Virus record (IMG/VR): IMGVR_UViG_3300010883_000265
Location: 1-30,436 of that record
Direction: 5' to 3' (one strand)
DNA length: 30,436 bases
From: a virus
Below, piece after piece: positions 1-30,436 of the stretch. Each line of letters opens with the position of its first letter. Position 1 is the first letter of the stretch. The notes under the pieces are model-generated. The model was not told the DNA's origin. It worked only from the letters and a program-made list of their open reading frames with translations, and searched no databases. A program made the position numbers and the translations under genes.

Positions 1-2727
1 CTGAGATAGCCCTTGGTATTCGGCCCTTCCCTGCACTGTCTCTAAAGCCTGTTGGCGCGAGATACATCTGGACATTAAATAGTCTATGGCGTTATTGATC
101 ACCGTGACTTGGTCTCCACCATCTCCACCTTCTGTGGAATAATTTATTTTGTCGCCTGTAGGCTGTCCACCAAGCCCTTGACCGTCACGCTGCGCTACGG
201 TGGTCACTTCCTGCCCCGGTCCCGGAGGAAGAATTTCGGGCCCACCTTCCCCGCCAACAGTAGGTCCAGGGGGCCTGCCGCCGCCAGGAGGGGGCTCTCC
301 CGAGTTGCCTGTGCGCGGACCTCCTCCTAATTCGGGCACGAGACGATGCCCTGAGTGCTTCATTGCACCTGCAAACGCTACCAGGTCGGAATAACTGACC
401 TTCCCGTCACCATCAAAATCGAAGTCTTCGTTGAAGCCCTCATCGCCCTTGCTTTTGTCGTAGGAATTAATGAGAGCGTACTGCATCTTGTCGGCGTTTC
501 CATAGTCTTCCAACAGCGAGTTCATAGCCTGGATTGCCGTGTCTGTGTTCGCCTGCCGGGTGCCGACATCATCACCCTCATCAGTCCCATCGTCGGTGCC
601 ATCATCGGTGCCATCGTCGTCCGTGTCGCCGATCCCGTCCTCTTTGATGTATTGCTCCATAGCTGAGAGGAGTTCTTTTGCATGTGCCGTTGGTGCGCTG
701 GCGACAGCAGCATTCCACTCTGCCCTGGTCATATTCTCCATTTTGTCCTTGAAGATAGGGGCAAGGTGGTCCTGGTCAGCCAGAGTGATGTAGTTTTCGT
801 CGGAATCTTTGATGTCCCAGAGATCAGAGAAGAAGTTGTTGGTGTCCCTGTCCATCGTGAATGTCCAGGTGGTGTCTCCGCTGTTGTCTTCGCCCACTCC
901 AAAAAGGCCGTAAAGTTCGTTGGCGTAATACCCTTTCTTGCTTTCCTCAACCCTCGTTGCGATTTCCGGGTTCGCCTTGAAATATGCATTCTCTGGGTCT
1001 TTTTTGTAGAGGAAGCCTTCGTACCACTCCTTCTCGAACTGCGTCTTGGATCCCAATACCCATTCTTGTATCTGTTCCGGGGTAGCATTCTCCATAGCAA
1101 ACTGTATCCGTGAGTCATACTTCCCGTCACCGTCTTTGAAGATGTTGATCGGGTTCCCTGCGTCATCCACAATGCCAAGGTTGTTCCCCAGGCTTTCCCC
1201 AAGGAGGTCGTGGTCGCCCCAATCGGCCTCTTGTTGTGGCAGTTTCGAGAAAGCATATCCAGCCAAAAGCCACCACGCGGGGACTTCACCCCCACCGGGA
1301 AGTTTTAAACCACCACCCGGTGCGCCACCGAACAGACCACTGACCTTGTCCCAGCTGTCGATGCCCTTCAGAGCCAGGCCGATGGCTTCGACCATCATCT
1401 TGTAGTCGTTGTCTCTCTCCAGCCTGTCGTAGTGGTCCTTCTCGAGGTCGAGCCCCTGCTGTTTCAGTCCATCCGGTCCGTATTCGGCATCGGTGATGCG
1501 CTCGTCCCTACTCATACCCCTGCCGGCAAGGGTTTCTTCTGTCCCTGCCTCTTTGAGCGCAGCGTTGTAGTCGTTTGAATCGATGACTCCGTCACCGTCG
1601 AGGTCGAGTTTGGCGTCGTAGTTGTCATCACCAGCCTTGGATCCGATGGCGGGGTCATACGCCTCGCGTACCGCTTCTGGAGAGTTGCCGACATACCCAA
1701 GCTCGTCGATCATCGCCAGTTCTTTCTCCAGCGTCTCCACGGTCTTGCCTGTTACAGGGTCTGTGAAGTCGCCTGTGACCTTGGCCCTGTCGATGGCGTT
1801 CTTGAGGTCAGATGCATCTCCTACCATGGTGTTCACTGGCTGTAGGGCGGCCGTGAGGTCAGCTGTGGTGATCACTCCGTCACCATCCAGATCGAGGGCC
1901 GCGTCCCAATCCGGGTCTTCTGTGGTATTCCCCATTGCTTCGTCGTATACAGCGTTGACTTCGGCTGGATCTCCTCCCAGAGCGATTTTGCCTGTCCTGT
2001 CGGAGATGTCCATCTGCCTGCCGTGGACGAATTTCCTGGTGATGTCTCCCTGCGTGAACTCCATGTTCTCGCGGGTCATCGTCTTCTGGCCTGTGGGGTT
2101 ACCCTCTGCGTCTACGCTGTCGTCCATATAGCCAGTGATGTTCGCCTCGTCAAAGTCTTCCTTGCGCCTGCCGGCACGAGCGTCTTCCTGTAATCCAGCC
2201 TCTCGCAGACCGTAGTCCCTCTGATCGGCATCGAATCCAGCCGCCTGGTCCCGCACTCGAGCCTTGTCGTCCGAATACCTCCGGGCGGCATCGATCGAGA
2301 TATCTGTCTCGATTCCCGCGTAATCTTCAGAAATCTTCCGTCCCAATTTGCTTTGGCCGCCACGTATCGCATCTCCGTGGTAGGCCCCTCTGCCAATGGA
2401 GTCCAACTCGATCATGTCCAGGTAGTCGTTGATCGGCGTATTATACCTCTCCTGCGCCCGTTTAGAAATCTTGGCCTGGTCATCCTCTGACAAGCCATAG
2501 TTCCCTGAAGACATATCGTCCAGGAGACCTTCGCCCACCTTGTCGCCAAGAGTTGTGGTGACCGCGTCTTCGCCTTCGCCTTTGGTGAATTCAGGAGAGC
2601 CGCCGATCTCCAGAGGCGTATCGGACGGGCCTTCTTCCCCTGCGGCCAAGACAGGGTTGCGCGGAGTCTCCTTCTTGCGCTTCCAGGTTCCGGTGACAGG
2701 ATCGGGCTCAAATGTGGTAGAGGCCAT
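1..2727 (-). CDS. Large virion-module protein with EF-hand-like calcium sites, partial (runs off left edge)
   Basis: An uninterrupted frame of 909 codons starts at an ATG at 2727 and is still open at position 1, so the C-terminus is outside the window. Three EF-hand/dockerin-type loops are seen: DLDGDGVITTADL near residue 278, DLDGDGVIDSNDY near 375 and DFDGDGKVSYSDL near 768; a partial one (KDGDGKYDS) lies near 530. An acidic repeat of DDGT units lies near residues 700-718, and a Gly/Pro-rich linker follows residue 800. There is no signal peptide. It is the last gene seen in the virion module, after the fibre-like gene. The size and position fit an internal virion or tail-associated protein, but I recognise no enzymatic domain. 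Calcium binding is inferred from the loops. The start has a weak GAGAG ribosome-binding site. Confidence 0.85.
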   Translation of the reverse strand, partial: MASTTFEPDPVTGTWKRKKETPRNPVLAAGEEGPSDTPLEIGGSPEFTKGEGEDAVTTTLGDKVGEGLLDDMSSGNYGLSEDDQAKISKRAQERYNTPINDYLDMIELDSIGRGAYHGDAIRGGQSKLGRKISEDYAGIETDISIDAARRYSDDKARVRDQAAGFDADQRDYGLREAGLQEDARAGRRKEDFDEANITGYMDDSVDAEGNPTGQKTMTRENMEFTQGDITRKFVHGRQMDISDRTGKIALGGDPAEVNAVYDEAMGNTTEDPDWDAALDLDGDGVITTADLTAALQPVNTMVGDASDLKNAIDRAKVTGDFTDPVTGKTVETLEKELAMIDELGYVGNSPEAVREAYDPAIGSKAGDDNYDAKLDLDGDGVIDSNDYNAALKEAGTEETLAGRGMSRDERITDAEYGPDGLKQQGLDLEKDHYDRLERDNDYKMMVEAIGLALKGIDSWDKVSGLFGGAPGGGLKLPGGGEVPAWWLLAGYAFSKLPQQEADWGDHDLLGESLGNNLGIVDDAGNPINIFKDGDGKYDSRIQFAMENATPEQIQEWVLGSKTQFEKEWYEGFLYKKDPENAYFKANPEIATRVEESKKGYYANELYGLFGVGEDNSGDTTWTFTMDRDTNNFFSDLWDIKDSDENYITLADQDHLAPIFKDKMENMTRAEWNAAVASAPTAHAKELLSAMEQYIKEDGIGDTDDDGTDDGTDDGTDEGDDVGTRQANTDTAIQAMNSLLEDYGNADKMQYALINSYDKSKGDEGFNEDFDFDGDGKVSYSDLVAFAGAMKHSGHRLVPELGGGPRTGNSGEPPPGGGRPPGPTVGGEGGPEILPPGPGQEVTTVAQRDGQGLGGQPTGDKINYSTEGGDGGDQVTVINNAIDYLMSRCISRQQALETVQGRAEYQGLSQ

Positions 2728-2752
2728 TGGGACTCTCTCTATTCAGGTGGTA

Positions 2753-3055
2753 TTAGAGGCTCGGAATCGTCGATTCTACGGAGTCAACTTTTGCTTTTCG
2801 CATATAGGCTTTATACTTGTTCTTCAGCATCTGCTTCAGCATGTCCTTGATTTCCTCTGCCGTTGCGGGTCTGCGGAAATCACGTTCCTCTCCGTATGCG
2901 GCCGCCAGTTTCTGCATCTGATCGTTGGAAAGGCCGAACAACTCCTTCATAATCTGTCCGTCTGTCGCTTCGTCCAGATGCACCCTGCCCGTATCGGCTT
3001 GGAGCATCGTCACGGACAACCCCACAAAAATTACAACCATCAATACCCGTTTCAT
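2753..3055 (-). CDS. Small secreted protein with Sec signal peptide
   Basis: This 100-residue protein has a clear signal peptide: MKR, a hydrophobic stretch to about residue 17, and a likely cleavage after MLQA. The mature part (about 80 residues) is helical and charged, with a Lys-rich C-terminal helix (residues 65-90). The ribosome-binding site AAAAGGAG sits before the start, and the leader (AAGGAGAA-ACCGCG then ATGAAACG) resembles the leaders of the fibre-like gene and of the secreted protein after the capsid gene. It lies between the fibre-like gene and the large EF-hand protein. I do not recognise the family. A role as an exported accessory or chaperone of the fibre is possible but unsupported. 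Confidence 0.8.
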   Translation of the reverse strand: MKRVLMVVIFVGLSVTMLQADTGRVHLDEATDGQIMKELFGLSNDQMQKLAAAYGEERDFRRPATAEEIKDMLKQMLKNKYKAYMRKAKVDSVESTIPSL

Positions 3056-3068
3056 CGCGGTTCTCCTT

Positions 3069-5591
3069 TTAATTAGACATCCATGTCCAACTTACGTGGA
3101 CAGTCTCTCCTGTTCTGTTCTCAAACTGCACCTTTGAAGCATCGCACCCGCCAACATTAAAAGTCGCGTCAGAGCCAGCCGTTCCAGTCAATGCCAACGT
3201 AGTAACTGCAAAGGTGTAGCCATCTCCACCCTGCGATACTAGCGTGACCGATTCGGCGGCACCATTTATAAATCTCCCGGCGATAATAGCAAACGACACC
3301 TTATCGCCATCCGAGGCTCTGTCGATGTTAATGAATAGAACTCCAACTGTGCGATTGGTATAAATATCAACCGCAGCGTCATCGGCAAGATTCACATACC
3401 TGCCACCATTTATGCCATTTCCCACCGTCGATGCGCTGGACCCCGGCCCTGTCAGCACAAGCCCACGTTCTGCTATGGCATTGCCCTGAGTGGTGTCGGT
3501 GATGTGGATGCGGCCAAGAGTGGGTGCGGCACCTACGCCGAGGTCCGCACCGAACACGGCATCTTTTACCACTCCAAGTCCACCAGCAGTCTTTAGCGAA
3601 GCTTCGGTAGTGCTTGTGGCATCCGTTGCATCAGACGTAGATAGCACTCCAGTTGCAGATGCTGCCCCCGTCACCGTCATCGCACCAGAAGCCAGAGTCC
3701 CGGTCGTTGTCAACGCTTCATCGCCAAAGGAGATCGCACCAGTGACTGATGTCACACTCCCCGTTCCAATAGCCAGATCCGATGCCGCTGTGAATGTCGT
3801 AGTCGCTGTTGCAGCACCCGTCACCGTAAGCGCACCGGATGCTAGAGTCCCAGTGGTACTCAGGTTCTCCGCGCCGAAGGAGATGGCCGCACCGTCTGAG
3901 GTGATGCTCCCATCCGCAAGAGTTAGATCCCCCATCTTCGATCCGGTGATACCGGTGAGTATCCCTCCGGTTACGGCAAGGGTATTCGAGGAGTGCGTTA
4001 CAACAACATCTCCAGCTTCGAAGTTTATAACGCCGCCCGTGTTCAGAAACAGATCCGAGAACTCGGTGCCTGAAGCCCCAAGCGCACCACCATCATCAGC
4101 ATTGGGTAGAATAGCACCGGTAACCGTCAGCACACCCGAAGCCAGGGTCCCCGAGGTACTGAGGTTCTCTACGCCGAATGATATGGCTACGGAGGAAGAT
4201 GTGATAGAACCATCAGCCAGGGTCAGATCCCCGACCGTAGTAAGGCTAGGAAATCCCGTGGTGCTCGTCGAGGAGAGCGTGGTAAAGGCTCCGGTAGAAG
4301 CTGAGGCAGAACCTACTGTGGTGCCATCGATCGAACCACCGTTAATGTCTGCAGTCGCTACTGATCCAAGATCCGTCACCGTGGGAGCCGATGTAGCTCC
4401 AATCGTTACCCCGTCAATGGTTCCACCGTTAATGTCAGCGGTGGTAACGGTACCCAGGTTCGTAACGGTGGGTGCTACTGTCGCTCCGATTGTTACACCA
4501 TCTAAAGTCCCACCATTTATATCCGCTGTGGTTACGGTACTCAGGTCAGCCCAGGTACCCGTAATCGTTACTGCGTTAGCCAGGGTCCAGGCTGAAGGGT
4601 TAATGGTTAAGGCATCTCCCGTGGCATTACCAACGATCGTGTTGCCCGTGGATGTCAGATCCGTAAAGGTACCCGCTGCTGCCGTATTCGATCCTATGAT
4701 ACCGTCAAGATCCGTTGCCGATACATCACCCGCGATTGTAAGAGTACCTGAACTGTGGGTCACAGTTAGATTCGAAGCCCCAAAGTCCAGTACCGCGCCC
4801 GAAGTGAAGAACATATCGTCCCCCACGTAGGCATCTTTAAACCAGGCAATCCCACCGGCTGTCTTTAAGGAAGCCGCTGTGGTTGTAGTGGCTTCAGTTG
4901 TGTCCGAGGTTGACAGAATCCCAGTAAAGGAACCCGCGCCAGTGATCGTCATCGCACCGCTTGCGAGGGTGCCCGTGGTGGTCAGGTTCTCTGCTCCGAA
5001 ACTGATAGCCGCCCCAGCAGAGGTTATCGACCCATCAGCAAGGGTCAGGTCGCCCATCTTCGATCCGGTAATGCCTGTCAGTATCCCACCTGTAACCGCT
5101 AATTGGTTCGCGGAATGCGTGAGAACCACATCGCCGTCGAAGAAGTCAATGATAGATCCCGTGGTCTTCAGCTTCAAATCGTCGCCCACTATGACGTCGC
5201 CACCGTTAATCTTGATGGAGAATGTCCCTCCTGCTACCACTCCAAGCGTGTCTTCGGATACCCTGTAGGCGCCTGTGTTTGGGTCGGCGAAGAAGGAAAT
5301 CCCGGGCAGTGCGGCTGTGCCATTGGGAAACCAGGAGCGGCCCGTGACTCTCAAGGAGTCGAATTTCCCCAATCCATTGACCAGCATACTGTCACCATCG
5401 GCTATCGTGAACGTAGACCCGCCACCCAGGAAGTTGTTGATGATGTAGTTTGTCCATTGGGTGAAGGAGTTGTTCAGATCGTCCTTCGTGAGCACCTCTT
5501 TCCCGAATGTTTTATAGACTGTGGGCTGCGTGACCGCCAAAGCCTGTATCGGCAAAAGGGCAAGCAGGGCTATGAGTAGGAAGCGTTTCAT
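3069..5591 (-). CDS. Repeat-rich fibre-like protein with Sec signal peptide
   Basis: This 840-residue protein begins with a textbook signal peptide (MKRFLLIALLALLPIQALA, cut before VTQ). Most of it (residues 150-660) is made of Ser/Thr/Gly/Ala-rich beta repeats. A unit built on GDLTLADGSITS and TLASGAMTITGA occurs four times (near 180, 454, 554 and 605, the last diverged). A unit containing TADINGGTIDGVTIGAT occurs three times (near 354, 382 and 412). The C-terminal 150 residues are not repetitive and may form a trimeric head or binding domain. Position after the nozzle gene and the beta-repeat shaft point to a tail fibre or other adhesive fibre. The signal peptide is odd for a tailed-phage fibre, which normally folds in the cytoplasm. 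It could instead be exported to the host surface. Confidence 0.85.
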   Translation of the reverse strand: MKRFLLIALLALLPIQALAVTQPTVYKTFGKEVLTKDDLNNSFTQWTNYIINNFLGGGSTFTIADGDSMLVNGLGKFDSLRVTGRSWFPNGTAALPGISFFADPNTGAYRVSEDTLGVVAGGTFSIKINGGDVIVGDDLKLKTTGSIIDFFDGDVVLTHSANQLAVTGGILTGITGSKMGDLTLADGSITSAGAAISFGAENLTTTGTLASGAMTITGAGSFTGILSTSDTTEATTTTAASLKTAGGIAWFKDAYVGDDMFFTSGAVLDFGASNLTVTHSSGTLTIAGDVSATDLDGIIGSNTAAAGTFTDLTSTGNTIVGNATGDALTINPSAWTLANAVTITGTWADLSTVTTADINGGTLDGVTIGATVAPTVTNLGTVTTADINGGTIDGVTIGATSAPTVTDLGSVATADINGGSIDGTTVGSASASTGAFTTLSSTSTTGFPSLTTVGDLTLADGSITSSSVAISFGVENLSTSGTLASGVLTVTGAILPNADDGGALGASGTEFSDLFLNTGGVINFEAGDVVVTHSSNTLAVTGGILTGITGSKMGDLTLADGSITSDGAAISFGAENLSTTGTLASGALTVTGAATATTTFTAASDLAIGTGSVTSVTGAISFGDEALTTTGTLASGAMTVTGAASATGVLSTSDATDATSTTEASLKTAGGLGVVKDAVFGADLGVGAAPTLGRIHITDTTQGNAIAERGLVLTGPGSSASTVGNGINGGRYVNLADDAAVDIYTNRTVGVLFINIDRASDGDKVSFAIIAGRFINGAAESVTLVSQGGDGYTFAVTTLALTGTAGSDATFNVGGCDASKVQFENRTGETVHVSWTWMSN
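3813..4013 (-). repeat. Fibre gene long repeat, copy 2
   Basis: This segment encodes residues 527-593 of the fibre-like protein. It carries the same 67-residue block as 4935-5135, with about seven substitutions, mostly conservative (for example L/V, A/S, M/L). Confidence 0.75.
4935..5135 (-). repeat. Fibre gene long repeat, copy 1
   Basis: This segment encodes residues 153-219 of the fibre-like protein (from GDVVLTHSANQ to TGTLASGAMTITGA). It matches the segment at 3813-4013 at about 60 of 67 amino-acid positions, which points to internal duplication within the gene. Confidence 0.75.
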
Positions 5592-5595
5592 GGCG

Positions 5596-6054
5596 TTATT
5601 CCTTTACGATAAACCGTGAAGGGTCGTAGGACGCAGTGGCCAGAAGGGGCACACCATATACCTCTATTTTCTCCAGATCCCATTGCAAAACGAGACTGCC
5701 TGCCGGGATGCCGAGGGTCTTGAAGGACTTCTCGAGGGCTTCGTCGGTGAGAGATATTCCGGAAGTCTTCATCCTCTCTCGGTACAGTTCTTTCATATCC
5801 ACGTATTCGAGAGCCTCTTTGGGTATGGCGAAATAGCGGACATTCTGTCCGTTTATATGTCCGGTTACGATCTCGAAAGACATTCCAAAGAAGAGATTCA
5901 CGGTATTCTGTGTCTCTTCAGCCACTACAGCGACAATGCACTCGTCAGGAAGCCTCTGGTCTTGTATCCCACCATCTGAGAGGATGCCCCAGATCGAGGC
6001 CGCTACTACTGTCAGCCCTGTCACTATTCCGCTGGCTTTCTTTGACTTGGTCAT
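5596..6054 (-). CDS. Virion-module protein with N-terminal membrane anchor
   Basis: This 152-residue protein starts at the ATG at 6054, six bases after AAGGAG, which itself overlaps the stop of the upstream nozzle gene. A GTG three bases earlier is the alternative. Residues 6-25 (ASGIVTGLTVVAASIWGIL) form a hydrophobic segment after a Lys-rich start, like a signal anchor. The remaining 125 residues are soluble and mixed alpha/beta. The gene ends five bases before the fibre-like gene. No family is recognised. An N-in, C-out topology would place the main domain in the periplasm, which matches the signal peptides of its neighbours. Confidence 0.8.
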   Translation of the reverse strand: MTKSKKASGIVTGLTVVAASIWGILSDGGIQDQRLPDECIVAVVAEETQNTVNLFFGMSFEIVTGHINGQNVRYFAIPKEALEYVDMKELYRERMKTSGISLTDEALEKSFKTLGIPAGSLVLQWDLEKIEVYGVPLLATASYDPSRFIVKE

Positions 6055-6065
6055 CACAAACTCCT

Positions 6066-7658
6066 TTACCAGGGTTCACCGTCTTCGTATTGCACCAAAA
6101 TTCCATGGACGTTCAATGGTAGACCACTGCTGATATTTACGCTTATCTCTGTCCAGCGCGACTCCCCATACATATCTCCTCGGATGGGGCCGAGGGCGTC
6201 GGAGGAGAGAAAGTCTATGTCGAGTTCGAATTCATCCAAAACAGTGCCTGCGGTACCAGACTGTAGCACCTGCGAAGACTCAATGGGCCTGTCGTAATTC
6301 CTCTGGGTGACCGTCAGGTTTTTCACATCTTCCAGGTCAGCGTCGATAATCATCTGGTGCCAGGAAAGCTGCTTGCTGTGGTGCCCGAGGTAGGGAAGGG
6401 TGAAGGATGCCTCATACCCCTGCCCGTCGTCGTCGGTCCCTTCTTCCAATGTGTAAAGGAAACCGTCATAGCCGCCTCCTATGAGACGATCTTTTCCATC
6501 CGAGTCTTCTATCGTCCCGAGGCAGTTGAAGGCGAAGGGCTGCACAGCATTCCCCTCGTAGATCGAATACGCGGGGTGCTCGTCGTTTATCTCCAAGCCT
6601 TCAGCACTCCACGACTCGTAATTGAGGAAAATCGCCTTGTCGTTGGTTGCAGAGGCTCCGTGGGCTACGCACATCAACACGCCATTGTTCTCGATGTCTT
6701 CACCGGCACAGATGAACCTTTTGCGCGTCCTGTTCAGTCCGGACCAGAATGTCTCGATCGGCTTGCCGGCATACTTGGGCCTGGCAGGAGGCATCCCGGA
6801 GGCGATGATGTAGACGCCATCTTTGTATACGATGAACGTGCCCAGAGGGGTTACGGTCGCGCCATACTCAGCGATCAGCCCTGTCCTGGAGTCGAGTTCG
6901 TCATATGTGAAGTTAGTCCTTGAGGATCCGAGGCCTGCCGATACTGAGAATTGCGCCCAATACATTCCGTTCCTCTGCATAATCAAGAGGACGTCGTCGC
7001 CGTGTCTGATAAGGCGCCGGATCGGGTAGGCTCTGTTGAAGTCGTTTCGAGCCCCCTCTTCTGCCAGGAAGGATAACTTGTTATCCCTCAAAGGTTGTGA
7101 GTGGATGGTGCCGTAGGGTCTTTCTGTATTGGTCTTGTCGAAGTCGGTGAAATTCCCCAGGAACAGCTGCTCTTTGAATACTTCCATAGCAGATGCTCGT
7201 CCGGGGGCGTCTGGGTTCAGGTCAGTGATAGGCACAGCGGCTGTTGTAGGCGAGGCCAGATAGAAAGGGACATTGACCCCGTCGGACCCATACATCTTTC
7301 CGTCATAAGGGACAAAGGTGAAACGGGCGTCAGCAGAAGTGGAGAGGGTTAGGGATCCGGTCAGGTTGTTGTCGGGACCGTCACCATCGATGTCGTCGCG
7401 GAAGAGTTTTCCATTGCACGCCACGAGGATTGAATTACTGTCGGTGTTGCTCCAGAATTCCTGTATCGCCTGGATGGGCGCCCCGCTTTCGAGAGCGGTG
7501 GTGTGCCTCTTCTGTGTGCCTCCCCTGGTGACCATAGAGCCGCGAAAGATACGCATATTTCGGATATCTTTACACGTAGTCATAGGCAGCTTGATCGCTT
7601 TGCGATCTTCTATGCCGCCCCTGAAGTTTCCTAAATAAATAGACTGTACGTCACTCAT
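6066..7658 (-). CDS. Probable tail nozzle / P22 gp10-like DNA stabilisation protein
   Basis: This 530-residue protein is beta-rich. It opens with a GNFRGGIEDRK segment followed by CKDIRNMRIFRGSMVTRGGT, which resembles the start of P22 gp10-type 'packaged DNA stabilisation' and T7 gp12-type nozzle proteins (known for a beta-propeller that closes the short tail). Later stretches such as RLIGGGYDGFLYTLEEG look like propeller blades. The start ATG follows directly on the stop of the upstream secreted protein. It lies after the adaptor gene, the expected order in a podovirus. The assignment rests on this N-terminal pattern, length and position. It has no signal peptide, unlike both neighbours. Confidence 0.65.
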   Translation of the reverse strand: MSDVQSIYLGNFRGGIEDRKAIKLPMTTCKDIRNMRIFRGSMVTRGGTQKRHTTALESGAPIQAIQEFWSNTDSNSILVACNGKLFRDDIDGDGPDNNLTGSLTLSTSADARFTFVPYDGKMYGSDGVNVPFYLASPTTAAVPITDLNPDAPGRASAMEVFKEQLFLGNFTDFDKTNTERPYGTIHSQPLRDNKLSFLAEEGARNDFNRAYPIRRLIRHGDDVLLIMQRNGMYWAQFSVSAGLGSSRTNFTYDELDSRTGLIAEYGATVTPLGTFIVYKDGVYIIASGMPPARPKYAGKPIETFWSGLNRTRKRFICAGEDIENNGVLMCVAHGASATNDKAIFLNYESWSAEGLEINDEHPAYSIYEGNAVQPFAFNCLGTIEDSDGKDRLIGGGYDGFLYTLEEGTDDDGQGYEASFTLPYLGHHSKQLSWHQMIIDADLEDVKNLTVTQRNYDRPIESSQVLQSGTAGTVLDEFELDIDFLSSDALGPIRGDMYGESRWTEISVNISSGLPLNVHGILVQYEDGEPW

Positions 7659-8126
7659 TTACCAGAGCCTCGGCTTTGCCAGGTAGTGGAGGATCAGCCA
7701 GGAATATACATCTACGGTGTCGGAAGTCGCTACAGCGTTGTTCGTGGTGCGTACCCTGCAATAGATAGGCCAGTCTGGGAAATCGTCGAGCCTTTTGGCT
7801 TCTGTAGAGTCAGTTGTCCCGGAGACAAGGACGGAATCGAGAGTGATGGTGTGAACCCATCGTTCGCCATCAGCTGAGAAGTCTGCTCTTACCAGGATGT
7901 TGGTCGAATCGTTCCGCGAGGTGTATTGGGCCATATAAGCGGCCATATCCACGCTTCGCATCAGTATAATACCCCTGGTGGTGTCTGACTCCCCTCCAGC
8001 CAGTGCCGTGGAGTCCATCAGAGTGTATTCTTGGGCTCCTGGGATAGGCAAAGGGAAATTTTCCGCATACCCATTGCCGGCAAAGAGAAAGAGTAGCAGC
8101 AGGATCTTAGCGGTAAAAGACGCCAT
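7659..8126 (-). CDS. Secreted beta-rich virion-module protein
   Basis: This 155-residue protein has an N-terminal signal peptide (MASFTAKILLLLFLFAGNGYA, likely cut before ENF). The mature part is Asp/Ser/Thr-rich and beta-predicted. It includes the pattern ADFSADGERW, which recalls FEGSFDGVIW in the secreted protein at 9561-10103. Both then have an Asp/Thr-rich strand before an aromatic C-terminal strand, so they may be distant paralogues. The gene overlaps the adaptor gene by 20 bases, starts after a GGAG ribosome-binding site, and ends directly before the nozzle start codon. It is therefore translated with the tail-assembly genes, yet appears built for export. Confidence 0.8.
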   Translation of the reverse strand: MASFTAKILLLLFLFAGNGYAENFPLPIPGAQEYTLMDSTALAGGESDTTRGIILMRSVDMAAYMAQYTSRNDSTNILVRADFSADGERWVHTITLDSVLVSGTTDSTEAKRLDDFPDWPIYCRVRTTNNAVATSDTVDVYSWLILHYLAKPRLW

Positions 8127-8874
8127 AGTCGCTCCGCTGGTCGTAGAATTCGTTGCCGTGAACCCGGAAGACTGAAGCAGGCGGCGTGTGATCGAGGGCG
8201 AAGCCTGGATCGATCTCGCACTTAACTTGCATATCCTTCAAATCGACCCTGAATTCTGCGTGGGCGTCTTTCCATTGCTTCGAGCGAGCTTGCCGGTATA
8301 CCCACTTGATGGTGCCTGGCAGAAGTATCCTATGCCAATCGAGAGGGATGTCGGCTATCGTGTCCGCGAAGTCCGGGAGGTCTGCGTTGTCGTCGTCAGG
8401 GTATTTGAAGGATCTCCACCCTCGAAAATACAAAGAGGGGTTGGAGGCCACGAAGGCAGCATTGGGTGTGCGCCACGTAGCGATCTGGCCATTGGAGACG
8501 GTGACGATTTCCATCGTGCCCTGGTTGACTGAGGCGTCTGTCCAGGTGGGATACCTCTGGTCTAAGGCTGTTGGGTCTTCCGAGAAATCGATCTGCCTGC
8601 GTGTAGCTGTTCGGAAGGACTGCTTGTTGAACGACTGCACCCGGGGGATCACGTTACCCGCAGCGTCCGCGACAGGCAAATCATAGAGCCTCTGGCCGGC
8701 AGCAAGAGTCATCTTTAACTCTACGCCAACAAACCACCACTCTGTGAATCCTGAAGCCTCGTCGATGGCATACCGGAGAGCCTTCTTAATCAGATTGGTA
8801 TGGACATCGCTGTTGGGGTTGCGGTGCGTGATCACCCGGGCGTCGTCGATAATCTCGTTGTACGTAAAGGGCAT
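8107..8874 (-). CDS. Probable head-tail adaptor (connector) protein
   Basis: This 255-residue protein resembles phage adaptor or tail-tubular proteins that bind beneath the portal ring. It has an N-terminal helix (YNEIIDDARVITHRN), then beta segments with RLYDLP and a WRTPNAAF-like strand, and a C-terminal helix with PLDWHRILLPGTIKWVYRQA, the typical place of the long helices in gp6/gp4-type adaptors. The start ATG immediately follows the TAG of the coiled-coil gene upstream. Its place between capsid and nozzle genes supports the role. There is no signal peptide. An unrelated structural role cannot be excluded. Confidence 0.6.
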   Translation of the reverse strand: MPFTYNEIIDDARVITHRNPNSDVHTNLIKKALRYAIDEASGFTEWWFVGVELKMTLAAGQRLYDLPVADAAGNVIPRVQSFNKQSFRTATRRQIDFSEDPTALDQRYPTWTDASVNQGTMEIVTVSNGQIATWRTPNAAFVASNPSLYFRGWRSFKYPDDDNADLPDFADTIADIPLDWHRILLPGTIKWVYRQARSKQWKDAHAEFRVDLKDMQVKCEIDPGFALDHTPPASVFRVHGNEFYDQRSDYGVFYR

Positions 8875-9417
8875 CTATCCCTCTTCGGTAGCTTCCACAG
8901 GATCGGGCTCGCGGAGGCCTGCCTCGATCTCCGCTTGCTTGGCGTTCTCCTCTGCTGTCGCGGCAGATTTACGTGCTCGCTCTGCGTTCTCCCGGGCCTT
9001 CTTCACCTGGGCTTCCTGTGCGATCCTTTCGGCCTCTTCTCTCTCGAGGCGCTTCTCTTCTTTGGCTGCCGCCTTCAGGGCCTCCTCTGCGCGTTCTCCC
9101 GCTACCACCGCAGCCTGCTCGAGGTGTGGCTGGATTGCTACAGCGACCTCGAAAGCGTTCTCCGCGATCACTTCAAGCAGCCTCGCCACAGATCGATTCG
9201 TTTCCAGTTCCTCTGCCCTGCGGAAAACGTGAGGATACCGTTTCAGCAAATCCGAAACAGAAGTGTCGTGGACCTCTACGACCCTGCGTCCACCATACTT
9301 CGCGTTGGGTACAAACTCGAGAACCCTTCCATCGGCGCTCTGCTTGAAGTCTTCTTCCTTCTCGATGTATTCATACAGTTCTGGCTCTTCGAGTCTCAAG
9401 AATACTGGGTCGGGCAT
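8875..9417 (-). CDS. Coiled-coil structural protein
   Basis: This 180-residue protein has an N-terminal domain of about 85 residues, then a long Ala/Glu/Lys/Arg-rich helix from about residue 90 to 170 that should form a coiled coil. The family is not recognised. The start at 9417 follows an AGGAG ribosome-binding site, and the gene ends flush with the adaptor start (TAG then ATG). It lies between the tRNA and the adaptor gene in the virion module. Candidate roles are a head completion or internal scaffold-like protein, but I see no diagnostic motif. Confidence 0.8.
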   Translation of the reverse strand: MPDPVFLRLEEPELYEYIEKEEDFKQSADGRVLEFVPNAKYGGRRVVEVHDTSVSDLLKRYPHVFRRAEELETNRSVARLLEVIAENAFEVAVAIQPHLEQAAVVAGERAEEALKAAAKEEKRLEREEAERIAQEAQVKKARENAERARKSAATAEENAKQAEIEAGLREPDPVEATEEG

Positions 9418-9439
9418 ATGCTTACAATCTCCTGTGAAG

Positions 9440-9514
9440 TGGTGGCGGGGGTCGGACTCGAACCGACAACCTCCTGGGCATGAGCCAAGCGATCTGCCAT
9501 TGATCTACCCCGCA
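9440..9514 (-). tRNA. tRNA-Met(CAU), CCA encoded, initiator-like
   Basis: A complete cloverleaf can be drawn (75 nt with CCA): acceptor TGCGGGG/CCCCGCC, U8 A9, D-stem GATC/GATC with loop AATGGCA, anticodon stem CTTGG/CCAGG with loop CTCATGC (anticodon CAU, U33 present), variable loop AGGTT, T-stem GTCGG/CCGAC with loop TTCGAGT, discriminator A, and encoded CCA. Position 1 does not pair with 72 (U1-C72) and the D-stem has A11-U24; both are hallmarks of bacterial initiator tRNA. The anticodon stem has only two of the three consecutive G-C pairs of initiators, and position 37 is G rather than the usual A. A tRNA-Ile2 read by lysidine is the alternative. Confidence 0.9.
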
Positions 9515-9523
9515 TCACTGTTA

Positions 9524-9554
9524 AGGAGGTGGAGGTTTGCGGCCTCCACCTCCT
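9524..9554 (-). terminator. Strong hairpin between secreted-protein gene and tRNA
   Basis: A perfect inverted repeat of 12 bp (9524-9535 with 9543-9554) and a 7-nt loop lies just after the stop of the 9561-10103 gene. No U-run follows, only TTAACAG. It may be an attenuator, an mRNA 3'-end stabiliser or an RNase processing site for release of the tRNA rather than a simple intrinsic terminator. Confidence 0.55.
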
Positions 9555-9560
9555 CGGCAA

Positions 9561-10103
9561 TTACCGGTTTTTGAACAACACGTAGGGACGGATGGCGATC
9601 TGAAGCGAATCGGTTGGGGCGGCGCCTGTAATGGGATCAAGTATGAGTCGAATGAACTTGTATCCATTGAAGGAGCCTACAGTCAATCCGTTTGCCGCAG
9701 CCTGCGAGGTGAAGACGAGGTTTTCGTCAGTAGCGGCAGCAGCCTCCAGCAGGGTGTCAATGACAGTCTTCCCTGACCAGATTACACCATCGAACGATCC
9801 CTCGAAATGGATAGCTACATCATCGGCATTGAGCAGATCGGTCTTATCGATCCGGAAGCCGACTACATCGGCGCCCCAGACATCGAGATAAGGCCCCACC
9901 ATCGTGTCCTGGACAACACCTACCAGCGTGTCCAGCTGTGCCTTGCTTCCCTGCATACTGAAGTAGAAATCAGAGCGGCCAGATTCGGCTCGGTCACCTT
10001 GATCCCCGTTGCCGCGTCCTAATGATGTTCTCTGTGCATCAGCAGTCGAAACTGCCACCAGGCAAAACATCAGAAGGATCAGAATGAGCTTGAAGCGTTT
10101 CAC
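9561..10103 (-). CDS. Secreted protein next to the capsid gene
   Basis: This 180-residue protein starts at a GTG (10103) nine bases after AAGGAG. It has a clear signal peptide ending in an AxA site (VSTADA, then QRT). The mature part has a Gly/Arg-rich linker, then a beta-rich domain with FEGSFDGVIW and a C-terminal strand DSLQIAIRPYVLF. It sits directly after the major capsid gene, where a decoration or head-stabilising protein would be expected, but the signal peptide argues for export. The leader and first codons (AATAACC, then TGAAACGCTTC) are nearly the same as those of the fibre-like gene. The family is not recognised. A distant relation to the 7659-8126 product is possible. Confidence 0.85.
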   Translation of the reverse strand: MKRFKLILILLMFCLVAVSTADAQRTSLGRGNGDQGDRAESGRSDFYFSMQGSKAQLDTLVGVVQDTMVGPYLDVWGADVVGFRIDKTDLLNADDVAIHFEGSFDGVIWSGKTVIDTLLEAAAATDENLVFTSQAAANGLTVGSFNGYKFIRLILDPITGAAPTDSLQIAIRPYVLFKNR

Positions 10104-10147
10104 GGTTATTCTCCTTCTTTCGGGTGGAAAGTTAGCGAGCTGCTTAT

Positions 10148-11356
10148 TTAGAAGCTCTTGTTTGACACGTTCGTCCAGAAGATACCGCTCGACTGGTTTT
10201 CGTCGGCTGCTGCGTCATCACGCGTGAAACTCTGACGCACGATGCCGTTGCAGATGTGGAGGCCTTCGTTGACTTCGTTTCCGTAGTCATCGTAGGTGTC
10301 CTTGATGAAAATCGCCTGCACGTTGTCAGGCGTGCCTTCGATTTCCGTCCCGAATCCACCGTTGGCCCAACCGATCGCCCTGGCACCGAGTGCTACCATG
10401 CCGTGGTGGTCGTTTGTGAGATCGGTGTATCCGGCGGTGGCAGAAACCTGCGATCCGTCCCAGACGCGAGTCGTGGAATAGGTGCAGAGGCCCCGGTAAT
10501 ACGCCTCACGCTTGTAGAACAGCGGATGGCGCTCCATCTCCTTTTCAGAAGCCACAGGCCGTATGGCGTCCTTCTGGAGCTCCCAGAAGCGGTTGTCACG
10601 GCACAAGTCCGTGTACTGCGCCTCGGACATCACAATAACCCCCATCGCCTTGCCTCTGGGGTCTTTCATCATCGTGATGGGGTTGGCGCGGTTGGTGAAC
10701 CATTCACAGATATAGTCCAGGAGGACCGTATCTGCCTTCTCCGTGGAGCCAGGGACGCCACGGTCTCCAGAAGGCTCCGTGTAATGGTAGTTGTTCGGAT
10801 GGACCTCGGCGCTGTAATGCGTCAGGTCGATGAGGTGGCCGGCTGCTCCGAGGTAGATACTGTTCCAGATATCTTCCTCGATGTAGTCGACGGCCTTCAG
10901 GATGTTGGCGTTGCGGATTTCTGTCTTCTTCATCGCGGCTGTGCGCTTGGAACTCATCAGTCCAATGACTTCTGTTGCCAGACGCCACTGGTCGATAATC
11001 ACATCCAAGTAGCCGAGCGCCAAACTGCCTGCGTTGCCTCGGAGTGTGGAGTTTCCTGTCGTACGCACTGCTGTGGTCTTGTCGATCCAGGTGATACGCA
11101 CCCTGTCGCCATTGGCTTCGGGGTTGCTGGTGGTGAGACCTTCTCCGGGCTGGATCTGGCCCCGCTCGAGGTCGGTGTACATTGCAATGGGCGCATTCAC
11201 ATCCTGCGCGGGTAGGCCCTTGGAGCCTGTTGCGTGGGCGACAAAGTTGTTTGCCAACCACCAATTCTCCTCGAAATTCTGTCTCTGGAACTTGTTACTC
11301 CATCGCTTGACTGTCGAGTTTGATGTCGACAGATATCCAGTTGTATCGGCTGCCAT
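10148..11356 (-). CDS. Major capsid protein, N4 gp56-like (DUF4043)
   Basis: At 402 residues this has the length and pattern of N4 gp56-family major capsid proteins with the HK97-type fold. Typical features are an early DLERGQIQPGEG region (about 62-73), a RVRITWIDKTTAVRTTGN block (about 85-102), and helix segments around SSKRTAAMKKTEIRNAN followed by EDIWNSIYLGAAG. An aromatic-rich second half contains VIVMSEAQYTDLCRD. The start follows AAGGAGATAGGAC. It is preceded by a scaffold-like gene and a strong hairpin, the usual order scaffold then capsid. The N-terminus shows no signal peptide. The call is based on remembered family features. Confidence 0.85.
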   Translation of the reverse strand: MAADTTGYLSTSNSTVKRWSNKFQRQNFEENWWLANNFVAHATGSKGLPAQDVNAPIAMYTDLERGQIQPGEGLTTSNPEANGDRVRITWIDKTTAVRTTGNSTLRGNAGSLALGYLDVIIDQWRLATEVIGLMSSKRTAAMKKTEIRNANILKAVDYIEEDIWNSIYLGAAGHLIDLTHYSAEVHPNNYHYTEPSGDRGVPGSTEKADTVLLDYICEWFTNRANPITMMKDPRGKAMGVIVMSEAQYTDLCRDNRFWELQKDAIRPVASEKEMERHPLFYKREAYYRGLCTYSTTRVWDGSQVSATAGYTDLTNDHHGMVALGARAIGWANGGFGTEIEGTPDNVQAIFIKDTYDDYGNEVNEGLHICNGIVRQSFTRDDAAADENQSSGIFWTNVSNKSF

Positions 11357-11380
11357 TGTCCTATCTCCTTAGTTTTAAGG

Positions 11381-11410
11381 GGACAGGCTCTCTATTCCGA
11401 TCGCCTGTCC
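11381..11410 (-). terminator. Hairpin between scaffold and major capsid genes
   Basis: The inverted repeat GGACAGGC/GCCTGTCC (8 bp, loop of 14) lies between the scaffold stop and the capsid ribosome-binding site. There is no U-run, so an mRNA-processing or stability element that raises capsid expression is more likely than termination. Confidence 0.45.
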
Positions 11411-11411
11411 A

Positions 11412-12272
11412 CTATACTGCGTGTCCGGAGTTGAGGAATTTATCCTCTCTCTCGGTTGACATTGAATTGAATAGACGTTCCGCTTCTGGCGCTGACATTG
11501 AATTGATGGTTTCCTGGATTTCCGCATCGCTCATTTCGTTCGGATCGAGCGTCTGCGAACTCCTGCCTCGAGGGGTCGTAGTCTGTACAGCGTCTCTGAG
11601 ATTGCCAAGGGCATCGCGTTCCCGGGCCCGAACATTCTGCGTCTTCAGCAAAGCGTTCGTTTCGGGGTTCTTTTGAGCCTCGGCTAAAATGTCTTCACGA
11701 GTGACGGTGCCTTGTGGTCCAGATCCAGCACCTTTATTGTGAAGGGTATTGAGACGCGGCAGCAGTAGCCTGTAGGTGTCTGAGTCAAGGAAGTCGGGAT
11801 ATTCCTCACGGAAAGCGTTTCCAGATTCGTTCGACAGCTTATACCGCGTGTTCGCCTCCGCTGCCGCCTTCTCTTTCGCACGTTCTTCCCTGTCTTCCTT
11901 CAGCTGCCTGCGGACATCCGATACGTCCTGCTTGGTCCTTATCTGGTCAGCCTGGAACTCTTCTTCCTGTTCGACCGGATCGTAGACCTGGACTGCATCT
12001 TCCTCGGGCTCTTCATCAACTCCACCTGCGGTCCTGAGAGCTTTCATCACCTTGTCGTAGTTTCCTGAGACTTCAGTGACCTTGCCGCTGAGTTTCTCGT
12101 TCTCTTTTCTCAGGTCGGCGCTCTCTCTACGCATCTTCGCAAAAGCGCGAGCGTCTTTCTGCGATGAGTCGCCCGAGGTGCGCTCTGAGCCTTCGCCTTC
12201 AGACTCGTCTTCAGGAATTCCATCTTCCTGCTGCTCGGATCCTTCCTCTTCAAAATCTTCATCTGGTTCCAT
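11412..12272 (-). CDS. Probable scaffolding protein
   Basis: This 286-residue, highly charged protein has a very acidic N-terminus (Glu/Asp/Ser-rich over the first 40 residues). Helical, coiled-coil segments lie near 40-75 (AFAKMRRESADLRKENEKL) and 95-140, and an NEMSDAEIQETINSMS-like region lies near the end. This composition, and the position immediately before the major capsid gene, fit an internal scaffold that guides procapsid assembly. The start at 12272 follows AAAGGAGATAGTGCTTT. No sequence motif is diagnostic, since scaffolds are poorly conserved. The 126 bases between it and the upstream secreted protein hold no gene that I can support. Confidence 0.7.
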   Translation of the reverse strand: MEPDEDFEEEGSEQQEDGIPEDESEGEGSERTSGDSSQKDARAFAKMRRESADLRKENEKLSGKVTEVSGNYDKVMKALRTAGGVDEEPEEDAVQVYDPVEQEEEFQADQIRTKQDVSDVRRQLKEDREERAKEKAAAEANTRYKLSNESGNAFREEYPDFLDSDTYRLLLPRLNTLHNKGAGSGPQGTVTREDILAEAQKNPETNALLKTQNVRARERDALGNLRDAVQTTTPRGRSSQTLDPNEMSDAEIQETINSMSAPEAERLFNSMSTEREDKFLNSGHAV

Positions 12273-12398
12273 AAAGCACTATCTCCTTTGAGCTCCGCTC
12301 GAGTGGTTTACCCGCCACTGTCGGGTGTGCAGAGCGTAGAGAACTCTCGCAAAAGGCGTCTTCCGGAAGAGGCGAGGTCTCCTCCGGGCCGTGGATTG

Positions 12399-13199
12399 CT
12401 ACTGCCTACCTCTCTTGCCTCCCTTACGCTTGATTCTCATCCTTACTTTTCCATCTGCGTTAGCCGTGCCGCCAAGCCCATATACAGCCAAAAAGCCTTG
12501 GGCCCTGCTGACTCCTGGGAAGGAGCCGTTCTCTAAATTCACGTTGAGAATGTGCTCGGTGGACTCGCCAAGGGTTGCTGGTAGCAAGATCCTGTCGAGG
12601 ACATTGTAGCCTGTCTTCCCGGATGTCCCTCTGGAGCCCTGCCAATCGTGATACCATCGCAGTTCGAAGTTTACCGTGCCTGTGGTAGAGGTCACTCCAG
12701 CCTGCCAGAGTTCCACCTGTGCCAGTTCGTGCTTTCCAGGGAAATAATGGGCGGTGTAGTCTTGGGTCTTGCCTACGGCAATTTCAGATATGTGGGTGTC
12801 GCCTGTGGCCCGGCGTATTCCAAGGGCCGCTGTCAGGGCGTGTCCGGAGTCGATTCTGGCAGATTCGTAGTAAAGGTATTTTTTTACCGTTGGGACTACA
12901 TTTGTGCCAGAAAACCTCACATACTCTTCGTGGTATGTTGAATCTGCAAGGATACCACCTATGATCACCCTGCCACTGTCAGCGGCAGCAGCAGGAAGAA
13001 TTTCAATGGAATCTGTTGCGGCAATCTGCGCGAAAGCCCCATCGAGAGCGACGATCTCGTAGGCACCGTCGAGGTCAGCGTCTTCCGCGTAAATAGAGAC
13101 GCCGCTGTCGAAGAACCCTGTCTTGTCTATGGCTGTGGCTCCACACAACAGGAGCGCCAGGCCGACGATTATCCAGCTACGCTGCTTGAGGTTGCTCAT
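12399..13199 (-). CDS. Secreted beta-rich protein between portal and scaffold
   Basis: This 266-residue protein starts at 13199 after AAGGAGATGGGTA, overlapping the end of the portal gene by 23 bases. Residues 1-24 form a signal peptide: Lys/Arg start, WIIVGLALLLCGATA core, likely cut before IDK. A Cys in LLLC could make it a lipoprotein, but the lipobox is poor. The mature part is beta-rich with a basic C-terminal tail (MRIKRKGGKRGRQ). It lies inside the packaging/capsid block, where an export signal is unexpected. No family is recognised. Host-surface modification, superinfection exclusion, or a virion protein with unusual biogenesis are all possible. Confidence 0.8.
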   Translation of the reverse strand: MSNLKQRSWIIVGLALLLCGATAIDKTGFFDSGVSIYAEDADLDGAYEIVALDGAFAQIAATDSIEILPAAAADSGRVIIGGILADSTYHEEYVRFSGTNVVPTVKKYLYYESARIDSGHALTAALGIRRATGDTHISEIAVGKTQDYTAHYFPGKHELAQVELWQAGVTSTTGTVNFELRWYHDWQGSRGTSGKTGYNVLDRILLPATLGESTEHILNVNLENGSFPGVSRAQGFLAVYGLGGTANADGKVRMRIKRKGGKRGRQ

Positions 13200-15441
13200 T
13201 ACCCATCTCCTTTTGTGCGCCACCGGCGCGGTTCATCATTTCATTGAGTGCTTCGGGGGTTACCCCGTCATTGCCCATAGCCTCGAGCATGATCTGTGCT
13301 ACTTGTGGGTTCTGCGCTGCGCGTATCAAGACCGACTCTGGGGTGTCTTCTTCCATCATCTTCTTGAAAGCAGCCATTTGTTTCAAGGTGTCGTTGCGCT
13401 CTCTGATGCGACTGAGCAGTTCTCTCTTGTTGTTCAGATCGGGGTCGTGCTCGATGACCTCCTGCTCGTCCACGATTCCCAATTCGTAGTATTTCAGCAT
13501 CTTCTCGTGCATCTCGGCTTTGCCTCGGGCCTGGTTCGACTGTATCCCTATCTTGACATCCCACTCAGCCGTAGACCAATCGGGGATGAGCATCTGTGGC
13601 TCTTTGGGTTCTTCTCCCGGTTCGAAGTCGTCGAGGCGAGCCACGCCTAACTTGGGCTCTTCCCCCTCCTCCGTATGGTATTCCCAGGCCATAGTGTAGG
13701 ACTGCAGGTCATCGGAGATCCGCAGGGCATCCTCGTGGCTGTAGAACTGCTGGATGTTCTTTACGTGGTTCTCTCCCCAATAGGTCACAGCGTATTCGAT
13801 GTTGCGCTGGATGTTCACCAAGGCTGAATCGCCTGCCTCGAGCAGTTCCTGGATAGCCTTTCCGGAAGTGCCATAAGGCATCCCGCCTCGCTGCACCTGG
13901 GCGACTGAGGCTATCTCGTCAATTAATTGCCGGATCCAATCCACAAACTGCAACAGCTGTGTGGGAAGCTCTCCAGGCGTCACCTCGTGGTATACTTCGT
14001 TGGCCTTGAAGCCTTCTTCGAGTACCAGCGTCCACCCGGGCTCAGACACAATCTGTTCTATCCTGGAACGCTGCGAGGCGATGATCCCGGCTTTCTGTAT
14101 GATCCTGCCTGGGTTGTTCACCCTGGCCGCATTATCCTGGATGAGCGTCACGTTCCTGTTGATCAGATCCTGCGGGACAATCAGCTGGTCGATTGCTCCA
14201 TAGGGGCAAGGGCCGTGTCCGCGACGAAGCATGCCTGCGAAGAAGCAGTCGACCCACCGTCCGTGGCGGTGCTTGCTCTTGGTGTGGTACAGCAAGACAT
14301 CGCCAACCACTGCGGCTATCCAGGTGCTCTCGTCGACAATGGGCAGGATATCATAGATGAAGTCTCCACCTTCGTCTTTTCCGGGTGGAGGGAGGTTGGC
14401 TGGGTCCATGAAGGCTCCTGGGTCACCGTAGTCGGAGAAGGCGTAATCTCTCGAGTCTTCACCTTCACCCATTTCTGGTAGCCGTGCGACCTCTGAGGCG
14501 CCTTCTACTCCGTCTTCGTCGAGATAGACCTTCAGGACGACATTGCGGGGCTCGAAGCGAACGTAGTTGTATTCGATTACCTTCAGCTTGTCCGAGGCTC
14601 TGGGCCTGTTCTCTCCTGCTTCACCATCAACAGTGCCTGCCCTCTGGGTGCTGTATGTCCCTCCGTCGTGCTCTTCCTCGACGGACGCCTTGGTATACAT
14701 ATCGTCTTTGCCGGCGTGGATAAGGGCTATGAGGTCAGACTTCTTGGGATGCTGGAATTGCAGCTTGGAACGAGCGATCTCCAGTTCCCGGGTGTAATAA
14801 GTGGGGCCATTCTGCCCGTTGAGCCTCTCGTCAGAACTGTCGGGGTCGAAGGCGTAACTCTTGGGATCTTCCACAGTGAAGACCAGGTCACCGTAGACTT
14901 CGCCGTATTTCTCGCTCCATCGCTTCTTGTATGGCTCGTATACCTCTCTCAAGATACCCAGGCCGCAGATGATCTGGTCCTGCACAGCATCCTGTATAAG
15001 GGTATCCAGATAGGATCGTGAGACGTTATATTCCACCAGGTCTTTCATTACCTGGGCGGCATCGTCTTTGTAGGTGTTGCGGCCTGAGATAGAAGCGGTG
15101 GGCTTTCCAGCTGTGAGGATGCCTGCTTTGGTGAGGAACCTGTGGATGATGAGGTTTAAAACGAGGTAAAAAATGTTCTGGTTTTTAGGCGCCTGCCTGC
15201 CGTAGACGTAGTCGTAGCAGGTGTTGGTGGTTTCGTACCAGTCCCGCATACCAAGACGGGCACGGACGTGATCGTCGATAACGAGCTTGACGATTTTGGT
15301 GTCTCGTATCGAATCGAGCGCATCCGTGGTCTTGACGGTGAGCTTCTCCGTGGTCGCCATCGACTGATCGGCTTCTTCGATCACTACCTCAGTCGATTCA
15401 GACGATTCGCTCGGAGTGTGGTTGGGTGGTGTCTGTGTCAT
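13177..15441 (-). CDS. Portal protein (P22 gp1-like)
   Basis: This 754-residue protein fits the large portal family of P22-like podoviruses in length and pattern. An N-terminal helix region contains WYETTNTCYDYVYGRQ (the DNA-entry wing), then FYLVLNLIIHRFLTKAGILTAGKP. A central block runs through DLVFTVEDPKSYAFDPDS. A C-terminal helical stem region contains LINRNVTLIQDNAARVNNPG and LLQFVDWIRQLIDEIASV, and the Gln/Met-rich C-terminal barrel ends in EMGNEQPQAA. Portals form the dodecameric ring at the capsid vertex and pass DNA from the terminase. The start is weakly supplied with a ribosome-binding site, but the gene has a 186-base leader containing a candidate promoter and a hairpin. Confidence 0.85.
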   Translation of the reverse strand: MTQTPPNHTPSESSESTEVVIEEADQSMATTEKLTVKTTDALDSIRDTKIVKLVIDDHVRARLGMRDWYETTNTCYDYVYGRQAPKNQNIFYLVLNLIIHRFLTKAGILTAGKPTASISGRNTYKDDAAQVMKDLVEYNVSRSYLDTLIQDAVQDQIICGLGILREVYEPYKKRWSEKYGEVYGDLVFTVEDPKSYAFDPDSSDERLNGQNGPTYYTRELEIARSKLQFQHPKKSDLIALIHAGKDDMYTKASVEEEHDGGTYSTQRAGTVDGEAGENRPRASDKLKVIEYNYVRFEPRNVVLKVYLDEDGVEGASEVARLPEMGEGEDSRDYAFSDYGDPGAFMDPANLPPPGKDEGGDFIYDILPIVDESTWIAAVVGDVLLYHTKSKHRHGRWVDCFFAGMLRRGHGPCPYGAIDQLIVPQDLINRNVTLIQDNAARVNNPGRIIQKAGIIASQRSRIEQIVSEPGWTLVLEEGFKANEVYHEVTPGELPTQLLQFVDWIRQLIDEIASVAQVQRGGMPYGTSGKAIQELLEAGDSALVNIQRNIEYAVTYWGENHVKNIQQFYSHEDALRISDDLQSYTMAWEYHTEEGEEPKLGVARLDDFEPGEEPKEPQMLIPDWSTAEWDVKIGIQSNQARGKAEMHEKMLKYYELGIVDEQEVIEHDPDLNNKRELLSRIRERNDTLKQMAAFKKMMEEDTPESVLIRAAQNPQVAQIMLEAMGNDGVTPEALNEMMNRAGGAQKEMGNEQPQAA

Positions 15442-15537
15442 ATTTGTTGGTTGGCGGGGGTATGGGATGGCGCAGTTGAGATCCCCGGAAACCGCCTGTT
15501 CTCCTGTCGATTACATAAAAACCTCTGGTGAAAGGGT

Positions 15538-15576
15538 GGGGGGCGCTGAAAGGGTTCAAATCTGACAACGCCCCCC
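15538..15576 (-). other. GC-rich hairpin in the portal leader
   Basis: GGGGGGCG/CGCCCCCC extended by three further pairs (one G-T wobble) forms an 11-bp stem (15538-15548 with 15566-15576) and a loop of 17. It lies about 100 bases before the portal start. No U-run directly follows, so it could be an attenuator or an mRNA-stabilising structure at the start of the late operon. Confidence 0.5.
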
Positions 15577-15602
15577 AAGGAGGCAATGCATGGTAGTGGT
15601 TC

Positions 15603-15631
15603 AATTTACGTCCGATTCGGCGTTTTGTTAA
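15603..15631 (-). promoter_or_regulatory. Candidate sigma70-like promoter before the portal gene
   Basis: On the minus strand TTAACA (15631-15626) is followed after 17 bases by TAAATT (15608-15603), a 5/6 and 4/6 match to the -35 and -10 boxes. It lies in one of the few larger intergenic gaps (186 bases), just before the virion module, where a late promoter would be expected. This is motif evidence only. Confidence 0.35.
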
Positions 15632-15891
15632 GAGGGTTTCACGAGACCGTTCCGTGAATCTTGCCGCTTCTTGGCCTTGTTGAAGGTGATGATGAATTCG
15701 GATGGAGGAGAGGCGGTGTTGCACTTGTGGTTCTCGCACCCCTCGTAGAATTTCCCTCGCTTATTCGCCGCCCTCATACCGAAATAGCAGTTGCCGCAGC
15801 CGATATCTTCTTCTTGTGGGTAGTATCCTGAATCGTCCCACTTCCAATATCGAAGCCTTCTACCTGGCCTTGTTTCTTTCCCGAATGCCAT
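15628..15891 (-). CDS. Small Cys4 protein
   Basis: This 87-residue protein has two paired cysteine clusters, CGNC (about residues 32-35) and CENHKC (about 52-57), separated by a short basic loop. The pattern suggests a zinc knuckle or ribbon. Both flanks are basic, consistent with nucleic-acid binding. The start at 15891 follows AAGGGGAGAGCG and overlaps the upstream gene by 32 bases. It is the last gene of the block of small genes before the portal leader. I recognise no family. A regulator of the switch to late genes is only a guess from position. Confidence 0.75.
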   Translation of the reverse strand: MAFGKETRPGRRLRYWKWDDSGYYPQEEDIGCGNCYFGMRAANKRGKFYEGCENHKCNTASPPSEFIITFNKAKKRQDSRNGLVKPS

Positions 15892-16321
15892 CGCTCTCCC
15901 CTTGCTGACGGTTGTTGGCCTTCTGTAGTCGTTTCAGTGCCTGGAGCCAGAAAGGATCATCCAGCTTCTCAGGTACCCGGAATTTCACAGCGTGAGTCGC
16001 CAGCACTTCCACTTCATAAGAGCGTTCACTGGCCATACGGAGGTTGTAATGGACATTGGACTTGTCTACGCCGTTCTTGTCGAGCCAGGCGTCGAGTTGC
16101 TTGTAGGTCACCTTGATCGACTTGTAGATGGCCCTCTTGAGTTTGTCTGTGGGTGCCACGGCCCTGTAGACCACTTTGATCTTCTGCCCTGGGGGGAAGT
16201 CCAGGTCTACGAGGTCGTCCCTGCCCTTCAGCGGCAAGTCGTTGAGATTCAGGAAATAGAATCCTAATTTGAGGAAATCTTCAGACAGGAGCTTGTAGTC
16301 CTCTCTCTCGAGTTCCATCAT
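15860..16321 (-). CDS. Hypothetical protein, alpha/beta
   Basis: This 153-residue soluble protein starts at an ATG overlapping the upstream TGA (ATGA coupling). It has an acidic, helical start (LEREDYKLLSEDFLKL) and a long Lys-rich helix region around residue 60-85 (KLKRAIYKSIKVTYKQLDAWLDKNG). A second half has beta segments and a basic C-terminus. No transmembrane segment is seen. The family is not recognised. It lies directly after a membrane-anchored coiled-coil protein with which it is translationally coupled. Confidence 0.75.
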   Translation of the reverse strand: MMELEREDYKLLSEDFLKLGFYFLNLNDLPLKGRDDLVDLDFPPGQKIKVVYRAVAPTDKLKRAIYKSIKVTYKQLDAWLDKNGVDKSNVHYNLRMASERSYEVEVLATHAVKFRVPEKLDDPFWLQALKRLQKANNRQQGESDGIRERNKAR

Positions 16322-16602
16322 CCCACTCCCATATTCTTGAACCTGACATTCTCCATGACCTCAATCCGTATTCTCAGCTGGTTTATCTCCCCCTGCATCT
16401 CCTTCAGGCGCTTGCGGTAGTAGTCGAAATCTGAAGTCTTTGGGATCGGCTTGGGCAGTTGGCGGTAGTATTCTACTGCCGCAGAGACATCTTCGACGAA
16501 CTGTTCCCCATCGTAGTAGTCCCAGACCGCGAGGGAAACCACGAGTATGCCGATCGATACTCCGATGATCATAAGGGCGAACAGTATTCCGGTTCTCATC
16601 AT
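16318..16602 (-). CDS. Membrane-anchored coiled-coil protein
   Basis: This 94-residue protein has one N-terminal membrane segment (residues 4-27, GILFALMIIGVSIGILVVSLAVW), then a helix likely to form a coiled coil (about 55-88, YYRKRLKEMQGEINQLRIRI). The layout is that of an i-spanin (Rz-like) or other membrane-bound coiled coil. However, no o-spanin lipoprotein is nested in or next to it, so the spanin call is weak. Its start overlaps the stop of the preceding mini-protein gene (ATGA). Confidence 0.75.
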   Translation of the reverse strand: MMRTGILFALMIIGVSIGILVVSLAVWDYYDGEQFVEDVSAAVEYYRQLPKPIPKTSDFDYYRKRLKEMQGEINQLRIRIEVMENVRFKNMGVG

Positions 16603-16694
16603 TTCGGGCCTCCTTTTCTGATTACAACGATTGTGCAGACGATGGATACCAGGATGAACATTGCCACGATGGCCTCGTTGTATGTCAGCATCAT
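16599..16694 (-). CDS. 31-residue membrane mini-protein
   Basis: A tiny frame reads MMLTYNEAIVAMFILVS then a further hydrophobic stretch and the tail RKGGPK. It is a single transmembrane helix with an outside-in or N-out arrangement by the positive-inside rule. Its start overlaps the upstream TGA (ATGA) and its own TGA overlaps the next start (ATGA), so it sits exactly in the coupled chain of genes. This exact fit is the main evidence that it is real. Confidence 0.65.
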   Translation of the reverse strand: MMLTYNEAIVAMFILVSIVCTIVVIRKGGPK

Positions 16695-16783
16695 TCGTCT
16701 CCGTATTCGCACATCTGGCATCCGGGGCCGCAGACCAGCCGGCAGAGCATCTTCTTCAGTAGTGACACGAGCCTTTTGATCAC
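16691..16783 (-). CDS. 30-residue Cys-rich mini-protein
   Basis: A GTG at 16783 overlaps the stop of the membrane protein upstream (GTGA) and opens a 30-codon frame with a basic amphipathic start (IKRLVSLLKKML) and four clustered cysteines (CRLVCGPGCQMC). Its stop overlaps the next start (ATGA). It could bind zinc or be palmitoyl-like membrane-associated. The support is the double coupling and the regular cysteine spacing; it is short enough to be chance. Confidence 0.5.
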   Translation of the reverse strand: MIKRLVSLLKKMLCRLVCGPGCQMCEYGDE

Positions 16784-17139
16784 GGTTTCTTCCTGAGAAT
16801 GAGGTAGAGCATCATTGCCATTGCCGCAGGCACGAACAGGAAGGCGCCGAGGTGGACTATCTGATCCAGCGTCTCCCACATAAGTGGCCAGTTGAGGTCT
16901 TCGTGGGCTCTCCAGAGTTTGGCGTTGTGCATGTGTCCGTGGTGTCCCGTCTCTCCTGCTCGCACCCCTGTGGCGTAGCTGAAGGCGCCGAATGTGCATC
17001 CAGAGCAGAAGAGCAGGCCGAATGCCGATATCGCTCGTGCCGCCCACGGCCCTATCCAGATGGCCCACAGGAAGAACAGGGAGGAGGCAAAGCATACAAG
17101 GCCAAAGAGGATCAAGTCCACGCCGTAGCTATCGATCAT
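16780..17139 (-). CDS. Membrane protein, three helices
   Basis: This 119-residue protein has three hydrophobic segments, around residues 8-30, 35-56 and 90-114, with a His-rich loop (ETGHHGHMHN, near 63-72) between the second and third. The His cluster might bind a metal ion. The start overlaps the preceding mini-protein gene by 11 bases. It belongs to a run of small membrane proteins in which the lysis genes (holin) could be hidden, but the family is not recognised. Confidence 0.75.
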   Translation of the reverse strand: MIDSYGVDLILFGLVCFASSLFFLWAIWIGPWAARAISAFGLLFCSGCTFGAFSYATGVRAGETGHHGHMHNAKLWRAHEDLNWPLMWETLDQIVHLGAFLFVPAAMAMMLYLILRKKP

Positions 17140-17239
17140 CGCCCCTCACCCATTCGATTACGAGGATACAGCATACCCTGGTGAAGTCGAAGACCAGGTA
17201 GCAATAGAACCAGATCCACAACAGCGCCCTATTTTCCAT
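17129..17239 (-). CDS. 36-residue membrane mini-protein
   Basis: A frame starting at an ATG in the last codons of the upstream gene reads MENRALLWIWFYCYLVF, then a second hydrophobic stretch and the tail WVRGDDR. It could be a single membrane helix or a tight hairpin rich in Trp, Tyr and Cys. It overlaps the upstream gene by 11 bases and the downstream gene by 11 bases, and fills what would otherwise be the only gap in this chain, which supports translation. Confidence 0.6.
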   Translation of the reverse strand: MENRALLWIWFYCYLVFDFTRVCCILVIEWVRGDDR

Positions 17240-17549
17240 TGAGCCTTTCCACCGCCTCGTCGACTCTCTTCATTCGCTCCAATATCTCCAGCATCTGCGG
17301 CGTCCTCTCCATCCTCAGTTTCATCTCTGCCGCCCACATCCCTGTCTTGTCCTCGATCACAGCCGCAACAAAGACCAGGATGATGACGCCGATCGTCGCA
17401 AGGATCGTGTACGGGCCCAGGTCGATCGGCAAACCCCTGCGCTCGAGGTCGGAGAGGATGAGGTAGATGAACATCGGAATCCCCAGGAATTTGGAGTATT
17501 CACCCATCCGCTGGCCGTAGACCTTCATCTTGACTATTTTGTCGATCAT
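17229..17549 (-). CDS. Two-helix membrane protein, holin candidate
   Basis: This 106-residue protein starts at an ATG overlapping the upstream TGA (ATGA). It has a short basic amphipathic start, one hydrophobic segment near residues 22-35 (LGIPMFIYLILSDL), a second near 47-66 (YTILATIGVIILVFVAAVI), then a charged C-terminal helix of about 35 residues. Size and topology fit holins and several other small phage membrane proteins. No endolysin gene is visible nearby, so the holin idea is weak. Confidence 0.75.
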   Translation of the reverse strand: MIDKIVKMKVYGQRMGEYSKFLGIPMFIYLILSDLERRGLPIDLGPYTILATIGVIILVFVAAVIEDKTGMWAAEMKLRMERTPQMLEILERMKRVDEAVERLNGK

Positions 17550-17716
17550 AGAAACGTGCCTCTCCTCATCCAAGCCATGTGTTCCTCGGCTTCTTTCGCG
17601 GCCTTCTCTGCCCACATCCTCACGGTGAGGGGAAGTTTCTTCTTGAGCAGCATCCCACCTTCGCAGGGAGTCCACTCGTATTCGTCGTAGGGCATTATTC
17701 CGGTCTGGGGCATCAT
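17546..17716 (-). CDS. Small hypothetical protein (56 aa)
   Basis: This 56-residue frame starts at an ATG overlapping the stop of the peptidase-like gene (ATGA) and ends overlapping the next start (ATGA). It has a short N-terminal part with CEGGMLLKKK and a C-terminal amphipathic helix rich in Ala, Glu and Trp (MWAEKAAKEAEEHMAWMRR). The same frame continues open upstream, but that part is a shadow of the peptidase and HAD genes. No family is recognised. Confidence 0.65.
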   Translation of the reverse strand: MMPQTGIMPYDEYEWTPCEGGMLLKKKLPLTVRMWAEKAAKEAEEHMAWMRRGTFL

Positions 17717-18060
17717 AGGCTTGCGTGTATCCAGTAGAAAAGGTCCGTATTGTCTCGCATTGCGGCCGCCAGGCCGTGGGTCATTGTGGTGACCACTCTC
17801 TCCTGTGTGAGTCGCACTTTCTTGTCGCCTTCGTTTGGCAGTCCCGCCACCAATGCCCAGGCGCCGTGCATTATCTCGTGAAGCAGGATCTGCGCGTACA
17901 TCTGCTTGTCCACTCCAAGGAAAATGCGAATCTCCCCTGCGTGAATGTCGATCATGCCCGTATATCCTGTGCGGTCCATTTCTATTTCGTCCATGGGGAC
18001 GATTTTCATCGTCCGGAATCCGATCTGCACCGTTGTGGTGGGAAGGTCTTCGAGGGTCAT
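17713..18060 (-). CDS. HExxH zincin-like peptidase
   Basis: This 115-residue protein carries HEIMHG (HExxH, near residues 61-65) in a helix, followed by a second helix with LTQERVVTTMTHGL, where the Glu would be the third zinc ligand. A conserved-looking C-terminal helix is DNTDLFYWIHA. The layout matches small phage metallopeptidases of the ImmA/SprT type, shortened to one domain. The substrate is unknown. The start chosen is the ATG at 18060, six bases after AAGGAG; a GTG six bases earlier lies in the ribosome-binding site itself. It follows the HAD gene after 12 bases and is coupled to the next gene. Confidence 0.7.
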   Translation of the reverse strand: MTLEDLPTTTVQIGFRTMKIVPMDEIEMDRTGYTGMIDIHAGEIRIFLGVDKQMYAQILLHEIMHGAWALVAGLPNEGDKKVRLTQERVVTTMTHGLAAAMRDNTDLFYWIHASL

Positions 18061-18072
18061 GACCACTCCTTT

Positions 18073-18459
18073 TTATGGTTTGTCTGACATATGCCATCGC
18101 CGGGGGTCTACGGGTATCCCTGTGTTCATATCCACCTGTACTGCCCGATCGTCCCACAGCTCGATCATGCCATAGTCCTTGACGTTGGTGATCGGCAACT
18201 CCTGGCCTATGTGCTCCTTGCACCAGGCCCGGATATAACTCTTCACCTCTTCTACGTCTCGCCATTTCTCTTCGTCAGGACTGTGACCGGGTTCCCCGTT
18301 CCAAATACGTGCGGTGAAGATCCGGACATCCTTGCCATCTTCCAGCCAGTTCTTGACCCTGGTCACCATCCTCACGATAGGCTTTCCGATGTTCTCGGGG
18401 CCTCCCCATCCGTGGTATTCTGCCAGTGTGCCATCTAAATCTACACCGATCCATCCCAT
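18073..18459 (-). CDS. HAD-superfamily phosphatase
   Basis: This 128-residue protein has the HAD motifs in order: GVDLDGTLA (motif I, nucleophile Asp and DxDGT, residues 5-13), an IFTARI segment (motif II Thr, about 51-56), and LWDDRAVQVD (motif IV acidic pair, near 105). It has no cap domain, so it probably acts on a large or exposed substrate such as a nucleic-acid end or nucleotide, like the phosphatase part of phage polynucleotide kinase. The substrate is not predictable here. The start at 18459 follows AAAGGAGATGAG. The 87 bases upstream hold no gene. Confidence 0.8.
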   Translation of the reverse strand: MGWIGVDLDGTLAEYHGWGGPENIGKPIVRMVTRVKNWLEDGKDVRIFTARIWNGEPGHSPDEEKWRDVEEVKSYIRAWCKEHIGQELPITNVKDYGMIELWDDRAVQVDMNTGIPVDPRRWHMSDKP

Positions 18460-18546
18460 GATCTCATCTCCTTTGGAGGGAAGGCACTGCGGACGCCGGT
18501 TCAAGGGCTTTCGCGCCAATCCGTTGCCGGCAGGCCTCCCCTATGA

Positions 18547-18837
18547 TTAAATAGGTACTCCAAGGCGGCGAAAGAGATCCTCGAGCGAGTTGAGTCTCGC
18601 GTCGAAAAAGTCGGCGGCTTCTCCCAGGTCGGTTTTAAGTCGATTCACGATACCTGGAGCTGGTGGACAGGCTTCTTTTGCCAAATCCCCACGCGACTCT
18701 CCCCAGAAATAGCCCTTGGCCGCGTCTTCCGTGGTTTCGAGTCGATTCAGGGCGTTCTCTATCCTCCCTGTAAGCCCATGCAGTTCGTCGAGGTCGGGCG
18801 CCCTGTCCTTCTCGGTCCTCTGTGCCTCACTTCCCAT
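18547..18837 (-). CDS. Helical small protein (96 aa)
   Basis: This soluble, mostly helical protein starts at 18837, six bases after GGAGGT, overlapping the end of the glycosyltransferase C-terminal gene by 11 bases. It has heptad-like Leu spacing in two stretches (LDELHGLTGRIENALNRLE and a C-terminal LNSLEDLFRRLG), with a Pro-rich loop between (CPPAPG). The family is unknown. It ends the coupled chain, since a gap of 87 bases follows. Confidence 0.75.
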   Translation of the reverse strand: MGSEAQRTEKDRAPDLDELHGLTGRIENALNRLETTEDAAKGYFWGESRGDLAKEACPPAPGIVNRLKTDLGEAADFFDARLNSLEDLFRRLGVPI

Positions 18838-19264
18838 GTCTGACCTCCAATACAAGTGTTTGTGGGGCTTCCTTCCCCCATTTTACCCAGAATTCTTTCG
18901 GGTGTGCCTCCATTGCCGGCACGAGATACCTGCTTGTAGCGGTGTATCCGATGTTCTCTGCCACTACGTGTGTGGCGCCATTCTCTCTCAGGTGTGCCAC
19001 GACTGAATCCGGATCGGCCCAGGCGTAAAGGAAGGTCTTGCGCCCTGACAGGATATGAAAGAGCATAGGTTTCCTGGTGCCGACTACCGCGGACTCTGGG
19101 GTATTGTCCCGCATCCACTCTGCGGCCTCGAAGTATCTCTCCCATCCATAGGGGTAGACTCGAGGTTTCCGCATCTCTACCGCGAGAGATGACACGTTGG
19201 GCAACAGGAGGCATAGGAGCAGGAAGATTTTGATCAGCGCACTCCCGCTTCCATCCTCACGCAT
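18827..19264 (-). CDS. Glycosyltransferase GT-C, separate C-terminal periplasmic part
   Basis: This 145-residue protein begins with a hydrophobic segment (ALIKIFLLLCLLLPNVSSLA), then a soluble domain. WERYFEAAEWMRDNTPESA, then GTRKPMLFHILSGRKTFLY and ENGATHVVAENIGYT, are characteristic of the C-terminal domain of bacterial PMT/ArnT-like (GT39/GT83, PMT_2) enzymes, where it follows the last membrane helix and lies in the periplasm. Here it is its own gene. The membrane part (19665-20402) and N-terminal part (20829-21260) lie upstream in the same order, with two small genes in each gap. The start is uncertain (ATG at 19264, possibly 19294). The first helix could act as signal peptide or last membrane helix. 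Confidence 0.7.
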   Translation of the reverse strand: MREDGSGSALIKIFLLLCLLLPNVSSLAVEMRKPRVYPYGWERYFEAAEWMRDNTPESAVVGTRKPMLFHILSGRKTFLYAWADPDSVVAHLRENGATHVVAENIGYTATSRYLVPAMEAHPKEFWVKWGKEAPQTLVLEVRHGK

Positions 19265-19485
19265 TTGGCCATTGTCCACTTTACCTTCCTCCATATGACG
19301 ATCTTCTCGAGCCACCCGAATTTGAATTCTGAAGGCCTCGATACCTCGAAGCCTGTGTAACCGTTGCCTACCCACAGCGCGAATCCTGAGTCGTGCGTGG
19401 CTTTGTACTCGCCAAACTCCCACCTGGCGGGGTCATCCAGCAGGTCCATCGTCAGCTGGCCTAACTCAGAGTGCTCGATCTTCAT
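19234..19485 (-). CDS. Small protein inside the split glycosyltransferase locus (83 aa)
   Basis: This 83-residue soluble protein starts with an ATG inside the end of the upstream gene (20-base overlap). It has an acidic start, a beta-rich centre (GFALWVGNGYTGFEVSRP) and a basic Trp/Lys-rich end (FGWLEKIVIWRKVKW). The centre resembles the small beta-folds that describe a protein-variant 'value display' in host proteins, but I cannot place it in a family. It lies between the membrane part and the C-terminal part of the glycosyltransferase and overlaps the latter's start region. Confidence 0.65.
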   Translation of the reverse strand: MKIEHSELGQLTMDLLDDPARWEFGEYKATHDSGFALWVGNGYTGFEVSRPSEFKFGWLEKIVIWRKVKWTMAKCVRMEAGVR

Positions 19486-19672
19486 TCAGAAACCTCTTCT
19501 CGTAGTCTTTCAGGCATTCGTCGGCCCACCTTGCAGGCTCGTCTTTGTAATGACATCCTTTCTTCCCCGCCCTGGCTTCCCACGCTCGCACCCAGACCTC
19601 GGCACGTTCCCGCCTGAATTGTTCTGCTACCGCATCTCGATACGGGTCTTCTTCCGGTTCGGCGTCACCCAT
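19466..19672 (-). CDS. Small charged protein inside the split glycosyltransferase locus (68 aa)
   Basis: This 68-residue, highly charged, helical protein starts inside the last codons of the glycosyltransferase membrane part (8-base overlap). It is rich in Glu, Arg, Ala and Trp (for example RRERAEVWVRAWEARAGKKG), with two Cys. It has no membrane segment. The family is unknown. Together with the following gene it separates two parts of one ancestral enzyme. Confidence 0.65.
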   Translation of the reverse strand: MGDAEPEEDPYRDAVAEQFRRERAEVWVRAWEARAGKKGCHYKDEPARWADECLKDYEKRFLNEDRAL

Positions 19673-20402
19673 GATTCCATTTCCTTTCTATCTTCGCGTA
19701 AATGTCAGCTGCGCCATTGACCATTGCCCAATACATCAGAGGGATGACTGGCACCAGGAATCGCTTGTCGCTCCAGGCTTGCGGCCAGCATAGAATTGTG
19801 ACGCCATAGGCAACTAAGTAGAAAGCCCAGGCGTCACAGTTCCGCAACCCCCTCCACAGGCCATAGGCCAGCAGGACGTTCGTGAACAAGACCACAATGA
19901 AGGGTATCAGCGCCCATACAACCCTCTGCCACTCCGGATCGAGCAGGGGGAAGTAAAGCGCCTTGGGTATCTCTGCCAGGGTGTAGATGAGGATGTTCGT
20001 CCAGATCCTTTCGGCGAACTGCCAAAGGGTCAGTATTCCCTTCTCGGGCCGGTACGGATCGACACTCAGAAGCACGGAGGTGTATGCGGAACTCTTCAGT
20101 GACATAGCTATGACAACCACTGTGACACCCAAAGCTGCGGCGTAGAAGCGGTGCCTGAAGTAGAGGAGGGCCGCGAGGGTGACGACAAGGCTTATGCCCA
20201 CAGATCTGGCCTGGTATGCGAGAAAGGCCAGCAGGAGGCCTCCTATGAGCCACCGGGGGTAGAACCGATCCTGCTTATCGAATGCCCACAGCGCCGCCAT
20301 TGACAGGCAGAGGTAGGGGATCTCGCTCATCACCTGGCTCGAGAACAGCAACAGGTGCCCGTTGGTGAGGATCAGCAGCATCGTGGCAAGGGGGCGGGTC
20401 AT
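19665..20402 (-). CDS. Glycosyltransferase GT-C, separate multi-helix membrane part
   Basis: This 245-residue protein has about seven to eight hydrophobic helices. The opening RPLATMLLILTNGHLLLFSSQVMSEIPY matches the third-helix region of PMT/ArnT-type enzymes with its second acidic loop residue (SE). YQARSVGISL fits the later 'TRpvGl' helix and DKRFLVPVIPLMYW the last helix. It lacks the first helices and first catalytic loop, which are encoded at 20829-21260, and the periplasmic domain, encoded at 18827-19264. The start ATG overlaps the upstream stop (ATGA), so it is read as a proper gene rather than a fragment. Such enzymes transfer a sugar from a lipid carrier on the periplasmic side. Confidence 0.75.
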   Translation of the reverse strand: MTRPLATMLLILTNGHLLLFSSQVMSEIPYLCLSMAALWAFDKQDRFYPRWLIGGLLLAFLAYQARSVGISLVVTLAALLYFRHRFYAAALGVTVVVIAMSLKSSAYTSVLLSVDPYRPEKGILTLWQFAERIWTNILIYTLAEIPKALYFPLLDPEWQRVVWALIPFIVVLFTNVLLAYGLWRGLRNCDAWAFYLVAYGVTILCWPQAWSDKRFLVPVIPLMYWAMVNGAADIYAKIERKWNHG

Positions 20403-20650
20403 AGTTCTACCTGTATGATATCCGAAAGCAACTCATCGTGGAGCATCCTTTTCCACCAAGGGGGCTTTTCGTATGGAAGCATCGGCTCCCATTGTGGACA
20501 ATCTGTAGTCGAGCACAGATTTGTTCCCCTCCGGGCAAGCGCATCAGCGTTTACGCACCGTATGGTAATCGCGGCCTGGCAATAAAGGCAGTCTTGACAC
20601 CTTCGAGCCGTGGGGTCAGGCTCCCCAGAGGTGTATCTGAATTCGATCAT
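20399..20650 (-). CDS. Cys-rich small protein inside the split glycosyltransferase locus (83 aa)
   Basis: This 83-residue protein has a zinc-binding-like cluster: RCQDCLYC (near residues 17-24), one Cys at about 33, and LCSTTDC (near 46-52). A helical tail with WWKRMLHDELL follows. Both ends are coupled by ATGA overlaps, to the upstream 59-residue gene and to the glycosyltransferase membrane part. The family is not recognised. The cysteine arrangement recalls phage zinc-ribbon mini-proteins, and its position between glycosyltransferase parts 1 and 2 is unusual. Confidence 0.7.
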   Translation of the reverse strand: MIEFRYTSGEPDPTARRCQDCLYCQAAITIRCVNADALARRGTNLCSTTDCPQWEPMLPYEKPPWWKRMLHDELLSDIIQVEL

Positions 20651-20826
20651 ATACCCCCCAGGCTCAAGTCGAAGGGTCGCAGGTGTTGTCCGTAAATCAG
20701 TTGCTCCATTATTACTCGCGTCAGTTCCTTCTGGAACTGCTCGCTCTCCACGATTTCCTTGACCACCATTCTCCCCGGATCCAGCTTCCACGGCATCATC
20801 CGCAGCCGTTCGATCTCTTCTTCCAT
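20647..20826 (-). CDS. Small helical protein inside the split glycosyltransferase locus (59 aa)
   Basis: This 59-residue protein starts two bases after the stop of the glycosyltransferase N-terminal gene and ends with an ATGA overlap. It is helical and acidic at the start (MEEEIERLRMMPW), then LDPGRMVVKEIVESEQFQ and a C-terminal LIYGQHLRPFDLSLGGI. An in-frame ATG at 20850 is an alternative start. The family is unknown. Confidence 0.6.
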   Translation of the reverse strand: MEEEIERLRMMPWKLDPGRMVVKEIVESEQFQKELTRVIMEQLIYGQHLRPFDLSLGGI

Positions 20827-20828
20827 TG

Positions 20829-21260
20829 TCAATCCCAAAACTCCCTCCATACCTTTAGGCGCCAGAAGGGGCCGAATGCGTGCCGCATCTCCTTTGGTGT
20901 CAAGATCACATCTCCGACCATCCACACGTATCGCGGCATCAAGTGCCTCTCCCTGTCCACTACCGCTTGCCTTTGCGTCCACAGCCAGCAGAAGACCATC
21001 CCCAGGACGTAGAAAGCGCCTATCACCATCTTCATAGCTGTGATCGAATGGCTGACAGGGCTCAGCAGGTATGGCAGGATCGGTGGATACTTCGTGGAAG
21101 GCCTGGGAACAGGCAGGTGCGTGTAGGTCATGCCTTCGCCGGCCTCGATCGAGCGAGCCAGGATGATGAACTCCGCATTATCCCCGGAGAGAGAGAGGAG
21201 GGGATTGAACATCAGATACGCGAGGACTAATGCGGAGAGGAAGACGAGGAAGGTTTTCAT
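20829..21260 (-). CDS. Glycosyltransferase GT-C, separate N-terminal part
   Basis: This 143-residue protein starts with a membrane helix (FLVFLSALVLAYLMF), then SGDNAEFIILARSIEAGEG and a KYPPILPYLLSPV motif. This is the typical first periplasmic loop of PMT/ArnT-like (PMT_2) glycosyltransferases, with the catalytic Asp of GD and the YPP that precedes the second helix (near residues 75-98). After residue 98 the similarity ends and a basic/aromatic tail of about 45 residues follows (MPRYVWMVGDV and onward). The rest of the enzyme is in two further genes downstream. The start ATG overlaps the upstream stop (ATGA). Whether the parts reassemble as a working enzyme is unknown. Confidence 0.75.
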   Translation of the reverse strand: MKTFLVFLSALVLAYLMFNPLLSLSGDNAEFIILARSIEAGEGMTYTHLPVPRPSTKYPPILPYLLSPVSHSITAMKMVIGAFYVLGMVFCWLWTQRQAVVDRERHLMPRYVWMVGDVILTPKEMRHAFGPFWRLKVWREFWD

Positions 21261-21754
21261 TCGCAGACCGCCCTGTTTGTGTAGGTGTATCCTTGAAGTG
21301 TGATCTGTTCGTAATAGTTGTCAGGGTCATTGAAGGTTATTGTGCCATTCTCTCGGTCCACGTACCGCCCGAAATGAGATCGCTCCGTTTCCCAGGTGTA
21401 CCGCCTATCTCCTGTGTGCGGTATCACGGTGTGGATGTGGTGGCATCTCCTCTTCGGCGCATATTCTACAGCCACGGCTTTCCCTCTATCGCCTGTGGTG
21501 ACTGAAACGATGTCGTGTGTATCTGGTAAAGCGATGTACAGTGTGTCAATTTGGCTGGAAGGGGCCTCGATGGTCCCATAATACTCATCGTAAGCCTTCC
21601 CGGAAGGCTTATAGGCGTTGAATTCAGCCTGGAGCGTGTTCGATTCGTGCTGCTGGCTGGCTGCGAGTTGGCCCCAAGGGGAGATGGTGAAGATGGTCCA
21701 GCCCATTACTAAGAGCATAAAAATGCCCGAAAATACTACGGCGACCTTTTGCAT
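21257..21754 (-). CDS. Membrane-anchored protein with extracytoplasmic domain
   Basis: This 165-residue protein has an N-terminal signal anchor (residues 4-25, VAVVFSGIFMLLVMGWTIFTI) and a 135-residue beta-rich domain with many Tyr/Asp/Thr (DTLYIALPDTHDIVSV, GRYVDRENGTITFND). The domain would lie in the periplasm. The gene starts one base after a mini-gene and is coupled to the glycosyltransferase N-terminal gene. Possible roles are a partner of the split glycosyltransferase or host-surface modification; the family is not recognised. Confidence 0.75.
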   Translation of the reverse strand: MQKVAVVFSGIFMLLVMGWTIFTISPWGQLAASQQHESNTLQAEFNAYKPSGKAYDEYYGTIEAPSSQIDTLYIALPDTHDIVSVTTGDRGKAVAVEYAPKRRCHHIHTVIPHTGDRRYTWETERSHFGRYVDRENGTITFNDPDNYYEQITLQGYTYTNRAVCE

Positions 21755-21755
21755 C

Positions 21756-21833
21756 TCATTCCCTCCATATCTCGATAATTGTTTTGACGATGTAGCAACC
21801 CACTGCTATGAGGAAGACCCCCATCAGATCCAT
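21756..21833 (-). CDS. 25-residue membrane mini-protein
   Basis: A tiny frame reads MDLMGVFLIAVGCYIVKTII then EIWRE. Its ATG overlaps the stop of the upstream gene by one base (TAATG), and it ends one base before the next start, so it exactly fills the otherwise empty 78 bases. The codons also contain the GGAGGG ribosome-binding site of the next gene. It is predicted as a single membrane helix. Confidence 0.65.
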   Translation of the reverse strand: MDLMGVFLIAVGCYIVKTIIEIWRE

Positions 21834-22129
21834 TACAGCGTTGCCTTCCCCCACAGTCCTTTGGTCATCTCAGCCGACTTGATGAGGGCCAGCTGTTTGA
21901 TGTCCTCCAGCTTCAGAGCCGTGAGGAGGTCTGTGCCGTGCTCGCGCATCGTGATCTTGACCAGTTCGTCCGTTACTGCGTCCCGGGTCTGCTTGACTAT
22001 CTCCTGGAGCATAGCATCGGACATCGGCTTCTCCATGCCCTCGAGCGTGACTGTCGTTGTTGCCACGATCTTCCTCCTTACGTCATAATCGTCGCCGAAA
22101 TCCTGCTTGAGCTCCACTTCGACCTTCAT
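21833..22129 (-). CDS. Hypothetical protein (98 aa)
   Basis: This soluble 98-residue protein starts at an ATG overlapping the upstream TGA (ATGA). It has a beta-rich first part (KVEVELKQDF, then VRRKIVATTTVTLEGME) and a helical second part (MLQEIVKQTRDAVTDELVKI and on). A chaperone or dimerising partner could look like this. No family is recognised. Confidence 0.75.
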   Translation of the reverse strand: MKVEVELKQDFGDDYDVRRKIVATTTVTLEGMEKPMSDAMLQEIVKQTRDAVTDELVKITMREHGTDLLTALKLEDIKQLALIKSAEMTKGLWGKATL

Positions 22130-22698
22130 TCCGCGTCCTTTCGGATAAACCCACATTTCCCCAGATGCTTCTGCGCCCTCATACAGGCATCGGACTCATC
22201 TGCGGTCTGGGCTCTCGGGTTGAAAAGTTGCCACATCGCCATAAGCAAATGCTCCGGCGAGGAGTCTTCGGTCAAGGGTGCCGGCTCCCTCAACGTGCTG
22301 GCGTCCAGTTCGGCAGAGACCCGCCTGTTCTCCTCCGCTTGCATCTCGAGTGAATCCTCGATCACTGACCTGGCCTCGCCTGGGGATGGGAGAGGTTGTC
22401 CTGTTACGAGAGAGGTGCCGCGTCCAGCCAAGGGATAGTGGCGCCCATCTTTCGGCATTCCTTTCAACCTCTCGACTTCTGCTGTGCCCATCTTTCCGGT
22501 ATCAATCTGAACCTTTGCCCCACCAGCGCCGTGAATGATGTCCACAACACGCCTCTCCACCCTCTTTAGCAGGGTGACAGGGGCTCTATCGCTCTTTGGA
22601 TCCACGTTGTAGTGGACAAACATATACTTCAAGTAGGCGAGCCACCCCTGCTCCCTCTCGTGCTCGTGTGTATCGAACGTCCTGTCTTTGTCGATCAT
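22126..22698 (-). CDS. Hypothetical protein (190 aa)
   Basis: This 190-residue soluble protein starts at an ATG overlapping the upstream stop (ATGA) and ends the same way. The first part contains TFDTHEHEREQGWLAYLKYMF and a basic stretch (LLKRVERRVVDIIHGAGG). The middle is Gly/Pro-rich, and the end is helical with DACMRAQKHLGKCGFIRKD. The Cys pair near the C-terminus may be structural. The family is not recognised. Confidence 0.75.
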   Translation of the reverse strand: MIDKDRTFDTHEHEREQGWLAYLKYMFVHYNVDPKSDRAPVTLLKRVERRVVDIIHGAGGAKVQIDTGKMGTAEVERLKGMPKDGRHYPLAGRGTSLVTGQPLPSPGEARSVIEDSLEMQAEENRRVSAELDASTLREPAPLTEDSSPEHLLMAMWQLFNPRAQTADESDACMRAQKHLGKCGFIRKDAE

Positions 22699-23288
22699 AT
22701 CGCCACCGCCAGGATTATGTCGATGAATACTCCAGAGAACGCCACGGCGTAGACCAGGTCTCTGTCGACATCGTGCTTGTTTTTGGCGATAACCCAGAAA
22801 GGAGGAAGTAGATACAGCCAACTGGCCACATCCGGATACTCAAACCAGGTCACGATGGGCTGCCTGGTGACCTTGTAGCTGTCTCCTGTCCTGACATCGC
22901 CCACCACATCCCAATCCGGATCCTTCTTGAGTTCCTCGAGCTTCTTCGCTGTCAGTTTCACGAAAAATGTGTCGAATTCCTTCCAGTGTGCCGGCTGCTT
23001 GATTCCAAATGGCTTCAAGACCCACCAGTAGAGCACCGATTCCACCCCACTGGCGCCGAGGATGATCAGTGCCACGGCCTGCTGCCAGCCGAACAGGTAC
23101 CAGAGGCCCACGGCCTGGTCCACCAGGAGAAATGCCAGCACAGACCGCCACGCGACTACCCCTGCGTCCTTCCAGAACCAGTGGAGGTCGGCCCACGCAT
23201 ACTTCGCCATCAGCCGGCCCTTCACGTTGGCATCGATACAGGCTATGAGGAGGATGCACAGTAAGGGTGAGAGGATAGATAGGATCAC
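22695..23288 (-). CDS. Multi-helix membrane protein
   Basis: This 197-residue protein starts at a GTG that overlaps the upstream stop (GTGA). It has hydrophobic segments near residues 1-20, 45-65, 68-92, 155-170 and 178-197, with a soluble loop of about 55 residues between the third and fourth (KLTAKKLEELKKDPDWD). It probably spans the inner membrane four to five times. The family is not recognised. Its neighbourhood (glycosyltransferase parts, anchored proteins) suggests an envelope function. Confidence 0.75.
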   Translation of the reverse strand: MILSILSPLLCILLIACIDANVKGRLMAKYAWADLHWFWKDAGVVAWRSVLAFLLVDQAVGLWYLFGWQQAVALIILGASGVESVLYWWVLKPFGIKQPAHWKEFDTFFVKLTAKKLEELKKDPDWDVVGDVRTGDSYKVTRQPIVTWFEYPDVASWLYLLPPFWVIAKNKHDVDRDLVYAVAFSGVFIDIILAVAI

Positions 23289-23494
23289 TTGGCTCTCCTT
23301 TTCGCTGGTGCTGGACGGTAGATGGTTATGAGGTTGATGAGTGGGCAGGTCTCAGGGAAGTCGGGGCCTGGGCAACTCTCTCCGTGTTGCGGTAAACGTT
23401 GTGGGTGTCCGCAGGCAGGGACGACTCTCGTCTTGGTAGCCATTATATGCTGGAGGAAGGGGCAATCATCCCTCCGTGTCACTCGTAGCAGCAT
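23285..23494 (-). CDS. Small basic Cys/His protein (69 aa)
   Basis: This 69-residue protein starts at 23494 after GGAGGAAGGAGAGGACG, overlapping the upstream gene by 29 bases. It has scattered Cys and His (CPFLQH, ACGHPQRLPQHGESC, PETC), which may bind zinc, and a basic end (RPAPAKRRAK). Its stop overlaps the GTG start of the next gene. The same region is coding in the frame of the upstream gene only for 29 bases, so this frame is the likely one here. Confidence 0.65.
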   Translation of the reverse strand: MLLRVTRRDDCPFLQHIMATKTRVVPACGHPQRLPQHGESCPGPDFPETCPLINLITIYRPAPAKRRAK

Positions 23495-23897
23495 CGTCCT
23501 CTCCTTCCTCCTTGTTCTCCCACGCCTCTGTCTCTTCGTCTGCTTTGGCCTGCAGGGCCTCTTCCTCTGCCTGCATCTTCTCGTAGGCATCCCTCTGACC
23601 CAGGCTGCTGGTCAGCGAGGCGTCGATCGCCATAAGCAATTCAGACCTGAAGTTCGGGTTCTGAACCAGCCCGTTGGCGAAGAGGTTGACGAGATCCGGC
23701 GTGTTGCGCTTCCCAACTGATGTTACTGCACCGGAAAGGTTGTGTTCTTGGTGGTTGAAGATGAGCAGATACTGCCCCCCCATCCTCTTCAGGGTCTTTA
23801 CGACTTCCTGTGCCTGCACTTTGTATGCGGCTTCCCCAGGCGTCAGGCTATTTTCGGCGCCATCGCCAATAGGTTCTCCGTTAATGCCGTATAACAT
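23466..23897 (-). CDS. Hypothetical protein (143 aa) with acidic tail
   Basis: The start at 23897 follows a very strong AAAGAGGAGGAGGAG and overlaps the end of the previous gene in another frame. The first 100 residues are soluble with mixed structure (TPGEAAYKVQAQEVVKTLKR, QYLLIFNHQEHN). The last 35 are an extremely acidic low-complexity tail (EEGEDDAATSDTEG). No family is recognised. Confidence 0.75.
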   Translation of the reverse strand: MLYGINGEPIGDGAENSLTPGEAAYKVQAQEVVKTLKRMGGQYLLIFNHQEHNLSGAVTSVGKRNTPDLVNLFANGLVQNPNFRSELLMAIDASLTSSLGQRDAYEKMQAEEEALQAKADEETEAWENKEEGEDDAATSDTEG

Positions 23898-24330
23898 TCT
23901 CCTCCTCCTCTTTCTCCAGTTTACGCACAGCAATAGCCAGGGCTCTCACCCTGGCTTCTTCCTTCAGGTGCCTCGGGATGATATATCCCTGGTCTTCCAG
24001 ATCGAATATCTGCTTCAGTGTGGGCGTTTTGCCCAGGTCGAGGTACTTCATCTTCTTCAGGTGCGCCGCGATCTTGGTGTGGACACCCTCACCCTGCGCC
24101 TTCCTGTGGGCGAACCATATGTCCTCGAAATTCCCCATGGAGCCTTGGGGGAGGCGCTTCTCTTTCTTCGGCTCGAGCAGGATGAGCACGAGCAGGGTGA
24201 AAGCCCCGGCCAAGCCAATCCCTGCTACCTGGACCCAGAACGCGGTTCTTTTCGAAAAGCCTTTTTGTCCCAAGCCACTTCGTGCATCAGCATTGTTTCG
24301 CACACTGGACACTCTTGGTATCTTCCCCAT
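23881..24330 (-). CDS. Membrane protein with one helix (up to 149 aa)
   Basis: The frame has a single hydrophobic segment (residues 31-53, FWVQVAGIGLAGAFTLLVLILL) followed by a soluble basic and helical part (AEDIWFAH-like region, then HLKKMKYLDLGKTPTLKQIF). If the first ATG (24330) is used, the gene overlaps the upstream zinc-ribbon gene by 106 bases in another frame, which is more than usual here. A start inside the overlap, for example a GTG near 24310, or a TTG just before the membrane helix, is possible. The function is unknown. Confidence 0.6.
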   Translation of the reverse strand: MGKIPRVSSVRNNADARSGLGQKGFSKRTAFWVQVAGIGLAGAFTLLVLILLEPKKEKRLPQGSMGNFEDIWFAHRKAQGEGVHTKIAAHLKKMKYLDLGKTPTLKQIFDLEDQGYIIPRHLKEEARVRALAIAVRKLEKEEEENVIRH

Positions 24331-24473
24331 TCTCTCACGACCCCCGGAAAAAATGTCTGGTTCCAGTTACACTTCGAGCAAGTCAGGCAGACCAGCCAGA
24401 CCCTATTCGTCTTCGTCGGCGGGTTCTCCTGGTGCTGCTTCGACGCGGTCTGTGTCGATTCGCTCGAGTTCAT
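24225..24473 (-). CDS. Small zinc-ribbon protein (82 aa)
   Basis: This 82-residue protein contains a zinc-ribbon pattern: CLTCSKC (about residues 40-46) and CPVCE (about 65-68), with Trp/Phe-rich spacing between them. The N-terminal 30 residues are polar, and the start at 24473 is preceded by AGGA. The start region overlaps the upstream gene by 71 bases, so a shorter form is possible. Small zinc-ribbons in phages often bind nucleic acid or host polymerase; nothing here is specific. Confidence 0.6.
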   Translation of the reverse strand: MNSSESTQTASKQHQENPPTKTNRVWLVCLTCSKCNWNQTFFPGVVREWGRYQECPVCETMLMHEVAWDKKAFRKEPRSGSR

Positions 24474-24720
24474 CAATCCTGGCCTTGGTGTGCAGTCTCT
24501 CTGCATTGGCGTTAATGCAGTCTTCTTCCTGTATCTCCAATGTTGCCCTCAACTCCTTCAGCCTTCTACTCGTGTAAGATGCTACCCGTTCCTTCGCCAT
24601 GCCGTGCCTCCTTATGAAATCGTCGTTCCTCTTTACAAAACCGCCGTAAACGGCCTCCCAATACGCATCATTGACTTCCTTTCCCCATTCCTCTCTGGGT
24701 GGGGTGGGTATGATCAGCAC
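24403..24720 (-). CDS. Helical hypothetical protein (105 aa), GTG start
   Basis: I choose the GTG at 24720 because AAAGGA lies six bases before it; a longer version from the ATG at 24768 would begin inside the tRNA-like structure. The protein starts with VLIIPTPPREEW, then is highly helical with charged residues (RRLKELRATLEIQEEDC), ending in an acidic tail (EPADEDE). It is the first gene after the candidate promoter and the tRNA-like element. The family is not recognised. Confidence 0.7.
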   Translation of the reverse strand: MLIIPTPPREEWGKEVNDAYWEAVYGGFVKRNDDFIRRHGMAKERVASYTSRRLKELRATLEIQEEDCINANAERLHTKARIDELERIDTDRVEAAPGEPADEDE

Positions 24721-24736
24721 ATCGAATCCTTTTGCT

Positions 24737-24802
24737 TGGCGAGGGAGTTGTGGATTCGAACCACTCATAAGGCGCGACCTTACTTACCGTATCTCCCTCG
24801 CC
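24737..24802 (-). other. tRNA-like structure (degenerate or D-arm-less)
   Basis: On the minus strand a perfect 9-bp outer helix (GGCGAGGGA with TCCCTCGCC) encloses a canonical T-loop TTCGAAT flanked by GTGG/CCAC and a stem-loop GTAAG-GTCGCGC-CTTAT whose 7-nt loop has U33 and would read CGC as anticodon. The D-arm is only about ten bases and the T-stem is imperfect, so it is not a normal tRNA; the total length is 66 nt. It may be a decayed tRNA, a truncated functional one, or a tRNA-like element. No CCA follows (A, then AGC). Confidence 0.45.
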
Positions 24803-24892
24803 GTTTCCATAGTAGTTTAGCACGGAGCAGACGAATACTTGGGTGGGTCAAGCCCAACATCTGCCCCGCGCATCGTATTTAACTCACAGTGG

Positions 24893-24921
24893 AATATAAC
24901 CTTGGGCGCATGTTGCATCAA
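24893..24921 (-). promoter_or_regulatory. Candidate promoter before the small-gene block
   Basis: On the minus strand TTGATG (24921-24916), a spacer of exactly 17 bases, and TATATT (24898-24893) match the -35 and -10 boxes at 4/6 and 5/6. It lies in a 139-base gene-free gap, before the tRNA-like element and the long chain of small genes, so it could drive that block. It is motif evidence only. Confidence 0.45.
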
Positions 24922-24941
24922 GGGTAATCTGACGCCTATTT

Positions 24942-25208
24942 TCAACCCCCTGCGAATTTCCTCAACAGGGCAATGGCTGTGTTGAGTTCGTCCCTTTGCG
25001 ACTCGAGGTATTGGATGATGTCCGGAAAGGCGCTCCTGTCCATCCCAGAGGCCTCTGGGAGGCCGTGGTGTTGGGTGGGCGCAGGAGGCATCGGAGGCAA
25101 CGGCTCCTGTGCAGTGGCAGGCGGGGAAGAGTTGGAGGGGTTCTTGTCTGGACCTTTTGCGGGAGGAACGTCTTTCGGGGGGCCCTTGCCCCCTCGTAGA
25201 ATAGCCAT
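24942..25208 (-). CDS. Pro-rich small protein with C-terminal helix (88 aa)
   Basis: The start at 25208 follows AAAAGGAGTAGGGT, whose GGAG lies in the last codons of the gene before. The first 50 residues are Pro/Ala/Lys-rich and probably disordered (GPPKDVPPAKGPDK, PLPPMPPAPT). The last 35 form an amphipathic helix (FPDIIQYLESQRDELNTAIA). It looks like a linker or adaptor protein; the family is unknown. Confidence 0.7.
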   Translation of the reverse strand: MAILRGGKGPPKDVPPAKGPDKNPSNSSPPATAQEPLPPMPPAPTQHHGLPEASGMDRSAFPDIIQYLESQRDELNTAIALLRKFAGG

Positions 25209-25211
25209 ACC

Positions 25212-25769
25212 CTACTCCTTTTTCATGTCCCGGTATCGCTGAAGATACCAGATGGCTTTGTTGATGTCCTGTGCCTCTGTGCCTTTGTGCCGGCAACGGG
25301 CGATGTATTTGACTGCGTTGGCGAGGTGATACGGGAGATCCTGGTCCTCGATGAAGTCTATGACCTCGATCTTCCCTGTGGTGTAGTGGGGAGGATGGTT
25401 GACCAGGTCGAGCTTCCTCCTGGCGATGGTCGACCTTAAGCTCGGGCCGTTTTCATGTGGCATCTCACCTCTCTGTACCTGTGCGCCCTGTGGTACGCGA
25501 CTGCCACAGTCGACACATCTCCGCTCGGTATCCATTTTCGGCAAATTGCACCAGCAGGGGAACTCTGTGCTCTCCAGTTCGTCCAGCGAGACCTTCAATG
25601 CCTTGGCGATCCGCTCCCTGTTCTTCTTGTGCGGAGTGCAGTCCCTCTTCTCCCACCTGGAGATCGTAGCGGCGAACTCTACTGGCTCCATCTTGTCAGC
25701 CAACGCCTTCTGTGTCAATCCTCGTGCCTTACGTAAAGCCTTCATCCGTAACCCGAACGGAAAACCCAT
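25212..25769 (-). CDS. XRE helix-turn-helix / Cys4 / DUF3310 fusion protein
   Basis: The 185-residue protein has three parts. Residues 5-68 are an XRE-type helix-turn-helix (GLTQKALADKMEPVEFAATISRWE). Cys72, Cys74, Cys85 and Cys88 form a likely zinc knuckle. Residues 122-181 match DUF3310, a phage domain of unknown function that is normally a stand-alone protein (VNHPPHYTTGKIEVIDFIE, then NAVKYIARCRHKG and DINKAIWYLQRYRD). The ATG at 25769 is chosen because AGGAGG lies five bases before it. It follows the PP-loop gene after 32 bases. It may be a regulator that senses the DUF3310 ligand, but that is inference. Confidence 0.85.
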   Translation of the reverse strand: MGFPFGLRMKALRKARGLTQKALADKMEPVEFAATISRWEKRDCTPHKKNRERIAKALKVSLDELESTEFPCWCNLPKMDTERRCVDCGSRVPQGAQVQRGEMPHENGPSLRSTIARRKLDLVNHPPHYTTGKIEVIDFIEDQDLPYHLANAVKYIARCRHKGTEAQDINKAIWYLQRYRDMKKE

Positions 25770-25801
25770 GCTGCCTCCTATCGTTTTTGTGCGAAACTCT
25801 T

Positions 25802-26575
25802 TTACACATCTACCGCACAACCACATCCACCCCATTCGTGGACATCGAACTCCAGCTGTGCCTCCATATTCTCACGGAATTCACGCAGGGACATCGCCCT
25901 TACCTTCCCTCCGGTCCTGTCGCGCAAGATACTGTAGTCACCGATCCGTTTCCGCAAGGCTTCTTCCTGTTCTTCGTGCCACGCATAACGCTCTGGCATT
26001 ACCCTGAGAAGGTGTGCGAAATGGGCTTGGCCAGCTTTTATGCAAAATCCCCCACAGTTGTTGTGAGGGAATCCCATTGCATAGAGGCGAGGCGGCGCGA
26101 TGCCTTCCGATACCAACCACTCGATCATCTGGGTCTTGGTCAGATATGGCTTTTCGGCCATAGGTGCCTCGTATCTCCACGGGGCACATCGGTCGTTTAT
26201 CCTGTCCACCCTGTGCTGTTCGTCCCACGACAGACCCAGGTAGATGGTCGAATCCTCCTGTGAGCAATTCGCATTTCTCCACTTATCCAACAATTCCCTC
26301 TTCAGGATCCTGCTACACATATCTGCTCTTGTGTTGGCGATGTAGTTGTTGTCCTGCATCACTTCCCACGGGTTGCGGCCATCGGCTATCCGGATCAGTT
26401 CAGACCCCACATTCTCGGCACCTTCTTCCAGGAACCTGTACAGGTCTTCGTCCTCCATATTCGTGTCTGAGAACAACAGCACGACATTCTCCGGACCTTC
26501 CTTCTCTGCTACCCGTTTAGCTGCGGCCCACGAACATATGCCACCCGAAAACATCACTACGTGCTTGTGCCCCAT
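25802..26575 (-). CDS. PP-loop (PAPS reductase / adenine nucleotide alpha-hydrolase-like) protein
   Basis: This 257-residue protein has the PP-loop SGGICSW (residues 10-16), a variant of SGGxDS in which Cys-Ser replaces Asp-Ser, then a strand VVLLFSDTNMEDED (32-44) as in phage PAPS-reductase-like proteins. A Cys motif NNCGGFCIKAGQ lies at 172-183 and a C-terminal GGCGC at 249-253, typical of this phage family. Related enzymes activate adenylated or sulfur-bearing substrates (PAPS reductase, DndC, tRNA thiolases). The true substrate is unknown. The start follows GAGGT by six bases and lies three bases after the terminase stop. It has neighbours in DNA modification, but no other dnd-like gene is visible. 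Confidence 0.8.
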   Translation of the reverse strand: MGHKHVVMFSGGICSWAAAKRVAEKEGPENVVLLFSDTNMEDEDLYRFLEEGAENVGSELIRIADGRNPWEVMQDNNYIANTRADMCSRILKRELLDKWRNANCSQEDSTIYLGLSWDEQHRVDRINDRCAPWRYEAPMAEKPYLTKTQMIEWLVSEGIAPPRLYAMGFPHNNCGGFCIKAGQAHFAHLLRVMPERYAWHEEQEEALRKRIGDYSILRDRTGGKVRAMSLREFRENMEAQLEFDVHEWGGCGCAVDV

Positions 26576-26578
26576 TTT

Positions 26579-28438
26579 TTACCTCAACCCGTGTGTCCTG
26601 TGGTCTACCGGTCCCGAGTGTTCTCTCATTCCGTATGTCCTCGGGTCTGCTGCTGGTGGCGCCTGCGACTCGTCCACGCTGGCGTCGTAGTCGTGGTAGT
26701 CGATCACAGGTTCTGGAGGAATATACGCTGGCGGGAGCATTCTATCAAGGTGTGCGAGTATGCACCTGGAGGCCGTGCGGTCCATACCGTTGAGTTTCGG
26801 TGCTCCCGAGGCTTCGCGTGTCACGTTCATGATCTCTGTCCAGGCTTCCTCGTCGTGGTCCTCCCACCCTTTCCTCAGAACAACGTCGATAAGGGCCGTG
26901 ACCGCATCGTGCCGGTTCATCGCCTTCCATCCCCATTTTCCGAAATCGGTCTCTGTGACGATCTGCCCAGGAGACCTCTTGTGCTTCGCCCAGACGTAGT
27001 CGCCTCCCACCAGCTGTAGCATCCTGGTGATGGTCGCGTCTCCTACCCCATCGAGTTCTACAGCTATCTGGCAGTTGTACCACATAGCCAGCTTTGCCAG
27101 GGAGTCTCCAAACATTGTCGCAGAGGACAGTTCGTGCCAAGAAGCGGAGATGTTGCTGCCCCACCTGTTGAGGATCGTGGCATCGTTTGAGTCTCCACCT
27201 TCGACCCCTTTGGCGATGTCAGAAGCGCCGGCGTAGCCGTTGTCTACACTGTCCATCCTCTTCGAAGGGAATTCCCATACCCTCAAAGAGCCCTGTGGGT
27301 CTTCGACGAAGCCTACCTCGAGAGCCTCTCTGTTCTGGCAGAAGCCCCGGAGGTCGAGGATGGGTTTGACGTTCCACTCGAGACGCCCGATCGCTGGTGG
27401 GGTCTGCTTGTTGCTCTCGATCGCCGCCAGCCGCGCTACCCTGCACTTGTCCATATCGAATACGCGCATACCTTCGACCTTCAGGAAGGCTTCGGAGGGA
27501 TCGGAGGGATAGTCCTGTCGGAAGAAATCCACATCTCCCCCACATTCGGTCTGGATGGTGTACCTCCTCCAGGCCAGCTGCTCCACTGACAGGCCATAGG
27601 CCTTCATCAGCCCCTGCTCTTCTGCCAGGAATCCCTTGTTCCACGTGTCTTCCTCCGGATACATCAGCCTGTTGAATCGCCTGTCTTCCTGCTCTATGTG
27701 GTAGTGTGGGTGGTCCTGCCAGCCCATAAACAGCCCCATCCACTCGCTGTTTCCTGAAGCGGCTAAAGTCCACTGGTCAAAAAAATACTGCCCATCGCCT
27801 AATTGGCCGTTGGCAGTCGATTCCTCTATCACTCCAGCATATTTGGCGGCAGGCATCACCGAATCCATCGCGCTCTTGGCCCCTCGAGCCTTGGCCACCT
27901 CTGTGGCGTGTACGAGCATCAAGGTGGAAGAGGAGCCTGCGTAGTCGTTCAGGATGTCGAAGGTGAATTGGTAGTCGTTCTCGAGCTTCAGTTCCGATGG
28001 GCGCCGCTTGTTGATTGCCTCGATGTCTCCAGATACCCAATTGTTGCGGTATCTGTCCATCATATCGAAACACTCGAACTTCACCCTCTGGTCGTTGGTG
28101 AGGATGTAACACTGGCCTGGAGTCGGACTGTGGGAGCCTACATCGAAGTTACGTGCCTGGATGATGGTGGTGCAGCGCATACGTCTGGGTTTGAGGATAA
28201 CGAGTCGGACAAAGCCTGTCCTCGCCTCAGAAGCCTCTATGGCGTCCAGGATCCTATGCTGCTGTGGCTCGATGACGAGCGGCTGTATCCCCTGTGACTC
28301 GGTGAGGATCATACAATTCTGCTCTATCCTCTCCCGGTAGGGGATCTCCCTGTCAGACTTCGTCGCCTGTGGAGCCTCGCCCTTGAGCGTTTGCGATGGC
28401 ATCCAAAGCTCGGAATACTTTGTCTGCGTGGACACCAT
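26579..28438 (-). CDS. terL: Terminase large subunit
   Basis: The two-domain packaging motor is recognisable. ATPase: a Walker-A-like LKPRRMRCTT (near residues 82-91, lacking the usual Gly), a Walker B region LMLVHATEVAKA (near 174) and the coupling motif EESTANG (near 205). Nuclease: GASDIAKGVEGGDSNDATI (near 404-422) and AVELDGVGDATI (near 459) supply the acidic metal ligands of the RNase-H-like fold. It cuts and pumps DNA through the portal. The start is uncertain: I take the ATG at 28438 with AAGGTGG ten bases upstream; 28402 is an alternative. It overlaps the small subunit gene by about 86 bases. The C-terminal 40 residues are Pro/His-rich and not conserved. Confidence 0.9.
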   Translation of the reverse strand: MVSTQTKYSELWMPSQTLKGEAPQATKSDREIPYRERIEQNCMILTESQGIQPLVIEPQQHRILDAIEASEARTGFVRLVILKPRRMRCTTIIQARNFDVGSHSPTPGQCYILTNDQRVKFECFDMMDRYRNNWVSGDIEAINKRRPSELKLENDYQFTFDILNDYAGSSSTLMLVHATEVAKARGAKSAMDSVMPAAKYAGVIEESTANGQLGDGQYFFDQWTLAASGNSEWMGLFMGWQDHPHYHIEQEDRRFNRLMYPEEDTWNKGFLAEEQGLMKAYGLSVEQLAWRRYTIQTECGGDVDFFRQDYPSDPSEAFLKVEGMRVFDMDKCRVARLAAIESNKQTPPAIGRLEWNVKPILDLRGFCQNREALEVGFVEDPQGSLRVWEFPSKRMDSVDNGYAGASDIAKGVEGGDSNDATILNRWGSNISASWHELSSATMFGDSLAKLAMWYNCQIAVELDGVGDATITRMLQLVGGDYVWAKHKRSPGQIVTETDFGKWGWKAMNRHDAVTALIDVVLRKGWEDHDEEAWTEIMNVTREASGAPKLNGMDRTASRCILAHLDRMLPPAYIPPEPVIDYHDYDASVDESQAPPAADPRTYGMREHSGPVDHRTHGLR

Positions 28439-28754
28439 CGAAGATGGCCACCTTGTCAGGGTCTTGCTTTCGGAACCAGGCCTCATCCTCTGAATACTCC
28501 AAATGTTTCGTCCAGGCTACAAATGCCGCCCGGAGATAGTTGTCTACCAGGACACTGAATTCTTCATCCTTTTTGACTATGACATTATTTCGGACAGTTC
28601 CTTCCAGATTTGCGCCAAGGTCTTTGGCCTTTCTTACCCACCTACCCACCGTTCGCACTGATACCTTCAGCTTTTCTGCCACTTGTCCTATTGTGGCACC
28701 CTCTTCTATGAGTATGACAGCCTGTGCCATTCTTTGGGCAGCGGTATTGGACAT
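28353..28754 (-). CDS. terS: Terminase small subunit (helix-turn-helix)
   Basis: This 133-residue protein has an N-terminal helix-turn-helix (residues 8-45; GATIGQVAEKLKVSVRTVGRWVRKA) and a helical oligomerisation part (SVLVDNYLRAAFVAWTKHLEYSEDEAW). This is the usual plan of small terminase subunits, which bind the packaging site and form a ring. It lies directly before the large subunit. The start ATG overlaps the upstream TGA by one base (TGATG) and has AAGGGGAAG before it. Other HTH regulators would look similar, but the position makes terS most likely. Confidence 0.75.
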   Translation of the reverse strand: MSNTAAQRMAQAVILIEEGATIGQVAEKLKVSVRTVGRWVRKAKDLGANLEGTVRNNVIVKKDEEFSVLVDNYLRAAFVAWTKHLEYSEDEAWFRKQDPDKVAIFDGVHADKVFRALDAIANAQGRGSTGDEV

Positions 28755-28903
28755 CACTTCCCCTTGTTCTTCTTGCGCTTGTTCCTGGCTCTCCGTGCAT
28801 CGTCTGGAGTCTCGGGTGTGTGTCCATCCCACTTGAAGTTGTTACGGAAGCAGCCTGCCCCTGCGCCTACTGCTATCATGAACTCTACGAATCCACCTCT
28901 CAT
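28754..28903 (-). CDS. Small basic protein (49 aa)
   Basis: This 49-residue protein starts with an ATG overlapping the methyltransferase stop (ATGA) and ends one base into the terS start. It has a short Gly/Ala-rich hydrophobic part (FVEFMIAVGAGAGCF) and a strongly basic C-terminus (RRARNKRKKNKGK). It may bind DNA or the membrane. The family is not recognised. Confidence 0.7.
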   Translation of the reverse strand: MRGGFVEFMIAVGAGAGCFRNNFKWDGHTPETPDDARRARNKRKKNKGK

Positions 28904-29649
28904 ATCGGCTCCTCCACCATCTGGAGCCTGTCGCGCTCCATTATCAGTTGGCCTATGTATTCGGCGCACTGTGGCACGACGGCGTTTCCGAGGGACTTAA
29001 GTCGGTCCAGTCCAGAGGAAAGTCCATCAGCCATTCGTATAGGTGGTGGCTCAGTGATCCACGGCCCCCCAACCATGACAGTTGCTCCGGCAATGACCCT
29101 GCGGATCTTTTGCCTTTCCTTCGCTTGAACATCGGCCAGGAGAGTCCAGTCCTCATGTAATCCGATGCTTGAGGGGTAAGCAACCAGGAATACCCTTTCT
29201 CTGTGATGGGGCGCACCAAACATGGAAGCTGATAGCACTGTCCATTCCGCATCATACCCGCTTTCTGCCAGGTCTGAGAGAACTCTACCCATCCCGTCAG
29301 TAAGCAAGCCTGTGACGTTCTCCACGAGGATGAATCTGGGTCGTAACTCGCAAACGATTCGGTGGTATTCAAACCAGAGACCAGATCGCGTTCCTTCTCT
29401 AATCCCTGCTCGTTGCCCTTGTTGACTAACGTCTTGGCAGGGGAAGCCACCTGCGATGAGGTCGACAGGCTCAAGGTTATCTGCTCCAACGGTTCTGACA
29501 TCTTCATACCTCCTTACATCGGGCCAGTGTTTTGCCAGCACCTTGCGGCAGAAAGGGTCTATCTCTACCTGCCATTTACATTCCATCCCTGCGCGGTCCA
29601 GACCCAGGTCGATGCCGCCTATACCACTGAACAGGCTACCGTAGGTCAT
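28900..29649 (-). CDS. DNA cytosine-5 methyltransferase (short phage form)
   Basis: At 249 residues it has the m5C motifs in order: FSGIGGIDLGL (I, residues 7-17), GGFPCQDVS (IV, catalytic Cys71), ENV (VI, 110-112), HHRERVFLVAY (VIII, 148-158) and LGNAVVPQ (X, 220-227). The target-recognition region between VIII and X is only about 50 residues, far shorter than in host enzymes (usually 320 residues or more). It transfers methyl from S-adenosyl-methionine to cytosine C5, probably protecting phage DNA from restriction. The start overlaps the upstream stop (ATGA). A 182-codon frame shifted by +1 lies inside it (see the separate entry), so much of this gene is dual-coding. Confidence 0.9.
   Translation of the reverse strand: MTYGSLFSGIGGIDLGLDRAGMECKWQVEIDPFCRKVLAKHWPDVRRYEDVRTVGADNLEPVDLIAGGFPCQDVSQQGQRAGIREGTRSGLWFEYHRIVCELRPRFILVENVTGLLTDGMGRVLSDLAESGYDAEWTVLSASMFGAPHHRERVFLVAYPSSIGLHEDWTLLADVQAKERQKIRRVIAGATVMVGGPWITEPPPIRMADGLSSGLDRLKSLGNAVVPQCAEYIGQLIMERDRLQMVEEPI
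28953..29501 (-). CDS. Overlapping +1-frame protein inside the methyltransferase gene
   Basis: A second frame of 182 codons, wholly inside the methyltransferase gene, starts at the ATG at 29501 (or at 29507). Its AAGGAGG is seven bases before the 29501 start, an ideal ribosome-binding site for this frame. The protein has segments I recall from proteins encoded beside phage cytosine methylases: ASPAKT near the start, SSWRTSQACLLTGW, AGMMRNGQCYQLP and a C-terminal EWLMDFPLDWTDL. The last is the same DNA that encodes ADGLSSGLDRLKSL of the methyltransferase. Both frames therefore keep family-typical patterns, which argues for two products. Function unknown; it could assist target recognition or the methylation reaction. 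Confidence 0.6.
   Translation of the reverse strand: MSEPLEQITLSLSTSSQVASPAKTLVNKGNEQGLEKERDLVSGLNTTESFASYDPDSSSWRTSQACLLTGWVEFSQTWQKAGMMRNGQCYQLPCLVRPITEKGYSWLLTPQASDYMRTGLSWPMFKRRKGKRSAGSLPEQLSWLGGRGSLSHHLYEWLMDFPLDWTDLSPSETPSCHSAPNT
29509..29515 (-). promoter_or_regulatory. Internal ribosome-binding site in the methyltransferase gene
   Basis: AAGGAGG, a perfect Shine-Dalgarno sequence, lies in the methyltransferase coding region (codons for VRRY) seven bases before the ATG at 29501 of the +1 frame. It is one base before the ATG at 29507, which is too close, so 29501 is the likely start. Confidence 0.6.
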
Positions 29650-30122
29650 TCCTTGAACCCCATACAGTCACAGTTTTTGCAGGCGCCCCAATAGAGGTGC
29701 TCCGTCGATCCGTGGTCGCACTGGCAGGTGCTTCCATCGGCTCCAGCGTATACTGGCAACAGTTTGCCCATCCTGGCCATCTCTTCCCCTGCCTCTTGGA
29801 GTATTATCTGCTGGTGTGCTACTTCTTTCTCGAGATCCTTGATCACCGCTTCCAGCTGCTGTATCCTCTGTGCCGGGGTTATCCCCTCCACCCTTTGTAC
29901 GGTGACCTGGAAGGTGGAGAGCTCGTTGCCTATGCCCCAGGAGGCGAAGTTCTCCGACTTGGGCTCCATATAGTATCGTGTCACGAGCACCTCGAGGGCC
30001 ATCTTTGTGGCCTTCTCGCACTCCCTCTTGTCCTCTTCGGACATATCGTCCCATACCTGCTGCATCTCTGCGTCTGTCTTCACGAGGAGTTTCCCCCTCT
30101 CTTCGCCTGTCAGTTTGTCCAT
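29646..30122 (-). CDS. Coiled-coil protein with C-terminal Cys/His cluster (158 aa)
   Basis: The start at 30122 follows AGAGGGGGAG; an ATG further upstream would lack a ribosome-binding site. Residues 83-120 form a coiled coil (RIQQLEAVIKDLEKEVAHQ). The C-terminus has CQCDH (133-137), His142 and CKNCDC (148-153), a probable zinc site. The first half contains helices rich in charge. It is coupled to the methyltransferase (ATGA). The zinc cluster plus coiled coil suggests DNA- or protein-binding; no family is recognised. Confidence 0.75.
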   Translation of the reverse strand: MDKLTGEERGKLLVKTDAEMQQVWDDMSEEDKRECEKATKMALEVLVTRYYMEPKSENFASWGIGNELSTFQVTVQRVEGITPAQRIQQLEAVIKDLEKEVAHQQIILQEAGEEMARMGKLLPVYAGADGSTCQCDHGSTEHLYWGACKNCDCMGFKE

Positions 30123-30166
30123 GACTCCCCCTCTGAATTTACACATTTCCCTGCGATGGTGCAAAG

Positions 30167-30436
30167 TTAGGCTTTCGCGAGTGCTCCGAGGGCTTGGCGG
30201 ACCTTGTGTAGCTTCGTTCCTGCGCCGCCCTTCGTCTTGTATGCTACCCTCCGGACTTCCTCGAAGAATGTCTCCAGACCGTTCGCTCTCCCTCCGTTAG
30301 CGTCGACCACCAACCCTATGCCCGCCTTCAGGCTCTTGATTCGCGCCCTCTGCTCCGTCATTATCCGGATTGCCGTGTCACAAGCCCCCTGGTTGTCGGA
30401 AGGCTCTCCGTCTACCTTTGCTGTGATGAAGGAGGC
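30167..30436 (-). CDS. Hypothetical protein, partial (start outside window)
   Basis: The frame is open from the right edge to the stop at 30167 (89 codons). An ATG at 30361 exists, but the frame continues upstream without a stop or ribosome-binding site, so the gene most likely begins beyond the window. The visible C-terminal part is basic and helical (EEVRRVAYKTKGGAGTKLHKV). The family is not recognised. Confidence 0.6.
   Translation of the reverse strand, partial: ASFITAKVDGEPSDNQGACDTAIRIMTEQRARIKSLKAGIGLVVDANGGRANGLETFFEEVRRVAYKTKGGAGTKLHKVRQALGALAKA

Follow-up and report, generated by a model that had tools for sequence, protein, structure and literature searches.

A phage-borne gene for a membrane glycosyltransferase of the GT-C superfamily is found as three separate open reading frames (ORFs) in the window, i.e., the whole stretch of 30,436 nucleotides of the virus record IMGVR_UViG_3300010883_000265. 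It could be confirmed that these parts, termed A, B, and C, are consecutive pieces of one PMT/ArnT/STT3-type (GT-C) membrane glycosyltransferase. We regard it as probable (roughly 0.6) that the gene was interrupted twice and that its products now form three chains, which would reassemble into one active enzyme. The original prediction had described three ORFs with two small genes in each gap, and this arrangement is present on the minus strand.

Part A (21260-20829, minus strand) encodes 143 amino acids (aa), of which residues 1-98 represent GT-C sequence comprising transmembrane helix (TM) 1, extracytoplasmic loop 1, and TM2; according to the alignment, loop 1 contains the catalytic Asp motif GDN (D27) and the YPP motif. 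Residues 99-143 (20966-20829, minus strand) form a foreign, in-frame, cytoplasmic tail, in which an internal ATG at 20939 would yield a small protein of 36 aa; the assignment of this gene as the N-terminal piece with GDN and YPP is thus valid for the first 98 residues and not for the tail. The first gap is filled by s1 (20826-20647, minus strand, 59 aa) and the Cys-rich s2 (20650-20399, minus strand, 83 aa), the latter with ATGA overlaps with s1 and with B. Part B (20402-19665, minus strand, 245 aa) covers approximately TM3-TM10. In the second gap, s3 (19672-19466, minus strand, 68 aa) overlaps the 3' end of B, and s4 (19485-19234, minus strand, 83 aa) extends from within s3 into the start of C. 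Part C ends at 18827 on the minus strand and encodes 150 aa from the GTG at 19279 or 145 aa from the ATG at 19264, the GTG being the better start as it is preceded by GGAGG 8 nt upstream. It begins with approximately 14 foreign residues and contains the last TM helix and a C-terminal extracytoplasmic domain with the motif NTPxxAVVxxRKP; the periplasmic domain predicted for 18827-19264 is therefore present, while the prediction had missed the last TM helix and the better start. A further gene upstream (21754-21257, minus strand, 165 aa, hydrophobic N-terminus) is ATGA-coupled to A; it gave no family match, lies outside the GT-C sequence, and is a possible operon partner. GT-C enzymes usually, although not by strict definition, consist of a single polypeptide; here the three ORFs differ in frame or are divided by stop codons, A and B sharing a frame and C differing from B.

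Common descent of the three parts rests on sequence matches and on the fold of a homologue. Of 593 genomes, 151 (Gemmatimonadota, 121/298; Bacteroidia, 30/295) contained a match (E <= 1e-8) to a joint query of 476 aa, composed of residues 1-98 of A followed by B and C. The top hits each ran without interruption along a single bacterial ORF, with a best E-value of 1e-57 in a whole-genome search, which excludes chance. Aligned individually to the bacterial protein L003, each part fell on the stretch expected from the order of one ancestral enzyme (A 4-93 on 17-111, B 20-230 on 139-360, and C 22-142 on 399-518); one GT-C protein covers all three, which contradicts a placement of the products in unrelated families. 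Part C is 43% identical to L010 over 105 aa, and part A is 45% identical over 58 aa to the GT-C protein of the phage contig L134. At the first junction no clear loss of residues is seen, and at the second about ten loop residues are missing compared to the homologues. Identity to homologues differs so little between A, B, and C that it would not reveal a separate origin of the parts. In a tree calculated without L134 the joint sequence paired with a long-branch sequence of Melainabacteria, a pairing that we distrust. In three genomes (G042, G044, and G237) the homologues seemed to be partial, but this was due to contig ends or a masked gap.

The relationship to characterized families becomes clear only through bacterial intermediates. 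Neither A, B, or C nor the joint sequence reached the cut-offs of the Pfam families PMT (PF02366) and PMT_2 (PF13231), and scanning the parts one by one against Pfam and PHROG was uninformative. The bacterial homologue L004, in contrast, passes PF02366 (24.6 bits, cut-off 22.7), and homologues match PF13231 with E-values down to 6e-11; the PMT_2 label of the original prediction thus applies to the phage parts by descent only, and their placement is at the superfamily level. A phmmer search of the joint sequence against the PDB yielded only an STT3-related match (E 0.88). A structural model of L004, calculated with A, B, and C as alignment rows, reached a pLDDT of 92 and showed STT3 (2.5e-9), ArnT (8.6e-8), and Pmt4 (5.4e-5) as nearest solved structures, so that the modelled homologue has the predicted GT-C fold. 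The AlphaFold model of part B alone is fair (mean pLDDT 82), with no significant fold match (E > 0.4).

GT-C enzymes have four extracytoplasmic motifs in common (PMC6801728), and all four catalytic-side motifs are present in the phage parts. The acidic motif of loop 1 described for GT-C enzymes (PMC6801728) corresponds to D27 of part A, which is invariant in 29 homologues. In joint numbering, part B contributes S124 and E125 in extracytoplasmic loop (EL) 2 and R164 in EL3, at the positions of the acidic/R and the R or K motif, respectively, and invariant or nearly so in homologues, as well as R312-x6-P319 in the C-terminal TM cluster, which fits the R/K-x4-14-P pattern. Altogether, 27 of 30 family-invariant columns are kept (B, 14/14; C, 6/6; A, 7/9, with one gap), compared to a 28% majority-residue match at the other columns. 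The first break lies in the TM2/TM3 loop, at about residue 103 of L004, where helix 78-104 is followed by helix 107-118; the second lies in the loop preceding the last TM, within the stretch 347-360 of L004, where the last long helix begins. Both breaks are predicted to be in loops on the cytoplasmic side, the loop positions being taken from the alignment and the homologue model and the side from general GT-C topology; breaks in such loops, with separately translatable fragments, are the pattern of functional split polytopic membrane proteins of the split-Doa10 kind.

A, B, and C each begin at their own codon within one tightly overlapping gene run. Part B has the SD sequence AGGT, and its start codon, within the ATGA overlap with s2, lies within about three codons of the position where the homologous sequence begins. 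In a codon model trained on the contig, the own frame was the best of six for all seven ORFs (A, B, C, and s1-s4) and likewise for the A tail, in line with the proper reading frames noted originally. On the coding strand between these ORFs neither a promoter nor a terminator was detected. The proposal of an intact arrangement rather than ordinary decay thus appears supported at the sequence level by motif retention, break topology, and start signals.

As the main rival explanation, two recent insertions might have destroyed the GT-C gene, its pieces being open only for lack of decay time. Accessory phage genes show a fast turnover, an uninterrupted GT-C gene exists in bacteria and upstream of the portal gene in the distantly related podovirus L134, and no split relative is known that would show that the split was kept. 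A GT-C sequence of about 480 codons without stop or frameshift, start codons with SDs at the fragment boundaries, the non-random position of both breaks, and the retained invariant residues argue against this explanation, which we consider unlikely, though clearly ahead of the other alternatives. The combination of an uninterrupted gene in a relative with small genes as frameshifted debris, which would have spoken for decay, was seen in its first half only: the small genes are open, coding-like, and overlapping.

For the small genes themselves, s3 belongs to the family phrog_13068 (E 9.7e-6), with a relative in Vibrio phage D479 (47% over 40 aa), and s4 matches phrog_32552 weakly (E 0.004). 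Neither s2 nor the longer ORF containing s1 gave a family match, and when s2, s4, and the A tail were searched against phages, no convincing relative emerged for any of them. At the borders of the inserts, direct repeats are limited to short, weak pairs resembling chance or shared SD/start regions, which argues against a target-site duplication. The shared frame of A and B would allow the inserts to be removed or bypassed by a group I/II intron, an intein, or ribosome hopping, yielding one full-length protein. However, the Rfam scan of 18400-21900 at E <= 1 gave no match of any kind, the predicted folding of the inserts does not exceed that of shuffled sequences (z -1.0 and +1.6), both are filled with ordinary, coding-like small ORFs with stops, and the frames of B and C differ. 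Neither an intron or intein, the search for which had been suggested originally, nor frameshift debris was found in the gaps, and this is the least probable explanation of all. Scarcely more probable is an assembly chimera, in which an intact GT-C gene was joined with reads from a different genome: the locus is known from a single metagenomic contig and no independent copy was found, but there are two independent inserts with borders in or beside overlapping start/stop codons, and parts and inserts are similar in GC content (0.52-0.57) and codon usage.

The same three-part split was sought in related phages as originally proposed, and the IMG/VR scans revealed no second case. No relatives were retrieved there with B, portal, or terminase as single-protein queries; alignment of the terminase retrieved 80 contigs at about 28% identity, and a GT-C profile gave no match in 36 records among these. 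Alignment scans with the GT-C sequence found one phage relative, L134 (IMGVR_UViG_3300013137_002981), whose GT-C gene is uninterrupted (1837-3072, 411 aa) and groups with the joined parts in the tree (support 91/86). As in the window, the gene is located upstream of a P22-type portal gene (portals 24% identical), and homology extends to two further genes in the structural region. In contrast to the window, L134 has one ORF with shorter loops and fewer invariant residues (21/30). The bacterial single-chain PMT/PMT_2-type enzymes (relatives of PF02366/PF13231, with ArnT as solved relative) are homologous over the full length with the same order, fold, and motifs, whereas the phage has three chains with foreign genes in between, at about 30% identity, a level that is no guide to the substrate.

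Our preferred explanation is that small phage genes interrupted the phage-borne GT-C gene twice, in the TM2/TM3 loop and in the loop that precedes the last TM helix, and that the pieces have remained open and translatable as three chains in one overlapping gene run. Part A would provide TM1-2 and the catalytic Asp loop, part B about TM3-10 with the sugar-lipid-binding and other catalytic-side motifs, and part C the last TM and the extracytoplasmic domain. Most likely the chains insert separately, each with a cytoplasmic N-terminus, and they would reassemble into one active enzyme as with other split polytopic membrane proteins. In Kluyveromyces, a 508-bp insert lies between TM2 and TM3 of split-Doa10, and its fragments reassemble and are active (PMC3464245). 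Both systems concern a polytopic membrane enzyme with an insert of ~0.5 kb in the cytosolic TM2/TM3 loop and separately expressed fragments; split-Doa10, however, is a eukaryotic ubiquitin ligase of two parts with a non-coding insert, and reassembly was observed there while it is proposed here (PMC3464245). The authors of that study also raised the possibility of a new role for such fragments (PMC3464245). Applied to the phage, the pieces would be kept without forming one enzyme, and some part, e.g., the C domain or A, would inhibit or divert a host GT-C. Separate genes can diverge in role and A gained a new tail, but A, B, and C jointly retain their conserved motifs, so we judge this improbable. 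Alg13/Alg14-type glycosyltransferases, which consist of a single chain or of separate chains depending on the organism, differ from the phage enzyme in having a GT-B fold and two chains, only one of them membrane-anchored. Weighed against the three-chain explanation were the lack of a split relative in the IMG/VR scans, the approximately ten residues missing at the second junction, the lack of a significant fold match for B alone, the lack of a recognised GT2 or flippase among the proteins scanned from the contig, and the foreign residues on C (~14) and A (45).

Polyprenyl-phosphate-sugar transferase activity would be expected from the superfamily. GT2 genes adjoin the GT-C homologues in L129 and in MaAM05, and a host GT2, or else a gene outside the contig, might, more tentatively, supply the polyprenyl-phosphate donor. 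The acceptor could be a host surface glycan or protein, and the surface of the infected cell might thereby be changed, e.g., to block superinfection. A candidate for a similar way of working are the Gtr serotype-conversion genes of Salmonella phages, which provide a phage-borne membrane transferase altering the cell surface; no GtrA/GtrB homologue was recognised on the contig.

As large polytopic membrane proteins, GT-C enzymes have parts that are difficult to study separately. We lean, slightly beyond even odds, toward a GT-C enzyme that works as three separately translated membrane chains through the insertion of phage genes into cytoplasmic loops, in which the inserted small proteins or the A tail may even join the complex. 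If true, a natural three-piece GT-C with all catalytic motifs would reveal loops that tolerate cuts and would provide a modular system for assembly studies. It would be a rare case in nature of a membrane enzyme split twice by gene insertion, and it would suggest that phages can place accessory genes within a membrane-protein gene and yet keep that gene.

The window carries a GT-C glycosyltransferase encoded in three genes, and the original observation proved right, its interpretation as a split enzyme largely so. The pieces are the minus-strand ORFs A (21260-20829), B (20402-19665) and C, which ends at 18827 and starts either at ATG 19264 or at GTG 19279, the latter with a proper Shine-Dalgarno sequence (GGAGG, 8 nt). 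As had been proposed, each gap holds two small minus-strand ORFs, namely s1 (20826-20647) and s2 (20650-20399) between A and B, and s3 (19672-19466) and s4 (19485-19234) between B and C. ATGA overlaps join the upstream gene to A, s1 to s2 and s2 to B, and further overlaps exist at B/s3, s3/s4 and s4/C. When scored by codon usage, with a model built from the contig's own long genes, A, s1, s2, B, s3, s4, C and the tail of A each rank best of six in their own frame. No promoter- or terminator-like sites were found on the coding strand between genes A-C. A 20-nt direct repeat (18455-18474 and 19668-19687, 85% identical) takes in the start codon and ribosome-binding site of each of two small genes that are not related, a hint that a translation-start cassette has been shared or copied.

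Taken singly, A, B and C gave no useful match in Pfam or PHROGs. A joint query of 476 aa, consisting of A(1-98), B and C and omitting the foreign tail of A (residues 99-143), matched a Gemmatirosa plasmid protein across 80% of the length (E 0.01), and an alignment scan recovered full-length relatives from bacterial genomes. Of 298 Gemmatimonadota genomes, 121 had a match in whole-genome searches (E <= 1e-8), as did 30 of 295 Bacteroidia genomes; the top matches, confirmed locally, are single ORFs covering nearly the entire query (best E 1e-57). Aligned separately, A 4-93, B 20-230 and C 22-142 fall on residues 17-111, 139-360 and 399-518 of the Bacteroidia homologue L003, keeping their order. 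Compared with homologues, no residue is clearly lost at the A/B junction, and approximately 10 loop residues are absent at the B/C junction. These sequence alignments show that A, B and C are collinear descendants of one gene, as predicted. In the Bacteroidia homologues L003 and L117, a C-terminal extension reads as MORN-like repeats.

A structural model of another bacterial homologue, L004, computed with A, B and C included as alignment rows, reached a pLDDT of 92; its nearest solved structures, STT3 subunits of oligosaccharyltransferase (2.5e-9) and ArnT (8.6e-8), with ALG12, DPY19, PglB and Pmt4 also near, place the modelled protein in the GT-C class. B modelled alone (pLDDT 82) gave non-significant matches, with PglB and an entry containing STT3 at the top. 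On L004, the A/B junction falls at residue ~103, where helix 78-104 gives way to helix 107-118, and the B/C junction falls in the 347-360 stretch, where the last long helix begins. GT-C enzymes share 11 TM helices, luminal loops EL1, EL2 and EL3 that are conserved, and a C-terminus that is mostly luminal (PMC6801728). Numbered by this general topology, the junctions would be the TM2/TM3 and TM10/TM11 loops, both cytoplasmic, and because of this position each piece could begin on the cytoplasmic side and retain the orientation it has in the native protein.

The inserts (~564 and ~430 bases) were checked for intron or intein features. A search against Rfam gave zero matches, no unusual folding was seen and small ORFs fill both inserts, which speaks against introns or inteins and fits the picture expected if ordinary small phage genes had been inserted. 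s3 is a member of phrog_13068, a family also represented in phages of Vibrio and Pseudomonas.

An uninterrupted phage homologue is found on IMG/VR contig IMGVR_UViG_3300013137_002981 (L134) of a distantly related podovirus, as a single ORF of 411 aa ~1.5 kb upstream of a P22-type portal. The portals of contig and window are 24% identical, and two further structural-region genes are homologous. In the tree, this GT-C and the joint sequence group together (support 91/86), a grouping of moderate weight given the long branches. The phage GT-C was likely once intact at its present position and then split in the window's lineage.

The window's 30,436 bases make up a complete IMG/VR virus record. Nearly every likely gene of the window lies on the minus strand, including those for a P22-type portal (PF16510, 4.9e-25) and a phage capsid protein (PF13252). 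The large terminase has Roseobacter phage CRP-7 and Vibrio phages as distant kin, and judged by this sequence, with IMG/VR relatives ~28% identical, the virus appears to have no close known relative. A PAPS-reductase-like gene (25802-26575, minus strand; phrog_424, 2.7e-49) shares 48% identity with a copy in IMGVR_UViG_3300049044_000016, the contig with the top terminase match, and no further gene in common was detected where the two were compared. The minus-strand gene at 25212-25835 is a fusion: its N-terminus is HTH repressor-like, and its C-terminal domain is one that elsewhere terminates phage 'nucleotide kinase' family proteins. A short C5 cytosine methylase gene (28900-29649, minus strand; PF00145, 1e-47) is mostly covered by a 184-aa ORF (28953-29507) that lies on the same strand in a different frame and likewise looks protein-like. 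The 840-aa product of 3069-5591 (minus strand), with many similar internal repeats (GDLTLADGSITSxxxAISFG...), has no match in Pfam or PHROG and probably serves as a tail fibre or spike.

An alignment of 29 homologues has 30 columns with an identity of 90% or more, and the phage parts keep 27 of these (A 7/9, B 14/14, C 6/6, one in a gap), including loop-1 D27, S124-E125, R164, R312-x6-P319 and the RK of the C domain; of the 449 other aligned columns, 127 show the majority residue in these parts. Leave-one-out controls give 28-30 columns for most intact homologues and 20-21 for the two most distant. The intact GT-C of L134 keeps 21 of 30. Scans of IMG/VR, from which records very close to the window may have been hidden, revealed no second phage with the same split, which leaves some room for the view that A, B and C are the young remnant of a broken gene. 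We consider this rather unlikely, as the retained motifs, the frames kept open and provided with start signals, and the placement of both breaks in loops support the intact three-part arrangement originally proposed.

For this arrangement, we infer that A, B and C would be translated separately, inserted into the membrane and reassembled as one active transferase. A precedent is Doa10 of Kluyveromyces, which a 508-bp insert splits between TM2 and TM3 and whose fragments make an active enzyme (PMC3464245); artificially split bacterio-opsin and sarcoplasmic-reticulum ATPase also reassemble (cited in PMC3464245). More tentatively, the enzyme might use a polyprenyl-phosphate sugar and alter the host surface; such a donor is suggested by GT2 genes directly adjoining the homologues in L129 and in the 'Microcystis phage MaAM05' record (MW495066.1). 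No donor-making gene was recognised in the window's contig, itself possibly incomplete. The MaAM05 record contains an rgtE-like gene and a guanine deaminase as well as its GT-C, and this stretch may be bacterial DNA since the GT-C is very similar to the one in Vampirovibrio chlorellavorus. Searches of an open-access literature library turned up nothing relevant on split GT-C enzymes or split phage glycosyltransferases, which is weak evidence of novelty. GT-C enzymes are known as a class, and the three-gene form described here represents a new variant.
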